From Bryobacterales bacterium (GTDB lineage: Bacteria; Acidobacteriota; Terriglobia; Bryobacterales; UBA6623), in NCBI GenBank assembly GCA_026713545.1, contig JAPOOG010000072.1:31701-95700 (forward strand): 64,000 bases of DNA, written 5' to 3'. The notes beneath the pieces were generated by a model. That model was not told the DNA's origin, did not search any database, and saw only the letters and a list, made by a program, of their open reading frames with translations. A program made the position numbers and the translations under genes. Positions 1 to 64,000 of the stretch are shown here, piece by piece; position 1 is the first letter of the stretch, and the number at the start of each line of letters is the position of its first letter.

Positions 1-1
1 G

Positions 2-2212
2 CTATGGTGGGAACGAGTCCCGGGCAGTACCACTCCCAACTTAAGGGGTGCTGAGATCGTTGATGCGCTCCGTGAAGAAGCACGATTGTTCTCCACCGTT
101 GAGAGCTATCAGTTGGGAGGCGCGACCATCACGGGGGCAGGCGAACCCGAATTCGTTACCGCCCCTCGTATTTCACCCGGCCTCCTCCACCTGCTCGGCG
201 TCGCGCCGCGCAGAGGGCGGCTCTTCTACGATGAGGATGCCTTGCCGGGCGCACGGGTCGCCTTGATCAGTGAACGACTCTGGCTGAAGCGGTTCGGGGG
301 CGACGCTTCGGCTGTGGGCGGCCGTATTTCGATTGATGAAGAACCGCACACGATCATTGGAGTGTTACCTGGGGATTTCGGGTTCCCTGTACAAAGAGCG
401 GACGTGTGGCGGCCTTTGGCCATGGATTCACGCCGCCCCTTCATGGCGATCGCAGCCTTGCAGCCGGGCGTGCCGCGAGAAGGCGCCGGGGATCGACTGC
501 GTGCCGTTTCCGGGAACTTGCGGCAAGCCGGCGTGCTGCGTGGCGACTCCGGCGACTTGCTGATCAAGGAGTTGCTGCAGTTGAGGCAGTCCCGTCGACG
601 CGCCGCCGCTTTCTATGTGCTGTTGGCTGCCGTGGCGCTGGTCTTGCTGGTGGCCTGCGGGAACGTGGCGAACCTTTTTCTCGTTCGGGCGCACGGCCGC
701 GAGAGCCGCTTCGCCATCATGAAGGCGCTCGGCGCGAGACGGTCCGACCTTCTGCGCCAGTCGGTCTGGGAGGGCCTTGTCCTGGCGCTGCTCAGTGGAT
801 GCGGCGCTCTCCTGGTTGCCGAAGCGTGCCTCGCAGGTATCGCTCGGATCATGCCGCCGGAGATGACCTACTTTTCCAGCGCCGCCGTGACGGTCGATGG
901 GCGTTTCCTCGGGTTCGCGGTGCTGCTCTCCACGGTGACCTGTCTGGCCGTAACCGTCATCCCGTCATTCAGGGTTTCGGGAACTCATCTGGTCGAGTCG
1001 CTGAAAGGCCGGACTGTCCAACAAGCAGGCGCGCATAGCCGGTGGCAGTCGGCTCTGGTCGTTGCTCAGCTTGCGGTTGTCCTGGTCCTGTTGGCGGGTT
1101 CCGGCCTGCTCTTACGGAGCTTCGTGCGGTTAGTGAACGTCGACCCCGGATTCGACACGGAAGACCTGCTGGTCTTCGAGCCTCTACTCCGGGGTGACCG
1201 CTATCGGGCTCCGGGCGCCAGGCTCAGCTTTCTCGAACAGTTGGATGAGTTGGTGGAAGACTCGGGCGGCGTGCGAAGCGCGACTTTTGCATCCAGTGCG
1301 CCTCCTGACAGCGACCATTCCTTCGGCATTCAGCCCGAGGCGGAAGGCCGACAGGCCGTCGACGCGTCCGGCCTCAACCTGCCGCACGTGGATGTGGCTC
1401 CGGACTACTTTGCCACGATGGGCATCCCGCTCATCGCGGGGCGCACGTTCAGCAGCGACGATCCGGATACCGTCGTGATCGTGAACGAGGTCCTGGCAAG
1501 GCGCTACTGGGGAAACGACTCCCCTCTCGGCCGCCGTTTCCGCCTCGATGCGGACGAGCCGTGGCACACCGTTATCGGCGTTGCCCGGGACGTCAAGCAA
1601 AGCGGGCTCGACGACCCGATGGGTGACGGCATGGAATTGTATTTTCCTTACTCGCGGACGAAAGGGAGGGAGAGCTCCGACTTCATCGTCCGCACGGATG
1701 GGACGGACGCTGCCGTCGTGGCGCGGCAGGTGAAGGAACTCTTGTGGAGGCTGGACCGAAATCTGCCCATCCGTCAGGTGATGACGATGGAGCGGCGCCT
1801 CGGCGAATCGGTGGCGAGACCAAGGTTTTTGATCGTGCTGGTGAGCATCTTCGCTTTGCTCGGCGTCCTTCTGGCGGGTATCGGGGTTTACGGCACCACG
1901 GCGTACTGGGTGGCTCAGCGAATACGGGAGATCGGTCTGCGGATTGCGCTGGGCGCGACACGCAGGCAGATTGTCGGGCTCGTTCTGGGGCGAGGCCTGC
2001 GGCTGGCGGCGCTGGGTGTGGGCATCGGCCTGTCGGGCGCAATGGCGACGCTGCACGTTCTGGAGTCTTTCCTGTTCGCCACTGACCCAAGCGATGCGGA
2101 GACGCTGACCGGCGTTACGGTTCTGCTTGTGTCCCTGGTGCTCATCGCCTGTTACTTGCCGGCTCTAAGAGCCGGCAGACTCGATCCCGCTGACGTGCTG
2201 CGGAGTGAGTGA
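2..2212 (+). CDS. ABC transporter permease, MacB/FtsX (ADOP-like) family, 5'-truncated by window start
   Basis: Frame is open from base 2 (LWWERVPGSTTPNLRGAEIVDALREEARLFSTVESYQLGG...). MacB_PCD-like region followed by two FtsX-like multi-TM blocks (VANLFLVRAHGRESRFAIMKALGARRSDLLRQ; REIGLRIALGATRRQIVGLVLGRG). Confidence 0.85.
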   Translation, partial: LWWERVPGSTTPNLRGAEIVDALREEARLFSTVESYQLGGATITGAGEPEFVTAPRISPGLLHLLGVAPRRGRLFYDEDALPGARVALISERLWLKRFGGDASAVGGRISIDEEPHTIIGVLPGDFGFPVQRADVWRPLAMDSRRPFMAIAALQPGVPREGAGDRLRAVSGNLRQAGVLRGDSGDLLIKELLQLRQSRRRAAAFYVLLAAVALVLLVACGNVANLFLVRAHGRESRFAIMKALGARRSDLLRQSVWEGLVLALLSGCGALLVAEACLAGIARIMPPEMTYFSSAAVTVDGRFLGFAVLLSTVTCLAVTVIPSFRVSGTHLVESLKGRTVQQAGAHSRWQSALVVAQLAVVLVLLAGSGLLLRSFVRLVNVDPGFDTEDLLVFEPLLRGDRYRAPGARLSFLEQLDELVEDSGGVRSATFASSAPPDSDHSFGIQPEAEGRQAVDASGLNLPHVDVAPDYFATMGIPLIAGRTFSSDDPDTVVIVNEVLARRYWGNDSPLGRRFRLDADEPWHTVIGVARDVKQSGLDDPMGDGMELYFPYSRTKGRESSDFIVRTDGTDAAVVARQVKELLWRLDRNLPIRQVMTMERRLGESVARPRFLIVLVSIFALLGVLLAGIGVYGTTAYWVAQRIREIGLRIALGATRRQIVGLVLGRGLRLAALGVGIGLSGAMATLHVLESFLFATDPSDAETLTGVTVLLVSLVLIACYLPALRAGRLDPADVLRSE

Positions 2213-2272
2213 GCCCGTTTTGTAAGCCCTGACGTTGCTGCGATACAAGTCAAGGTGAAGTCTGGACCAACT

Positions 2273-2946
2273 ATGATCAAACTCAGAGACCTTGAGAAAT
2301 TCCATGTCAGCGGCTTCGGCAAGACGTTCGTCCTGCGCCGGATCAACCTCGATATCAGCGAAGGCGAATTCGTTACGATCATGGGCCGTCGGGGGCCGGG
2401 AAATCGACCTTGCTGGGCATCCTGGGCATGCTGGACGGCGACTTCGAGGGAGAGTTTCACTTTCTCGATCAACACGTCCACAAGCTCAAGCCGCGCCAGC
2501 GGGCGGAACTCAACAAGCAGTACATCGGTTTCGTCTTCCAGAGCTATCATCTGCTCGACGACATGACGGTCTACGAGACCCTCGCCCTGCCGCTCTCCTA
2601 CCGCAACATCAGCCGCAAGGAGCGTCAGTCGATTGTCGCCGACGTGCTCGACCGCTTTCACATCGTCGCCAAGAAAGACCTTTTCCCGAACCAACTCTCC
2701 GGCGGTCAGCAGCAACTCGTCGCCGTGGCGCGAGCCATCGTGGCCCGTCCGAAACTGATTCTGGCCGACGAGCCGACCGGCAACCTGCATTCCGCACAAG
2801 GCAAGGAAATCATGGAGTTGTTCAAGAAACTCAACGAGGAGGAGACCACGATCATCCAGGTCACGCACTCGGAAGACAACGCCGCGTACAGCAACCGCAT
2901 CATCAACCTGCGCGATGGTTGGGTTGTGGACACCGAAGATGTCTAG
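2273..2946 (+). pseudogene. ABC transporter ATP-binding protein (LolD/MacB-like), frameshifted in Walker A
   Basis: MIKLRDLEKFHVSGFGKTFVLRRINLDISEGEFVTIMG... in one frame, LLGILGMLDG...LSGGQQQLVAVARAIVARPKLILADEPTGNL... in the next. Inserting one C near 2387 restores GPSGAGKSTLLGIL. Confidence 0.8.
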
Positions 2947-3008
2947 TACCGGCTTGTCGTTCTTCGTTGCGCCGCCGCGCTACCGTCTCTGCGTACCACC
3001 GCACCGCC

Positions 3009-4358
3009 ATGCCGAAAGTTCTTATCGCTGACGACCAACCGGACGTCCTCACGGCTTTGCGTCTCCTGCTCAAGGGAGAAGGCTACGAGACGAAAACGGC
3101 GGCCACGCCCGCGCAGGTCCTCGAGTCGGTCTCCGCGGACGAGTTCGATGTCGTCCTGATCGACTTGAATTACACGCGGGATACGACCTCGGGACAAGAA
3201 GGGCTTGACCTGCTGTCGCAGCTTCGGGCGATCGACTCCACTCTGCCGGTGGTCGTGATGACGGCCTGGGGGAGCGTCGAGCTCGCCGTGGAGGCGATGC
3301 GCCGCGGCGCCCGAGATTTCGTGCAGAAGCCGTGGGACAACACGCGGCTCTTGAGCATCGTCCGCGCACAGGCCGAACTGGCGCGTGCGCTTCGGAGCGA
3401 GCGCCGCCTGCGAGTGGAGAACGAAATCCTGCGCGGCGGCGGCCTGCCGACCCTGATCGCGGAGTCGGCTGTGATGAAGCCCGTCCTGGAGGTGATCGCA
3501 CAGGTCGGCCCCTCCGACGCCAACGTGCTCATCACCGGCGAGCACGGCACGGGCAAGGAGGTCGTCGCGCAGACCCTGCACCAGATCTCGCCGCGCGCCG
3601 GGAACGCCATGATTTCCGTCAACGTCGGCGGCCTGGCCGAGGGGGTGTTCGAAAGCGAGATCTTCGGGCATACGAAAGGCGCGTTTACCGGCGCAGCTTC
3701 GGACCGCATCGGCCGCTTCGAGTTGGCTCATCAGGGAACGTTGTTCCTCGATGAAATCGCCAATATCACTCCGGACCGGCAGGCGCGTCTTCTGCGCGTT
3801 CTCGAGACCGGTGAAGTCGAGCGCGTCGGCTCATCGAAGACCCGCAAGGTTGACGTGCGGGTGCTGTCGGCGACCAACGCGGACCTGCGCCGCGAAGTCG
3901 AGCAAGGACGGTTTCGCGATGACCTGCTGTACCGGCTGAACACGGTGGAAATCCATCTACCGCCGCTGCGGGAGCGCGCAGACGACATCCCCGCGCTTGC
4001 CGCGCACTTCCTCGAGACGGCCAGAAGTCGCTACGGCAAGCGGCCGGAGCGATTCGATGCGGCGGCGATGGATTCGCTGCTACACCATCCCTGGCCGGGC
4101 AATGTGCGCGAATTGAATCACGTCGTCCAGAGGGGAGTGCTGATGGCAAAGGGCGAACAGGTGACCGAAGCGGACCTGGGCCTTGCCGCTCCCGTTTCCG
4201 GCGCTCTCCGGCTGGAGGAGATGAGTCTGGAAGGGGTCGAGCGATACCTCATCAAGAAGACGCTCGAAAGGTGCAAGGGCAGCGTCAGCGACGCGGCGAA
4301 GGAGCTGGGCCTGAGCCGCAGCGCCATGTACCGGCGGCTGCAAAAACACGGCCTTTAG
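3009..4358 (+). CDS. sigma-54-dependent response regulator (NtrC family)
   Basis: Receiver domain ([14 protein letters not shown]...VVLIDLNYT), AAA+ domain with [16 protein letters not shown]-terminal Fis-type HTH ([21 protein letters not shown]). ATG at 3009 in frame. Confidence 0.92.
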
Positions 4359-4377
4359 GCGCAAGGAAGCGAGTCTC

Positions 4378-5760
4378 GTGCTGTTCCATCGCAATGATCC
4401 GAAGGCGCCGCCGCGGCATGAGCGGCGCGTGCTCGTCTATGCGCTCCTGGCGGGGTTTCCGGCCGTGGCGCTTTCGACCGCGCTGCTGTTCGCCAGCGAG
4501 TACAGCGACAAGACCCGCTGGACACTGATGATTCTCGTCGCCGCGGCGTGGATCGGGTTTTCTCTCGCCGTACGGCAGCAAGTCGTATTTCCGTTGCGAA
4601 CGCTTTCGAACCTGCTGGCGGCCTTGCGCGAGGGCGACTATTCGCAGCGGGCCCGGGCTGCGAAGGAAGACGTGCTGGGCGAAGTGATGAGTGAAGTTAA
4701 CCTGATGGGGCAGATGCTACGGGAGCAGCGCCTCAGCGCTCTGGAAGCAACGAACCTGCTCCAGAAGGTAATGCAGGAAATCAACGTGGCGGTCTTCGCT
4801 TTCGATGAAGAGAACCGCTTGCGTCTCGTCAACCAAGCGGGGACGAAACTCCTGGGAGCGCCCCAGGAGCGCCTGCTGGGCCGCACCGCCGGCGAACTTG
4901 ATCTGATGGATTGCCTCGCCAAGGACGCGCCACGGACTCTGCAGAAGACATTCGCCGGCGGGTCCGGGCGCTGGGGAATCGCTTGCACCGGGTTCCGCGA
5001 GCAAGGCGTGACGCATCGATTGCTTGTGCTGACGGATCTGACGCTCGAGTTGCGCGAGGAAGAACTACAGGCCTGGCAGCGGTTGGTCCGCGTTCTGAGC
5101 CATGAGCTGAACAATTCGCTGGCGCCGATCAAGTCGATAACCGGCAGTCTGCGGTCTCTTCTGCGCCGGCCGGCATCCGACCCGGATTGGCGACACGACA
5201 TGGAGCAGGGACTTGGCGCCATCGGGTCGCGCACCGAGGCTCTCGGCCGTTTCACCAGCGCCTATGCCCGGCTTGCCAAGCTTCCACCTCCGACTCTTGA
5301 ACCGGTAAACCTTCGTGATTGTGTCGAGAGGGTCGCCGAGATCGAGCGAACACCCGAGCTTCAGATCGAAGCAGGACCCGACCTGATGGTCGACGCCGAC
5401 GCGGCGCAGCTCGAGCAGTTGCTCATCAACCTCGTTCAGAACGCCGCCGAGGCTTCGGAACAGACGGGCAGGCGCATTCGGATCAGGTGGATCCGAAATG
5501 GAAAGGCGGCCTGCGTCGACGTGCTGGATGAAGGGCCGGGACTCTCGAGCGATGCGAACCTGTTTGTGCCTTTCTTTACGACCAAGCCTCATGGAACGGG
5601 CATCGGACTCGTGCTTTCCCGCAAGATCGCCGAGAACCACGGCGGCGGACTGACGCTTCGGAACCGCGAAGATCGCCCGGGCTGCATCGCCCGACTCGAG
5701 TTGCCGTTGCGCTCGGGTCATGATCAAGAGCCGGCCGAAGAGCAACTGACCTTGGAATGA
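4378..5760 (+). CDS. sensor histidine kinase (NtrY-like)
   Basis: TM region, HAMP-like and PAS-like regions, H-box VLSHELNNSLAPIKSI, ATPase motifs LINLVQNAAEA and GTGIGLVLSRKIAENHGG. Confidence 0.9.
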   Translation: MLFHRNDPKAPPRHERRVLVYALLAGFPAVALSTALLFASEYSDKTRWTLMILVAAAWIGFSLAVRQQVVFPLRTLSNLLAALREGDYSQRARAAKEDVLGEVMSEVNLMGQMLREQRLSALEATNLLQKVMQEINVAVFAFDEENRLRLVNQAGTKLLGAPQERLLGRTAGELDLMDCLAKDAPRTLQKTFAGGSGRWGIACTGFREQGVTHRLLVLTDLTLELREEELQAWQRLVRVLSHELNNSLAPIKSITGSLRSLLRRPASDPDWRHDMEQGLGAIGSRTEALGRFTSAYARLAKLPPPTLEPVNLRDCVERVAEIERTPELQIEAGPDLMVDADAAQLEQLLINLVQNAAEASEQTGRRIRIRWIRNGKAACVDVLDEGPGLSSDANLFVPFFTTKPHGTGIGLVLSRKIAENHGGGLTLRNREDRPGCIARLELPLRSGHDQEPAEEQLTLE

Positions 5761-5783
5761 CTCGATCAACAAGCGGGCCTTAG

Positions 5784-7463
5784 TCAGCGCCCGACTCGGA
5801 TCTCGTCGGGGGTCAGGAAGCCGTCGGCGTCGGCGTCGATGGCATCGAATCGCCGGCTGAGCTGAGGCGGCGCCTCCTCTCTGCTGATTTTGCCGTCGCC
5901 GTCGGCATCGGAGCGCATCATCCTTGCCGCGCGGTCGCCGCCCCCTCGTCCGCCCATCCGCCCACGCATCGCGGCGAGCTCCTGTTCGTCCAAGAGCCCG
6001 TCTCCATTCGCATCGAGCTGCTCGAAACGCTCCTGCAAACGCGCTGGAACCTCATCGATGCTCAGCTTGCCGTCGCCGTCGGCATCACGCTGGATCCAGG
6101 CGCCGCGGCCTCTGCGCGAGGCTGCGCGCTGCATCATGGTCTCGATCTCGGACGGTTCGACGTAGCCGTCGCCATTCTCGTCCATGCGGTCGAATCGCCG
6201 GCGCATCGGCTCGGGGAGCTCCTCCGGCATGAGGCGGTCGTCGCCGTCGGTGTCCATCGCAAGCAGACGCTCGATCATCCCCTCCGGGTTGCCGAAGCCG
6301 CCCGGCCCAAACGGCCCTGCTCCCCTGCCGGGCCGGCCGCCGCGTCCGCGCCCGCGGCGGGGGCCGTCGCTGTTGAAGTCCATGCGGCGCGAGACGACGC
6401 GGCCGGCGTCGCGGTTCACGTTCCAGGAAATCAGATACTCCTGGGTGACCGGCCGGCACCACTGCTTCGTGCAAGCGAAGTACCGGATCTTCAGTCCCAG
6501 CGGCTCACGCGCTTCGTCGAGCTTCACGTCAACCAGAAACTCGCGCGGGTCGGCGTCGGCGTCCTCTTTCACATCCGGCCCCTTCATTCTTGTCGGAGAA
6601 ATCCCGATGCCTTCCGGCGGCGTCAACTCGACATCCATCGCCGGCGCACGGTTGTTCCAATACACGCCGTGGATCGGATCCGGCAGGATGGTCAAGTAGA
6701 GCTTCCCTTCCCCGGTGCTCAGCAGCTTCCGCTCGGCTTCGGCGCGCAGTTTCGCGTAGAACGGCTCGCTGGTCTTTTCCTGGCGGGGCTCGGTCCGCAA
6801 GGTGCGGAAGAACCCTTGCTTCCGGATGCGCGGAACCACCCCCGTCGGAGCATGATCCGGCGGGGGCTTGATCTTCATGTTCAGTTCCGCAACCTCGGTC
6901 GGGTTATCCACAGGCCCGACGAATTCCTCGAGATCTTTCCGAAGCTGCGACGGATTGCTCCACGCACGCACGCGCAGCACCTTGCCCTCGGGGTCGAGAA
7001 GATACTCGGAATTCGGCCGGTCTCCGATGGCGTGCCTGAGATCGTTCGTCATCGTGTCGGCGATCCAGGGAATCTCCGATCCCAAGGTGCGCCTGGCCTC
7101 CTGGATGTGCATCAGACGCTCTTCGAGCGTCAGCGGATTGACGTAGCCGTTCAGCTCCGGGTGCGCCAGGGCCTTGTAGAGATAGACGAACCGCACTCCT
7201 TTCGGCGAATAATCCCGATAGATGGTCTCCAACCTGGAGACGTTGCGGATGAACGGCGGTCAGGTCAAACAGCCGTTGACGATGACCGTGTACTTGCCCT
7301 TGAGGCTCCGTGTGTTGAATCTTTTGCCCGCGGCATCGTGGACGTCGATTTCCGGGAATGGATCTCCGGGGGCCAGCGGCATCGGACCGCGATTCTGGGC
7401 GGCCCCCGGCGCGGCCGTCAACAGCATTCCCAGCATGAGCGCCGCGAAATGAGAAGGTTTCAT
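5784..7463 (-). CDS. putative selenoprotein: deiodinase-like thioredoxin-fold protein with C-terminal EF-hand repeats (TGA at 7260-7262 read as Sec68)
   Basis: Signal peptide MKPSHFAALMLGMLLTAAPGAAQ, then ...KGKYTVIVNGCLT-U-PPFIRNVSRLETIYRDYSPKGVRFVYLYKALAHPELNGY..., then EF-hand loops DTDGDDRLMPEE, DENGDGYVEPSE, DADGDGKLSIDE, DANGDGLLDEQE, DADGDGKISREE, DADADGFLTPDE. ORFs 7260..7592 and 5784..7232 share a frame and are separated only by the TGA. Confidence 0.82.
7225..7241 (-). promoter_or_regulatory. candidate bacterial SECIS hairpin
   Basis: Minus-strand GUCUCC-AGGUU-GGAGAC: 6 perfect pairs, 5-nt loop with G at loop position 2, loop begins 24 nt after the UGA. Confidence 0.7.
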
Positions 7464-7740
7464 CTTTGTGTGCGACCTCTCTCTTCTTGATAACAGCCAT
7501 TGGCTTGCATGGGTGTTAAACACAGGTAAAATTTCCCAGGCTTGCTGCGAAAGTACCTGGATTGGGGGGCAGGAGGTCTCTTGCCGAGCCAATAGGAGTC
7601 TTCCGGCGACTTTTTCCGCTTCTCAGCATCCATGATCCTGCGCTGCATCCGGCCCGGAAACTCACCCCGCCAGGTAAACCAACTCCCGCGGAATGCTCCG
7701 AGGACAAGCACAGGGCAGCAGATGGACATGGCTTGACATG

Positions 7741-8007
7741 ATCTGCCTGATCTTCAATCCTGGTCATGTGGAAACCATCGACGCATCCGACTTCAAGGCC
7801 CGATGCCTGGCGATCCTCGATGGCGTGCAGGCTACCGGAGAGCGGGTGGTCATCCTGAAGAGCGGGCGGGCGGTGGCGGAACTACTTCCCGCAAGCCGAC
7901 CTCATGCCGAGTTCCCGCAGTTGGAACTCAAGAGGACCGTCATTGAGAGCGGCGACATCGTCGGGCCGGCGGTCCCGGAAGAACACTGGGAAAGCCTCGG
8001 GCGATGA
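7741..8007 (+). CDS. Phd/YefM-family type II antitoxin
   Basis: VETIDASDFKARCLAILDGVQATGERVVILKSGRAVAELLPA matches the Phd/YefM N-terminal pattern. Exact start uncertain within ORF 7693..8007. Confidence 0.75.
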   Translation: MCLIFNPGHVETIDASDFKARCLAILDGVQATGERVVILKSGRAVAELLPASRPHAEFPQLELKRTVIESGDIVGPAVPEEHWESLGR

Positions 8008-8140
8008 CGGCCCTGTCCGACTTCTTTCACGCGATCCGGCAGACCGAATCCTCGTTGCGACCGCCCGGGTACTCGGCGCGACGCTGTTGACGCAGGACCG
8101 CAGAATCGTCGATGCGGCACTGGTCAACACGTCACCCTGA
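8008..8140 (+). pseudogene. PIN-domain (VapC) toxin C-terminal remnant
   Basis: LLSRDPADRILVATARVLGATLLTQDRRIVDA is the typical VapC C-terminus. The first ~90 residues of a PIN domain are absent between the antitoxin stop and this segment. Confidence 0.65.
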
Positions 8141-8242
8141 CCGCAGGTCGGAGAGCGCGACAGCCATGGGCCTCAGCAGCCGACGGCCCTGGCGCTCGGG
8201 CGCGGGCATCGACAATGAAGTCAGGGTCTTAGCACGGCTTCA

Positions 8243-9367
8243 TCACGCACCGCTCTCGGCCACTAGAAACTCGCGCACGCAATCCTCGTTGAGGGTCACG
8301 CCCAGTCCGGGCCGGTCGGGCACGGTGATCAGGCCATCCGAGTCAGCCTGCAACCGCTCGACCGCCAAGTCGTGGCGCAGCGGCGAATCCTCGACGCAGT
8401 CCTCGAAGATGAACGCGGAGGGCGCCGTGGCCAGCCAGTGCAGACAGGCCGCCACGCTGACGGGCGTCTTGTAGCAATGGTTCACGACTCGTCCCCCCGA
8501 GTCCTCGACCTGGCGGCGTATGACCTGGCCGTCGGTAAAACCGTTTCGCGCCAAGTCGACCTGATAGATGTCCAGGGCATGACGCTTGATCCAGGGATGG
8601 TAGGCCCAACGGCCGCACTCCCCCTCGCCGGCGGCAATGGGCACCGGCGAACGATCGCGCAGCCACACATAGCCGTCGAGATCATCCTGTGAAAGAGGCT
8701 CCTCGAGCCAGTCGATGTCGAACTCGGCAAACTGGCGCGCACGCCGCAGAGCGGTGCGGGAGTCCCAAACACAGCCGGCGTCTATGAGCACCGTATGGTC
8801 GCCGCAACCGGCGCGGGCGCCGCGGACCAGATCCAGGTCCACCGCTTCCGATGTCCCCATGGGCGCCCATCCGAACTTGACCGCCGTGTAACCGGCCTCG
8901 ATCCAGCGGCGTCCGATCTCGCTGGTTTCCGAACCGTCCCGGCCGAACAGGATGGACGCATAGGCGCGAATGCGGTCGTGCCGCTTGCCTCCGAGCAGTT
9001 GATGGACCGGGGCGCCGGCATGTTTTCCCTTCAGGTCCCACAGAGCCAGATCAACCCCGGCCATAGCCGTAATCGCGACGCCGCGCCTTCCGAAATAGAT
9101 GCAGCCGTGGTACATCTTGTCCCAGAGCCGTTCCGTGTCGAGAGGATCCTCGCCGATCAACAACTCGCGCAAGCCGCAGACCTCGGAATGACTGAAGGGT
9201 GCATCGATAACCGCCTGGGCCACTTCCGGGCTGGAATCGACTTCGCCGATACCCTCGAGGCCGGAATCGGTCCGGATGCGGACGAGCAGGGTATCCTGGG
9301 TGCCGGCAGTCTTGTCTTCCACTTGGCGCAGCCGCAGTATCTGAGTGATCACACGTTCAATCTTCAT
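8243..9367 (-). CDS. mandelate racemase/muconate lactonizing enzyme family (enolase superfamily)
   Basis: MKIERVITQILRLRQVEDKT...AGVDLALWDLKGKHAGAPVHQLLGGK...VKFGWAPMG...WLEEPLSQDDL. Confidence 0.88.
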   Translation of the reverse strand: MKIERVITQILRLRQVEDKTAGTQDTLLVRIRTDSGLEGIGEVDSSPEVAQAVIDAPFSHSEVCGLRELLIGEDPLDTERLWDKMYHGCIYFGRRGVAITAMAGVDLALWDLKGKHAGAPVHQLLGGKRHDRIRAYASILFGRDGSETSEIGRRWIEAGYTAVKFGWAPMGTSEAVDLDLVRGARAGCGDHTVLIDAGCVWDSRTALRRARQFAEFDIDWLEEPLSQDDLDGYVWLRDRSPVPIAAGEGECGRWAYHPWIKRHALDIYQVDLARNGFTDGQVIRRQVEDSGGRVVNHCYKTPVSVAACLHWLATAPSAFIFEDCVEDSPLRHDLAVERLQADSDGLITVPDRPGLGVTLNEDCVREFLVAESGA

Positions 9368-9456
9368 TTTCAGGATGTTCTTTTGCCGGGCCGGAGGCCA
9401 CGGCTTGTGATAAGCCCAGGTACAAGCTTAACGAACCGGCAGAGGTTTTTTGCGGA

Positions 9457-10149
9457 GTGGTACGGACTCAGCGGAGGCTTGACAATCTGCAGTCATCTTC
9501 TCGTGAGAGGGCCGAACCGAGCCACCGTGGTACTATCGCCTCATTGCTGGTGGGAGGATACATCCTGGTTGGCGGGAAGAGCTCCCGCCTGGGGCAGGAC
9601 AAGGCGCTGCTGGAGATCGAGGGGCAGCCGCTTGCCGTCCGCATCGCCGCATGCATGCGGCCGGTGGTCGATTCGGTGACACTCGTCGGACCCGCGGCGA
9701 AGTACGGCCGGCTGGGTCCACGGGTCATTCCCGATGCGGTTGCGGATTTCGGGCCGCTGGGCGGGCTGCTGGCGGCGCTCGAGGACTCGACGCACAAGTG
9801 GAGCCTGATCGCGGCCTGTGATATGCCCTGCGTCACGACGGAACTGTTCCGGTCGCTCGTCGACCGGACGGCGGATTGCTCCGAAGACGTGGTGCTGCCC
9901 TATGACGGCGAGGGACGGCCTGAACCGCTTTGCGCCGCCTACCGATCGACCGCTCGGACCGCAGTCCGGAGGGCGGTCGCAAGCGGCGTACACAAAGTCA
10001 TGAGAGCGCTGGACGGTTTGAAGGTGTTGCGACTGATGCCCGCCGACTACGCGGCTGTCGACCCCGATGGCCGCGCTTTCACCAACCTGAATCACCCCGG
10101 CGATCTCGAACAGGCCGGCCTCGGCGGCAACAGCCGGCGGACGCGATGA
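9457..10149 (+). CDS. mobA: molybdenum cofactor guanylyltransferase (MobA); true start probably near 9544-9550
   Basis: YILVGGKSSRLGQDKALLEIEGQPL nucleotidyltransferase motif, ...DFGPLGGLLAALE...IAACDMPCV. Confidence 0.82.
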   Translation: MVRTQRRLDNLQSSSRERAEPSHRGTIASLLVGGYILVGGKSSRLGQDKALLEIEGQPLAVRIAACMRPVVDSVTLVGPAAKYGRLGPRVIPDAVADFGPLGGLLAALEDSTHKWSLIAACDMPCVTTELFRSLVDRTADCSEDVVLPYDGEGRPEPLCAAYRSTARTAVRRAVASGVHKVMRALDGLKVLRLMPADYAAVDPDGRAFTNLNHPGDLEQAGLGGNSRRTR

Positions 10150-11309
10150 ACGCTGCACGGACACGCTCTTTCCCGCCTCATCTCGTCCGCACGCGTTTGC
10201 GCACCCTCGGCGGCCGCCGCGTCACACCGCCGTTCCTCACTCTCTACGTGACGACGCGCTGCGACGAGCAGTGCATCCATTGCTACTACTGGGACGAGCT
10301 GAACCCCAAGCCGAACCGCGACTTCACTCTGGAAGAGTTCGACAAGACGCTCGCCTCGATGGGCGAAATCTTCAACCTCTTCATCGGCGGAGGCGAACCT
10401 TTCCTGCGCGCGGACTTGGCCGACATCCTGCTTGCCGCCGCCCGCCGGAACGACGTTGCGAACGTTTACGTTCCGACCAACGGCCAGCACACCGGGCGCA
10501 CGGTCGAGATTCTGGAAGAGACGCTGACAAAAGCACCGGCCATGCGCTTCCATCTGAACCTCAGCGTCGATCACGTCGACGAAGAGATCCATGACCGGAT
10601 TCGAGGCAAGACCCGGGGGCATCAGCGCCTGCTTGAAACGCTCGATGCGATCCGGCCGTTACGGAAGCGGTTCAGCAACCTGATCGTTCACACCCTGACG
10701 ACGGTGATGAAAGAGAACCAGAACCGCATCATGGAGATCTATGAAGAGCTGCAACGCCGCTTTCAGCCAGATGGAACTTCGTTCAACTATTGCCGCGGGC
10801 ATCCGCTCGAACCTGAGCAGACCGAAGTCGATCCGGCGATCTACCGGCGGCTGATGGATCGCATGGAGCAGGACTTCAAGGCGGGTCGCATCTCGCACGC
10901 CGGCCCAAGCGAGTACACCGGCGCGAACCACATCCTCGACCAGGAGGTTCGCCGTACCGTCGAGCGGACCGTAGTCCGGCAGCGGGCGCAGTTCTCGTGC
11001 GTGTCGGGGCGGCTGGCCGGCGTCATCTACAGCAACGGCGATGTGACCGAGTGCGAGATCAACAACTCGAAGCTCGGAAATCTGCGTGATGTGGACTACG
11101 ACTTCCGGCGTTTGTGGTTTACGGATGAGGCGCGCGAAGTGGCGCACAAGGCCGCGGACGGCTGCTTCTGCACCCACGAATGCGGACACTACGCTTCGAC
11201 GATCTATCGTTTCCCGAAAGTGGTGAAGATTGCGGCCAAGGCTTTGGCAGAGCGTCCCCGACTCGAAAAGGGCAACACGTTGGTCGAGCAGGATGGCCCG
11301 CAAACTTGA
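10146..11309 (+). CDS. radical SAM protein with SPASM-like C-terminus
   Basis: CDEQCIHCYYWDE (CxxxCxxC), GGGEPFLR, Cys-rich C-terminal region. Start overlaps mobA stop. Confidence 0.88.
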   Translation: MNAARTRSFPPHLVRTRLRTLGGRRVTPPFLTLYVTTRCDEQCIHCYYWDELNPKPNRDFTLEEFDKTLASMGEIFNLFIGGGEPFLRADLADILLAAARRNDVANVYVPTNGQHTGRTVEILEETLTKAPAMRFHLNLSVDHVDEEIHDRIRGKTRGHQRLLETLDAIRPLRKRFSNLIVHTLTTVMKENQNRIMEIYEELQRRFQPDGTSFNYCRGHPLEPEQTEVDPAIYRRLMDRMEQDFKAGRISHAGPSEYTGANHILDQEVRRTVERTVVRQRAQFSCVSGRLAGVIYSNGDVTECEINNSKLGNLRDVDYDFRRLWFTDEAREVAHKAADGCFCTHECGHYASTIYRFPKVVKIAAKALAERPRLEKGNTLVEQDGPQT

Positions 11310-11940
11310 GCTGCAGGTCGCTCTCGACTGCCTGAGGATCGAGGAAGCCCTGTGGCTGATGGAGCAGGTTCACCCGTACGTGGACATCGTCGAGATCGGC
11401 ACCCCACTGATCTTCGAAGCGGGCTTGGCGGCAGTCGAACAGATCAAGTCGCGATATCCGGACAAGAGCTGCGTTGCCGACCTCAAGATCATGGACGCCG
11501 GCGGGGTCGAGGCCAGCAGCGGCTTCAAGCGCGGCGCAGATATCGTAACCATACTCGGTGTCGCAGCCGACGTGACGTTTCAGGCGGCCCTGGAGGCCGC
11601 CGCGGACCACGGCGGCAAAGTGATGGCCGACCTGATCAATGCTCCCGACCCGATTCGCCGCTGTCGGGAACTCGAGCTGATCGGCGTTCCGATCCTCTGT
11701 CTGCACACCGCTTTCGATCGACAGGGCGTTCAAAAGGCCTATGCACAGCCGCTGGCCGAAGTGCGCCGGCAAACGACGTGCCGGCTTGCTGTCGCCGGAG
11801 GCATTACCCTCGATACCATGCCCGCGGTCATCCAGAACGGCGCCGACGTCGTCATCGTCGGCGGAGCCATTGCCCGCGACCCCAATCCCGGCGAAGCGGC
11901 CGCCGCGATGAAGCAACTCGCCGGGAGCCTGACATCGTGA
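11293..11940 (+). CDS. 3-hexulose-6-phosphate synthase
   Basis: LELQVALDCLRIEEAL...DIVEIGTPLIFEAG...VADLKIMDAGGVEA...VAGGITLDTMPAVIQNGADVVIVGGAI, OMPDC-superfamily HPS pattern. Confidence 0.87.
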   Translation: MARKLELQVALDCLRIEEALWLMEQVHPYVDIVEIGTPLIFEAGLAAVEQIKSRYPDKSCVADLKIMDAGGVEASSGFKRGADIVTILGVAADVTFQAALEAAADHGGKVMADLINAPDPIRRCRELELIGVPILCLHTAFDRQGVQKAYAQPLAEVRRQTTCRLAVAGGITLDTMPAVIQNGADVVIVGGAIARDPNPGEAAAAMKQLAGSLTS

Positions 11941-12503
11941 ATACCCTGAAAAGGACCCTGGCCGAGATGCAGGCGGAAATCCGCGATTGCCTCGATGCCG
12001 TGTCCGATCAAGCCGTCGAGCAGGCCGTCGAGGACATCCTGTCCGCCGGCAAGATCGTGCTTGCCGCCGCCGGCCGGAGCGGTGCGGCCCTGCGAGCCGG
12101 AGCGATCCGGCTCAGACACCTCGGCCTCGACGCCTACCTGAGCGGCGAGACATCGACTCCTCCCGTCGGTCCCGGCGACTTGCTGATCGCCGGTTCCGGC
12201 TCGGGACGCACGCAGAGCGTTCTCGCACAAGCCGGGAAGGCCCAACAAGCCGGCACGAGGCTGCTGCTGTTTACTATCGACCCGGCTTCGCCCCTTGCCG
12301 AGTCGGCAGACACGGTCGTAGTGATTCCCGCCTCCTCGCCGAAAGCCGAAGGTCCGGCTCAGGCCAAAACGTCCATTCAGCCCATGGCCTCACTGTTCGA
12401 ACAGTGCCTTTTCCTGTTGATGGATGCAATGGTGATCCTGCTGATGAAGCGGCTCGGAGCGACCTCCGAAGACATGTTCAAGCGCCACGCCAACCTGGAG
12501 TGA
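11937..12503 (+). CDS. 6-phospho-3-hexuloisomerase (SIS domain)
   Basis: AGKIVLAAAGRSGAALRAGAIRLRHLGLDAYLSGETSTPPVGPGDLLIAGSGSGRT; GTG start overlaps HPS stop by 4 bp. Confidence 0.87.
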   Translation: MNTLKRTLAEMQAEIRDCLDAVSDQAVEQAVEDILSAGKIVLAAAGRSGAALRAGAIRLRHLGLDAYLSGETSTPPVGPGDLLIAGSGSGRTQSVLAQAGKAQQAGTRLLLFTIDPASPLAESADTVVVIPASSPKAEGPAQAKTSIQPMASLFEQCLFLLMDAMVILLMKRLGATSEDMFKRHANLE

Positions 12504-12802
12504 GCGATAAGGCCTAAGTGGCCGCATCGAGCAAGACACCATGAGATGTCCCTATATGAGTTCGCGCTCATCGTGACGAGCGCGCATAGCTCCATCGCGA
12601 TATGAGCCGGTAGCGAGAAAGCGGAGCCTCATGACTGCTCCGATGCCGCTGTTCCGACGGTGTTCGACTGCTCGAAGAAGGGATCGGACGGGGATCGATT
12701 TTGCGGATCACCTGCCCTGCGCAGCCGGACTTGAAGGCCGAATTCAGCGCCGTGCAGCGTGCTAGAGTGATGAGTCACCTCAGCCTTCACTTGCGCCTCG
12801 CC

Positions 12803-14683
12803 ATGGATCGAATCGGACGATACGAGATCGTTTCAGAACTAGGCCGCGGGGCCATGGGAATCGTCTACCGCGCCCACGATACCCGCATCGCGCGGGACGT
12901 CGCGATCAAGACCATCAAGCTCGCCGATCAAGTGGCCCCTGACGAAATGCAGGGTCTGCGGGAGCGGCTTTTCCGCGAAGCGCAATCCGCCGGCCGGCTC
13001 TCCCATCCCGGTATTGTCACGATTTACGACATTGCCGAGGAAAACGGCATCGCCTACATCACGATGGAGTTCGTCGAGGGCCGCACGCTGGAAGAGTTGA
13101 TGAATGCCGGCGAAGTCGGTGACTTGAAAGCCGTCGCACAGTTGGTCGATCAGATGGCGGGGGCTCTCGACTATGCGCATGCGCGGGAGATCGTTCACCG
13201 CGACACCAAGCCCTCGAACATCCTCGTAACGCCCGATGGCCATACCAAGATCACGGACTTCGGCATAGCGCGCATCGAGTCGTCGCAGATGACTCAGACG
13301 GGCACGGTGATGGGCACGCCCAGCTACATGTCACCGGAGCAGGTACGCGGCGAGTCGATCGACGGACGATCGGACCAGTTCTCTCTCGCGGTGATGGCCT
13401 ACGAACTGGTCACGGGGCGCAAGCCGTTCATCGGCGACGGCCTTACGGACGTGATCTTCAAGATCGTATCGGAGAAGCCGGAGCCGCCCAGCGCCATCAA
13501 CACCGCTCTGCCTACGGAACTAGACAGAATCATTCTCAAAGGTTTGGCGAAACGCCCCGACGAACGTTTTCGGGATTGTCATGCGTTCGCAGCGGAGTTC
13601 AATGCTTGTCTGGCCGGTTACGAAACAGCGTCAACAATGGGTTCCGCTGCGACCAGGACGACCCTCCGGGAGCCATCTTCCAACATCGTTTCCACGCTCG
13701 ATAAAACCGCTCCGATCAGCGGCACATCGACGGTAAAGAGCGGCGAAAAGCAAGAGAGCGTTCTCGCCGATCCCACCGAGGCACACAAGCTGCCGCCCTT
13801 GCGTTCAAGAGCCGCCACGGGGGACGGCGGCGCGCCGAGTTCCCAGGACGAGCCGTCCCCGCGCAGGAGGCGCGCCCGCTTCGTGCTCGTAGCCTCGTTG
13901 GCCACGATACTGGGCGTTGCAGCCACGGCGATCGCCATGAACCCATGGTTGCTGGACGACCCGGTGGGATTGTTGGGGCTGGTCGCCGCCGACATTCTCG
14001 AACAGGTCGAGTCAACTCCCGAAAAGGACGCTGGCGCCCCTAGTGAACCTGAAACCAGAATCAGCAGCTTGAGCAAGTCTGCGCCCGCGATAAGCAGGGG
14101 TGCGTTGGGTCAGGTCCAGTCAACCGCACAGAGTTTGGACAACCCCGCTGTCGTCAAAGAGGTCGAAGAGCCCAGTCCACCGCCGCCGGAAGAACCCTCC
14201 GAGACGGAGGAGGAGGCCGAAGCCGTCGAGAAGACCCTTCCGGCGCGTCCGGACGCGCCGTCGAGCGTGGTCGTCTCTTTCGCAGGCCAGCCCGGCGGAG
14301 CCACGGTCGTCGTTGACCAAAGCGAGGAATGGACTTGCACATCGCCCTGCAACGTGGAAGTGCCGCCCGGCGATCATGCAGCAAATATTACTTTGGACGG
14401 ATACTTCCCGCACCGAAGAGCGTTCACGGTGGATTCAGACCCGTTGAAGGTGCACTTCTCGTTGGAGGAAATTCTGGGCACCCTCAATGTAACAACCGAG
14501 CCTTCCGGGGCCGCGATCTACGTAAATGGCAAAAAGCGCCCGGAAACCACGCCCGGCAGGATCAAGTTGCCTCCCGGAAAACATGTTGTGCGCGTCGAGA
14601 GCAAGGGGAAAACTCCGCTCCAGCGGACCATCGAGATCGAGCCCAATACACTAAGATCGATCCGATTCGCTTGGGGCAGATAG
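12803..14683 (+). CDS. serine/threonine protein kinase with C-terminal PEGA-like domains
   Basis: MDRIGRYEIVSELGRGAMGIVYRAHDTRIARDVAIKTI, HRDTKPSNILV, DFGIAR, MGTPSYMSPEQ; TM segment; PEGA-like repeats (GATVVVDQSEEWTCTSPCNVEVPPGDH; GAAIYVNGKKRPETTPGRIKLPPGKH). Confidence 0.93.
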   Translation: MDRIGRYEIVSELGRGAMGIVYRAHDTRIARDVAIKTIKLADQVAPDEMQGLRERLFREAQSAGRLSHPGIVTIYDIAEENGIAYITMEFVEGRTLEELMNAGEVGDLKAVAQLVDQMAGALDYAHAREIVHRDTKPSNILVTPDGHTKITDFGIARIESSQMTQTGTVMGTPSYMSPEQVRGESIDGRSDQFSLAVMAYELVTGRKPFIGDGLTDVIFKIVSEKPEPPSAINTALPTELDRIILKGLAKRPDERFRDCHAFAAEFNACLAGYETASTMGSAATRTTLREPSSNIVSTLDKTAPISGTSTVKSGEKQESVLADPTEAHKLPPLRSRAATGDGGAPSSQDEPSPRRRRARFVLVASLATILGVAATAIAMNPWLLDDPVGLLGLVAADILEQVESTPEKDAGAPSEPETRISSLSKSAPAISRGALGQVQSTAQSLDNPAVVKEVEEPSPPPPEEPSETEEEAEAVEKTLPARPDAPSSVVVSFAGQPGGATVVVDQSEEWTCTSPCNVEVPPGDHAANITLDGYFPHRRAFTVDSDPLKVHFSLEEILGTLNVTTEPSGAAIYVNGKKRPETTPGRIKLPPGKHVVRVESKGKTPLQRTIEIEPNTLRSIRFAWGR

Positions 14684-14917
14684 CGTTGTGAAGGGCGAGG
14701 GAGTCCGATAAAATCCCGCTTTTCACGCTCCCCGGCTTTCACGGTATGCAATAATGGGGCGACGTAAGCAGCTCGTCCTGGGCTGCCTGACTGTTTCTCG
14801 CGGAATCGAAGGACGCCCTCTCGCACTCCACGAATTCGCCGGCGATAGATTAAGCAGCCCGGAGCGAGCCACCCCGAACAGAAGTGAGTACTCAAGTGAG
14901 CACTCAGGAGTTTTGAA

Positions 14918-15133
14918 GTGAGAGAGCAAGGCACTGTAAAGTGGTTCAACGACGCCAAGGGATTCGGATTCATCCAGCGCGCGAGCGGAGAGGATGTGTT
15001 CGTACATTTCTCGGCTATTCAAGCTGAAGGATACCGCAGCCTCCAAGAGGGATCGGAAGTCGAGTTCGACGTGCAACAAGGCCCAAAGGGCCTGCAAGCC
15101 GTCAACGTGATGCCCCGAGGAGCCAGCGAATGA
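14918..15133 (+). CDS. cold shock protein (CspA family)
   Basis: [33 protein letters not shown] start preceded by aggag. Confidence 0.95.
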
Positions 15134-15244
15134 GGGATGGGATTGGGTAGGCGCCCCCCCATCGCTTCGGGAATCGAGTTAACAGGGAATCGAGTCAGGC
15201 TACGTTTGGAAGACAGACGGAACCCTGTCCAGCCAACTACCAAG

Positions 15245-16549
15245 CTACCAAGCGACGAGAAGCCGGAGATCGCGGACATTGTTGCCTGTGGGACCGGTTG
15301 TCAAATCGTCTTGCAGCCGTTCAAAAAAGTGATACGAGTCGGACCGGCGGGCGAAATCTCCGGGGTCCAAGCTCGATAACTGCGCCTGCTCGAGTGTTGA
15401 CCCGTCCGCGACAGCCCCTGTCGCTGGCGAGTTGCCGTCAACGCCGTCCGTGCCCGCGCTGACAACAGCGATGTCGTCGCCAGCGATCTTTTCGACGCAA
15501 TCGAGAACAAAAGCCTGATTGCGGCCTCCCTGCCCGTCACCGATCACCGGACAACTCAACTCACCGCCCGTCAACACGGCGACCGTGCGTCCGGGATGGT
15601 TCGAGCGGAGCTCGCGCAGTCTCGCGAGCAGATGGTCAACGGCCCTCTCGAGGGGCCAATCATCGACGGAGATATCCGTCTCGACGACCCAGCCTTTAGA
15701 CCGCACCTGGTTCTCGAGACGATTCAACCCGTCATGGTTATCCAGGAGGCAGAACCAGGAGTTACCGTGAAAGGCCTCGTGGCCCGGTTTCGGTGTTTCG
15801 GGGATACGGCGGTCGCGGAAGAAACCGCGGATCGATGCCGGCAGACTTTCGACGATGCCGAGCTTCTCGGCAATCTCGACAGTGTCGCCGACCGTCGATT
15901 CGTCCGGCATCGTCGGACCCGACGCGACGGTCGATGGTTGCTCGGGAGGAACGTCGGAAACGTAGAAAGTGACTTGTCTGGCAGGGAAGGCCCGTTCAGC
16001 GAGCCGGCCTCCCTTGATGGACGAGAAATGCTTGCGAAGCACATTCATCTGCACAATGTTCGCTCCGCACGTCACGAGCACGCGGTAGAACTCTCTCAGG
16101 TGGTCAATCGATATTTCATCCGCGATCGGTTTTTCACAGATCGCGGACCCACCACCGGACAGAAGATAGACGACGAGGTGGTGCGGCTCAAGATCACTCA
16201 GCGCCTCGAGCGCACGTTCGGCGGCCTGCACGCTTTCCAAATTCGGATACGGATGCCCGCCTTGGCAAGTTACGAAATCGGGCTGATGCGGAGGCGAAAG
16301 AGAACTGACCGCCAAGCCGCCGGCGGTTCGCGGCCGAACCGTCTCCGTAAAGACTTCGGCCATCTGAAAAGCCGCCTTGCCGATCGAAATCGTGACGATC
16401 TTCTTGTAGCGCTCCAATTCGATCTGCTCATCACCCCAACAGAGCACACCCTCGCGGCACTTGATCTTCTCGTTCATCACGCGCCGGAGCGACAAATCTT
16501 CCAGCGCCGCGAGGAACAGTTGACGGAGTGTCTCCTTCATGAGAGTCAT
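15245..16549 (-). CDS. glycerate 2-kinase (DUF4147/MOFRL family)
   Basis: IGKAAFQMAEVF, LLSGGGSA, VSDVPPEQPSTVASGPT, TGGELSCPVIGDGQGGRNQAF. Confidence 0.88.
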   Translation of the reverse strand: MTLMKETLRQLFLAALEDLSLRRVMNEKIKCREGVLCWGDEQIELERYKKIVTISIGKAAFQMAEVFTETVRPRTAGGLAVSSLSPPHQPDFVTCQGGHPYPNLESVQAAERALEALSDLEPHHLVVYLLSGGGSAICEKPIADEISIDHLREFYRVLVTCGANIVQMNVLRKHFSSIKGGRLAERAFPARQVTFYVSDVPPEQPSTVASGPTMPDESTVGDTVEIAEKLGIVESLPASIRGFFRDRRIPETPKPGHEAFHGNSWFCLLDNHDGLNRLENQVRSKGWVVETDISVDDWPLERAVDHLLARLRELRSNHPGRTVAVLTGGELSCPVIGDGQGGRNQAFVLDCVEKIAGDDIAVVSAGTDGVDGNSPATGAVADGSTLEQAQLSSLDPGDFARRSDSYHFFERLQDDLTTGPTGNNVRDLRLLVAW

Positions 16550-16809
16550 CCGGACTCACCCTGTCCGGGCCAGATCCTCACGCTCTACCGACCGGCATAG
16601 CTTGGAGAACCACATCGAATCTTGACCGAAAACCTCTTGACATTGCAGGCAATCACTAGCCTGTCCCGACCATCTTCTCATGCGACGCGCCTTGAAGCGT
16701 TCGAGGCCGCAATACGACGTAGAAAATGGTCTTACGAGTGTTGCGCCAGGACAAGGAAGAGGCGGCGGGTGCGTGAAGAGCTGTTGGGTTCCAGATCTCG
16801 GATACGCAG

Positions 16810-17783
16810 TCAGGCTGACATTCGGTCGGCAGCGCGGGCCGCAGTGCTTCTGCCTTGCGGCATCGCGACCCAGCCGGCATAGCGCTCGAGGTAGCCCATC
16901 CAACGCTTCTCCACCCCCTCACCAGCGAAGTGGCTTTGCCAGTAAGCGAACAAGTCAGCCCGCTCGCTTGTGATACGGCGTTTGAGAGCGTCCCGTAATC
17001 GCCGGGCCCCCTCCTGTTCGCGGAGACCGGGCCTCCTCAGCAGGGCCAGCGTGGCGGCGTAATCGTTCATCGTTCCCAAGCGGTCCTGGAGCCGCCTGAT
17101 GGCGGCGATGTGCTTGTCGAGGGTGGGTCCGTAGCAAGGCTTGAACAACTCCAGGGTGTATCGAAAGCGTTTCGCCCGCAGTCGAAAGTCGTGCAGCTTC
17201 TTGTCGGGGGTCTTCACCTGAATCAGCTTGCGGCCCCTGCTTAAGAACTTCTGCGTCAGTCTCGGCAGCACGACGGCAGCGTTCTCCGAGCTTGTGAGGG
17301 TGGGGTCCCAAGTCGACTTGGCGCTTCCACGCCGATCCATATGCGAGCCTACAACGAGACGCCGCCGCCACTTGCCCGACGGATTGCGCTTGCTCCACCG
17401 CTTTACATCCTCTTTACATCCTCCTGAAAGCTTTTCACGAGCTCCTGCCGCTGTTTGGAGAGGACACGAACCAAAGGAGTATCTGGTGTCAGCCCCGCCT
17501 CGCTGGCGAGTTGCAGGGCTATATCCCGATCGCGCACGCTGCCCGCCGGTTTAAGGATTTCCCGCAAGCGTTTATCGAACTTGCGAACCGGGCGGGGCGG
17601 GAAGAAACCATTGAACGCATCCACACAGCTTTCATAGCGACGGATCGAGACTCGCAGGTCGTGCACCGTATGCGCATCGGTCGATTTGCAGCCACGTCCA
17701 AGCTCGAAAGCAAAGCGATCGAGACGAGCTTCGCTCTGGCGAGCCACATACTCCTTCATGGGGGACATCGCTTCAGAGGACAT
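16810..17783 (-). pseudogene. CHAD-domain protein disrupted by an 11-bp tandem duplication
   Basis: N-terminal half MSSEAMSPMKEYVARQ...VHDLRVSIRRYESC...SFQEDVK, C-terminal half KKLHDFRLRAKRFRYTLELF...LGTMNDYAATLALL. Removing one copy of the repeat at 17401-17422 rejoins them. Confidence 0.8.
17401..17422. repeat. exact 11-bp tandem duplication (CTTTACATCCT x2)
   Basis: ctttacatcct/ctttacatcct read directly. Confidence 0.97.
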
Positions 17784-18123
17784 CAGTACTCGCGGTTGAC
17801 TTTCAGAGAGACAGACGCACCGGAGATCGGGTTTCAGCCCATTGAGTCCAACGGACGATACAGCAGGGGCGCGCCTGCTGTCAAGGCAAGTCCAGCGGGC
17901 GGCGAACAGCGGCTCTTCCGCAGCGTGCAAATAACCATCATCAGATTGTCCGGGTTTTCGGCGGATATCACTCCTTCAATGACCCGCGCGACGCCTTCTT
18001 TCCGTCGAACTGAGCGAGCGGCAAGGGTCTGACTCGGCCCTCGCTGTTTGCTTTGGCGATCCGTCCACAGATACCGACCCGTCTGCTCGACTAGAATTAA
18101 AGTACGTTCCGGACAACATCCCA

Positions 18124-19449
18124 ATGAGCGCGACGAGCAGCGGCGGCACGAACGGAGACGCGACGACCGTCGGCAACTACTTCGTCTCCAACTATCCGCC
18201 GTACAGCTTCTGGAATGCGCAGGCTGCCGAACAGGCCGTGGCCGCCCTGGACCATCCGCCGAGCATGGAAGGGCCTTTTGGGCTGTATCTTCACATCCCG
18301 TTCTGTCGCAAGCGCTGCCGTTTCTGCTACTTCAAGGTTTATACCGACAACGATTCGTCGGAGATCACCCGGTATCTCGAAGGCGTCGCGAAAGAGTTGG
18401 CGCTCTACTCCAACAAGCCGGCCGTTAGCGGGCGCAAACCAAAGTTCATCTATTTCGGCGGCGGCACTCCGTCGTACATTTCGACGCAACAGTTATCCCG
18501 GCTCGTGAATGCCATCCAGCCGCTCTTCCCCTGGGATGAAGCCGAGGAGATCACCTTCGAGTGCGAACCGGGCACGATCACCAAACATAAACTCGAGATC
18601 CTCCGCGACATCGGCGTGACCCGCCTGAGCCTCGGAATCGAGAACTTCAACGATGAGATCCTCGAAGTCAACGGCCGCGCCCATGGATCAAGGGAGGTCG
18701 ACCGGGCCTACGGTTTCGCGCGCGATACCGGCTTTCCGCAAATCAACATCGACCTGATTGCCGGGATGATCGGCGAAACCGATTCCAACTGGGAAAAATG
18801 CGTCCGTAAGAGCATCGCGCTACAGCCTGACAGCATCACGATCTACCAAATGGAGCTGCCCCCGAACACCGTCATCTCCAAGGAGATGCGCATCAATGGG
18901 CAGCCCGCTCCTGTTGCGGACTGGAGGACGAAGCGCCATTGGACGGGCTACGCGTTCGCAGAGTTCGAAAAAGCCGGCTATACGCTGACGAGCGGCTACA
19001 CGGCTGTCAGGGACACGGCGACGGCCACCTTTCTCTACCGCGACCTGCTCTGGAGCGGCGCTGACATGTTAGGCATCGGGGTGTCCTCCTTCGGCCATCT
19101 GCAGCGAGTGCACATCCAAAACGAGCATCACATGCAGCCCTATCTCGAAGCCGTCGAGGACGGTGAGATTCCGATCCGCCGCGCGCTCCCGACGACTGCA
19201 GAGGAGCGGATGATCCGTGAGTTCATTTTGCAAATGAAGAAAGGCCGTGTCGACAAACTGTACTTCCAATCCAAGTTTGGGGTTGACCTACAGGACCGCT
19301 TCAGTACGGCCCTTGAAGAACTGTGCCGGAGAGGTCAGGTCGAGATCGACTCCGCCAGCATCACGCTCACCCGCGAGGGGTTGCTCCGCGTCGATCAGTT
19401 GCTGCATCGATTCTTTCTTCCCCGTCATCGAGTCGCGAACGCCGCATAG
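18124..19449 (+). CDS. coproporphyrinogen III oxidase-like (HemN/HemW-like) radical SAM protein
   Basis: YLHIPFCRKRCRFCYFKVYTD, FGGGTPSYIS, INIDLIAGMIGET, TIYQMELPPNT. Confidence 0.88.
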   Translation: MSATSSGGTNGDATTVGNYFVSNYPPYSFWNAQAAEQAVAALDHPPSMEGPFGLYLHIPFCRKRCRFCYFKVYTDNDSSEITRYLEGVAKELALYSNKPAVSGRKPKFIYFGGGTPSYISTQQLSRLVNAIQPLFPWDEAEEITFECEPGTITKHKLEILRDIGVTRLSLGIENFNDEILEVNGRAHGSREVDRAYGFARDTGFPQINIDLIAGMIGETDSNWEKCVRKSIALQPDSITIYQMELPPNTVISKEMRINGQPAPVADWRTKRHWTGYAFAEFEKAGYTLTSGYTAVRDTATATFLYRDLLWSGADMLGIGVSSFGHLQRVHIQNEHHMQPYLEAVEDGEIPIRRALPTTAEERMIREFILQMKKGRVDKLYFQSKFGVDLQDRFSTALEELCRRGQVEIDSASITLTREGLLRVDQLLHRFFLPRHRVANAA

Positions 19450-19463
19450 GTCCCGCATCTACG

Positions 19464-20711
19464 ATGAACCGCTACGACGCCATCGTGATCGGCGCAGGGC
19501 CTTCCGGTTCCACCGCCGCGGCAGTTCTGGCTTCCAAAGGCCGCCGCGTCCTCGCCATCGAGCGGGAAAAGTTTCCACGGTATCACGTCGGGGAGTCGCT
19601 CATCCCGTACACCTATTTCCCACTCGAGCGCATCGGCATGATCGAGCGCATGAAGAAATCACACTTCCCCAGCAAGTACAGCGTCCAGTTCGTCGGCCGC
19701 AGCGGGAACCTCTCGCAGCCGTTCTACTTCTTCGAGCACCTCAACCACGAGGCAGCCTGCACCTGGCAGGTGCTTCGCAGCGAGTTCGACCAGATGCTTA
19801 TGGACAACGCCCGCGAAAAGGGCGTCAAAGTTCTGGAAGAAACAAAGGTCACAGAGACGATCGATGAAGACGGCGCCGTTACCGGCGTGCGTGCGAAAGC
19901 CAAGGACGGGAGCATGCGGGAGTTCCGCGCACCGATCACCATCGACGCCTCTGGGCGCGACTCACTCTCGATGCTCCGCAACAACTGGCGTGTGCGGGAC
20001 GACCAGCTCAAGAAGATTTCGATCTGGACCTATTACAAAGGCGCTCTTCGCGACCCCGGCCGTGATGAAGGCGCAACCACCATCGCCTCTATTCCTGAAC
20101 GCGGTTGGTTTTGGTACATCCCTCTCCCCGACGACATGGTCAGCGTCGGTGTCGTCGCGGAAAGCGAATACCTATATCGCGACACACGCGACCTCGAAGA
20201 AATCTTCCTTCGCGAGGTCACCAACAACCGCTGGATCGAGAAGCATCTTGCGATCGGTCGAAGAACGGAACCCTTGCGGGTCACCGGAGAGTTCTCCTAT
20301 CGCTCTCGCTACACTGCGGCCGACGGGTTGGTCCTGACTGGAGACGCCTTCGGTTTCCTCGACCCCGTGTTTTCCTCGGGACTCTTCTTCGCGCTGCGGG
20401 GCGGAGAACTCGTCGCCGACGCCGTCGACGCGGCGCTCACTGCAGGCGACTACTCAGCCGGGCGCTTCAACGACTACGCCAACGAGATGTGCAGCGGTAT
20501 GGAAGCAATGCGCCGCCTGGTCTACGCTTTCTACGACCACGGCTTCAGCTTCGCTGACCTGATGAAGGAGCACCCTGAACTCAGCCCCGACCTGACCGAT
20601 TGCCTGATTGGAAACCTATCCCGCGATTTCGAGCCACTCTTCAAAGCAGTGTCGAAGTTCGCCGCCGTCCCGGATCCGCTGTCCCACGGCCGTCCGCTGG
20701 CGGCCGCGTGA
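19464..20711 (+). CDS. FAD-dependent oxidoreductase, tryptophan halogenase / geranylgeranyl reductase-like family
   Basis: YDAIVIGAGPSGSTAAAVLASKGRRVLAIEREKFPRYHVGESLIP; LVLTGDAFGFLDPVFSSGLFFAL. Confidence 0.85.
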   Translation: MNRYDAIVIGAGPSGSTAAAVLASKGRRVLAIEREKFPRYHVGESLIPYTYFPLERIGMIERMKKSHFPSKYSVQFVGRSGNLSQPFYFFEHLNHEAACTWQVLRSEFDQMLMDNAREKGVKVLEETKVTETIDEDGAVTGVRAKAKDGSMREFRAPITIDASGRDSLSMLRNNWRVRDDQLKKISIWTYYKGALRDPGRDEGATTIASIPERGWFWYIPLPDDMVSVGVVAESEYLYRDTRDLEEIFLREVTNNRWIEKHLAIGRRTEPLRVTGEFSYRSRYTAADGLVLTGDAFGFLDPVFSSGLFFALRGGELVADAVDAALTAGDYSAGRFNDYANEMCSGMEAMRRLVYAFYDHGFSFADLMKEHPELSPDLTDCLIGNLSRDFEPLFKAVSKFAAVPDPLSHGRPLAAA

Positions 20712-22036
20712 ACGGCCGCCGGTATGTTGTTGCCAACCGCATGAACTCATTGAAGACGCTGCATCTCGACAGAGGCGCGCTCAAAGCGCACCAGTTGAAG
20801 AAACTGCATGCTCTTCTAAAGACGACCCTTGTCGATAACTCCTTCTACAAGGCGAAGCTGCGGGCCGCTGGTACCGATCACCTGCCCGAGAGCCTCGACG
20901 ACTTCATCGCCCGGACACCCATGACGACCAAGCGGGAGCTGGTCGACGATCAACGACGGAACCCACCGTACGGGTCCAACCGTGCCTTCCCGATCGAGCA
21001 CTACTGTCGGTACCACCAGACCAGCGGTACGACCTCCACTCCAGTTCGCTGGCTTGACACGCGCGAGAGTTGGAACTGGATGGTCGACTCCTGGAAGCAT
21101 ATCTTCGAGTCCGCCGGAATCACGGCACAAGATCGGATCTTCTTCCCCTTCTCCTTCGGTCCGTTCCTCGGTTTCTGGTCAGCCTTTGACGCGGCGAACC
21201 GGATGGGCAGTCTCACGATTCCCGGCGGCGGACAGCGCAGTGCGGCACGGCTCACCACCATCATCGACAATGCCGTCACCGCAATCTGCGCCACGCCTAC
21301 GTACGCGATTCATCTTGGGGAAGCGGCCCGCGAAGAGAACATCACCCTCTCGGCCTCGAAGGTTCGGGCGATCATCGTTGCCGGCGAACCGGGCGGCACG
21401 ATCCCGTCAACTCGCGGGCTGATCGAAAAACTCTGGCCGGGCACCCGCGTGTTCGATCACTACGGCATGACTGAAGTCGGGCCTGTCAGCTACGAATGCC
21501 CCCGCCGCCGGGGCGTCGCCCACGTGATGGAATCGGCCTACCTTGCCGAGGTCATCGATCCGGAAACACTCGCGCGGGTGAAGCCGGACGACATCGGCGA
21601 ACTTGTCCTTACGCCCCTCGGCCGCCTCGGGTCACCCGTGATTCGCTACCGGACGGGCGACCTCGTACGACCCGCGAACCCCGCACGCTGCGAGTGCGGC
21701 AGCTACGAGCTGTCTTTGGAAGGGGGCATCCTCGGGCGGACAGATGACATGGTGATCGTGCGCGGAGTCAACCTCTACCCCAGCGCCGTCGAGGACGTGC
21801 TGCGAGCTGATGGCGGGATCGCGGAATTCCAAGTTGATATCAGCACCAACAACGACTTGACGGAGCTGCGGCTTCGGGTCGAGCCTTCCGCCCCGGTCAC
21901 GGACCCATCTCGTTTCGCAATTCATGTCGAGCAGGCCCTTCACCGCGCGTTCGGCCTTCGCTTCTCGGTGGAATGCGTCACCCCCGGCACACTTCCTCGA
22001 TTCGAGATGAAAGCAAAGCGCTGGAAACACAAATGA
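20708..22036 (+). CDS. phenylacetate-CoA ligase (PaaK)-like AMP-dependent ligase
   Basis: HYCRYHQTSGTTSTPVRW, VFDHYGMTEVGPVSYEC, RTGDLV, GRTDDMVIVRGVNLYPSAVE. GTG at 20708 overlaps upstream stop; ATG alternative at 20741. Confidence 0.88.
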   Translation: MNGRRYVVANRMNSLKTLHLDRGALKAHQLKKLHALLKTTLVDNSFYKAKLRAAGTDHLPESLDDFIARTPMTTKRELVDDQRRNPPYGSNRAFPIEHYCRYHQTSGTTSTPVRWLDTRESWNWMVDSWKHIFESAGITAQDRIFFPFSFGPFLGFWSAFDAANRMGSLTIPGGGQRSAARLTTIIDNAVTAICATPTYAIHLGEAAREENITLSASKVRAIIVAGEPGGTIPSTRGLIEKLWPGTRVFDHYGMTEVGPVSYECPRRRGVAHVMESAYLAEVIDPETLARVKPDDIGELVLTPLGRLGSPVIRYRTGDLVRPANPARCECGSYELSLEGGILGRTDDMVIVRGVNLYPSAVEDVLRADGGIAEFQVDISTNNDLTELRLRVEPSAPVTDPSRFAIHVEQALHRAFGLRFSVECVTPGTLPRFEMKAKRWKHK

Positions 22037-22281
22037 ACCGGAGTCCGGAAGCCTCCTGCCGAATACCCTGTTCTTCCGAGCCCGAGCACAAACCGTAACG
22101 CGCAGCTCGCCCGGAAGCCTTCCTCACTGACGAGCACTTATCTTGGCGCCACGGCGAGCAGACGACACGCAACCCATCCCAACGGGATGAAAGGTTAGCA
22201 GACGCCGTAGAAGCGGACCCCGAGACAGAGACGATATGCCGACGAAGCGCCGATGATACAATGAGAGCCGCTCAGCACAGG

Positions 22282-22313
22282 AAAGGCCGCGCGCACTCGG
22301 CGCGCGGCCTTTT
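22282..22313 (+). terminator. rho-independent-like terminator
   Basis: AAAGGCCGCGCGC-ACTCG-GCGCGCGGCCTTT perfect 13-bp stem followed by T. Confidence 0.75.
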
Positions 22314-22345
22314 CAGAAACCAAGCCTTTAGTTATTTCCCCTTCC

Positions 22346-22421
22346 GGGCGCGTAGCTCAATTGGTAGAGCAAGTGACTCTTAATCACTAGGTTCGGGGTT
22401 CGATTCCCTGCGCGCTCACCA
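22346..22421 (+). tRNA. tRNA-Lys (anticodon CTT), CCA encoded
   Basis: GGGCGCG acceptor pairs with CGCGCTC; anticodon stem AGTGA/TCACT, loop CTCTTAA; T-arm GGTTCGATTCC; ends ACCA. Confidence 0.93.
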
Positions 22422-22664
22422 TTTCTTTTCAACAACTCACTGGATAAACGCCCTTGCCGACATCATGCTCGTGTCAGCACTATGTCAGCATAAGCTCCCC
22501 GTCACCTCTGTCAATCCATACCGACCGACGAGAATGGTGCTCTTCAGCGACGTGACACATGCCGCAGGGCAGGCTTTGCTCCCGATCCAGCATTCTCGTA
22601 AAGACTCAAACTTCGGGGATCTGGAATTTACGGATCTTGCGGAAGTGGATGTTGAAGGGTACGG

Positions 22665-25049
22665 TTATTCCTCAGCCCGTTGCAGGAAAACGTCACTGGT
22701 GACGATCGCGGTGACCGCCGCAGAGAACCGGTATCCGTTGTCTTCCAGAGCACGGCGTATCGAGAGCAACGTATGGAAGTCGCCGGATTGCAGATTGCGA
22801 GTCAGGGCGTACGTCATGAGGCGTTTGGAAAAATTGTCGACGAACTTCCGCCGTTGCGGACCTTGCAGAAGATAACGTTTGAGATCTTCGAGTCCGTGCA
22901 GCGTGGTGCCATCCGGCAATTCGGCCCAGTCAGCAAGCGAGCCGCCGTTTACCGATTTCGAGTTCGTCCGACGGCCAATCCCGTCGAACTCTTCCAGCGA
23001 GAGCCCCAGAGCATCCATGCGGCTATGACAGCCGGCACAACGGGTTTCTCGACGGTGCCGTGCCATCATTTCAGCCAAGGTCAACGGACGTCCGTCATCG
23101 GCTTGGACGTCCTCCAGTTTGTCGACCGTGACGGGCGGCGGCAACGGTGGCGTGCCAAGAATCTCGCGCAGTATATAAGCGCCACGTTCCACGGCGCTAC
23201 GCCGGTCCGGATGCGAAGTCAGACTCAGAATCCCGGCCATACCCAATAAGCCGCCCCGACCGTCGCGATCCGTGAATCGGACTCTCTGAAAACCCTCACT
23301 GGTGACGTCTGCCATTGCATAGTACGCCGCCAGTTCGCGATTCACAAACGTGAAATCAGAGTCGATGAGGTTCAGGATGCTCAGATCACGGCGAATGATT
23401 TCCTCGACGAAATAAAGCACTTCGTCATACATCGCCCTTTGCAGCGATTCGGTGAACTCCGGAAAGCGCTGAGGGCTGATGTCGAGATGGTCGGCGATCT
23501 TGTTGAACTTGAGCCAATACCCGGCGAACTGCGTCGCCAGGGCGGCAGCCTTCCGGTCCGAAAGCATTCGCCTTACCTGAGCTTTCAGCACCTCAGGATG
23601 GTGCAACCGCTGCTCGAAGGCTAAACGAGTCAGTTCCTCATCCGGCGGCCCGGACCATAGAAAATACGACAGTCGGGACGCTACTTCGTGATCGGACAAC
23701 GGAGCGGTCGCTTCGGATTTCTCCCGTTTCTTGTCACTCCAGTTGATCACCATTCTTTCCCAGCGGTGCTCCTCGGGCAAGTAGACAAACTGCGGCGAGG
23801 CCAAGATACCCTGCAATACCTGTCGACAGGCGCCCTCGAAATTCTTGCCGCTTTTGATCTGTTCGTCATAAAGGCCCTTGAGGCCGGCAGTCTCCTCTTC
23901 GTGCAGAGGTCGGCGGTAGGCCCGGGCGGCGAAGGCGGACAGGTGTTGGTAGGCCGCAGCTTGCAATTCGGACGGCGGAGTCGGGTACGAGGAGTCGAGC
24001 CGAGCCGGTCGCGGCTCTGGGTGAAAACGGATGCCCTTGTCAGGATCGACTGAGGCGTGTACGACAATCTGATCTGCTGCCAGCAGATAACGCGACAACT
24101 TCGAAGGGGATAACTGCATCTCGAGCCCCTGGTTCACAAAGCCGCCGTCACTGGCTGTTCCACCTGGCTGCGTAAGGCTACCGAGGCCCAGGTCGAGACC
24201 GGTCAATTCGCGCACCGTGTTGTCGTACTCGAAAGGCGTCATCTGCCGCAGCCGCGCATTGCTGGCGCGGGACGAGTCGGGTGTGATGCGCGATTCCATC
24301 TCCTTTTCGAACCACAGGCCGAAGAGTTCCCGTTCTTCTTCGGAGGGTTGGCGTTTCTGGCTCGGATGAGGCATTGCGCCGGTGGTGATGGCGCGTGCAA
24401 TCTTCTCCCACTGCTGATGCCAACTACTGAGATCCTCACCTGGCCACTGATCCGTGTATTCCTCAATGGCAAGTCCGCCTTCACGGCTCTGTTTGCCGTG
24501 GCAGTCGTAGCAGTAATGCCGCAGGAAGGGATGGATCTCCTTTTCGAATGTCAACTCTTTAGCCGGCCCGGACAGAACTTGATATGCCACAGCCACAGGT
24601 TGTTCCGGCGCCATCTCTAACGCAATGTCCCCTTCCTGCTTGTCCGCCGGCCAAGCACCCTCGTCGATCCATCTTGCAATGACCCTGATTTGTTCCTCGC
24701 CAGGTCTGGGATTGCCCTGGGGAGGCATCGCGAGGCTGTCCGCGGGAGGAGCCGACAGACGTTGTATCAGCAGACTTTGGGAAGACTGTCGGGCAATGAT
24801 CACCCGGCCGTTGTCACTGCCCTGCAGTGCAGTTTCACGGCGGTCCAGCCGCAGGCCGGCCATCTGGGTTTCCGAGCCGTGGCACCGCAAACAAAATTGC
24901 TCGAAGATCGGTCGAACCTTCGTATCCCATTCCTGGGGTTGATCATTGTTCGCCGCGAGGGCGGGAAAATAAACCATCCCGACACCAAGGAAAAGAGCGA
25001 GTCCGCGGGCACTGATGACGGGCCGGATGGCGAAGCGGGCAGGCTGCAT
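22665..25049 (-). CDS. DUF1592-type (planctomycete-cytochrome-like) c-type heme protein
   Basis: Heme motifs CLRCH and CYDCH, CAGCH near C-terminus; RLSYFLWSGPPDEEL; RRSAVERGAYILREILGTPPLPPPV. Confidence 0.88.
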   Translation of the reverse strand: MQPARFAIRPVISARGLALFLGVGMVYFPALAANNDQPQEWDTKVRPIFEQFCLRCHGSETQMAGLRLDRRETALQGSDNGRVIIARQSSQSLLIQRLSAPPADSLAMPPQGNPRPGEEQIRVIARWIDEGAWPADKQEGDIALEMAPEQPVAVAYQVLSGPAKELTFEKEIHPFLRHYCYDCHGKQSREGGLAIEEYTDQWPGEDLSSWHQQWEKIARAITTGAMPHPSQKRQPSEEERELFGLWFEKEMESRITPDSSRASNARLRQMTPFEYDNTVRELTGLDLGLGSLTQPGGTASDGGFVNQGLEMQLSPSKLSRYLLAADQIVVHASVDPDKGIRFHPEPRPARLDSSYPTPPSELQAAAYQHLSAFAARAYRRPLHEEETAGLKGLYDEQIKSGKNFEGACRQVLQGILASPQFVYLPEEHRWERMVINWSDKKREKSEATAPLSDHEVASRLSYFLWSGPPDEELTRLAFEQRLHHPEVLKAQVRRMLSDRKAAALATQFAGYWLKFNKIADHLDISPQRFPEFTESLQRAMYDEVLYFVEEIIRRDLSILNLIDSDFTFVNRELAAYYAMADVTSEGFQRVRFTDRDGRGGLLGMAGILSLTSHPDRRSAVERGAYILREILGTPPLPPPVTVDKLEDVQADDGRPLTLAEMMARHRRETRCAGCHSRMDALGLSLEEFDGIGRRTNSKSVNGGSLADWAELPDGTTLHGLEDLKRYLLQGPQRRKFVDNFSKRLMTYALTRNLQSGDFHTLLSIRRALEDNGYRFSAAVTAIVTSDVFLQRAEE

Positions 25050-25059
25050 GGGGATCTTC

Positions 25060-26409
25060 TTATCCCGCTAACGACGAACCATACGACTCGGTCGCCTCCT
25101 GAAACCCGTCCAGCGGGGCGCCCATGGTTTCTGCGATAGACAAAAAGAGCCGAGACATCGAGCCGCCTTGGAAATCGATGGCCCGCCCGGTCTTGATCCT
25201 GCCGCCGCCACCGCCAGCCAGAAGCAATGGATACTGCGTGCAGGTATGGCGGTTTCCGTCCCACATATCGGATCCGATCATGACCATCGAATTGTCCAGC
25301 AGCGTGCAATCCCCTTCCTGCACTTCGTCCATCTTCTGCAGCAAATAAGCGTATTGAGAGATATGCCAGCGGTTGATGAGATGGTATTGGTGCAGCGAAA
25401 TCGGTGTTTCCTTGTGGTGGCTCAATGCATGCCACTGGCCAGAGACGCCAGGCAGGAAGCTGAAGTCCATATATTTTGGGCCGTAGCTGTCAAACATGAA
25501 CGTCAGCACGCGGGTCTTATCCATTCGCAAGGCCAGCACGATCAAATCAAGCATCAATCGGGTGTGTTTGCGGAAGTTCTCCGGCTGATAGAGAGCAAAA
25601 TCCGGTGTCTCGCCGGCACCGCTCGGGTCATCAGCGTGATAACGCTTGGAGATGGAAGGGGCAGTCGCCTGTTGACGTTGCCAAGCGTTCTTTTCCTGCT
25701 CCAGGCGCTCGATCCGCAGCTCCAATTCGCGAATGCCCTCGAAGTATTCGGCCAAAGTCTGGCTGTCTTGCGCACTGATGCGTTTTTCAAGATCCTTGGC
25801 CTGACCGAGCACAAAGTCGAGCACGCTCTTGTCCCGCTTCAACCAGGACTTATCGGAGAACAAAGCCGCGAACGTCATGGCGGGATCGATTTCCTTGGAA
25901 AGAGGCTTGTCAGGACCTCTCCAAGAGATGCTGGAATCATAGAAGGCACGGCCGTTTCTTGAGGGAGCAATGCCCAGCACGAGCGAACGAAACTCGGTTT
26001 GGTCGCCGATCCGAGCGGCGATCTGCTGATCGAAAGAAATGCCTGATCGGTTATGGTCCCGCCCTCCTGGTTCGCCTGTCAGAAAGGCGGCGACCTTGCC
26101 GGCATGTCCGCGCACTTTGCTCAGATGCAGATGGGACATGTCCTGAAGGACATTGACCTTGTGCTTGATCTCTTCCAGCGGCTCAAGAGTAGGCTCGAGC
26201 TTCAGATCTTCGCCCGAACCGGAGGCTCCCCATTGATGCGTATTGACACCGAGCGGGAAGAAAGTCGTCACAAAGCGAATCGGGGCCTGAGCAGCCGCCT
26301 GCTTTGCCGGAGCCGCAGTGAGCGTCGAGACGGATTCCAGCCAAGGCAGAGTGAGGCTCACTCCCGCAGCTTTCAGGAACGACCGGCGATTCGCTTGATG
26401 GTGTCTCAT
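25060..26409 (-). CDS. DUF1552 domain-containing secreted protein (Tat-like signal)
   Basis: MRHHQANRRSFLKAAGVSLTLPWLES; adjacent to the DUF1592 gene, the usual pairing. Confidence 0.87.
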   Translation of the reverse strand: MRHHQANRRSFLKAAGVSLTLPWLESVSTLTAAPAKQAAAQAPIRFVTTFFPLGVNTHQWGASGSGEDLKLEPTLEPLEEIKHKVNVLQDMSHLHLSKVRGHAGKVAAFLTGEPGGRDHNRSGISFDQQIAARIGDQTEFRSLVLGIAPSRNGRAFYDSSISWRGPDKPLSKEIDPAMTFAALFSDKSWLKRDKSVLDFVLGQAKDLEKRISAQDSQTLAEYFEGIRELELRIERLEQEKNAWQRQQATAPSISKRYHADDPSGAGETPDFALYQPENFRKHTRLMLDLIVLALRMDKTRVLTFMFDSYGPKYMDFSFLPGVSGQWHALSHHKETPISLHQYHLINRWHISQYAYLLQKMDEVQEGDCTLLDNSMVMIGSDMWDGNRHTCTQYPLLLAGGGGGRIKTGRAIDFQGGSMSRLFLSIAETMGAPLDGFQEATESYGSSLAG

Positions 26410-26581
26410 GGATGATTCCCTTGGAGAAACGTCAACATGTTCGTCTGGCAGCGTTCAAACGACCGTCTCAGACAGAGCGAAGTACGCTCACATACTTGGC
26501 TAAAGTATACACCGGTCCAGATCTCCGAGGAAGTCGTAAGTGTGTGGTATCATAACCAGTCTGTAAAGTGAGAGGGCTGTC

Positions 26582-27169
26582 ATGTGGGGACACAAAGAAG
26601 AACCGTTACCAACGAAAACCACTACGCCGACAACCGGCCAACCAGTTTCCCGTTCCGACACGGCACAACCTTCAGGCTTGAGCGCGGCCGTCAGTCCGGC
26701 GGCCGATGTTGATCGCTCCGGGCAAGCCCAAGCGAAGATCGGAAAGACCCTCAAGCTCAAGGGTGAAATGACCGGCAGCGAAGACGTTTACGTCGATGGA
26801 GAAGTCGAAGGAACGATCGAGTTGCCTGAAAACACCTTGGTGGTCGGACCGAGCGGCAACGTTCGTGCGAAAGTGAAAGCCCGCTCAGTCACCATATTTG
26901 GTCATCTGGAAGGGAAAGTGCAGGCTGGCGAAAGGATTGAGATTCGCAAGACCGGATCGCTGGAAGGCGACTTGGTGACGCCTCGAATCGTCATCGAAGA
27001 CGGCGCAGTATTTCGGGGAAGCATTGATGTCATGAAACCTGAAATCAAAGAGAAAGTACCGCCGAAAGTGAGCAAACCCTCGCGGAGCAGACCACCGGTT
27101 GTAGCGGCATCAAGACCCGATCGGCCAACAATCTCCACGGTCGGATCAACTGGCAACTCGGGTTCCTAG
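26582..27169 (+). CDS. polymer-forming cytoskeletal protein (bactofilin)
   Basis: IGKTLKLKGEMTGSEDVYVDGEVEGTIELPENTLVVGPSGNVRAKVKARSVTIFGHLEGKV beta-helix repeat. Confidence 0.88.
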   Translation: MWGHKEEPLPTKTTTPTTGQPVSRSDTAQPSGLSAAVSPAADVDRSGQAQAKIGKTLKLKGEMTGSEDVYVDGEVEGTIELPENTLVVGPSGNVRAKVKARSVTIFGHLEGKVQAGERIEIRKTGSLEGDLVTPRIVIEDGAVFRGSIDVMKPEIKEKVPPKVSKPSRSRPPVVAASRPDRPTISTVGSTGNSGS

Positions 27170-27223
27170 GCAGCGCCCGGCAAGATCAGTCACGACAACA
27201 TCAGGGAATGCAGGGAGAACAAG

Positions 27224-27901
27224 TTGGCGGAGTTCTCCGACAGGTTAGTTGATAACAGCCAGCGCGCGGCCTCACCGGGTGCGTCCATCGGGGCGGATCC
27301 GTTCGATTCAACTCTCGCGCCAAGCTCCTCGAAGCGTTACAGCCGAGGTCTCAGATACTGCCTCTCTTCGCTGCCGGACACAGAGCACCGCCAAGTGCTT
27401 GACTTGGGCGGCTTGAGCGAATCGAGTGTCAGTTTCCTCAGTTCCTTAGGTTGCAGAATCCACGCGCTTGATTTGCTATCGTTGTTCGACGCTTATCAGG
27501 AGAAATTGCCGGGACAAAGGTTTAGTCCAGCCGACGCCAATTCATTCATCAAAGAATATCTCGGATACCCACCCGCGACCTTTGACATCATCCTCGTCTG
27601 GGATGTGATCGAATTCTTTGACACGGAAGTGCTCAAGCTTGCCGTGTCTCAATTCGGCCGGATTTTGCAACCCGGCGGGTCGCTGTTAACCTTTTTTCAC
27701 ACCAGGTCAAAGGGAATATCCGTCACGTCGAACCAGTATCAGATCGAAGATGCAGACTATCTCCGGATCCGGGAACGGCATCGAAGGCCGCTGTCCCATA
27801 CCTTCAATAATCGAAGTCTGGAGCGACTGTTCGGCGGTTTCGGTTCGCTGAAGTTTTTTTTGACACACGACAGCATCCGAGAGGTAATCGTAATACGCTA
27901 A
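27224..27901 (+). CDS. SAM-dependent methyltransferase-like protein
   Basis: RQVLDLGGLSESSVSFLSSLGCRIHALDLL...FDIILVWDVIEFFDTEVL...LQPGGSLLTFFHT. Confidence 0.7.
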   Translation: MAEFSDRLVDNSQRAASPGASIGADPFDSTLAPSSSKRYSRGLRYCLSSLPDTEHRQVLDLGGLSESSVSFLSSLGCRIHALDLLSLFDAYQEKLPGQRFSPADANSFIKEYLGYPPATFDIILVWDVIEFFDTEVLKLAVSQFGRILQPGGSLLTFFHTRSKGISVTSNQYQIEDADYLRIRERHRRPLSHTFNNRSLERLFGGFGSLKFFLTHDSIREVIVIR

Positions 27902-27919
27902 CCTGCGTCATACAGGTTA

Positions 27920-28924
27920 GTGGAGCACGCGTTCCCCAGAATCCGGCTTCTGTTTCTTCTGGCGATCACTGTCTCACCGGACCTCCCGGCAGCAGCATCG
28001 GACAGAGTCGATGATCGCGTCCTCGGGCACGATCATTTCTATAACCTCGAGTATAAGGAAGCGATTGAAGCGAACCGTCGGCTCGTTTCACAACAGCCGG
28101 ATGATCCGTCTGCGCACAATCGCTTAGCGACAGCGATTCTCTACAAAGAGCTGCTGCGACTGGGCAAGCTGGAAACAAAGGCTTTCAAAGGAGACACTCA
28201 ATTTCATGCCTGGGAGAAGCCAAACGCCGACCCCAAGGTCTGGAACGAATTCAAGGGCGTTTTGCTGCGTGGACGACAGATCGCCGAAGACATACTCGAG
28301 GCGGACTCACAAGATGTCAAGGCCCTTTTTGCGCTGTCAACCAACCATGGGCTCGAGAGCACCTATCAATTCATGGTGCGTACATCGTATTTCAGAGCAC
28401 TGCAGAGCAGTAACCGCGCGGACAGGCATAGCCGTGAATCGATCAAAACTCATCCCGAGTTCATCGACGGCTATCTCATCGCAGGCACACACGAATATGT
28501 CGTTGGCAACCTACCCTGGGCTTTGCGATTCATGGTGGCTGTGGGGGGCGTACGAGGTAGCAAGAAGAAGGGGGAGGAATATGTTCGACTTGTCGCCGAG
28601 AACGGCGATTTGGCGCGAGACTCTGCCCGTGCCTTGCTTGTGCTGTTGCTGCGCCGCGAGCAGAGGCCTCTCGAAGCCGTTCCAGTTCTCGAAGGCATCA
28701 TCCGCGATTTTCCGCGCAACTACCTCATGCATCTCGAGCTTGCCGGGCTATATGAAAATGCCGGTCAAGACAACACGGCGCTCGACATCTTCCGAAATAT
28801 ACAGGTCAAAGTGAAGACGAACACGGACCGATTCGGACGCATGCCCACCCGCGTGCAAGAAGCGCTCGCCCGCCGAATCGCGAAAGCCGAAAGGGAAATG
28901 GGAGTCAGGTCCGGCGGCTCATAG
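27920..28924 (+). CDS. TPR-like secreted hypothetical protein
   Basis: Signal-like N-terminus, helical repeats (YKEAIEANRRLVSQQPDDPSAHNRLATAIL). Confidence 0.6.
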   Translation: MEHAFPRIRLLFLLAITVSPDLPAAASDRVDDRVLGHDHFYNLEYKEAIEANRRLVSQQPDDPSAHNRLATAILYKELLRLGKLETKAFKGDTQFHAWEKPNADPKVWNEFKGVLLRGRQIAEDILEADSQDVKALFALSTNHGLESTYQFMVRTSYFRALQSSNRADRHSRESIKTHPEFIDGYLIAGTHEYVVGNLPWALRFMVAVGGVRGSKKKGEEYVRLVAENGDLARDSARALLVLLLRREQRPLEAVPVLEGIIRDFPRNYLMHLELAGLYENAGQDNTALDIFRNIQVKVKTNTDRFGRMPTRVQEALARRIAKAEREMGVRSGGS

Positions 28925-29061
28925 CACAGCCAATCGCCAACTTCTCCATGGCCTCGCCCTCATCTCTCGAATCGGCGACCCATTCACACACTCGGACTCC
29001 TGTGAGCCACATTGATCAACGCAAGCAGGATTGTTCCTGCCTTTCGTATGGAGGAGGGGAT

Positions 29062-29508
29062 TCACACCTGCCAGAAGGCTGCTAGTTTCCGCATCACTCG
29101 CTTCGCGTGTTGCGGGCTGCTTGCTGCGGCGAAAATGGTGTTGTCACCAGCGATCGTTCCGACTAAGCCGAGGTCGGTTTCGAAGTCCAATGCTTCTGCG
29201 ACCGTTCCCGCACTTCCGGGGAGCGTCTTGACAACGATGAGGTTGCTGGCGAGCTGAAGGTCGCGGACGAGCTTTCCCAGAACCCGCCGCAGCGTGTCGC
29301 GGTTTGCTTCCGAGGGTTGGAGCACGTCGCGCTCGCGGTAGCCCTCACGGGTCTTGACAACGCCCAATTCCCGCAGATCGCGGGAGAGCGTTCCCTGGCT
29401 GGCTTGGACACCGACGGACTTCAGGTGTCTGGCAAGGTCTTGCTGCGTGGTGACGGACCGGGAGCGTAGTATCTTTTGAATCTGCGCTTGCCGGAACGTC
29501 TTGGTCAT
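29062..29508 (-). CDS. argR: arginine repressor
   Basis: QIQKILRSRSVTTQQDLARHLKSVGVQASQGTLSRDLRELGVVK; GTIAGDNTIF. Within the arg operon. Confidence 0.93.
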   Translation of the reverse strand: MTKTFRQAQIQKILRSRSVTTQQDLARHLKSVGVQASQGTLSRDLRELGVVKTREGYRERDVLQPSEANRDTLRRVLGKLVRDLQLASNLIVVKTLPGSAGTVAEALDFETDLGLVGTIAGDNTIFAAASSPQHAKRVMRKLAAFWQV

Positions 29509-30893
29509 TGTGTGCGCCGCATCGCCGCCAGACGTTTGTCGGCTTCTTCGAGCGCATCGAGAAGTACGGAGGAGGCCGTACCTCCGGGAACGACGTGATT
29601 GCTCAGCGCACTCCGTGCCGTGAGAAGATCGCGCGCCTTGTCGTCGAACTCAGAGGCGATCTCCTTCAGCTCATCCGTCGTCCAGTCCTGGGGTCTGTTG
29701 CCGGTGCGAACGCTCTCGAGTACAAGCTTGCCCACGATCTGATGGGCGCGGTGGAAGGGGACTCCTTTTTTTGACAACTCCTCCGCGAGTGCAGTCGCGG
29801 AAACCCAGCTTTCATCAGCCGCAGCTTCCATGCGGTCAGGATGGATGGCGGCAGTCTGAACGGTAAGCTTCATGACAGCCAGGCAGCCGGAGAGCTGCGC
29901 GGCGGCGTCGAAGACAGGTTCCTTGTCTTCTTGCAAGTCTCGGTTGTAGGAAAGAGGGAGACCCTTGAGCGTCATCATCAGTGAAAGCAGGCTCCCGCTG
30001 ACGCGTCCGGATTTGCCGCGCACCAGCTCACAGGCATCGGGGTTCTTTTTCTGGGGCATCAGGCTGGAACCGCTGGTGACCTCGTCGCCCAGCTCGAGGA
30101 AGCCGAACTCCTCGCCGGAATAGAGAATCCAATCCTCGGCCAAGCGGCTGAGGTGGAGCATCGTGCCGGCCGCGGCGTAAAGGAAGTCCAAGGCGAAGTC
30201 GCGGTCGGAGACGGCATCGATGCTGTTGGCGGAAAGCTTGCTGAAGCCCAGCTCGTCGGCCATCGCTTGCCGGTCGAAGGGGAATCCGCTGCCGGCGAGC
30301 GCACCGCTGCCGAGAGGAAGAACGTCAGTGCGGCGATAGGCGTCGTCGAAGCGCTGCCAATCGCGTGCGAACATCTCGAAGTAAGCCAGCAAATAGTGAG
30401 CCCATAAGACAGGCTGCGCGCGCCTCAAGTGCGTGTAGCCGGGAAGCAAAGCGTCGGGCTCGCGCATTGCGAAGTCGAGCAGCACGCCCATCAACCCCAC
30501 GAGAAGCTCTTGGATGGCATTGATTTCGGTCTTCATCCAGAGGCGGAAGTCGGTGGCGACTTGCTCGTTGCGGCTGCGTCCGGTGTGGATCTTTTGGCTC
30601 AAGGCGCCAGCCTTCTCGTCGAGCTTTCGAATGACGAAAGTGTGAATGTCTTCGTCTTCCGCCTCGCCGAACATATCTGTTTCTCGCGCTTCCGAAAGGA
30701 TTTCGTCGAATGCCCGGTGAACGATCTCGCGCTCCTCGCAGGTGAGAATACCGACACTCGCCAAAGCCGAAGCGAATGCTTTCGAACCGAGGATGTCCGC
30801 CTCGAGGAGCCTGCGGTCAAAATCCAACGAGCCGGAGAACTGTTCGAACAGTTCGGCCGGACCATGCTCGAATCGACCGCCCCAAAGCTTCAT
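29505..30893 (-). CDS. argH: argininosuccinate lyase
   Basis: KLWGGRF, signature SSLMPQKKNPDACELVRGK. Confidence 0.96.
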   Translation of the reverse strand: MKLWGGRFEHGPAELFEQFSGSLDFDRRLLEADILGSKAFASALASVGILTCEEREIVHRAFDEILSEARETDMFGEAEDEDIHTFVIRKLDEKAGALSQKIHTGRSRNEQVATDFRLWMKTEINAIQELLVGLMGVLLDFAMREPDALLPGYTHLRRAQPVLWAHYLLAYFEMFARDWQRFDDAYRRTDVLPLGSGALAGSGFPFDRQAMADELGFSKLSANSIDAVSDRDFALDFLYAAAGTMLHLSRLAEDWILYSGEEFGFLELGDEVTSGSSLMPQKKNPDACELVRGKSGRVSGSLLSLMMTLKGLPLSYNRDLQEDKEPVFDAAAQLSGCLAVMKLTVQTAAIHPDRMEAAADESWVSATALAEELSKKGVPFHRAHQIVGKLVLESVRTGNRPQDWTTDELKEIASEFDDKARDLLTARSALSNHVVPGGTASSVLLDALEEADKRLAAMRRTQ

Positions 30894-32110
30894 GATTCAT
30901 CCACGCCGGTCATCACACGTGAGCGCGCTTCGATCGGCAGACCGATCAGGTTGATGAAGCCACGTGCGTCCTTCGGTTCGTAGTCTGCGCCCATGGTGAA
31001 GCTGGCGATGTCGAGTGAGTAGAGCGAATACGGTGAAGTACGGCTGAGCACATCGATGCGGCCCTTGTGGAGCCGCAAGGTGACTTCGCCGGAGACATTC
31101 TCCTGGGTTTTGTCGACGAAAGAGTCGAGCGCCTCACGGAGAGGCGTGAACCACAGCCCGTTGTACACAAGGTCGGCGTAGTCAAGCGCGAGTTTCCGCT
31201 TGCAATGAGCTGTGGCTCGATCAAGCGTGAGCGCCTCGAGCTCGCGATGGGCCGTCATGATCGAAGAGCCGCCGGGCGTCTCGTAGCATCCGCGCGACTT
31301 CATTCCGACGAAGCGGTTTTCGACCAGATCGACTCGGCCCACTCCGTTTTCGGAGCCAAGGCGGTTCAGATTCGCAAGAAGATCGGCCGCGCCAAGCGCC
31401 TCGCCGTCGATAGATACCGGGATCCCTTTTTCGAAGCCGATCGTCACCTCGGCGGGCTCGTCGGGGGCGTCGTCCGGATCGACCGACCACGTCCAGACGG
31501 AGTGGCTCGGCGAGTTGACCGGATCCTCCAGTTCGCCGCCCTCATGGGAGAGATGCCAGAGATTGCGGTCGCGGCTATAGATCTTGGCTTTTGTGGCATC
31601 AATCGGAACGTTGTGCGACTGGGCGTAGTCGATGGCGTCCTCGCGGGATTGGATGTCCCAGATTCGCCAAGGAGCGATGACCTTCAGATGGGGTGCGAGG
31701 GCCTTGTAGGTCAGCTCGAAGCGGACTTGGTCGTTGCCTTTTCCGGTGCAGCCGTGGCAGAGGGCGTCGCAGCCGGTTTCGAGTGCGACCTCGACTTGCC
31801 GTTTCGCCAACAGAGGCCGGGCGATCGAAGTACCAAGCAGGTACTTGTCTTCATAGACCGCGCCGGCGCGCACCACCGGCCATACATAGTCGCGCACGAA
31901 CTCTTCTTGCATGTCGTCGACAAAGATCTCGGAAGCGCCGCTGTCCTTGGCCTTCTGCTGAATACCAGCTAGCTCCTCGTCACCCTGGCCGATGTCGCCG
32001 CACACAGCGACTACCTCGCAGTCGTACTGCTCACGCAGCCAAGGAATGATGATGGATGTATCAAGGCCCCCGGAATAGGCGAGGGCGATTTTTTTCGGGT
32101 TTTTCTCCAT
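30890..32110 (-). CDS. argG: argininosuccinate synthase
   Basis: KIALAYSGGLDTSIIIPWL; GCTGKGNDQVRFE. Confidence 0.97.
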   Translation of the reverse strand: MEKNPKKIALAYSGGLDTSIIIPWLREQYDCEVVAVCGDIGQGDEELAGIQQKAKDSGASEIFVDDMQEEFVRDYVWPVVRAGAVYEDKYLLGTSIARPLLAKRQVEVALETGCDALCHGCTGKGNDQVRFELTYKALAPHLKVIAPWRIWDIQSREDAIDYAQSHNVPIDATKAKIYSRDRNLWHLSHEGGELEDPVNSPSHSVWTWSVDPDDAPDEPAEVTIGFEKGIPVSIDGEALGAADLLANLNRLGSENGVGRVDLVENRFVGMKSRGCYETPGGSSIMTAHRELEALTLDRATAHCKRKLALDYADLVYNGLWFTPLREALDSFVDKTQENVSGEVTLRLHKGRIDVLSRTSPYSLYSLDIASFTMGADYEPKDARGFINLIGLPIEARSRVMTGVDES

Positions 32111-32205
32111 GGCAACCTGTGCTTCACATGGCAGTAGAAGATTTATTTTGCTTTGCTATCTCGAAAGAATCGCTGGGAAGGCTCGTTGGTCGCCACCGTG
32201 ATCCC

Positions 32206-33171
32206 TCAGCCATCCTCCTCGGTCAAGAACATCAGCAATAGAGCCTTCTGGGCATGCAACCGGTTCTCGGCTTGATCAAACACGACCGAAAAGGGCGACT
32301 CGATAACCGAGTCGGTCACCTCTTCTCCGCGAGACGCCGGGAGGCAATGCATAAAAACCGCGTTGGAAGCCGCGTGCGACATCAGTTCGTCATCGACTTG
32401 AAAATCGGCAAAGGCGGCGCCGCGTTGCTGCGTCTCGGCTTCCCAACCCATGCTGGTCCAGAGGTCGGTGTAGACCGCCGAGACACCCGACACGGCTTCG
32501 CGTGGGTCGAACGAAAGCTCGATCTTGGCAGAGGACGTCCGCGCCAACTCGCAAGCCCTCGTGACGACTTCAGGATCGGGCCCATACTCGGGTGGAGTCG
32601 CCACGATGAGTGACACCCCCAGTCGAGCGGCGCACAACAGAAGAGAATGGCAGACATTGTTGCCATCACCGACGAAGGCCATCTTGAGGCCTTCGAGTTG
32701 GCCAAAGTGTTGCGTCAAGGTCTGAAAGTCCGCTATCGCCTGGCAGGGATGATATTTGCCACTCAGCGCATTGATGACGGGTACCGACGACCATTGTGAC
32801 AACTGTTCGAGGGTCTCTTGCTTGAACGTGCGGGCCACGATCGCATCCACCCAGCGGTCTAGATTCCGCGCGATGTCCTTGACCGGCTCGCGCTCGCCGA
32901 TGCGGCCGTCACGGTGATCCTGGAACACGGTGAAGCCCCCAAGTTGCCGGATGGCGAGCTCGAAGGTCAGTCGGGTGCGCAGCGACGGCTTTTCAAACAG
33001 TAGCGCGATCGATCGCCCGGTCAAGCTTGCTGCGTAGTCGCACGGCGCATTCTTGACTCTGGAAGCTAGCCCAATCAGCGCTTGCAACTCTCCCGAGGTC
33101 AGGTCCGTGTCCGTGAGCAGGTGCGGGGCCTGTATTGATTGAACGGGGCTCTTGCTCACAGCGGAGGTCAT
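32206..33171 (-). CDS. argF: ornithine carbamoyltransferase
   Basis: FEKPSLRTRLTFE, FMHCLPASRGEEV, clustered with argGH. Confidence 0.92.
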   Translation of the reverse strand: MTSAVSKSPVQSIQAPHLLTDTDLTSGELQALIGLASRVKNAPCDYAASLTGRSIALLFEKPSLRTRLTFELAIRQLGGFTVFQDHRDGRIGEREPVKDIARNLDRWVDAIVARTFKQETLEQLSQWSSVPVINALSGKYHPCQAIADFQTLTQHFGQLEGLKMAFVGDGNNVCHSLLLCAARLGVSLIVATPPEYGPDPEVVTRACELARTSSAKIELSFDPREAVSGVSAVYTDLWTSMGWEAETQQRGAAFADFQVDDELMSHAASNAVFMHCLPASRGEEVTDSVIESPFSVVFDQAENRLHAQKALLLMFLTEEDG

Positions 33172-33189
33172 GGGATCGGCCAGCGGTCA

Positions 33190-33226
33190 GAATTAATAAA
33201 TTGACACTGTAATGAATAATTACACG
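33190..33226 (-). promoter_or_regulatory. candidate ArgR operator (ARG box-like AT-rich palindromes) upstream of argF
   Basis: aattaataaattgacactgtaatgaataattacac: GTAAT-GAATA-ATTAC inverted repeat and partial match to TGAATwwwwATTCA in an otherwise GC-rich context. Confidence 0.4.
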
Positions 33227-33304
33227 TTCAGGCCCGCATTGCAAGCGCCTCTTGGTGGAGCGTGACAGATGCGGGACGCCGCGCCGTCGAGAACCGTCAG
33301 ATCT

Positions 33305-34606
33305 TCATGCCTGAGTGATCTGGTCAAGCAGATCGTAGAACTCGGGAAAGGAAACGGATGCGGCATCGGCGTTTCGCAGTTCGGACTCGCGGTTCGCCTT
33401 CAGAGAAGCGACCGCAAAGGCCATAGCAATTCGATGGTCGCCGAATGAATCAAGCCGAGATGCGCGGAAGGATTGCCGGCCGGGGATGCGAAGGCCATCG
33501 GGACCGACCTCTGCAAGCACACCCATGCGCGCAAGGTTGTCGGCGACGGTGGTGATGCGGTCCGTCTCTTTCAGCCGCAGCTCGCCGGCATCGCGGATGA
33601 TCAACCCGTCGGCACTGGCTGCTCCGAGCACAGCGAGCATCGGGATTTCATCGATCACTGCGGCGGTCATGTCTCCTTCGATGACTCCGCCTTGCAGCGG
33701 CGCCTGTCGGGCTGACTCAGGTCCGCAAACAAGGATTCCCCCAATCGGCTCGCCATACTTGCGGCTACGATCGAGGATTTTGATGTCGGCGCCCATGCCG
33801 CAGAGCACGTCGAGTAGGGAGGTCCGTGTCGGGTTGAGCCCGAGACCTTCGATCTTCAACTCGGAGCCGGGGAGCAGCAAGGCGGCGCCAATAAAGAATG
33901 CGGAGGAGGAGATGTCGCCCGGCACCGTTAGTTCCCGAGCGGTCAACCCGGGTTGACCGAGAAGGCGGATTTCGTTGCCTTCGACCTCGACATCGGCTCC
34001 GAACTCGCCGAGGGCGATTTCGGAATGGTCTCGCACAGGGAGGGGCTCGCGCACGCTGGTCCATCCGGGTGCGGATAGGGCGGCGAAAAGAACGGCGGTC
34101 TTGACCTGGGCACTGGCAACAGGGAGTTCGTAGTCGATGGCGCTGAGCCCGCCTCCGAGGATGCGGAGGGGAGGGAAGTTGCCCTCGTGGGCATCGATGC
34201 GGGCGCCCATCTGCTCGAGCGGAGTGATGATGCGCTTCATGGGCCTCCGGGAGAGTGATGCATCACCGGTTATTTCCGAGATGAATGGTTGCCCCGCGAG
34301 GATCCCGGAGAGCATTCGGATCGTCGAACCGGAGTTGCCGGCATCGAGTATCCCGGCCGGGGCCTTGAGCCCGGAGAGGCCGCCTCCTTCGACGATCACC
34401 TCGTTCCCGTCGCGGTCTATTGGGACGCTCAGTCTGCGGAGGCATTCGAGCGTTGCGGCGCAATCGGCGCCGGTGGAATAGTTTCGGATGACGCTGCGGC
34501 CCTCGGCGACGGCGGCCAATATGGCGTAGCGATGGGAGATCGACTTGTCACCGGGGAGCCAGATGCGACCCTTTACGGAGCGGGCTGGTTGCAGTTTGCG
34601 CGTCAT
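33305..34606 (-). CDS. aroA: 3-phosphoshikimate 1-carboxyvinyltransferase
   Basis: LPGDKSISHRYAILAAVAEG; DAGNSGSTIRMLSGIL; RLKETDRI. Confidence 0.95.
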   Translation of the reverse strand: MTRKLQPARSVKGRIWLPGDKSISHRYAILAAVAEGRSVIRNYSTGADCAATLECLRRLSVPIDRDGNEVIVEGGGLSGLKAPAGILDAGNSGSTIRMLSGILAGQPFISEITGDASLSRRPMKRIITPLEQMGARIDAHEGNFPPLRILGGGLSAIDYELPVASAQVKTAVLFAALSAPGWTSVREPLPVRDHSEIALGEFGADVEVEGNEIRLLGQPGLTARELTVPGDISSSAFFIGAALLLPGSELKIEGLGLNPTRTSLLDVLCGMGADIKILDRSRKYGEPIGGILVCGPESARQAPLQGGVIEGDMTAAVIDEIPMLAVLGAASADGLIIRDAGELRLKETDRITTVADNLARMGVLAEVGPDGLRIPGRQSFRASRLDSFGDHRIAMAFAVASLKANRESELRNADAASVSFPEFYDLLDQITQA

Positions 34607-34616
34607 CGGGAAACGG

Positions 34617-35018
34617 CTATTGTGGGGCCTTCACCGCCCGCGATGCGAGACGGCGAACGAAGTCTACGTCGCCGTCGAGGAAGTCAAACGCCGGCAGGTC
34701 ACTGCGTTGCGCCCAGCGAACCTCGGCGAACTGCTCATAGCACGGTTCGCCGTCGAAAGAAGTCACCGCGAAAAAGATCAGCTCCATCGGCTTTCGTCCC
34801 GGGTATTCATAGTGGTAGCGCTCGATTTCCGAATCGATCCGCGCTTCGATCGACAGCTCTTCGCGCAACTCCCGCAGCAACGCCTCGGCGGGCAGCTCAC
34901 CGTCTTCCAACTTGCCTCCCGGGAACTCCCACTTGCCGTCGTAATCCTGATCGGCGCGGCGGCGGCAGATAAGAACGCGGCCATCACGCTCGATGACAGC
35001 GGCAGCGACGGTAATCAT
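34617..35018 (-). CDS. NUDIX hydrolase (MutT-like)
   Basis: GKWEFPGGKLEDGELPAEALLRELREELSI Nudix box. Confidence 0.92.
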   Translation of the reverse strand: MITVAAAVIERDGRVLICRRRADQDYDGKWEFPGGKLEDGELPAEALLRELREELSIEARIDSEIERYHYEYPGRKPMELIFFAVTSFDGEPCYEQFAEVRWAQRSDLPAFDFLDGDVDFVRRLASRAVKAPQ

Positions 35019-35184
35019 GTCAGGAGTGCGCGGACGAGCAGAGTCCGGAGCGGCGTGGGCGACCCGCCCCTCGCGGCGTGAACCCCGGGCGAGAAAGTCG
35101 TTCTTGAGTCCGGCGACCGGTCAGGGTTCGCCAGAGAACGCAGACTCCAGGCTCGAGTACCGTCGGCCTGAAAGCACCGTCCTA

Positions 35185-35231
35185 CCGTAGCCCCGAGGGG
35201 CCGGGTGCGAACGAGTTGCCTCCGGCTACGG
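35185..35231. repeat. intergenic imperfect palindrome/hairpin
   Basis: CCGTAGCC-cc-GAGG ... CCTC-c-GGCTACGG. Confidence 0.75.
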
Positions 35232-35339
35232 ATTGTAAAACAGAGTTCCCCCCGGGTTTCGAGCGGGGCGTGCATCCATTCCCCAGCCTGTCGTCCCAGG
35301 GTTCACACCGCGAAAGGCGGCCGCCCTGCACACTCAGTA

Positions 35340-37418
35340 TTACATCACTTTGGGCGAGGGAATACCCATCGTGTCAAGTACGCGGGTGAGTTCGCCGAGG
35401 AAGAACTGAGCCATCCACAGCAGGAAGGTTTTCCTGAAGTCATCGGGCTCATTGAGAATGTGGTGCTGATGATAAAAGTTGTTGAACATCTGTGCGAGCC
35501 GGAAAGCGTAGCGGGCGAGTTGGGCGGGCTCTTCGGCAGCCACAGCGCGATCGATGGCCCACTCTCCGCGCGAGGCCTCGAGCAGAAGTTGCCAGCAGTC
35601 CTCTTGGGCGAGTTGCTCTTCAAAAGCCGTCCGATCGAGTTGCTTGTCGAAATCGGGGAGCGACTCGCCGCGCTCTGCAAGCGTTCGCAAAATGTTACGG
35701 GCACGAACCGACGCGTATTGAACATACGGCCCTGTTTCACCGTCGAAGCTGAGTGCTTCTTGAAGGTCGAAAGCGATTACCGTCGTCCGTGTGAAGCGCA
35801 GCATGAAGTAGCGCAGGGCGCCGACAGCGATTTCCGAGGCAATCCTGTGCTGCTCTTCTTCCGGCGTGTCGGCGTGGCGGCTGTGGACTTCTTCGAGCGC
35901 CTTGTCGATCAGCATATCGATCAGGTCGTCGGCCTTCACGCCGAGTCCCTTGCGGCCCGACACCTCGACGAACGAGCGCCTCTTGTCTTCGTCGGTCAGT
36001 TCAATGCCAAGTTCGGCGCAGCAGCGCGGCGTCAGCGCCACCATCTCGTAGGAGAAGTGGACCGAGTCACGCGCCTGCTGCTCGAAGCCGAGTGATCGCA
36101 GCCCGGCTCGAACGACATCCTGAAGGTAAGACTGCCGTACGTCGATGACGTTGTAGATTTTCTCGCCGTGTCCGAAGCGCGGCGCACTCGCGTCGCCTTC
36201 ACCGGCAGAGGAGGCCCATAGCTCGCGGCCGTCCGTGTAGGTGCGGAAGGACACGTAGCGGAAATCCTTGTCGATCAGGCCGAACTTCCAAAGCTGGTAG
36301 GCAATGTCTTTCCCGACGTAAGTGACAGTACCGTTCGAGCGGACAATAACCTTATCCTGATCCTGGTCCTCCGTGATTTCCGATTGGTTCACAGCGGAAC
36401 CCTTCTTGCTGAGTTTCCGGGTCGTCTTCAGTGACTCTTGGAAGAGGCGAGCGGGCATGATCCAGCAACCCTTGTTCTTGCCCTCGGCTTCGAGGACGAT
36501 CGCGCCATGCTCTTTGAGAAGTTCAAAGGCTGAATCCCAGAAGCGTAGATGCAGAATCTCACTCTCGCGCGGCAGTACATCGTACTCGACGCCAACGCGC
36601 CCCATCGTGTCAAGGTGCTTGTTCACGATGGCGTTTGAGACGATACGGCCCGTCTCGGCGAGTTCACCTTCATCGGATTCAATGGCGTGAAGAGTTGCGG
36701 CGCGCCACTCTAGAGATTCGGGTTCGGCTTTATAGTGCTGCGAGGTGCGGGCGTAGAGGTCCCAGCAGCGATAATCGAAGCGAAGATCGCGGTCGTCGAC
36801 AAGGGCCTGCACTTGCCCGGGTGTTTTCTTTTCCAGGAAGTGGAATCCCACGACGACGTCGGCGACCTGCACGCCGGTGTTATCGATATAGTTCTGGACT
36901 TCGACGGTGTGACCGAGCCGGCGAAGCATGCGAACGAGCGTGTCGCCCATGACGGCGTTGCGCAGGTGTCCGATGTGCGCCGCTTTGTTGGGATTAATGT
37001 TCGTGTGCTCGACGATGATTTTGGGGGTGCTTGACTCCGGAGCAGTGGCGGTTCTGCAAAGGAGGCTCTCTCCATAGGCGCCGCGGTCGAATCGGACATT
37101 GATGTAACCCCCAGCGGCGACTTCGAATAAGGCGACACCCTCGATAGGCGGAAGTTCGGTGACCATCTCCTCGGCGATCCGGCGGGGGGCTCGCTTCAGC
37201 GTCTTCGCCAACGAAAAGCACACCGGCAGCGCGAGTTCGCCAAAGTTGGATTGCCGCGGCTGCTCGATGACGACGGAGATGTTCGCGTCATATCGTTGCC
37301 GAATGTGCGCTGCGACCGCGTCGCGTACACGATGGGCGAGAACAAGGAACACGGGAAGCTGACTGGGCTGGGGTGGCGCGGCGGTGTTCGGCGAGCCCTT
37401 CGAGGGAGTAGAATTCAT
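35340..37418 (-). CDS. argS: arginyl-tRNA synthetase
   Basis: IIVEHTNINPNKAAHIGHLRNAVMGDTLVRML (HIGH-type motif); C-terminal DALR anticodon-binding region. Confidence 0.95.
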   Translation of the reverse strand: MNSTPSKGSPNTAAPPQPSQLPVFLVLAHRVRDAVAAHIRQRYDANISVVIEQPRQSNFGELALPVCFSLAKTLKRAPRRIAEEMVTELPPIEGVALFEVAAGGYINVRFDRGAYGESLLCRTATAPESSTPKIIVEHTNINPNKAAHIGHLRNAVMGDTLVRMLRRLGHTVEVQNYIDNTGVQVADVVVGFHFLEKKTPGQVQALVDDRDLRFDYRCWDLYARTSQHYKAEPESLEWRAATLHAIESDEGELAETGRIVSNAIVNKHLDTMGRVGVEYDVLPRESEILHLRFWDSAFELLKEHGAIVLEAEGKNKGCWIMPARLFQESLKTTRKLSKKGSAVNQSEITEDQDQDKVIVRSNGTVTYVGKDIAYQLWKFGLIDKDFRYVSFRTYTDGRELWASSAGEGDASAPRFGHGEKIYNVIDVRQSYLQDVVRAGLRSLGFEQQARDSVHFSYEMVALTPRCCAELGIELTDEDKRRSFVEVSGRKGLGVKADDLIDMLIDKALEEVHSRHADTPEEEQHRIASEIAVGALRYFMLRFTRTTVIAFDLQEALSFDGETGPYVQYASVRARNILRTLAERGESLPDFDKQLDRTAFEEQLAQEDCWQLLLEASRGEWAIDRAVAAEEPAQLARYAFRLAQMFNNFYHQHHILNEPDDFRKTFLLWMAQFFLGELTRVLDTMGIPSPKVM

Positions 37419-37702
37419 TGTGCCACACGGGATCAGTACCGACGCGTGTTCCGAACTGGGAGTGCGATGCGCTGTAATGACTTACCGTTTCTCCATGCAG
37501 GACGACCTTTCGTTGCTGGAGAATCGGGAAGTCGGCGATGAAATGGCTCAAGACGAATGCCTGGAAACTCGAGACGGGCGGCTCCGATTGACGTGCTGAT
37601 TGGCCAAGCAAGGGGAATTGCCTTCCAGCGATGGCCGCTACTCTGTGATCCATTGCATCACGATGGCCATGGACCTTAGCTCCGACCGAGGATTCTTCCA
37701 CC

Positions 37703-38890
37703 ATGCCTGAGAACTTTCTTGCCTCGATCTACACCTATTCCTGGGATCTCACTGACGAGGGCCTCGACCGCTCACTCAACCGCATTGCGGACATCGCACA
37801 TTGCGACGAAGTGATGCTTACACCCTCGTACCACGTATCGACATACTTTCTGCCTCACAACCCGACGCGGCCTCTGTATTACGGCGAGGATGGAGCGGTT
37901 TACTTCCATCCGGACTACAAGCGGTACTTCCGTACTCGTATCCGTCCGCATGTCAGCGATGTGGTGGATCAAGAAGGCTATTTCGAGCGGGTTGTCGAAG
38001 CGATCAACAAGCGCGGACTCAAGTTCAGCGCCTGGATTGTCTATTGTTACAACCACTATCTGGCCCGTACGTATCCTGAGTTCGCGAAGCACGACGCTTT
38101 TGGCAATCCGTATCTCGCGCAGCTCAGCACGGCCCCGCCGGACACTCAAGAGTACCTGGCCGCGCTGACGGAGAACATCGTTCAGGTTTATAAGCCGTCC
38201 GCAGTGCACGTCGAGTCGCTGTCTCGCCTGCGGTGGCGCTACGGGTTTCGTAATCCCAAGGTGCTGTCGGAGATCACCGATCGGGTGGAGTTTCTAATGG
38301 GATTGGATTTCAATCCGGCGGCGGTGGCTTACTGCACCAAACAAGGCTTTGACGGTCCGGAGTTCCAGAAATCGGTGGTGAACTGGCTGCGGCCGCGGTT
38401 GGCGCGTCTCCCCACAGAGAGTGACCGCGATCCGGCGGATGAGGCCTGGATCAAGGAGGCTTTCGACGGGCGACTCAATGACTGGCTGCATCTTCGGAGA
38501 AAACAAACGACGGCACTCTGGACAAGGATCGCGAATATCATCCATGACGGCGGAGCCAAGATTCAGTCCGTCTTGGCTACGAGTGAATCACAGCAGAGGA
38601 CGGACATCAGCCCTTCTGCGAACCGCTATCTGGACCGTGTGACGGTAGGTCCGTTCCAGTCCATAGTAGAAGGTAAAGCCGGCGTCCAGCACATCAAAGG
38701 TGCGATCAACGAAGGTGGGGGCGTGATGGTTTCGACTCAGCCCGGACGAATGACGCGAGCTGAGCCGTTGGAGGAGGAGGTCAGCATCGCCAAGAAGTCA
38801 GGCGCGGGCGGTTGCACTTTCTACAACTATGGGTTGCTTCGTGAAGAGCAGCTCGGGTTCGTAGGCTCGGCGATCAGAAGAGTCGCATGA
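37703..38890 (+). CDS. hypothetical protein, probable glycoside-hydrolase-like TIM barrel
   Basis: LKFSAWIVYCYNHYLARTYPEFAKHDAFGNPYLAQLSTAPPDTQEYLAALTENIV pattern seen in TIM-barrel hydrolase-like families. Confidence 0.5.
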   Translation: MPENFLASIYTYSWDLTDEGLDRSLNRIADIAHCDEVMLTPSYHVSTYFLPHNPTRPLYYGEDGAVYFHPDYKRYFRTRIRPHVSDVVDQEGYFERVVEAINKRGLKFSAWIVYCYNHYLARTYPEFAKHDAFGNPYLAQLSTAPPDTQEYLAALTENIVQVYKPSAVHVESLSRLRWRYGFRNPKVLSEITDRVEFLMGLDFNPAAVAYCTKQGFDGPEFQKSVVNWLRPRLARLPTESDRDPADEAWIKEAFDGRLNDWLHLRRKQTTALWTRIANIIHDGGAKIQSVLATSESQQRTDISPSANRYLDRVTVGPFQSIVEGKAGVQHIKGAINEGGGVMVSTQPGRMTRAEPLEEEVSIAKKSGAGGCTFYNYGLLREEQLGFVGSAIRRVA

Positions 38891-39075
38891 AGCCTGCCGC
38901 CAGAGTGAGTGTCGAGAAAAACGTCAGTCCACTTTCGGGAAAGCTGACCGCACAACCAAAGGATGGAGTCGTCACGGGAATTAGAGCAGCGATCCAAAAC
39001 TGGCATTCGACATGGGTTTCTTCGATCTGTTTGAGACCCACGCTCTCACCCATGCGATAATCTACGCCGACAAGC

Positions 39076-40026
39076 ATGACAACCATGAATCACCTGTCAC
39101 GCCGTGACTTTCTGGCCGCTGCGAGTGGCGCCGCCGGTTACCTTGCCTGCGGAGGTGGAGAAGGACCTCTCTCTCCTGAAAAAAAGGAAGAAGCACAGGC
39201 ACGGGACTACCCGATCATCGACATCCATCAGCACTTGCCCTTTTCGGGGAGGCAGGCGGATACCCTGCTGGATCATCAGCGGACGATGGGGATCTCGAAG
39301 ACGGTGATGCTTCCTGCTGGGCGCAAGTACGCCTTGGCGGCGGAGGCCGGGGGAAACGAGATCGTCTATCCGTTCGTACAGAAGCACCTGGACGAGTACT
39401 CTTTCTTCGCAAATGAGCTGCCCGACATACCCGAGACGAGGGAAGTGCTGGAGAAATATCTGAAGTTGGGCGCCATCGGCATCGGCGAGCAGAAGTTTCC
39501 GGTCGACTGTGACTCGAAGCACATCGAGCTGGTGGCGTCGATCGCGCAAGAGTTCGATGTGCCAGTCCTGATGCACTTCCAGCACGAGGCATACAACTTC
39601 CACATCGAGCGCTTCCACAAGATTCTCGAGAAGTTCCCCAAGGTGAACTTCATCGGGCACGCGCAAACCTGGTGGGGCAACATCGACAAAAATCACGACC
39701 AAGCCGTGATGTATCCGAAAACGCCGGTAACGCCCGGCGGCATCTCCGACCGCTACCTGAGCGACTACGAGAACATGTACGGCGACCTTTCCGCCGGATC
39801 GGGACAGAACTCCTTAAAGCGGGACGAGGAGCAGGCCCGGGGGTTCATCGAGCGACATCAGCACAAGCTGTTGTTCGGAAGCGATTGCAGCGATTCCGAT
39901 GGCCGGGGCGAAAACTGTATCGGCGCCAATACGTTGGCCATCCTCAGGCGGTTGGCGCCGGACGACATGGCATTGAAAAAGATCCTGCACGACAACGCGG
40001 CGCGCATCATGCGCGTCGGGGTGTGA
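39076..40026 (+). CDS. amidohydrolase family protein with Tat-like signal
   Basis: MNHLSRRDFLAAASGAAGYLACGGG; IIDIHQHLPF; LMHFQHEAYN; LLFGSDCSDSDG. Confidence 0.82.
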   Translation: MTTMNHLSRRDFLAAASGAAGYLACGGGEGPLSPEKKEEAQARDYPIIDIHQHLPFSGRQADTLLDHQRTMGISKTVMLPAGRKYALAAEAGGNEIVYPFVQKHLDEYSFFANELPDIPETREVLEKYLKLGAIGIGEQKFPVDCDSKHIELVASIAQEFDVPVLMHFQHEAYNFHIERFHKILEKFPKVNFIGHAQTWWGNIDKNHDQAVMYPKTPVTPGGISDRYLSDYENMYGDLSAGSGQNSLKRDEEQARGFIERHQHKLLFGSDCSDSDGRGENCIGANTLAILRRLAPDDMALKKILHDNAARIMRVGV

Positions 40027-40233
40027 GCAACGCGCAGCGGTTCTGTAGCGTTCACGAAGCTGCAGGTCTGCCTCCCCTGCGGCCATGAAGGGGTCGCCAG
40101 CGATGAGGAGCTTACCGACTTGCCACAGCCCCAACAGATGTATGCGAGGATGCGTACTGACGAGATGTTTTTTACAACTCACGGCGCGAACCTGCTGATA
40201 AACATCCGCGGCTCCGTTGCTTCTGAATGACAT

Positions 40234-41556
40234 ATGCCCAGCCTCGAGAGAAGAACCTTCCTTTCCTCTGTAGCAATGGGTGCGGCTACAACGATTGCTG
40301 GTCCGGGCGCCACACAAGACGGTTCATCGAGCAAACGATTCCGGGTCGGATGCATCGGCATGGGCCGTCGCGGACGGGGCGTGATGAGAACGGCGCTTCG
40401 GAACCCGGAGACGGAGGTCGTCGCCATCAGCGAAGTCTACGAGCCGAACATCGAGTTGGCTCTCAAGATGGCGCCCGGCTTGAAGGTGTACCGAGACTTC
40501 CGCGACTTGCTGGCGGCCAACGACATCGATGCGGTGTGCATCATGACGCCCGACCACTGGCACGCCTATATGACTGTCGAGGCCTGCAAGGCCGGCAAGG
40601 ATGTCTACGTCGAGAAGCCCGTCTCGGTGACCGTCCATGAAGGCCGGATGATGGTCAAGGCCGCCCGCAAGTACAAGCGCATCGTACAGGTCGGCACGCA
40701 GCAACGGTCCGGCAAGCACTTCGAGAAGGCGGTGGAGATTGTACGAAGCGGCAAGCTCGGCGACATTAGCTTCGTGCGGACATGGAATTACGGCAACGAG
40801 TTCCCCGAAGGCATCGGCAATCCGCCAGACACCGACCCGCCCGGCGACCTCGACTGGGACATGTGGCTCGGCCCAGCTCCCAAACGCGCATTCAACAAGA
40901 ACCGCTTCGGCTATAACCCGAATCACTACTCATACTTCCGCTGGTTCTGGGACTATGCCGGCGGAATGATGACCGACTGGGGCGTCCATTTGCTGGATAT
41001 CGTTCTGTGGGCGATGGACGAGAAGGGTCCGCGCGTCATCACCACCATTGGTGGCAAGTACGCGCTCCAGGACAATCGTGAAACGCCCGACACCATCCAA
41101 GCTACGTACGAGTTTCCCGGTTTTGCATGCGTCTACGAAAACCGCGTCTCGAATGCACAATCAATGTGGGACCAAGGCTACGGCATTCTTTTCCACGGCA
41201 CAGAGGGAACGTTGTTCTTGGACCGCAGCCGTTGGGAGATCATCCCGGAGACCAGGCCCATCGCTGTCGGCAGCCGCCAACGCATGGCGAGATTGATCGG
41301 TGAAAGCGGCGTCCGCGAGAACGAGACCACGACCGACCACTGGGCCGATTTTATCGAGTCCATGAAGACCCGCAAGCCGTCCAGGAGCGACATCGAGAAC
41401 GGTCACCGCTCCACCGCAACCTGCCTGTTGGCAAACGTGTCTCTGCGGAGCCGCCAGCGCATCGAGTGGAACCCCGAAACCGAAACTACGGATAACAAAG
41501 AGGCCCGGACTTACCTGAGGCGTGAATACCGGCCGCCTTGGAAACTGGAATTGTAG
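40234..41556 (+). CDS. Gfo/Idh/MocA family oxidoreductase (secreted, Tat-like signal)
   Basis: RVGCIGMGRRGRGVMRTAL; VCIMTPDHWHAYMTVEACKAGKDVYVEKPVSVTVHEGRMMV. Confidence 0.92.
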   Translation: MPSLERRTFLSSVAMGAATTIAGPGATQDGSSSKRFRVGCIGMGRRGRGVMRTALRNPETEVVAISEVYEPNIELALKMAPGLKVYRDFRDLLAANDIDAVCIMTPDHWHAYMTVEACKAGKDVYVEKPVSVTVHEGRMMVKAARKYKRIVQVGTQQRSGKHFEKAVEIVRSGKLGDISFVRTWNYGNEFPEGIGNPPDTDPPGDLDWDMWLGPAPKRAFNKNRFGYNPNHYSYFRWFWDYAGGMMTDWGVHLLDIVLWAMDEKGPRVITTIGGKYALQDNRETPDTIQATYEFPGFACVYENRVSNAQSMWDQGYGILFHGTEGTLFLDRSRWEIIPETRPIAVGSRQRMARLIGESGVRENETTTDHWADFIESMKTRKPSRSDIENGHRSTATCLLANVSLRSRQRIEWNPETETTDNKEARTYLRREYRPPWKLEL

Positions 41557-41602
41557 GCGGGGGCACGGCATCCGGAATGGCTATGGGCTGCGGCGCTCCG
41601 CG

Positions 41603-42190
41603 CTACGCAGCTTTCGCTCGCTGGTATAAGGTGTCGAGGGTCAGGCCGGAGGCGGCTCGGATAGAGAAGCCATAGCGGCGTTGCGGATCGTTGTCTCGCT
41701 TCATGTCGCAACCTCCCTCCCCAAAAAGCGTATTCAAGGCGGCTTCGATGGCGGGTCGAAGCATGCCATCCGTCACGTCGTTGTTCGGAAACTGAAGCCG
41801 GTCGTTGACGCAGAACTCCCATGCTTCCGGCCTGAGTTGCAGTTCAGCGGGATAGGCCGGTTCCGCAACCAAGGCCTTCGCCAAATCCAGGCAGCGCCGG
41901 AATGCCTCGACGATCCGTTCGTCATTCGATCCGCCGAAGTCTTTCTTCCCGGCGTAGAGCACCCCGAGTCCAGGACGGTTGAGGTCGATCGCGAAGTTGC
42001 CTTGATGGCCGGCCAGAAGGATTCCCGGGCCTCGCGCCATGTGCGCATAGTCGGCGAGGTCGACCCACTGTGCAGGATGATTCTTGTCCTGCCTCCATTG
42101 GCCGAAGATCACCAGGAATGGGTCCAATCGGAAGCCGGGCGGCGCTTGGGCAAGCATCTTTACATGGATACGTTGAAGGTCGGCGCTCAT
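41603..42190 (-). CDS. conserved hypothetical protein
   Basis: Complete ORF with ordinary composition (LQRIHVKMLAQAPPGFRLDPFLVIFGQWRQ...DLADYAHMARGPGILLAGHQGNFAIDL). Confidence 0.7.
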   Translation of the reverse strand: MSADLQRIHVKMLAQAPPGFRLDPFLVIFGQWRQDKNHPAQWVDLADYAHMARGPGILLAGHQGNFAIDLNRPGLGVLYAGKKDFGGSNDERIVEAFRRCLDLAKALVAEPAYPAELQLRPEAWEFCVNDRLQFPNNDVTDGMLRPAIEAALNTLFGEGGCDMKRDNDPQRRYGFSIRAASGLTLDTLYQRAKAA

Positions 42191-42476
42191 CTTGAAAAAG
42201 CTTATCGGATTCCTTGCTGAAAAAAAATCGAGCCGGCGACACCGAATCGGTATCGATCAAGTGACCGACGGCTTGGGGCTCTATGTTGGCGGAGAACTGG
42301 CCGGCATTTCTCACCGCGCGGCGAGACGAAATGTGTGAGAGGGCCGTCAGGACGAGGCACGAACTGCTTGGCGCGCACAGGTGTACTTGAAAGTACATCG
42401 AGCACGGCAAGCAAGAGCAACGAAGTCATGGCGGTCTTACCGCGCGCTTCGGCCGGCAGCCGGTGAGAAAAGCAGG

Positions 42477-44624
42477 TCAGGACTGTGTGTAAACCGTCTG
42501 GGCTTGCTCGATGAAGAGCGTCGTTTCTTCGACACGCTGGCGAGCCCTCTCCGGCGTGACGCCCTGGATCGGCTCATCGACCGCCCGGAAGAAGTTGTCC
42601 GCGAACGGTTTGAAGAACTGACCCGTGTCGTAGAAGTGTTTGCGGAACTCCGCGACCGTATCGTAGCGGTCCGACAATAACAGTCCACGGGTAGAGAGCA
42701 ACCCATCGGACGCCTTCTTCGACGCTTCGAGCGACTTTTCCGCGGCGTTGCTCCAATTGCCTGCATCGAGAGCCAGGGTCGCTTCGAAGTTGAGCCGGTC
42801 GGCGTCCTCGAGCATGAACTCGGCTTGATCGACAACCTCGCCGGCGCACTCCCCCACGCCCAGCGACTTCTTGTATTCCCACGGTTGGCGGTTGTCTTCG
42901 TAAAGCTCCGGCGACTGCTCATAGGCAGTCTTCACGGCGTATTCTGCGAGTTCCTCCTTCATCCGTGAGCGGCCCATGCGCTCGACAAAGTTGTTGAAGC
43001 TCTCGCCTTGCATCTTCCCCGCCGTATACAGATCGGTCAGCTTCGCGATCGCATCCGGAGCGTTCTTGGCGGCCACTTTGCCCACAGCCAAACCGTAGGA
43101 GGCGGCGTTGTTCTTCGTCGTGCCGCCAACGGTGATCTGGAAGACCGGCGCCGAGTGGATTCCCTTGCGCTGCACGGATCCGAACAGGCCGATGTCGGCG
43201 ATATGATGCTGGCCGCAAGAGTTGAAACAGCCGCTGATCTTGATCTTCAGGTCGTCACGGTCGGCAAGCCGCGACAGGCCGTTCGCGAACTTCTCCTGCA
43301 GCACGGCCGCAAGACCACGCGAAGACGCAATGCCTAGCTTGCAGGAGTCCGTGCCCGGGCAGGCCGTCACGTCCGCCATACGTCCCGCTCCGATGTCGGA
43401 GAGTTCCAGTTCCTTGAGGCCTTGATAGAAATCCAATACGTCGCCGTTGGGAACCCAGCGAATCAGAAGGTTCTGCTCGACCGTTGTACGGATGGTGTCT
43501 TGCACGTAGCGGCGGCAGAGGTTCGCCAAGTCCCGCAACTGATCGGACGAAATATCTCCAAGTGGAAGGAAGACCTCGACCGTCGAGTAGCCCTGTTGGG
43601 CCTGCGGCCGCACGTTGACATCGAGCCAACGTAGCAATTCGGGGGAGGCGCCTTCGGGTATCTTCAATTCTGACGGATCCCTGAGCGGCTGATCGTGGTA
43701 GTCGACCATCGCGTCGTCGATTTGTGCCTGCCATTGTGGGTCGTGCGGCAGCTTCTTGAACTCGAACTCGACCTGCCGCTTGAATTCATCGAAACCGAGC
43801 TTGGCGATCAAAAACTTCATGCGCGCCTTGGCACGATTCTGCTTCTCGCCCAGCCGCGCAAAAACACGCGATATCGCCTGCGCCAGCGGCATCAGGTCTT
43901 CCGCGGGAAGGAAATCGCTATAGAGCTTGGCCTGGAAGGGTAGCGCGCCCAGGCCGCCGCCGACAAACACCTGGAAACCCTTGACCTGCGTGCCGCCGCT
44001 TTCCTGCACCTTCGCAATGGCGCCAATGTCATGCATGCGGGCCAAGCCACAAGGGTGATCCTCGCAACCCGAGAAGGCGATCTTGAACTTTCGGCCGAAA
44101 TTCTGGGCGTCGGGGTGCCGTAGCAGGAAGTAGGCCATCGCTCGGGCGTAGGGCGTTACGTCGAAGATCTCGTCCGTGCAAACGCCGGCCTGAGGGCAAG
44201 CCGTGACGTTGCGGACAACGTTGCCGCAAGCTTCTCTGGTGGTGATGCCCACACCGGCCAGCCGCCGCATCAGATTCGGGGTGTCGTTGATGTCGACGTA
44301 GTGGTATTGGACATCTTGGCGCGTCGTGATGTGAGCGACACCGACAGCGTATTCCTCCGCCAGGTCTGCCAGGCGAATCATCTTGTCGGTGCTCAAAACC
44401 CCCATTGGGATCTTGATACGCTGCATTTGAACGCCGTCTTGCCGCTGTCCGTAGACGCCGTGCCGCAGCCGGAACTCGAGGAACACCTTCTCCGGCATCT
44501 GCCCCGTCTGCACCCGGCGAAGCTCGGTTTCAAATACGTCGATCTCCTGACGAACCGACTCAGGCAGCTCAGCCCAAAGATCACTTGTGGTGGTTTCCGC
44601 GCTAGCCATCGATGCCTCCCCCAA
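42477..44624 (-). CDS. nitrite/sulfite reductase (ferredoxin-type) with C-terminal helical extension
   Basis: Two Nir/Sir repeats; TACPQAGVC, FSGCEDHPCGLARMHD, TACPGTDSCKLGI, ISGCFNSCGQHHIADIG (siroheme/4Fe-4S ligands). Confidence 0.93.
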   Translation of the reverse strand: MGEASMASAETTTSDLWAELPESVRQEIDVFETELRRVQTGQMPEKVFLEFRLRHGVYGQRQDGVQMQRIKIPMGVLSTDKMIRLADLAEEYAVGVAHITTRQDVQYHYVDINDTPNLMRRLAGVGITTREACGNVVRNVTACPQAGVCTDEIFDVTPYARAMAYFLLRHPDAQNFGRKFKIAFSGCEDHPCGLARMHDIGAIAKVQESGGTQVKGFQVFVGGGLGALPFQAKLYSDFLPAEDLMPLAQAISRVFARLGEKQNRAKARMKFLIAKLGFDEFKRQVEFEFKKLPHDPQWQAQIDDAMVDYHDQPLRDPSELKIPEGASPELLRWLDVNVRPQAQQGYSTVEVFLPLGDISSDQLRDLANLCRRYVQDTIRTTVEQNLLIRWVPNGDVLDFYQGLKELELSDIGAGRMADVTACPGTDSCKLGIASSRGLAAVLQEKFANGLSRLADRDDLKIKISGCFNSCGQHHIADIGLFGSVQRKGIHSAPVFQITVGGTTKNNAASYGLAVGKVAAKNAPDAIAKLTDLYTAGKMQGESFNNFVERMGRSRMKEELAEYAVKTAYEQSPELYEDNRQPWEYKKSLGVGECAGEVVDQAEFMLEDADRLNFEATLALDAGNWSNAAEKSLEASKKASDGLLSTRGLLLSDRYDTVAEFRKHFYDTGQFFKPFADNFFRAVDEPIQGVTPERARQRVEETTLFIEQAQTVYTQS

Positions 44625-44946
44625 GCAATCTCTACTAATTCGATGGGTATTATAGCATTTGAATCGGACTGTTCCTACATCCTCCCGTGAATGGCCGCTC
44701 CAAGGAGCACCGGGATGTATAGACAGATCGAGAGATCACGCGGGCGCAAACGATCCCGTGGACCGACCGGACTCCGCGGGCAACCTCAGCAGATACGACG
44801 GCGATCAGCGGCTTGGAGCCCGTCGCGGCGAAATCCTCGTTGGCTCACCAACCCGAACAATCCTCTCCACACCCCTACTCCGTCGGATCAGGAGTATGTC
44901 GGAGTAAGGATTTCGCCACCCAACCGCCTATAATAGAGCCTTGGCC

Positions 44947-46227
44947 ATGCAACTCCAAAAGCTTGTTCCCATACGACAGAACTTTCCGGACCGGGGGTTG
45001 CGGGACATTCCCCTGGCCGTGCACGAGACGATGGGAGCTGCCGAGTGGACAAACGGGGTTCCAGTCAGAAGCCGTATCGCAGTGGGCGTGGGCAGCCGCG
45101 GCATCACGAACATCGACATGATCGCCAAGGCCGTCGTGGACTTCTGGAAGTCGCGCGACTGCCTGCCGTTCATCATTCCCGTCATGGGGAGCCACGGGGC
45201 GGCGACCGGACCGGGGCAGGCCGAGGTTCTGGCTCATTACGGAATCCATGAAAAGACGATGGGTTGCCCGATCGTCAGTTCGCTCGATGTCGAGCCGATC
45301 GGCACAACGCCGGACGGCATCGAAGTCGTCATGGCGAAAGATGCCCTCGAAGCCGACGGAGTCATGCTGTGCTCGCGTATCAAATGGCACACTGACTTTG
45401 AAGGCAAGCTCGAAAGCGGCATCCACAAGATGATGGCCATCGGGCTGGGCAAGCGTGCCGGAGCACAGGTCTATCACACTCACGGGCTCAAGCTCGGCTT
45501 GGAGCATGTCATCCGCACCGTAGGCGCTGTTGTGCTTGGTACGGGTAAGATGCTCGGCGGATTGGCGATCCTGGAAGACGCCCATCATCACACCGCCGAA
45601 GTTCACGCTGTCGGCGCGGCGGGCATGGTCGAGGAAGAAGAAGAGTTGCTGGCGCGCGTGAAATCGTGGAAACCGAACATTCCGGTCAAGGAACTCGACA
45701 TTCTCATCGTCGACGAGATCGGCAAGAACTTCAGCGGCTCCGGCATGGACACCAAGATCATCAACCGCAGCGGACGCCGCGGCCCCAACACCTGGGAGGA
45801 TGTTCCAACGATCCACCGCATCTTTTCTCGCGACTTGAGCCCGCTCAGTAACGGCAATGCGGTTGGCATCGGTCTGTCGGATGTAATCTCCGACAGGCTC
45901 TTCAACAAGGTCGACTTCGAGCCGACTTGGATCAACAGCCTGACCGCATCGAGCCTCACCGCCTCCTACGTTCCGCTGCACTTCGCTGACGACCGCACCT
46001 GCATCGAGAAAATCGCTCCCACCTGCGGCAAGCTCGACCTGAGCGAGGTCACGATCGCCTGGATCCGCAATACCATGGACATCAACGAGCTCATGATCAG
46101 CGAGAACCTTCTCGATGAAGTACTCCGGAATCCGGAAGTCGAGATTCTGGGTGAGGCGCGCGAGATCGAGTACGATGCGGACGGCAATCTGGCCGTCGTT
46201 GGGGAAGCGGAGGCCATCGCGCACTAA
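44947..46227 (+). CDS. LarA-like (DUF2088) lactate racemase domain protein
   Basis: VGVGSRGITNIDMIAKAVVDFWKSRDCLPFIIPVMGSHGAATGPGQAEVL; ICxxIKWHTDF-type region. Confidence 0.72.
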   Translation: MQLQKLVPIRQNFPDRGLRDIPLAVHETMGAAEWTNGVPVRSRIAVGVGSRGITNIDMIAKAVVDFWKSRDCLPFIIPVMGSHGAATGPGQAEVLAHYGIHEKTMGCPIVSSLDVEPIGTTPDGIEVVMAKDALEADGVMLCSRIKWHTDFEGKLESGIHKMMAIGLGKRAGAQVYHTHGLKLGLEHVIRTVGAVVLGTGKMLGGLAILEDAHHHTAEVHAVGAAGMVEEEEELLARVKSWKPNIPVKELDILIVDEIGKNFSGSGMDTKIINRSGRRGPNTWEDVPTIHRIFSRDLSPLSNGNAVGIGLSDVISDRLFNKVDFEPTWINSLTASSLTASYVPLHFADDRTCIEKIAPTCGKLDLSEVTIAWIRNTMDINELMISENLLDEVLRNPEVEILGEAREIEYDADGNLAVVGEAEAIAH

Positions 46228-46235
46228 CTCCCTGA

Positions 46236-47078
46236 ATGCCGCTCTTGCAAGTGGTCATCCTGGCGCTCGTCCAGGCAGCCACGGAGTTTCTACCGGTCAG
46301 CAGCACCGCCCATCTGGTGCTCGTCCCCTGGGCTCTGGGCTGGAAGGATCCCGGTTTATTCTTCGACATCGCACTGCACTTCGGTACGCTGATCGCGGTA
46401 CTGGTCTACTTCGCCCGGAGTTGGATTCGGCTGATCTTTTCAGGCCTTGGCAAGCAGGTATTACGCCCGAGCCCCGATCATCCGGACGCGGCGCTGTACG
46501 ACAACCCGCGGCTGTTCTGGTTTCTGGCGGCGGCAACCATTCCGGCAGGCATCGCAGGGATGGCGCTCGAGGATTACGTCGCGACCACGCTACGCAGTCC
46601 GGTCGTCATCGGTGTCATGCTGATCGCGGTAGGATTCTTGATTTGGTGGGCCGAACACCGCGGACGCCTCGATAACGATCTCGACCGCATGAGCCTGCGT
46701 CAAGCCATGCTCATCGGTTGCGCGCAAGCCATTGCACTGATCCCCGGAACCTCGCGATCCGGCATCACCATAGCCACTGGACTGTTTCTGGGCTTCAAAC
46801 GTCCGGCGGCGGCCCGGTTTTCCTTCCTGCTCTCGGCGCCTATCATCGCCGGCGCTTCCGTCAAAGCCACATTCGACGTCTTGGGAGACGGAATCCCGAC
46901 CGATATGCAAGTCCCTTTCCTGGTCGGCATCCTGGTCAGCGCCGTTGGAGGCCATGCGGTGATCGCCTTGTTCCTACGCTATCTCCAGCACTCGACGATG
47001 AGGGTCTTTGTCTATTACCGCCTGATTTTTGGCATAATAGTATTGGCCTTGGCGTTATTCTTCCGCTTCCCCGTTTGA
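46236..47078 (+). CDS. uppP: undecaprenyl-diphosphatase (BacA/UppP)
   Basis: LVQAATEFLPVSSTAHLVLVPWALGW; ALIPGTSRSGITIATGLFLGFKRPAAARFSFLLSAPII. Confidence 0.95.
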   Translation: MPLLQVVILALVQAATEFLPVSSTAHLVLVPWALGWKDPGLFFDIALHFGTLIAVLVYFARSWIRLIFSGLGKQVLRPSPDHPDAALYDNPRLFWFLAAATIPAGIAGMALEDYVATTLRSPVVIGVMLIAVGFLIWWAEHRGRLDNDLDRMSLRQAMLIGCAQAIALIPGTSRSGITIATGLFLGFKRPAAARFSFLLSAPIIAGASVKATFDVLGDGIPTDMQVPFLVGILVSAVGGHAVIALFLRYLQHSTMRVFVYYRLIFGIIVLALALFFRFPV

Positions 47079-47140
47079 GCGGTCTCCGTCAATAGGCGCG
47101 GACCAACCGGAGCGTCGGGTGAGAACGAGGGTGGAGAGGA

Positions 47141-49447
47141 ATGCGCTTCTTACAACCCACTGGCATCCGACGGCTGAATGAGCCGGTAGGGTTCATTGCG
47201 CTCATCCTGGCTGTCGCGCTATGCCTCAGCCTGATTTCCTATCAGCCGTTCGATCCCTCCTGGAACGCAGTCGGTACAACGGAACCGGCAAGCAACCTGA
47301 TCGGCTTTCCAGGGGCGTATCTCAGCGATCTGCTTTTGCAATCGCTGGGCTGGGCGGCCTTTCTTCTCCCACTTTACCTGGTGGTGCTGGGCTGGTGCTG
47401 GGTGTGCTCGACGCCGCTTGCCATGCCGATCGGCAGGACGACCGGAGCGCTATTGCTGTTGGTGGTCTTGGCAACGGCATTCAGCCTGAGTAACACCTCC
47501 CCCTGGCGAGGAACGATCGCAGTAGGCGGCGTGGTGGGGACGCTGTTGTCTGAATTACTGATTTTCTATCTCAACCAGGCGGGCCTGGTTTTGGTCTTGG
47601 CGATGTCCGTGATCGTCTCCGTGTATCTGATCACGTCGTTCGAACTGCGCGCGGGCAAGGGTTGGTTCATCGGGGGGCCTCGCCGATTTGGCGTTTTTGC
47701 GAATCCCTGGAGGGCTTGGCGGAAGAGACGAAAGGCCCCGGCAACCGAGAAAAACCCACAGCGGCATACCCTCATAGACCCCTCTGTGGCTTCACCGGTC
47801 AGCGAAGCTCCAGAGGAGCCTCGGCTTCCCGTGGATCCCATCGAATCGGGTCAGGACGCACCTGAAGACTTGGGACTGCCGCCGATCATCCCATACGAGG
47901 CGGATGCGGAACCGGAGGAATCCGCCAACTCGCTGGAATCCGAGTCGGAGCCCGCTGCGCCGATCCCTGAGGAGCAGCCCAGAACCTACCATCTTCCGTC
48001 CACGCTGTTGCTGCGCCGTCCGGATCCGAGAAGCGCTTACGATCCCGATGAACTCCATGCCATTGCCCGGCAGATCTGCACCAAGTACCAAGAGTTCGGT
48101 GTCGGAGGGAGCGTCACTCAGATCAATCCCGGTCCGGTTGTCACTACCTTCGAGTTCAAGCCCGATCCGGGCATCAAGTACACCAAGATCGTGAACTTGT
48201 CAGAGGACCTCTGTCTGGCCCTCGAATGCGAATCGATCATGGTGGAGCGCATCCCCGGTAAGTCCACTATCGGCATCGAGGTTCCCAACCGCAGGCGGGA
48301 AGTGATTTCGTTCCGGGAAGTGATCGAAGCTCCGGAGTTCAGCGAATCCGACTCGCTGCTGACGATGGCGATGGGCAAAGACATCGATGGACGAATCAAG
48401 AGCGCCGATCTCGCCTCGATGCCCCACCTGCTGATTGCCGGTTCGACCGGATCCGGCAAGAGCGTCCTGATCAACAGCATCATCATGTCCGTGCTGTACA
48501 AGGCCACGCCGGACGAGGTGCGCTTCATCATGATTGACCCCAAAACCGTGGAATTGGGGCTGTACGTCGATATCCCGCACTTGCTCACGCCCGTGATTAC
48601 CGACATGAAGAAGGCCTCGCATGCGTTGAAGAACGTAACGCGCGAGATGGAGCGCCGTCTCAAGTTGCTCGCCGAGTTCGGGGTTCGGAACCTGGCCCAA
48701 TACAACCGCAAGGCGGGCATGCTGACTTCCCACTCGAACGGGACAAACGGGACAGCGGCGTTCGAAGGAGAAGTGCCCGGCAAACTGCCTTATATCGTGA
48801 TCATCATTGACGAGTTGGCCGACCTGATGATGGTCGAAGGTCGTCAGATCGAGGAGGCGATCACGCGACTGGCGCAGATGGCGCGCGCAGTAGGGATTCA
48901 CCTCGTCCTGGCGACGCAACGGCCGAGCGTCGATGTGATTACCGGCCTCATCAAGGCCAACATTCCGTCGCGGATCTCGTTCCGGCTCGCGACGCGCGTC
49001 GACTCGCGGACGATCCTCGATGCGATGGGCGCTGAGTCGTTGCTCGGACGCGGCGACATGCTCTTCCTTCCCCCTGCTTCATCGCGAATGCAGCGTCTCC
49101 ACGGACCCCTCGTATCGGAGGAAGAGATCGATGCCGTCGTCCGCTGTTGGAAAGAACAGGGCGAACCGTGCTACGAGGATCAGTTCCTGACGCCCCCGGC
49201 GGAGGAAACCGAAGGCGTCGACGAGGACGACGACCCTGACGACCCCGCCTACGCGGACGCCGTGCGCATCGTGCTCGAGATGGGCAAGGCGTCGACATCG
49301 ATCCTGCAAAGGCGTCTGCGTCTGGGGTACGGCCGGGCAGCCCGCATCCTCGACGCAATGGAGCGTGAAGGCATCATCGGGCCTCCGGATGGAAGCCGGC
49401 CTCGAGAGGTGCTGAAGAGGCCGGACTGGCAGAACGTGGAGAGTTGA
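47141..49447 (+). CDS. ftsK: DNA translocase FtsK
   Basis: N-terminal TM region, GSTGSGKSVLINSIIMSVLY, IMIDPKTVELGLY, ATQRPSVDVITGLIKANIPSRISF, C-terminal gamma domain. Confidence 0.95.
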   Translation: MRFLQPTGIRRLNEPVGFIALILAVALCLSLISYQPFDPSWNAVGTTEPASNLIGFPGAYLSDLLLQSLGWAAFLLPLYLVVLGWCWVCSTPLAMPIGRTTGALLLLVVLATAFSLSNTSPWRGTIAVGGVVGTLLSELLIFYLNQAGLVLVLAMSVIVSVYLITSFELRAGKGWFIGGPRRFGVFANPWRAWRKRRKAPATEKNPQRHTLIDPSVASPVSEAPEEPRLPVDPIESGQDAPEDLGLPPIIPYEADAEPEESANSLESESEPAAPIPEEQPRTYHLPSTLLLRRPDPRSAYDPDELHAIARQICTKYQEFGVGGSVTQINPGPVVTTFEFKPDPGIKYTKIVNLSEDLCLALECESIMVERIPGKSTIGIEVPNRRREVISFREVIEAPEFSESDSLLTMAMGKDIDGRIKSADLASMPHLLIAGSTGSGKSVLINSIIMSVLYKATPDEVRFIMIDPKTVELGLYVDIPHLLTPVITDMKKASHALKNVTREMERRLKLLAEFGVRNLAQYNRKAGMLTSHSNGTNGTAAFEGEVPGKLPYIVIIIDELADLMMVEGRQIEEAITRLAQMARAVGIHLVLATQRPSVDVITGLIKANIPSRISFRLATRVDSRTILDAMGAESLLGRGDMLFLPPASSRMQRLHGPLVSEEEIDAVVRCWKEQGEPCYEDQFLTPPAEETEGVDEDDDPDDPAYADAVRIVLEMGKASTSILQRRLRLGYGRAARILDAMEREGIIGPPDGSRPREVLKRPDWQNVES

Positions 49448-49542
49448 CCTGCCTTTCTCGCCAGGGTTCCTGAAATAACGCAAGCCCCTCTGAGAAAAAC
49501 CCCGTAAGTTCGGCTCCTCGTTGGCGATCAGGCCAGATCTCG

Positions 49543-49995
49543 TCAGATCTTGCTCAGCACGTCCTGCACGTGACCTCTCACCTTGACCTTTTTGTAGACC
49601 TCGGCGACCTTGCCCTGCGGATCGATCACAAAGGTCGAGCGGACGATGCCCATGTACTTGCGGCCGTACATGGACTTCTCTTGCCAAGCGCCGTACTGCT
49701 CGGCGATCTTGCGATCGTCGTCGGCGATGAGCGGGAAGGGCAACTTGAACCTGGTTTTGAACTTTGCGTGAGACTTGACGCTGTCGGGGCTGACGCCGAG
49801 GATCACCGCGCCCTTTTCTTCGAACGCCGTATGGGAATTCCGAAAGCCGCAAGCCTCTATCGTGCAGCCGGGCGTGTTGTCCCTGGGATAGAAGTAGAGC
49901 ACAACGGTCTTGCCCTGCAGATCCTTGAGTTCGATTTTCTCGCCCGTGTCGGTCACACCCGTAAAGTCAGGAGCCCTGTCGCCCACCTTCACCAT
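49543..49995 (-). CDS. bcp: thioredoxin-dependent peroxiredoxin (Bcp/PrxQ)
   Basis: VGDRAPDFTGVTDTGEKIELKDLQGKTVVLYFYPRDNTPGCTIEACGFRN. Confidence 0.93.
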   Translation of the reverse strand: MVKVGDRAPDFTGVTDTGEKIELKDLQGKTVVLYFYPRDNTPGCTIEACGFRNSHTAFEEKGAVILGVSPDSVKSHAKFKTRFKLPFPLIADDDRKIAEQYGAWQEKSMYGRKYMGIVRSTFVIDPQGKVAEVYKKVKVRGHVQDVLSKI

Positions 49996-50056
49996 GACGA
50001 TCCTCCCGTGTTGATCTCGACCCTGAATCCACAGCTCGCCGCGTGCCCAAGCCAGG

Positions 50057-50914
50057 ATGATATCATGCTCTCCGATCATGCACACGACCAGAAGAACCTT
50101 CCTCAGGCTTGCCGCTCTTCCCGTCTTGGCAGATGCGATTCCCCTGGACGCTAAACAAATACCGACGCGCAAAGCGAGCCGTGTCGAAACGGTCTTCAAA
50201 TCGCCCGGACCCAAGCCGAACGGGCTCCAGGCGACCCAGGACGGCTTGTGGATCATGGACCAGGGCAACAACCGCGTCTATCTGGTCGATTACGAAGACG
50301 GCCGAGTGCTGCGCGACCTGCCAACCGAAGCCGACAGAGCCAGTGGCATCACTTACGACGGCAAGGCTCTCTGGCTCGCTTCCACCTACAACCGTGAGCT
50401 GATTCAAGCCAACGCCAAGACCGGCAAGACGATCAAGAAGCATTTCACGCCGGGAGCGGGTGTGATTTATCAGAGGGTCGGCGACGCCCCGCCGCGCAGC
50501 AGCCCTCTGATCAAGAATGAACCGGCGCCGGCCGCCGCACCCTCACCGCAGCGTCCTCGACCGCTCAATACGACCGGAACCGGCGCTCACGGTCTCGAGT
50601 GGCGCGACGGGAAGCTCTGGGTGGCCGTCCCCCCCTCCCGTATGGTCTACCGCATCGACCCCGACAACTGGATCGTCGAGGCCAACTTCCCCACCGCCGG
50701 GAACCGTCCCCACGGCATTGGCTGGGAAGGCCGATTTCTCTGGGTCACAGACTCGAACCTGAACGTCTTTGACAAGCATGACTCCGAAACAGGCGCGGTC
50801 GTCGAGAGGATCCAATTGGCCGACAGCGACCCACTGCCGCACGGAATGACGATCCGGCAGGGCAAGCTGTGGTATTGCGACGATGTCGGCATTGTCTGCC
50901 GAATGGACTTGTGA
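50057..50914 (+). CDS. secreted beta-propeller-like protein
   Basis: TRRTFLRLAALPVLADA; repeated GLWIMDQGNNRVYLVD-type blades. Confidence 0.65.
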   Translation: MISCSPIMHTTRRTFLRLAALPVLADAIPLDAKQIPTRKASRVETVFKSPGPKPNGLQATQDGLWIMDQGNNRVYLVDYEDGRVLRDLPTEADRASGITYDGKALWLASTYNRELIQANAKTGKTIKKHFTPGAGVIYQRVGDAPPRSSPLIKNEPAPAAAPSPQRPRPLNTTGTGAHGLEWRDGKLWVAVPPSRMVYRIDPDNWIVEANFPTAGNRPHGIGWEGRFLWVTDSNLNVFDKHDSETGAVVERIQLADSDPLPHGMTIRQGKLWYCDDVGIVCRMDL

Positions 50915-50930
50915 AGCGCGGGCTTGACGC

Positions 50931-52061
50931 CTACTTGGCGCGCAAGCAGTAGAGGACGTTGTCGCGCGAACTGATCAACAGCCGGTTCCCCACGACTGCA
51001 GGGGAAGCGACGACATCTCCCCCTAGCGTGAACTTCCATAGTTCTTTGCCATCGGCGAGGCTGACGGCGTAGAGATTGCCGTCATAGGACCCGAAGTAGA
51101 CAACATCCCCCGTAACGACGGGTGATGAATCCACGCGGCCTTTGGTCGGGAAGTCCCAGATGTGAGTGCCCGTCTTCCGATGGATGGCGTGCAAGCGCTT
51201 GTCACGTCCGCCGATGACGACCTTGCCGTCCACAACGGCGGGAGAGGCGAAGAAAGGGTGGTCGGTCTCGGGGTGAGAATACCGCCAGAGGATCTCCCCT
51301 TTCCGCCAGTCGATCGCAAGCACCTGGTTGCCGAACGTACCGATGTAAACGATGCCGTTTACGACTGAAGGCGTCGCCGCCACATAGTCGCCGATCTTGA
51401 TCGCCTTGGTCTCTTCACCCTTTGTGATGTCGATCACCCGGAGGTGTCCGTCACAGCCAGCCACAAAAGTCGAGTTGCCTTCGATCGCCGGGCTGCAATG
51501 AACACGGTCCTCCGTGGCGAGGGACCAGTTCAGCTTCCCGCTCCTGGGGTCAAGACTGTAGAGATTGGAATCGTAAGAACCAAACAGGACCGCGCTCGGC
51601 AAACAGTTCGGCGAGGACAGAATTTCCGCAAGGCTCTCGAACGTCCAACGGGCCTTTCCGGTTGCGATGTCCAGAGCATAAAAAAAGCCCTCCTCGTCGC
51701 CGAAGAAGACCGCGCCATCCTGAACACAGCCGGAAGCCGGAACGCCCAAACGGGCCTCATAGATCCACTTGCCTTTTCCTGTTTCGAGGTCGACGGCGTG
51801 AAACCGACCGTTCATGTCACCGAAGTAAACCGTTCCATCAACGACAATCGCCGTCGAATCGATCGGCTCGGTGGCGTCGTAGCTCCACTCAACCTCCAGC
51901 GGAGGGGCGAGAGTCTTCTCCAGGACAGCGTTTCGCTCCGGTGTGCCAAGAAACAAGGGCCACTCTGCCGCGAAGGCGGTCGAGCTGATCGCCGCAAGCA
52001 TCAGCAACCCGAACGCGGCCTTGATTTCATTTGCCTTGGCAGGCGTCTTCGAAAAGAGCAT
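50931..52061 (-). CDS. PQQ-binding-like beta-propeller repeat protein
   Basis: Signal peptide then repeats such as VYFGDMNGRFHAVDLETGKGKWIYEA and VYFGSYDGNLYAVSLADGKELWKF. Confidence 0.88.
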   Translation of the reverse strand: MLFSKTPAKANEIKAAFGLLMLAAISSTAFAAEWPLFLGTPERNAVLEKTLAPPLEVEWSYDATEPIDSTAIVVDGTVYFGDMNGRFHAVDLETGKGKWIYEARLGVPASGCVQDGAVFFGDEEGFFYALDIATGKARWTFESLAEILSSPNCLPSAVLFGSYDSNLYSLDPRSGKLNWSLATEDRVHCSPAIEGNSTFVAGCDGHLRVIDITKGEETKAIKIGDYVAATPSVVNGIVYIGTFGNQVLAIDWRKGEILWRYSHPETDHPFFASPAVVDGKVVIGGRDKRLHAIHRKTGTHIWDFPTKGRVDSSPVVTGDVVYFGSYDGNLYAVSLADGKELWKFTLGGDVVASPAVVGNRLLISSRDNVLYCLRAK

Positions 52062-52521
52062 GATCTTCGAGGATATCAATCCCGGGCCGGCCGTCCCTGT
52101 GGTGAGAGCTTGACCGCATGCACCCACGCCGCACGGAGACGGGAGGTTGCATCCGTACCGTCCATTGTGCAGCACCGAGCGATCTCAACCGCCTCTCGCT
52201 CTCTTGCCGCGAGGGACGAGGGTTCGGCCCCCGATGCCAATCCGATTTCGCTACTCCGCACAAGGCCTCGTGATGTTGTTCCAACACTGGACATGGCTGC
52301 CCGTCGCATGGAAATTCCGAAGCCGGCCGTTTCCCTCGCTCCCAAGGTCCGAAACCGGATTGCAGAGTTCGTCCCTTCGAAGATTCACATTCCTGAGACG
52401 CTTCCATCCATCCTTGCTGAGTGGTGGGAAGGCCAAGCCGTGAAAAACGGGACAGGCGCCGGTTCTCAGCCACTTCTCCGGCCTGAGACTCGGCGCCTTC
52501 GATGGGGGCAGCGCTGGTGTG

Positions 52522-53751
52522 CTAGCGGCTGATTCCCAATGCCGGAACCGCGCCGTCCGTCAAGGTCAGCTTGAAGGGATTCTTCGTCAAGCTCGACGCC
52601 ACGCCGTCGAAAGTGAGTTGCCGGCCGCCGCCCACACCCTGCCTCATCATGTTCGTAAGGCCGACCTCTACTTCCACCGGCCCGCCCTGGGTGCTGCTGA
52701 GTCTGATGGTCCTGGACCTCGCCGGCGCGGAAACCACATACAGGCGCATTCTCGGTGTCAGCTTGCCTCTGAGGTCACTCCAAACCGTGTCACCCGAAGG
52801 ACCCTGGAGGGTCTTCTTCAAATCCAGGAAGGCCCACAACAGCGGGTTCTCCTTGCGTGATTGTTGTTCTTCCTCGTACCTGCGGACCGCGGCGGGCTTG
52901 ATCTCGAGGTCCGCCGGCGGAAGGGGGCTGTTCTTGGCCATCGCCTTCAGGTCCTCGAGGCCATCCTCGGTTCCGGCGTAGGTGGTATAGACCGTTTTCA
53001 GGTACTCATCCACCTGAACCCGGCCCTCGGCCGGCAATGCGCCTTGTCCTTCGTAGGCCGCCGCACGGGCGATGGAGTATAGAGCAAGTTCGTTCTTATT
53101 AGGGTTGCTCTGGGCCAGGACTTCGGTCCCCAACCAATACGACACCTGGGCCTTGGCGGGATTGCTCTCGAGCACCGCCAGGAACTCCTTTTCGGCAGTC
53201 TCGTGGTCTTTGCGCTGCATCGCGATCCAGCCGAGGGTTTCGTGAGCCGTTTCTCCGATCTGTTTCGTTGCGGCGGCCCATTGTGCGGCGTCCACACCGG
53301 CGGGCTTCTGCAAATTGAAGAGCGCGCCGGCCGCTGTTGCGCCGTCCTCGAGGATCTGTGGTTTCTCCGAGTCACTGGCGCCGGGGTAGAGCACCGCCGT
53401 CGTGGCGGTGATCGCGAGGTTGGCCTGGATGTCGCCCGGGATCAGATTCAACACCTTCTTGGCCCATTCAACCGTTTCTTTCGCGTTCCCGGCTTGTTGG
53501 TGCGCCTGCATGAACGACTGCACGCGTTCGGTGCTGTACGCCGTTTCGGGATATGACTTCTCCCATTCCTGCAGCATCTGCAGCTTCTTCGCTGCGTCCG
53601 TTTCCTTGAATACGCCGTTGATCAGCTCGTACTCCTTCTGGTCCTTCGGGCGTTTCTCGGCTTGACCTTGAGCTGGCGGCGGTATCACGGCACCCCAGAC
53701 AAGCATCAAGAGTGCAGCGGCCAAAGCGAAGTTTGTGACGCGTGTCAACAT
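52522..53751 (-). CDS. secreted hypothetical protein with helical repeat region
   Basis: Signal peptide (LTRVTNFALAAALLMLVWGAVIPPPAQGQ), TPR-like region, C-terminal TIRLSSTQGGPVEVEVGLTN. Confidence 0.65.
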   Translation of the reverse strand: MLTRVTNFALAAALLMLVWGAVIPPPAQGQAEKRPKDQKEYELINGVFKETDAAKKLQMLQEWEKSYPETAYSTERVQSFMQAHQQAGNAKETVEWAKKVLNLIPGDIQANLAITATTAVLYPGASDSEKPQILEDGATAAGALFNLQKPAGVDAAQWAAATKQIGETAHETLGWIAMQRKDHETAEKEFLAVLESNPAKAQVSYWLGTEVLAQSNPNKNELALYSIARAAAYEGQGALPAEGRVQVDEYLKTVYTTYAGTEDGLEDLKAMAKNSPLPPADLEIKPAAVRRYEEEQQSRKENPLLWAFLDLKKTLQGPSGDTVWSDLRGKLTPRMRLYVVSAPARSRTIRLSSTQGGPVEVEVGLTNMMRQGVGGGRQLTFDGVASSLTKNPFKLTLTDGAVPALGISR

Positions 53752-54025
53752 GATCTGACTCCTAAAACAGTATCTCTTCACCCTCGTGTCATTCGGACCG
53801 GCCGAGCGGCTCCTGTCGTGCGACGCAAACACTCAAACTCAAACGGGGAGTATATAGCAGGACGGAGCGGTTGGCAAGATCGCTTCTTGCTGAAGTTTCG
53901 TTTACCTCGGTGCGGACTTTCGTAACGAGCAGACGCCCCTCGTCAACTTAGCCTCAGTTTACAGAGTCGGCGGCGGGAGGCGTTCCCTGATCTGTTACAA
54001 TCCGTGCTCGCTGCAGGAGCGAATA

Positions 54026-55498
54026 TTGCCGGATCGAGTCCTCGATCTCAGCCTGATCGTCGTCTATCTTATCACGATCACGATCTTCGGCGTGCATTTC
54101 CGCAAGCGCCAGGAGTCGTTGACCGACTACTTCCTTGGCGGCCGTGACGCCCCCTGGTGGGCCATCTCTCTCTCGATTGTCGCCGCCGAGACGAGCACCC
54201 TTACCATCATCGGCACTCCGGCCCTGGCGTTCAGCGGTGACATGGGCTTCCTGCAGGTCGTTCTGGGATATCTCGTCGCGCGGATCGTGATCTCGTTCCT
54301 GTTCCTGCCGGCTTATTTTCAGGGACAGATGTTCACGGCGTATGAGCTGATGCGCCGGCGCTTCGGCGAGCGGCTGCGGCGCTTCACGGCCGCAACCTTC
54401 CTGGTGACGCGATCGCTGGCCGAAGGTGTGCGCGTCTTCGCCATCTCGCTGGTGGTTTCCGTCGTTCTCGATACGGGCGATCTGGCTTCGATCATCATCA
54501 TCACCCTGCTGACGCTTTTCTACACGTTCGAGGGAGGCATGAAGGCCGTGATCTGGACGGACTTCGTCCAGATGGTGCTCTACGTTTCCGGCGCGATACT
54601 GGCGTTCGCAATGATCCTCGGCCACGTGCCCGGCGGCTGGCCGGAAGTGCAGGTCCTCGCGTCGGCTGCGGAGAAGTTTCGCGTATTCGATTTCAGCTTC
54701 TCCTGGGACGCCGGCTTCTTCGCTGAAACGTATACCTTCTGGGCAGGCCTGTTCGGCGGCCTTTTCCTGGCAACGGCAACGCATGGGACGGACCAATTGT
54801 TCGTGCAACGCCTGCTCAGCGCCCGCAATCGGGCAGAAAGTCGATTGGCGCTCATTTCCAGTTGGGTCGTGATCGCCTTTCAGTTCACCCTGTTCCTCCT
54901 GATTGGCATCACGCTGTATGTGTTGCATGACGTCACCGGCACCGCCCCGCCGGAGCCGCTGGACCGCTTGTATCCGACTTTCGTCTGGACCCATATGCCG
55001 CCGGTTGTTGCAGGCATCGTCATTGCGTCGATTTTGGCCGCCGCCATGTCGAACCTGAGCGCCGCTCTGAACTCCCTGGCGTCGTCGACGGTGATGGACT
55101 TTTATCTGCCCTTGACGAAGCGCTCCGATCTGACCGGAGCCGATCATGTCCGGATTTCGCGTTGGGCGACTCTCGCCTGGGGGATCGTTCTGTTAGGAGT
55201 GGCTATTCTTGCCCGCTCGTGGGGTTCGGTGCTGGAGGCCGGCCTTGCCATTGCTTCCGTCCCTCTCGGAGCCCTGCTCGGCGTATTTTCCCTCGGTGTG
55301 TTGACGCGCCGCGTTACGGAAGGCATGGCGATCGGAGCCATGATCTTCGGTCTCGCCGTGATTATCTACGTGTCCCTCTATACGAACGTTGCCTGGACCT
55401 GGTACACGGTCATTGGAGCCACGCTGACGTTCACGAGCGGCTGGCTTGCATCCCTGTTCTTTCGAGGGGAAAAAGGTGCAAGCCAGACAACAAGCTGA
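54026..55498 (+). CDS. sodium:solute symporter (SSS family)
   Basis: DYFLGGRDAPWWAISLSIVAAETSTLTIIGTPALAFSGDMGFLQ; 12+ TM. Confidence 0.92.
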   Translation: MPDRVLDLSLIVVYLITITIFGVHFRKRQESLTDYFLGGRDAPWWAISLSIVAAETSTLTIIGTPALAFSGDMGFLQVVLGYLVARIVISFLFLPAYFQGQMFTAYELMRRRFGERLRRFTAATFLVTRSLAEGVRVFAISLVVSVVLDTGDLASIIIITLLTLFYTFEGGMKAVIWTDFVQMVLYVSGAILAFAMILGHVPGGWPEVQVLASAAEKFRVFDFSFSWDAGFFAETYTFWAGLFGGLFLATATHGTDQLFVQRLLSARNRAESRLALISSWVVIAFQFTLFLLIGITLYVLHDVTGTAPPEPLDRLYPTFVWTHMPPVVAGIVIASILAAAMSNLSAALNSLASSTVMDFYLPLTKRSDLTGADHVRISRWATLAWGIVLLGVAILARSWGSVLEAGLAIASVPLGALLGVFSLGVLTRRVTEGMAIGAMIFGLAVIIYVSLYTNVAWTWYTVIGATLTFTSGWLASLFFRGEKGASQTTS

Positions 55499-55594
55499 AG
55501 CATCGAGAGAGTGCAGAGCGAGGATGCCGTCATTTCATGGGAGAAACTCGTTAACGGACGCGGCAGCCATCACGGACGGACGGACGCGGGTCGC

Positions 55595-57979
55595 TCAGTA
55601 GAGCAGGTAACGCTGCCTTTGACGCAAGAAGGTTTGCGCCGCACGCTGCCAGCGCCGATAGATGGCGTCCGTGGATTGGTTGTTGGCGAGGTCCTCTCGT
55701 TCGGATCTATCCCCAATCCATTGATCCGCTTCGCTGAGCATCACTTGATCGGGGTAGAGTTCCCGAAGTGCGTTCGCGATCTCGAGCCCCAGCCGCGTCG
55801 CGCGAACCGCTTCGCGATCCACGATGGCGATTTGCACTCCGGAAATCGGGACACCTGCGAACTTTGAACTCCGAGGCGTCCGCTCGACAGCGTAGAACCC
55901 CACGCCGCCGGGTCGTCTGCGGTTAAGGCGTTCGGCCAGCAGCCTGCCGTCGATCCAGTCCGCTCCCACGAATTCAAACGGAGTGTCGGTCCCTCGACCG
56001 ACGGAGTAGTCCCTGAGACCCTCCAGCATCGCGACGCCCGGATAGAGCAGAGCCTGATCGAGCGTGCGGATGTTCGGCGACGGATTGACCCAGGGCAGTC
56101 CGGTTTCATCGAACCACTGCCCGCGGCTCCAGCGCTCCATCTCGATGACTTCCAGCCGCGCGCCAATCGCACGTTCCTGATTGAACATGCGGGCCAGCTC
56201 TCCCACCGTCATCCCGTGACGGATCGGCATCGGGAAATATCCAATGAACGACCTCAGCTCTTCGTCGAGCACGGGGCCCTCTACGACCGTTCCCGTAATC
56301 GGATTCGGCCGGTCGAGAACGTAGAACGGCACACCGTGTTCGGCGGCCGCTTCCATGGCGTAGCCCATGGTCGTGACATAGGTGTAGAACCGCGCACCCA
56401 CATCCTGGATATCGAAGACCAGCACATCGACGTCGTCCAGCATGGCGGCCGTAGGGCGTCGCCGTCCGGGCTGGTACAGGCTGTAGATGGGCGCGCCATG
56501 CGAACCCTCGGCGTCGGGTATTTTCGCCTGATCCAGCACGCCGTCGATTCCATGTTCGGGACTGAAAACAGCGCTCAGCCGAACACCCTCCGCTTCAACA
56601 AGAAGATCGATATTCGTCCGGCCGTTGCGGTCGATTCCCGTCTGGTTGGTAATCAGCCCCACGCGCTTGCCGGCGAACGGCCTGAATCCGTCCCGCGCCA
56701 GAACGTCAAGACCCGTGAAGACTTCCGTAGCTTTGCTGCCTCCCGACTCGCTCGGACCACCCGAGCGCCGTTGGAAGGCTTCCCTTCGCAGCCGGTTTTC
56801 GTCAACGACGCCGATGCCGGCCGCGACGGCGCTCGCCACGTGACTTCGCAAGCTGACGACCGACGTTTTCGTCGTCGGGTGGACTCGATTGGTCAGCAAG
56901 ATGACAAACGTGTCCGTCGCAGGGTCGATCCAGATCGAAGTCCCCGTAAAACCGGAATGTCCGTACGAGCCCATCGGGAACAGGTCGCCTCGCACCGACG
57001 CGTAGCGTGAGTCGATGTCCCAGCCCAGACCTCGAAGAGCCGCCTTCCCGGGCGGACTTTGCGGAGTCGTCATCTTGATGACAGAGAGCGGGCTCAGGAT
57101 TCTCGCCTCGCCGAGCCGGCCCTGATCGAGCATCATCCGGGCGAATCGCGCCAGGTCGTCGGCCGTCGAGAAAACACCGGCGTGGCCGGCGACGCCGCCC
57201 ATGTAACGCGTGGTCGGATCGTGCACCACGCCCCGCAGGATCTCGCCGGTCGGCAGTTGCTCGGTGGGAGCGATGCGCGGCTTCAACGGCGCAGCCGGCT
57301 TGAACGACGTTTCGTTCATCTCCAGCGGCCCGAAAATGTGCTTCCGGGCATACTCGTCGATAGGCATATCCGTCAGCTTCCGAACCAACTCCGCCAACAG
57401 CAGATAGTTGATGTCGCTGTAGAGGAACCTCGAACCCACCGGCGCCACGGGAACTTCCGCGTACGCTTTCCGAATGCCGGTCTCGTACCCCGACCATTCC
57501 GGTTCCAGGTCCACATCAGGGCGCAGGCCGGAGTAGTGTGTCAGCAACTCCCGTATGCGAATGTCCGACTTGCCGGATGAAAACGCAGGCAGGTGCTTGG
57601 TGAGCCGGTCGCTGAGGCGCAACTTGCCTTGCTCCACCAACTGCATCACCGCCGGCGCGGTCGCCAGGACCTTGGTGAGCGACGCGCAGTCGAAAATCGT
57701 GTCCAGCGTCATGGGCTCTCTTGCCGGCTTGAGGCTGCGCGAGCCGTAAGCCTTGCGGTGCGCGAGCCGTCCGCGGTGACCGACCATCAGGACGGCTCCC
57801 GGCGTGACGCCCTTCTCCACGGCCTGTGCAATGACTTCATCCAGCACCGGGGAAGTCGGCCAATCCTGCGCCGAAAGGCGGGCGCTGGCAACCCCGAACA
57901 GCGCCGCCGCGCAAAGAACCAGCGCGATCTCTCCAGACCCTTTTGGGAAAGACGCTATGCGGCGGCCCCGGCAGCCCAT
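55595..57979 (-). CDS. fusion of serine hydrolase (beta-lactamase family) and DUF1343 (NamZ-type exo-N-acetylmuramidase)
   Basis: N-terminal SLTK (SxxK) with beta-lactamase family context; C-terminal GKRVGLITNQTGIDRNGRTNIDLL...FSPEHGIDG...DVDVLVFDIQDVGARFYTYVTTM...VLDRPNPITG. Confidence 0.9.
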   Translation of the reverse strand: MGCRGRRIASFPKGSGEIALVLCAAALFGVASARLSAQDWPTSPVLDEVIAQAVEKGVTPGAVLMVGHRGRLAHRKAYGSRSLKPAREPMTLDTIFDCASLTKVLATAPAVMQLVEQGKLRLSDRLTKHLPAFSSGKSDIRIRELLTHYSGLRPDVDLEPEWSGYETGIRKAYAEVPVAPVGSRFLYSDINYLLLAELVRKLTDMPIDEYARKHIFGPLEMNETSFKPAAPLKPRIAPTEQLPTGEILRGVVHDPTTRYMGGVAGHAGVFSTADDLARFARMMLDQGRLGEARILSPLSVIKMTTPQSPPGKAALRGLGWDIDSRYASVRGDLFPMGSYGHSGFTGTSIWIDPATDTFVILLTNRVHPTTKTSVVSLRSHVASAVAAGIGVVDENRLRREAFQRRSGGPSESGGSKATEVFTGLDVLARDGFRPFAGKRVGLITNQTGIDRNGRTNIDLLVEAEGVRLSAVFSPEHGIDGVLDQAKIPDAEGSHGAPIYSLYQPGRRRPTAAMLDDVDVLVFDIQDVGARFYTYVTTMGYAMEAAAEHGVPFYVLDRPNPITGTVVEGPVLDEELRSFIGYFPMPIRHGMTVGELARMFNQERAIGARLEVIEMERWSRGQWFDETGLPWVNPSPNIRTLDQALLYPGVAMLEGLRDYSVGRGTDTPFEFVGADWIDGRLLAERLNRRRPGGVGFYAVERTPRSSKFAGVPISGVQIAIVDREAVRATRLGLEIANALRELYPDQVMLSEADQWIGDRSEREDLANNQSTDAIYRRWQRAAQTFLRQRQRYLLY

Positions 57980-58049
57980 CTATACAAGGTAGCCTGTTCG
58001 TCGAGCACCGGGGACCGCATCAGCGGACTGATATACTGCGTGGCTCCCG

Positions 58050-58943
58050 ATGGCCGCGCCGACGACCGAGCAGCGCAACCCGGCTTCCGGCAATCTCGAT
58101 CGGCTGGCCACAGCCGACCTTGTCGCGCTCATCAATCGAGAGGACCAGACGGTTCCCCTCGCCGTCCAGGCGGTGCTGCCTCAGATTGCCAAAGCGGTCG
58201 ACGGGGTCGTGGACCGCTTTCAGAAGGGAGGCCGCCTGCTCTACGTCGGCAGCGGAACCAGCGGCCGGTTAGGCCTGCTGGACGCCGTGGAGTGCCCGCC
58301 GACTTTCGGTGTGCCTCCGGATCGCGTGCAGGGCATTCTGGCCGGTGGCGGCGGCGCGGTCTTCAGGGCCGTCGAGAAAGCCGAGGACGACCGGGAAGCC
58401 GGCGCCCGCGATCTTCGCGACCGCGGCTGCCGATCGGTCGACTCGGTGGTGGGCATCTCCGCCAGCGGTCGCACGCCCTATGTGCTGGGAGCACTCGACT
58501 ACGCCCGGTCGATGGGCGCACTGACGGTGAGTCTCACCTCGAACCGCGGATCGGCCCTCGCGGCCGCGGCGCAGATCGCCATCGTCCCGGCCACGGGGCC
58601 GGAAGTGGTCACGGGTTCCACCCGCATGAAGGCCGGAACCGCCCAGAAGCTGATCCTCAACACGATCTCGACGGCCGTCATGGTCCGCATGGGGTACGTG
58701 CTCGGCAACCTGATGGTCAAGGTGCAGCCGACAAACGAAAAGCTGATCGAGCGCGGCCGGCGCATCGTCTCCGAAGCGGCGAACTGCGGCCTTGACGAGG
58801 CCGCCACGGCTCTCGAAACCGCGGGGAACGATGTCCGAGTCGCGATACTGATCATGAAGTACGGTTTCGACGCCACCGAAGCTCAGCGCCATTTGGCCGA
58901 CGCGGGCGACAGCCTTTGGCAGGCTTTGGAGTCGAGGCCCTGA
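58050..58943 (+). CDS. murQ: N-acetylmuramic acid 6-phosphate etherase
   Basis: TEQRNPASGNLDRLATADLVALINREDQTVPLAV; LLYVGSGTSGRLGLLDAVECPPTFG. Confidence 0.96.
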   Translation: MAAPTTEQRNPASGNLDRLATADLVALINREDQTVPLAVQAVLPQIAKAVDGVVDRFQKGGRLLYVGSGTSGRLGLLDAVECPPTFGVPPDRVQGILAGGGGAVFRAVEKAEDDREAGARDLRDRGCRSVDSVVGISASGRTPYVLGALDYARSMGALTVSLTSNRGSALAAAAQIAIVPATGPEVVTGSTRMKAGTAQKLILNTISTAVMVRMGYVLGNLMVKVQPTNEKLIERGRRIVSEAANCGLDEAATALETAGNDVRVAILIMKYGFDATEAQRHLADAGDSLWQALESRP

Positions 58944-58949
58944 CAGCCC

Positions 58950-60152
58950 ATGCCGATTACCGCATTCACCGCGGACACCGTCTACACGCCCGACGAGATC
59001 GCGCACGGCGTCGTGCTCTTCGAGGACAGCCGCATTCTCCAGGCGGGTTCGCGGGAGAGCATCGAACTGCCGGCCGGCGCGCGCGAAGTGCGGTTGGAAG
59101 GACTCTCCATCGCGCCGGGGTTCATCGACATTCACAACCACGGCGCGGGCGGGGCGGACGTGATGGAGGCGACGACGGAGTCGCTCGACACGATCCGCCG
59201 CACCCTGGCGCGCTTCGGGACGACCTCCTTCTACCCCACGACCGGCACCGCCGCGACCGCCGACATCCGCCGTGCGGTCGAGTTTCTCGCAGATGCCGTT
59301 GAGGAAGCCTCGCTGCCGAGCGCGATGGCGCATCCGCTCGGCATTCACATGGAGGGGCCGTATCTCAATCCGAAGCGCCGCGGCGTCCACCCCATCGATT
59401 TGCTGGCCGAGCCGACGCTCGACGCGTACCGCCGCTTCGCGCAGGCCGCTCGCGGCAAGCTGCGCATCATGACCATCGCACCCGAGTTGACCCATGCGCC
59501 GGAGTTGATCGAGGAGATGCTCGGCACGAACGTCATGCCCTCGATGGGGCACACCGACGCCACGTTCGAAGAAGCGGACTGCGCCGTCAGGCTGGGTGTG
59601 AGGCAGGCCACCCACATGTTCAACGCGATGCGGCCGTTCGGGCATCGCGACCCCGGAGTGATTGCGAAGGTGCTCACCGATCCGGACGTCAAGGCCGAGT
59701 TGATCGCTGACGGCGTTCATGTCGACCCCAAGGCCATCGAGTTGCTTTACCGCGCGAAGGGTGTGGAGGGAATCATTCTCGTCTCGGACGGGATTTCGGC
59801 CGTCGGCATGCCGGATGGCGAGTACGAAGTCATCGGCCTGCGGGTGCGGGTCGAAGACGGAGCCTGCCGCTTCGAAGGGAGCTTGGCGGGCAGTGTGTTG
59901 ACCCTCGACCGCGCCGTCCGCAACATGATTCAGTTCGTCGGCGCGGCGCCGGCCGAAGCGATTCGGATGGCCACGCTCAACACGGCCCGGCGCCTGGGCA
60001 TCGCCGGCCGCAAGGGACAACTCGAGGAAGGAGCCGACGCCGACCTCGTCATCCTCGACAAGGACCTCAACGTAAGACAGGTGTACGCCCGCGGCCTGCC
60101 CGTGCCGCAGGACCTGTCCGGGACAACGGCCGCCCCCGCCCGCCTCGTCTGA
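58950..60152 (+). CDS. nagA: N-acetylglucosamine-6-phosphate deacetylase
   Basis: APGFIDIHNHGAGGADVMEA; HMEGPYLNPKRRGVHP; MGHTDATFEEA; THMFNAMRPFGHRDPG. Confidence 0.95.
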   Translation: MPITAFTADTVYTPDEIAHGVVLFEDSRILQAGSRESIELPAGAREVRLEGLSIAPGFIDIHNHGAGGADVMEATTESLDTIRRTLARFGTTSFYPTTGTAATADIRRAVEFLADAVEEASLPSAMAHPLGIHMEGPYLNPKRRGVHPIDLLAEPTLDAYRRFAQAARGKLRIMTIAPELTHAPELIEEMLGTNVMPSMGHTDATFEEADCAVRLGVRQATHMFNAMRPFGHRDPGVIAKVLTDPDVKAELIADGVHVDPKAIELLYRAKGVEGIILVSDGISAVGMPDGEYEVIGLRVRVEDGACRFEGSLAGSVLTLDRAVRNMIQFVGAAPAEAIRMATLNTARRLGIAGRKGQLEEGADADLVILDKDLNVRQVYARGLPVPQDLSGTTAAPARLV

Positions 60153-60173
60153 TCGCTGATCGCTGAACGCCTT

Positions 60174-61430
<1,257 letters not shown>

Positions 61431-61462
61431 CCCGCATATCTCACCAACCGGCGCGCCGAAGT

Positions 61463-61483
61463 GCCTGCCCGCTTCAGGCAGGC
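61463..61483. repeat. 7-bp-stem palindrome GCCTGCC-CGCTTCA-GGCAGGC
   Basis: Read directly; 3' of murA. Confidence 0.85.
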
Positions 61484-61541
61484 GTGCGGGCCACGAGGCA
61501 CGAGACACGGCCTTTTTTTCGAACCACGTCCTTTTTGCAAA

Positions 61542-61928
61542 TCATGCCGGCTCGATATCGGTGCGGGCGAAATCCTCGCCCTTGAACAGGAGCGGTTCGC
61601 TCGTCGTCTTCGCAAGCGCGTAGGCGAAACAGTCGCCGAAATTCAGCGCCGCCGGGTGATTGCCTTTGCCGAAGCGACGCCAGGCGCGGCGGGCTGCTTC
61701 AACATGCGCGACCGAGACCGGAACCAGTTCGACCGCGGCCCTTTCCAGAAACAGGTCGAGCTCATGACCCGCCTCCGCACCGCCGCGGGCTTCCACAACG
61801 ATGGATACCTCCAGCACGTTGGCGACCGACATGCGGCAATTCGGGGCCGCGGCGATCGCCGTCTCGTAGCGTTCCGCATCCGGCTCGCGGTACAGAACGG
61901 CGAGCAGCGCCGAGCTATCGACAATCAC
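61542..61928 (-). CDS. PIN-domain toxin (VapC-like)
   Basis: VIVDSSALLAVLYREPDAERYETAI...SVANVLEVSIVVEARGG...FGDCFAYALAKTTSEPLLFKGEDFARTDI. Confidence 0.9.
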   Translation of the reverse strand: MIVDSSALLAVLYREPDAERYETAIAAAPNCRMSVANVLEVSIVVEARGGAEAGHELDLFLERAAVELVPVSVAHVEAARRAWRRFGKGNHPAALNFGDCFAYALAKTTSEPLLFKGEDFARTDIEPA

Positions 61929-62016
61929 TAGCCAAGCTCCGCATCCGACCGACAAGCAGGACAACGAATCGCCGCATGAACCTGACTCGAATATGAACCA
62001 TAGCGGGCGAAGAAAA

Positions 62017-62271
62017 CTAAGGTAATCCCCGCTCGTCGTAGAGTACATCGCCATGCTCCACGGCCGAGGGTCCCGGGCCCAGCAGCTTGGCGCAGCGATC
62101 CGCGATGGCGCGCAGGTCTTGAACGCGGGCCTCGACGCTGCGCGCGCGCTGCTCGCGTTCCAGGCGTTCGCGCAGCGCGACCGTAATCGCGCCGGTCATG
62201 GTTTCGCCCGTCAAACGGGCCATCTCACGGACCAGCCGGCAGGTTTCCTCGTTCTTGATGTTGAGGCTCAT
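62017..62271 (-). CDS. VapB-family antitoxin (Rv0623-type)
   Basis: MSLNIKNEETCRLVREMARLTGETMTGAITVALRERLEREQR, upstream of VapC. Confidence 0.88.
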   Translation of the reverse strand: MSLNIKNEETCRLVREMARLTGETMTGAITVALRERLEREQRARSVEARVQDLRAIADRCAKLLGPGPSAVEHGDVLYDERGLP

Positions 62272-62592
62272 CGCATTCCCGGAGGTAGAATCAAGTATAC
62301 ATCTTCTACCCTGTGTCGTGCGGCGATCCTGGGCAATGTCAATGACGGCATCACCAAGGTCCGCCGATTCATGGGCCGTGAATCACGATTCACCGCCTTT
62401 TCTCGAATCACGGCCTTTCCGTTCCCCCCCGTCCAGCGGTTCCAACCCGAGCAACACCAGGCCGCGGCCAACGGTTTTTTACGAGACACGAGACATGAAT
62501 CACGGCATTAATGTTTTTCACTAAAAACTAACGACTGCCTTTCTTGGCTTGCGTTACGATGTCAGCGCAGCGCCTGTACAGCAGGAGTCCCC

Positions 62593-63534
62593 ATGCCCAC
62601 CCGACGACAATTCCTCACCCGATCCACGAAAGCCCTTGCCGCGGCCGCCGCGGGCGCGAAGTCCGCCACGGCGGACCAGCACCAGCGCCTCATCATCGAC
62701 ACGCACATCGAGTTCTGGACGTCCGAGCCGCGCTTCCCCTTCAACCACCCCGAGAACCCCGACTTCAAGCGAGCCCGCATGGACGCCCCGGTCGAAAACT
62801 TCGTCGAGCAGATGAAGGACTTCAACGTGAAGTACGCGGTCATCATCAATCCGCGCTACTTCGGTTGGGACAACTCCTACATGAGCCACTGCTACCACAC
62901 CTACAAGAACCTGTTCGTGGCGCACGGGCTCATCAATCCCGAGCATCCCAAGGTCGCCGAGCATCTGCGCTACTGGGTCACCGAGCACGGCTTCCAGGGC
63001 ATGCGGTTCAGCCCGATCTACCACCCGAAATCGACCTGGCTCAACTCGAAAGAGCACTATCCCCTCTGGACGGAAGCCGAGAAGCTCGGCGTCTGCTTCA
63101 ACTACTACATCCTTCCCCACCAGATGCCGATGCTCGAGGACATGGCCGGCCGCTTCCCCGGAGTGAACATCGTCGTCGACCACGCCGGCAAGCCCGACCT
63201 GAAGCTCAGCGACCCCTGGCCTGAGTTCAGGAAGATGTTCCGGCTCAAGAAGTTTCCGCAGGTATGGATCAGCAACTCCGAGCCCTACGAGATGTCCGAG
63301 ATCAAGAAATACCCCTATCTCGACACGCTGCCGTTCTACAAGGCCATCTATGAGGAATTCGGCGGCAAGCAGATCATCTGGGGCACGGGATACCCGCGCC
63401 CGCGCTGGGAACTGCCGATGGACCTGGAGCTCGAATTCGTCGACAAGATCTGCGATTTCTACAGCGACGAAGACCGCAAGCTCCTGCTCGGCGAGAATGC
63501 CCTGCGCATCTGGAAGTTCCCGGACTACGCGTAA
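62593..63534 (+). CDS. amidohydrolase family protein with Tat-like signal
   Basis: MPTRRQFLTRSTKALAAAAAGAKSA; LIIDTHIEFWTSEPRFPF; NIVVDHAGKPDLKL; IIWGTGYPRP. Confidence 0.85.
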   Translation: MPTRRQFLTRSTKALAAAAAGAKSATADQHQRLIIDTHIEFWTSEPRFPFNHPENPDFKRARMDAPVENFVEQMKDFNVKYAVIINPRYFGWDNSYMSHCYHTYKNLFVAHGLINPEHPKVAEHLRYWVTEHGFQGMRFSPIYHPKSTWLNSKEHYPLWTEAEKLGVCFNYYILPHQMPMLEDMAGRFPGVNIVVDHAGKPDLKLSDPWPEFRKMFRLKKFPQVWISNSEPYEMSEIKKYPYLDTLPFYKAIYEEFGGKQIIWGTGYPRPRWELPMDLELEFVDKICDFYSDEDRKLLLGENALRIWKFPDYA

Positions 63535-63602
63535 CCACCGCGCACGGCGGCTCCCGGCGGGAGCGGCGGCCAACGGCGCGCGGACAGCGGCTTGGGGGGT
63601 AT

Positions 63603-63632
63603 CCGAAGAATTCCGAAGAATTCCGAAGAATT
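63603..63632. repeat. three exact copies of CCGAAGAATT
   Basis: Read directly. Confidence 0.97.
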
Positions 63633-63667
63633 GTGGGAAATAGCGAGTTTTTGACTCGTTATGTTTC

Positions 63668-63744
63668 GGTAAAAAGTCGTCATCAGGCGGCAAAAACCCG
63701 TTCTCACGCGGCAAAGACCCGTTCTCACGCGGCAATAAACCCGG
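63668..63744. repeat. 21-bp tandem repeat, about 3.5 units
   Basis: ggtaaaaagtcgtcatcaggc / ggcaaaaacccgttctcacgc / ggcaaagacccgttctcacgc / ggcaataaacccgg. Confidence 0.9.
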
Positions 63745-64000
63745 AATATCCGGGAATGGCCCCGTCAACATTCGCAGCGAAGTCGTGACTTGGCGGCACG
63801 CGCGGCGGTCCGGGCGGCGGTTTCTGGTTGCGGGACACTTGCGCACCCCCGGGGAACCGAACGGCCATACAGGCCGTGTTTCGTGTCTCGTGAGCCGCAG
63901 GCACTTCGCCTCGCCACCTGGCGAGACAGGCAGGCCATGATTCCCGTCTCCCAGCGTGGACACTGCTTGCGGGGCAATATTTTTAGCCGAACAATGGCGA

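Follow-up and report, generated by a model that had tools for sequence, protein, structure and literature searches.

The window, a stretch of 64,000 nucleotides, comes from a family of Bryobacterales (Acidobacteriota, Terriglobia) that is known from metagenome-assembled genomes. The names of several isolates suggest that the family is sponge-associated or marine. Four genes follow each other on the forward strand: a homologue of the molybdenum cofactor guanylyltransferase gene mobA (9544..10149, starting with TTG at 9544 or GTG at 9550), a gene for a 387 aa radical SAM protein of predicted Twitch-like type (10146..11309), hxlA for 3-hexulose-6-phosphate synthase (HPS; 11293..11940), and hxlB for 6-phospho-3-hexuloisomerase (PHI; 11937..12503). 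An enolase-superfamily gene (mandelate racemase/dehydratase-like; MR_MLE_C, 172 bits) is found at 8243..9367 on the reverse strand. It is a divergent neighbour outside the operon, and its position is the same in the sister genome G004.

The four reading frames overlap end to end, as a preliminary description of this DNA had reported, and all of the junctions it gave were confirmed. The radical SAM ATG at 10146 overlaps the mobA stop at 10149 by 4 nt (ATGA), the HPS ATG at 11293 precedes the radical SAM stop at 11309 (17 nt overlap), and the PHI GTG at 11937 overlaps the HPS stop at 11940, again by 4 nt (GTGA). Of the 30 pairs of same-strand neighbours called in the window, six overlap, and the run from mobA to PHI accounts for three of these; this count uses the true radical SAM start, which the gene caller had placed at 10197. 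The mobA start at 9457 proposed earlier was abandoned: in G004 that GTG is followed in frame, 11 codons on, by a TAG, and alignments to homologues from the family begin at residues 3-5 of the protein that starts at 9544. A scan for promoters and terminators gave a signal no greater than in shuffled sequences.

Identity of the four proteins

HPS and PHI were both assigned at the equivalog level. HPS scored 236.7 bits against TIGR03128 (cut-off 200), and its motifs ADLKIMDAG and LHTAFDRQ align with the solved structures 9lj9 and 3ajx, with DxKxxD and the downstream His conserved. PHI scored 195.6 bits against TIGR03127 (cut-off 160) and aligns over its full length, through HANLE, to Bacillus subtilis YckF (1m3s). 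The earlier assignment of a formaldehyde-fixing pair therefore stands, and by homology both enzymes probably act in formaldehyde fixation. In B. subtilis hxlAB is induced by formaldehyde and essential for its dissimilation (PMC8879981). The window resembles that locus in having HPS and PHI adjacent and in the same order, with PHI matching YckF/HxlB along its length, but here mobA and the radical SAM gene precede the pair. Among the genes adjoining the operon, none for an HxlR-type regulator was seen. Two other Terriglobia loci (L079, L080) also carry an HPS-PHI pair with HPS above the cut-off. In these, however, PHI comes first and a LysR-like regulator adjoins, and identity to the window proteins is 40-41% for HPS and 37-43% for PHI.

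The mobA product is an ordinary homologue. It matches Pfam NTP_transf_3 (121 bits) and the solved Escherichia coli MobA (E 4.5e-15), to which it is alike in length and in the nucleotide- and metal-binding motifs (LxGGxSxRxGxDK-like and CDxP, both aligned). It nevertheless falls under the strict MobA equivalog cut-offs (TIGR02665: 100.8 bits, cut-off 151.85). Since the motifs are intact, "MobA-like" is the safe name.

The radical SAM protein (Pfam Radical_SAM, 69.7 bits) carries the expected CX3CX2C motif as C39-X3-C43-X2-C46, with C39 replaced by a gap in one of 31 alignment rows. In the C-terminal part C285, C303, C340 and C342 are invariant in all 31 rows, and C346 varies. The arrangement C285-X12-G298-X4-C303 followed by C340-X-C342 fits the Twitch pattern, and these four residues would suffice as ligands for a single auxiliary cluster. 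The protein is thus predicted to be Twitch-like, with one auxiliary cluster. The earlier label "SPASM" was too strong (four C-terminal Cys are invariant), and a full SPASM domain with two auxiliary clusters was rejected as that would take seven. An AlphaFold2 model built from 31 diverse homologues reached a pLDDT of 90 (an earlier model from 10 sequences: 52.9). The nearest solved folds include anSME, SkfB, SuiB, DesII and MoaA, at a query TM of about 0.5-0.6. With SkfB, MoaA, anSME and SuiB the protein shares the radical SAM barrel and a C-terminal Cys cluster domain, but identity to them is 14-19% at this TM, and the protein could be placed in none of the named subfamilies. None of the NCBIfam equivalogs was reached, the best being NirJ2 (57.7 bits, cut-off 500). 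As a family-wide radical SAM protein without named relatives, it is a tractable orphan enzyme.

A role as a RiPP maturase was considered and rejected. Small precursor peptides had been proposed as something to look for near the homologues, but within 3 kb of the radical SAM gene none is conserved between genera. The only small ORFs common to genera in that range are alternative frames of the cysE region, and no NCBIfam maturase model came near its cut-off.

Conservation within the genus and distribution in the family

In G004 the start and stop codons at all three junctions are identical to those in the window's own genome (G000). Between these two genomes the four genes have diverged by a dS of 0.11-0.16, with dN/dS at 0.29 for mobA, 0.12 for the radical SAM gene, 0.18 for HPS and 0.20 for PHI, so all four genes are under purifying selection. 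The radical SAM protein of the closest relative is 97% identical. G003, the third genome of the genus, is more distant; there only 2 nt separate mobA from the radical SAM gene. The G003 contig stops at the 3' end of the radical SAM gene, and the step at which HPS joined therefore cannot be dated. The shared junction codons in G004, together with the mobA-radical SAM adjacency in G003, indicate that the arrangement has persisted for a while.

Outside the genus the pattern is different for each gene. The radical SAM gene was found in 17/18 family genomes, the exception being a genome that is 74% complete. A mobA homologue is also present in 17/18 (one of them a weak match); beyond the genus it occupies other loci, unlinked to the radical SAM gene. 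HPS was found in two of the 18, the sister pair with the operon, and above the cut-off in only 3/396 sampled genomes of the phylum (G000 among them). The family genomes are drafts and the absence of HPS may partly reflect gaps, although 15/18 reach a completeness of 90% or more and show little contamination. In all other genera that carry the radical SAM gene it occurs without HPS/PHI, and its neighbours vary from genus to genus. All eleven g6 genomes have a secreted protein upstream of it (DUF1080-like by eye; no NCBIfam match), and most have a serine O-acetyltransferase downstream or a few kb off. With HPS rare and the radical SAM gene spread through the family, the radical SAM enzyme evidently does without HPS/PHI, and the four-gene combination is young.

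The preliminary description had named two things that together would count against its reading, an overlap that is not conserved and a radical SAM protein from a known unrelated subfamily. The overlap turned out to be conserved only within the genus; on the second point the reading survives, as none of the named subfamilies accommodates the protein.

The distribution of HPS/PHI suggests acquisition by transfer. It is the distribution that points this way, because the GC content of the pair does not stand out and no donor was found: a search among plasmids returned best homologues of about 46-48% identity, and none could be named as the source.

In 77/396 phylum genomes the radical SAM protein has distant relatives, at 27-34% identity. 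Their genes are often followed by those for an MGDG-synthase-like glycosyltransferase and a short-chain dehydrogenase, or sit in a polysaccharide cluster. The first order was read at L135, L137, L139-L143, L145, L147 and L148. At these loci, which come from other families of Acidobacteriota, the cluster recurs and sometimes includes a ferritin-like gene. This hints at envelope chemistry for the groups of the distant relatives; the family's own proteins form a separate clade.

Origin of the arrangement and C1 metabolism

We consider it likely that the four genes are a lineage-specific co-transcription unit, in which an hxlAB-type pair stands behind two family-wide genes, and not a dedicated pathway. 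According to this explanation mobA and the Twitch-type radical SAM gene, which lie apart elsewhere in the family, would have become neighbours in this genus, and the HPS-PHI pair, undetected in the other genera, would have been placed behind them. HPS would condense formaldehyde and ribulose 5-phosphate to hexulose 6-phosphate, which PHI would convert to fructose 6-phosphate, so that formaldehyde is detoxified or assimilated as by B. subtilis hxlAB. MobA would make the guanylated Mo cofactor, and both it and the radical SAM enzyme would work separately from HPS/PHI. The overlaps would then reflect coupled translation of a probable single message and not a single pathway. Read in this way, the locus shows how genes of separate history, brought together only recently, can look like an operon pathway, which is a caution for annotation by gene neighbourhood.

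The preliminary description had proposed that a Mo-dependent C1 oxidation may be linked to formaldehyde handling. A Mo/W-type C1 enzyme does exist: G000 encodes a three-subunit formate dehydrogenase-N (FDH-N; L168 4664-9118, G000:C60), whose alpha (Sec at 196), beta and gamma subunits are all at or above the curated cut-offs, and it has a tRNA-Sec (79 bits). G000 has no other strong molybdopterin oxidoreductase, and among the 18 family genomes FDH-N, an enzyme that would depend on the product of MobA, is confined to the two that have HPS, which is one hint in favour of a C1 link. HPS/PHI may accordingly fix formaldehyde while MobA gives bis-MGD to FDH-N, with a single message co-ordinating the disposal of formaldehyde and formate and the radical SAM gene a passenger. 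If so, uncultured, probably sponge-associated Acidobacteriota would pair ribulose-monophosphate fixation of formaldehyde with a selenium formate dehydrogenase. We regard this as doubtful. The co-occurrence counts only once, G000 and G004 being close sisters; the FDH genes are on another contig than the operon; and mobA occurs throughout the family, with other molybdopterin enzymes depending on it in the other genera.

A direct link between the radical SAM product and formaldehyde, also raised in the preliminary description, fared worse. The Twitch enzyme might release formaldehyde or use a sugar phosphate, with the HPS/PHI added in this genus handling the product; the radical SAM/HPS overlap is kept in G004, and a protein that matches no named subfamily has no assigned substrate. 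This is very unlikely, however, given that the gene is family-wide, stands without HPS/PHI in every other genus where it occurs and has no conserved precursor peptide nearby, that its distant relatives adjoin glycosyltransferase, short-chain dehydrogenase or polysaccharide genes, and that HPS at the phylum loci read (L079, L080, L082, L083) does not adjoin this radical SAM gene. A literature search for radical SAM gene clusters with HPS found nothing relevant. In many archaea that lack the oxidative pentose phosphate pathway, HPS and PHI run in reverse and supply ribulose 5-phosphate. That role is scarcely credible here: 6-phosphogluconate dehydrogenase is present in 18/18 family genomes (387 bits in G000), which makes a dissimilatory cycle possible and reverse use unnecessary, and HPS is not detectable in 16 of the 18. 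Flux through HPS/PHI therefore probably runs in the direction of formaldehyde fixation.

PQQ alcohol dehydrogenases are a plausible source of the formaldehyde. Nine listed in G000 are above the family cut-off and all nine have the DxD motif, which we take to mark the lanthanide type. These enzymes are family-wide and not particular to the genus with the operon. Homologues of the glutathione-type formaldehyde dehydrogenase were found, none of them at the cut-off (253 bits in G000, cut-off 544).

Further probable selenoproteins were observed. The g6 genomes encode a molybdopterin oxidoreductase of another kind, its frame interrupted by a TGA (L169 7386-9305, G008:C4), probably an FdhF-like selenoprotein, and in several genomes it lies near 6-phosphogluconate dehydrogenase. 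In the window itself, at 5784-7436 on the reverse strand, an EF-hand protein gains an N-terminal piece if one TGA is read as Sec. The motif that results, GCLTUPPF, is deiodinase-like; G004 shares this TGA, and the window's own genome has the tRNA-Sec noted above. At 18124-22036 on the forward strand, HemN-like radical SAM, flavin-dependent halogenase/reductase-like and AMP-ligase-like genes stand in tight order, possibly as a small biosynthetic cluster.
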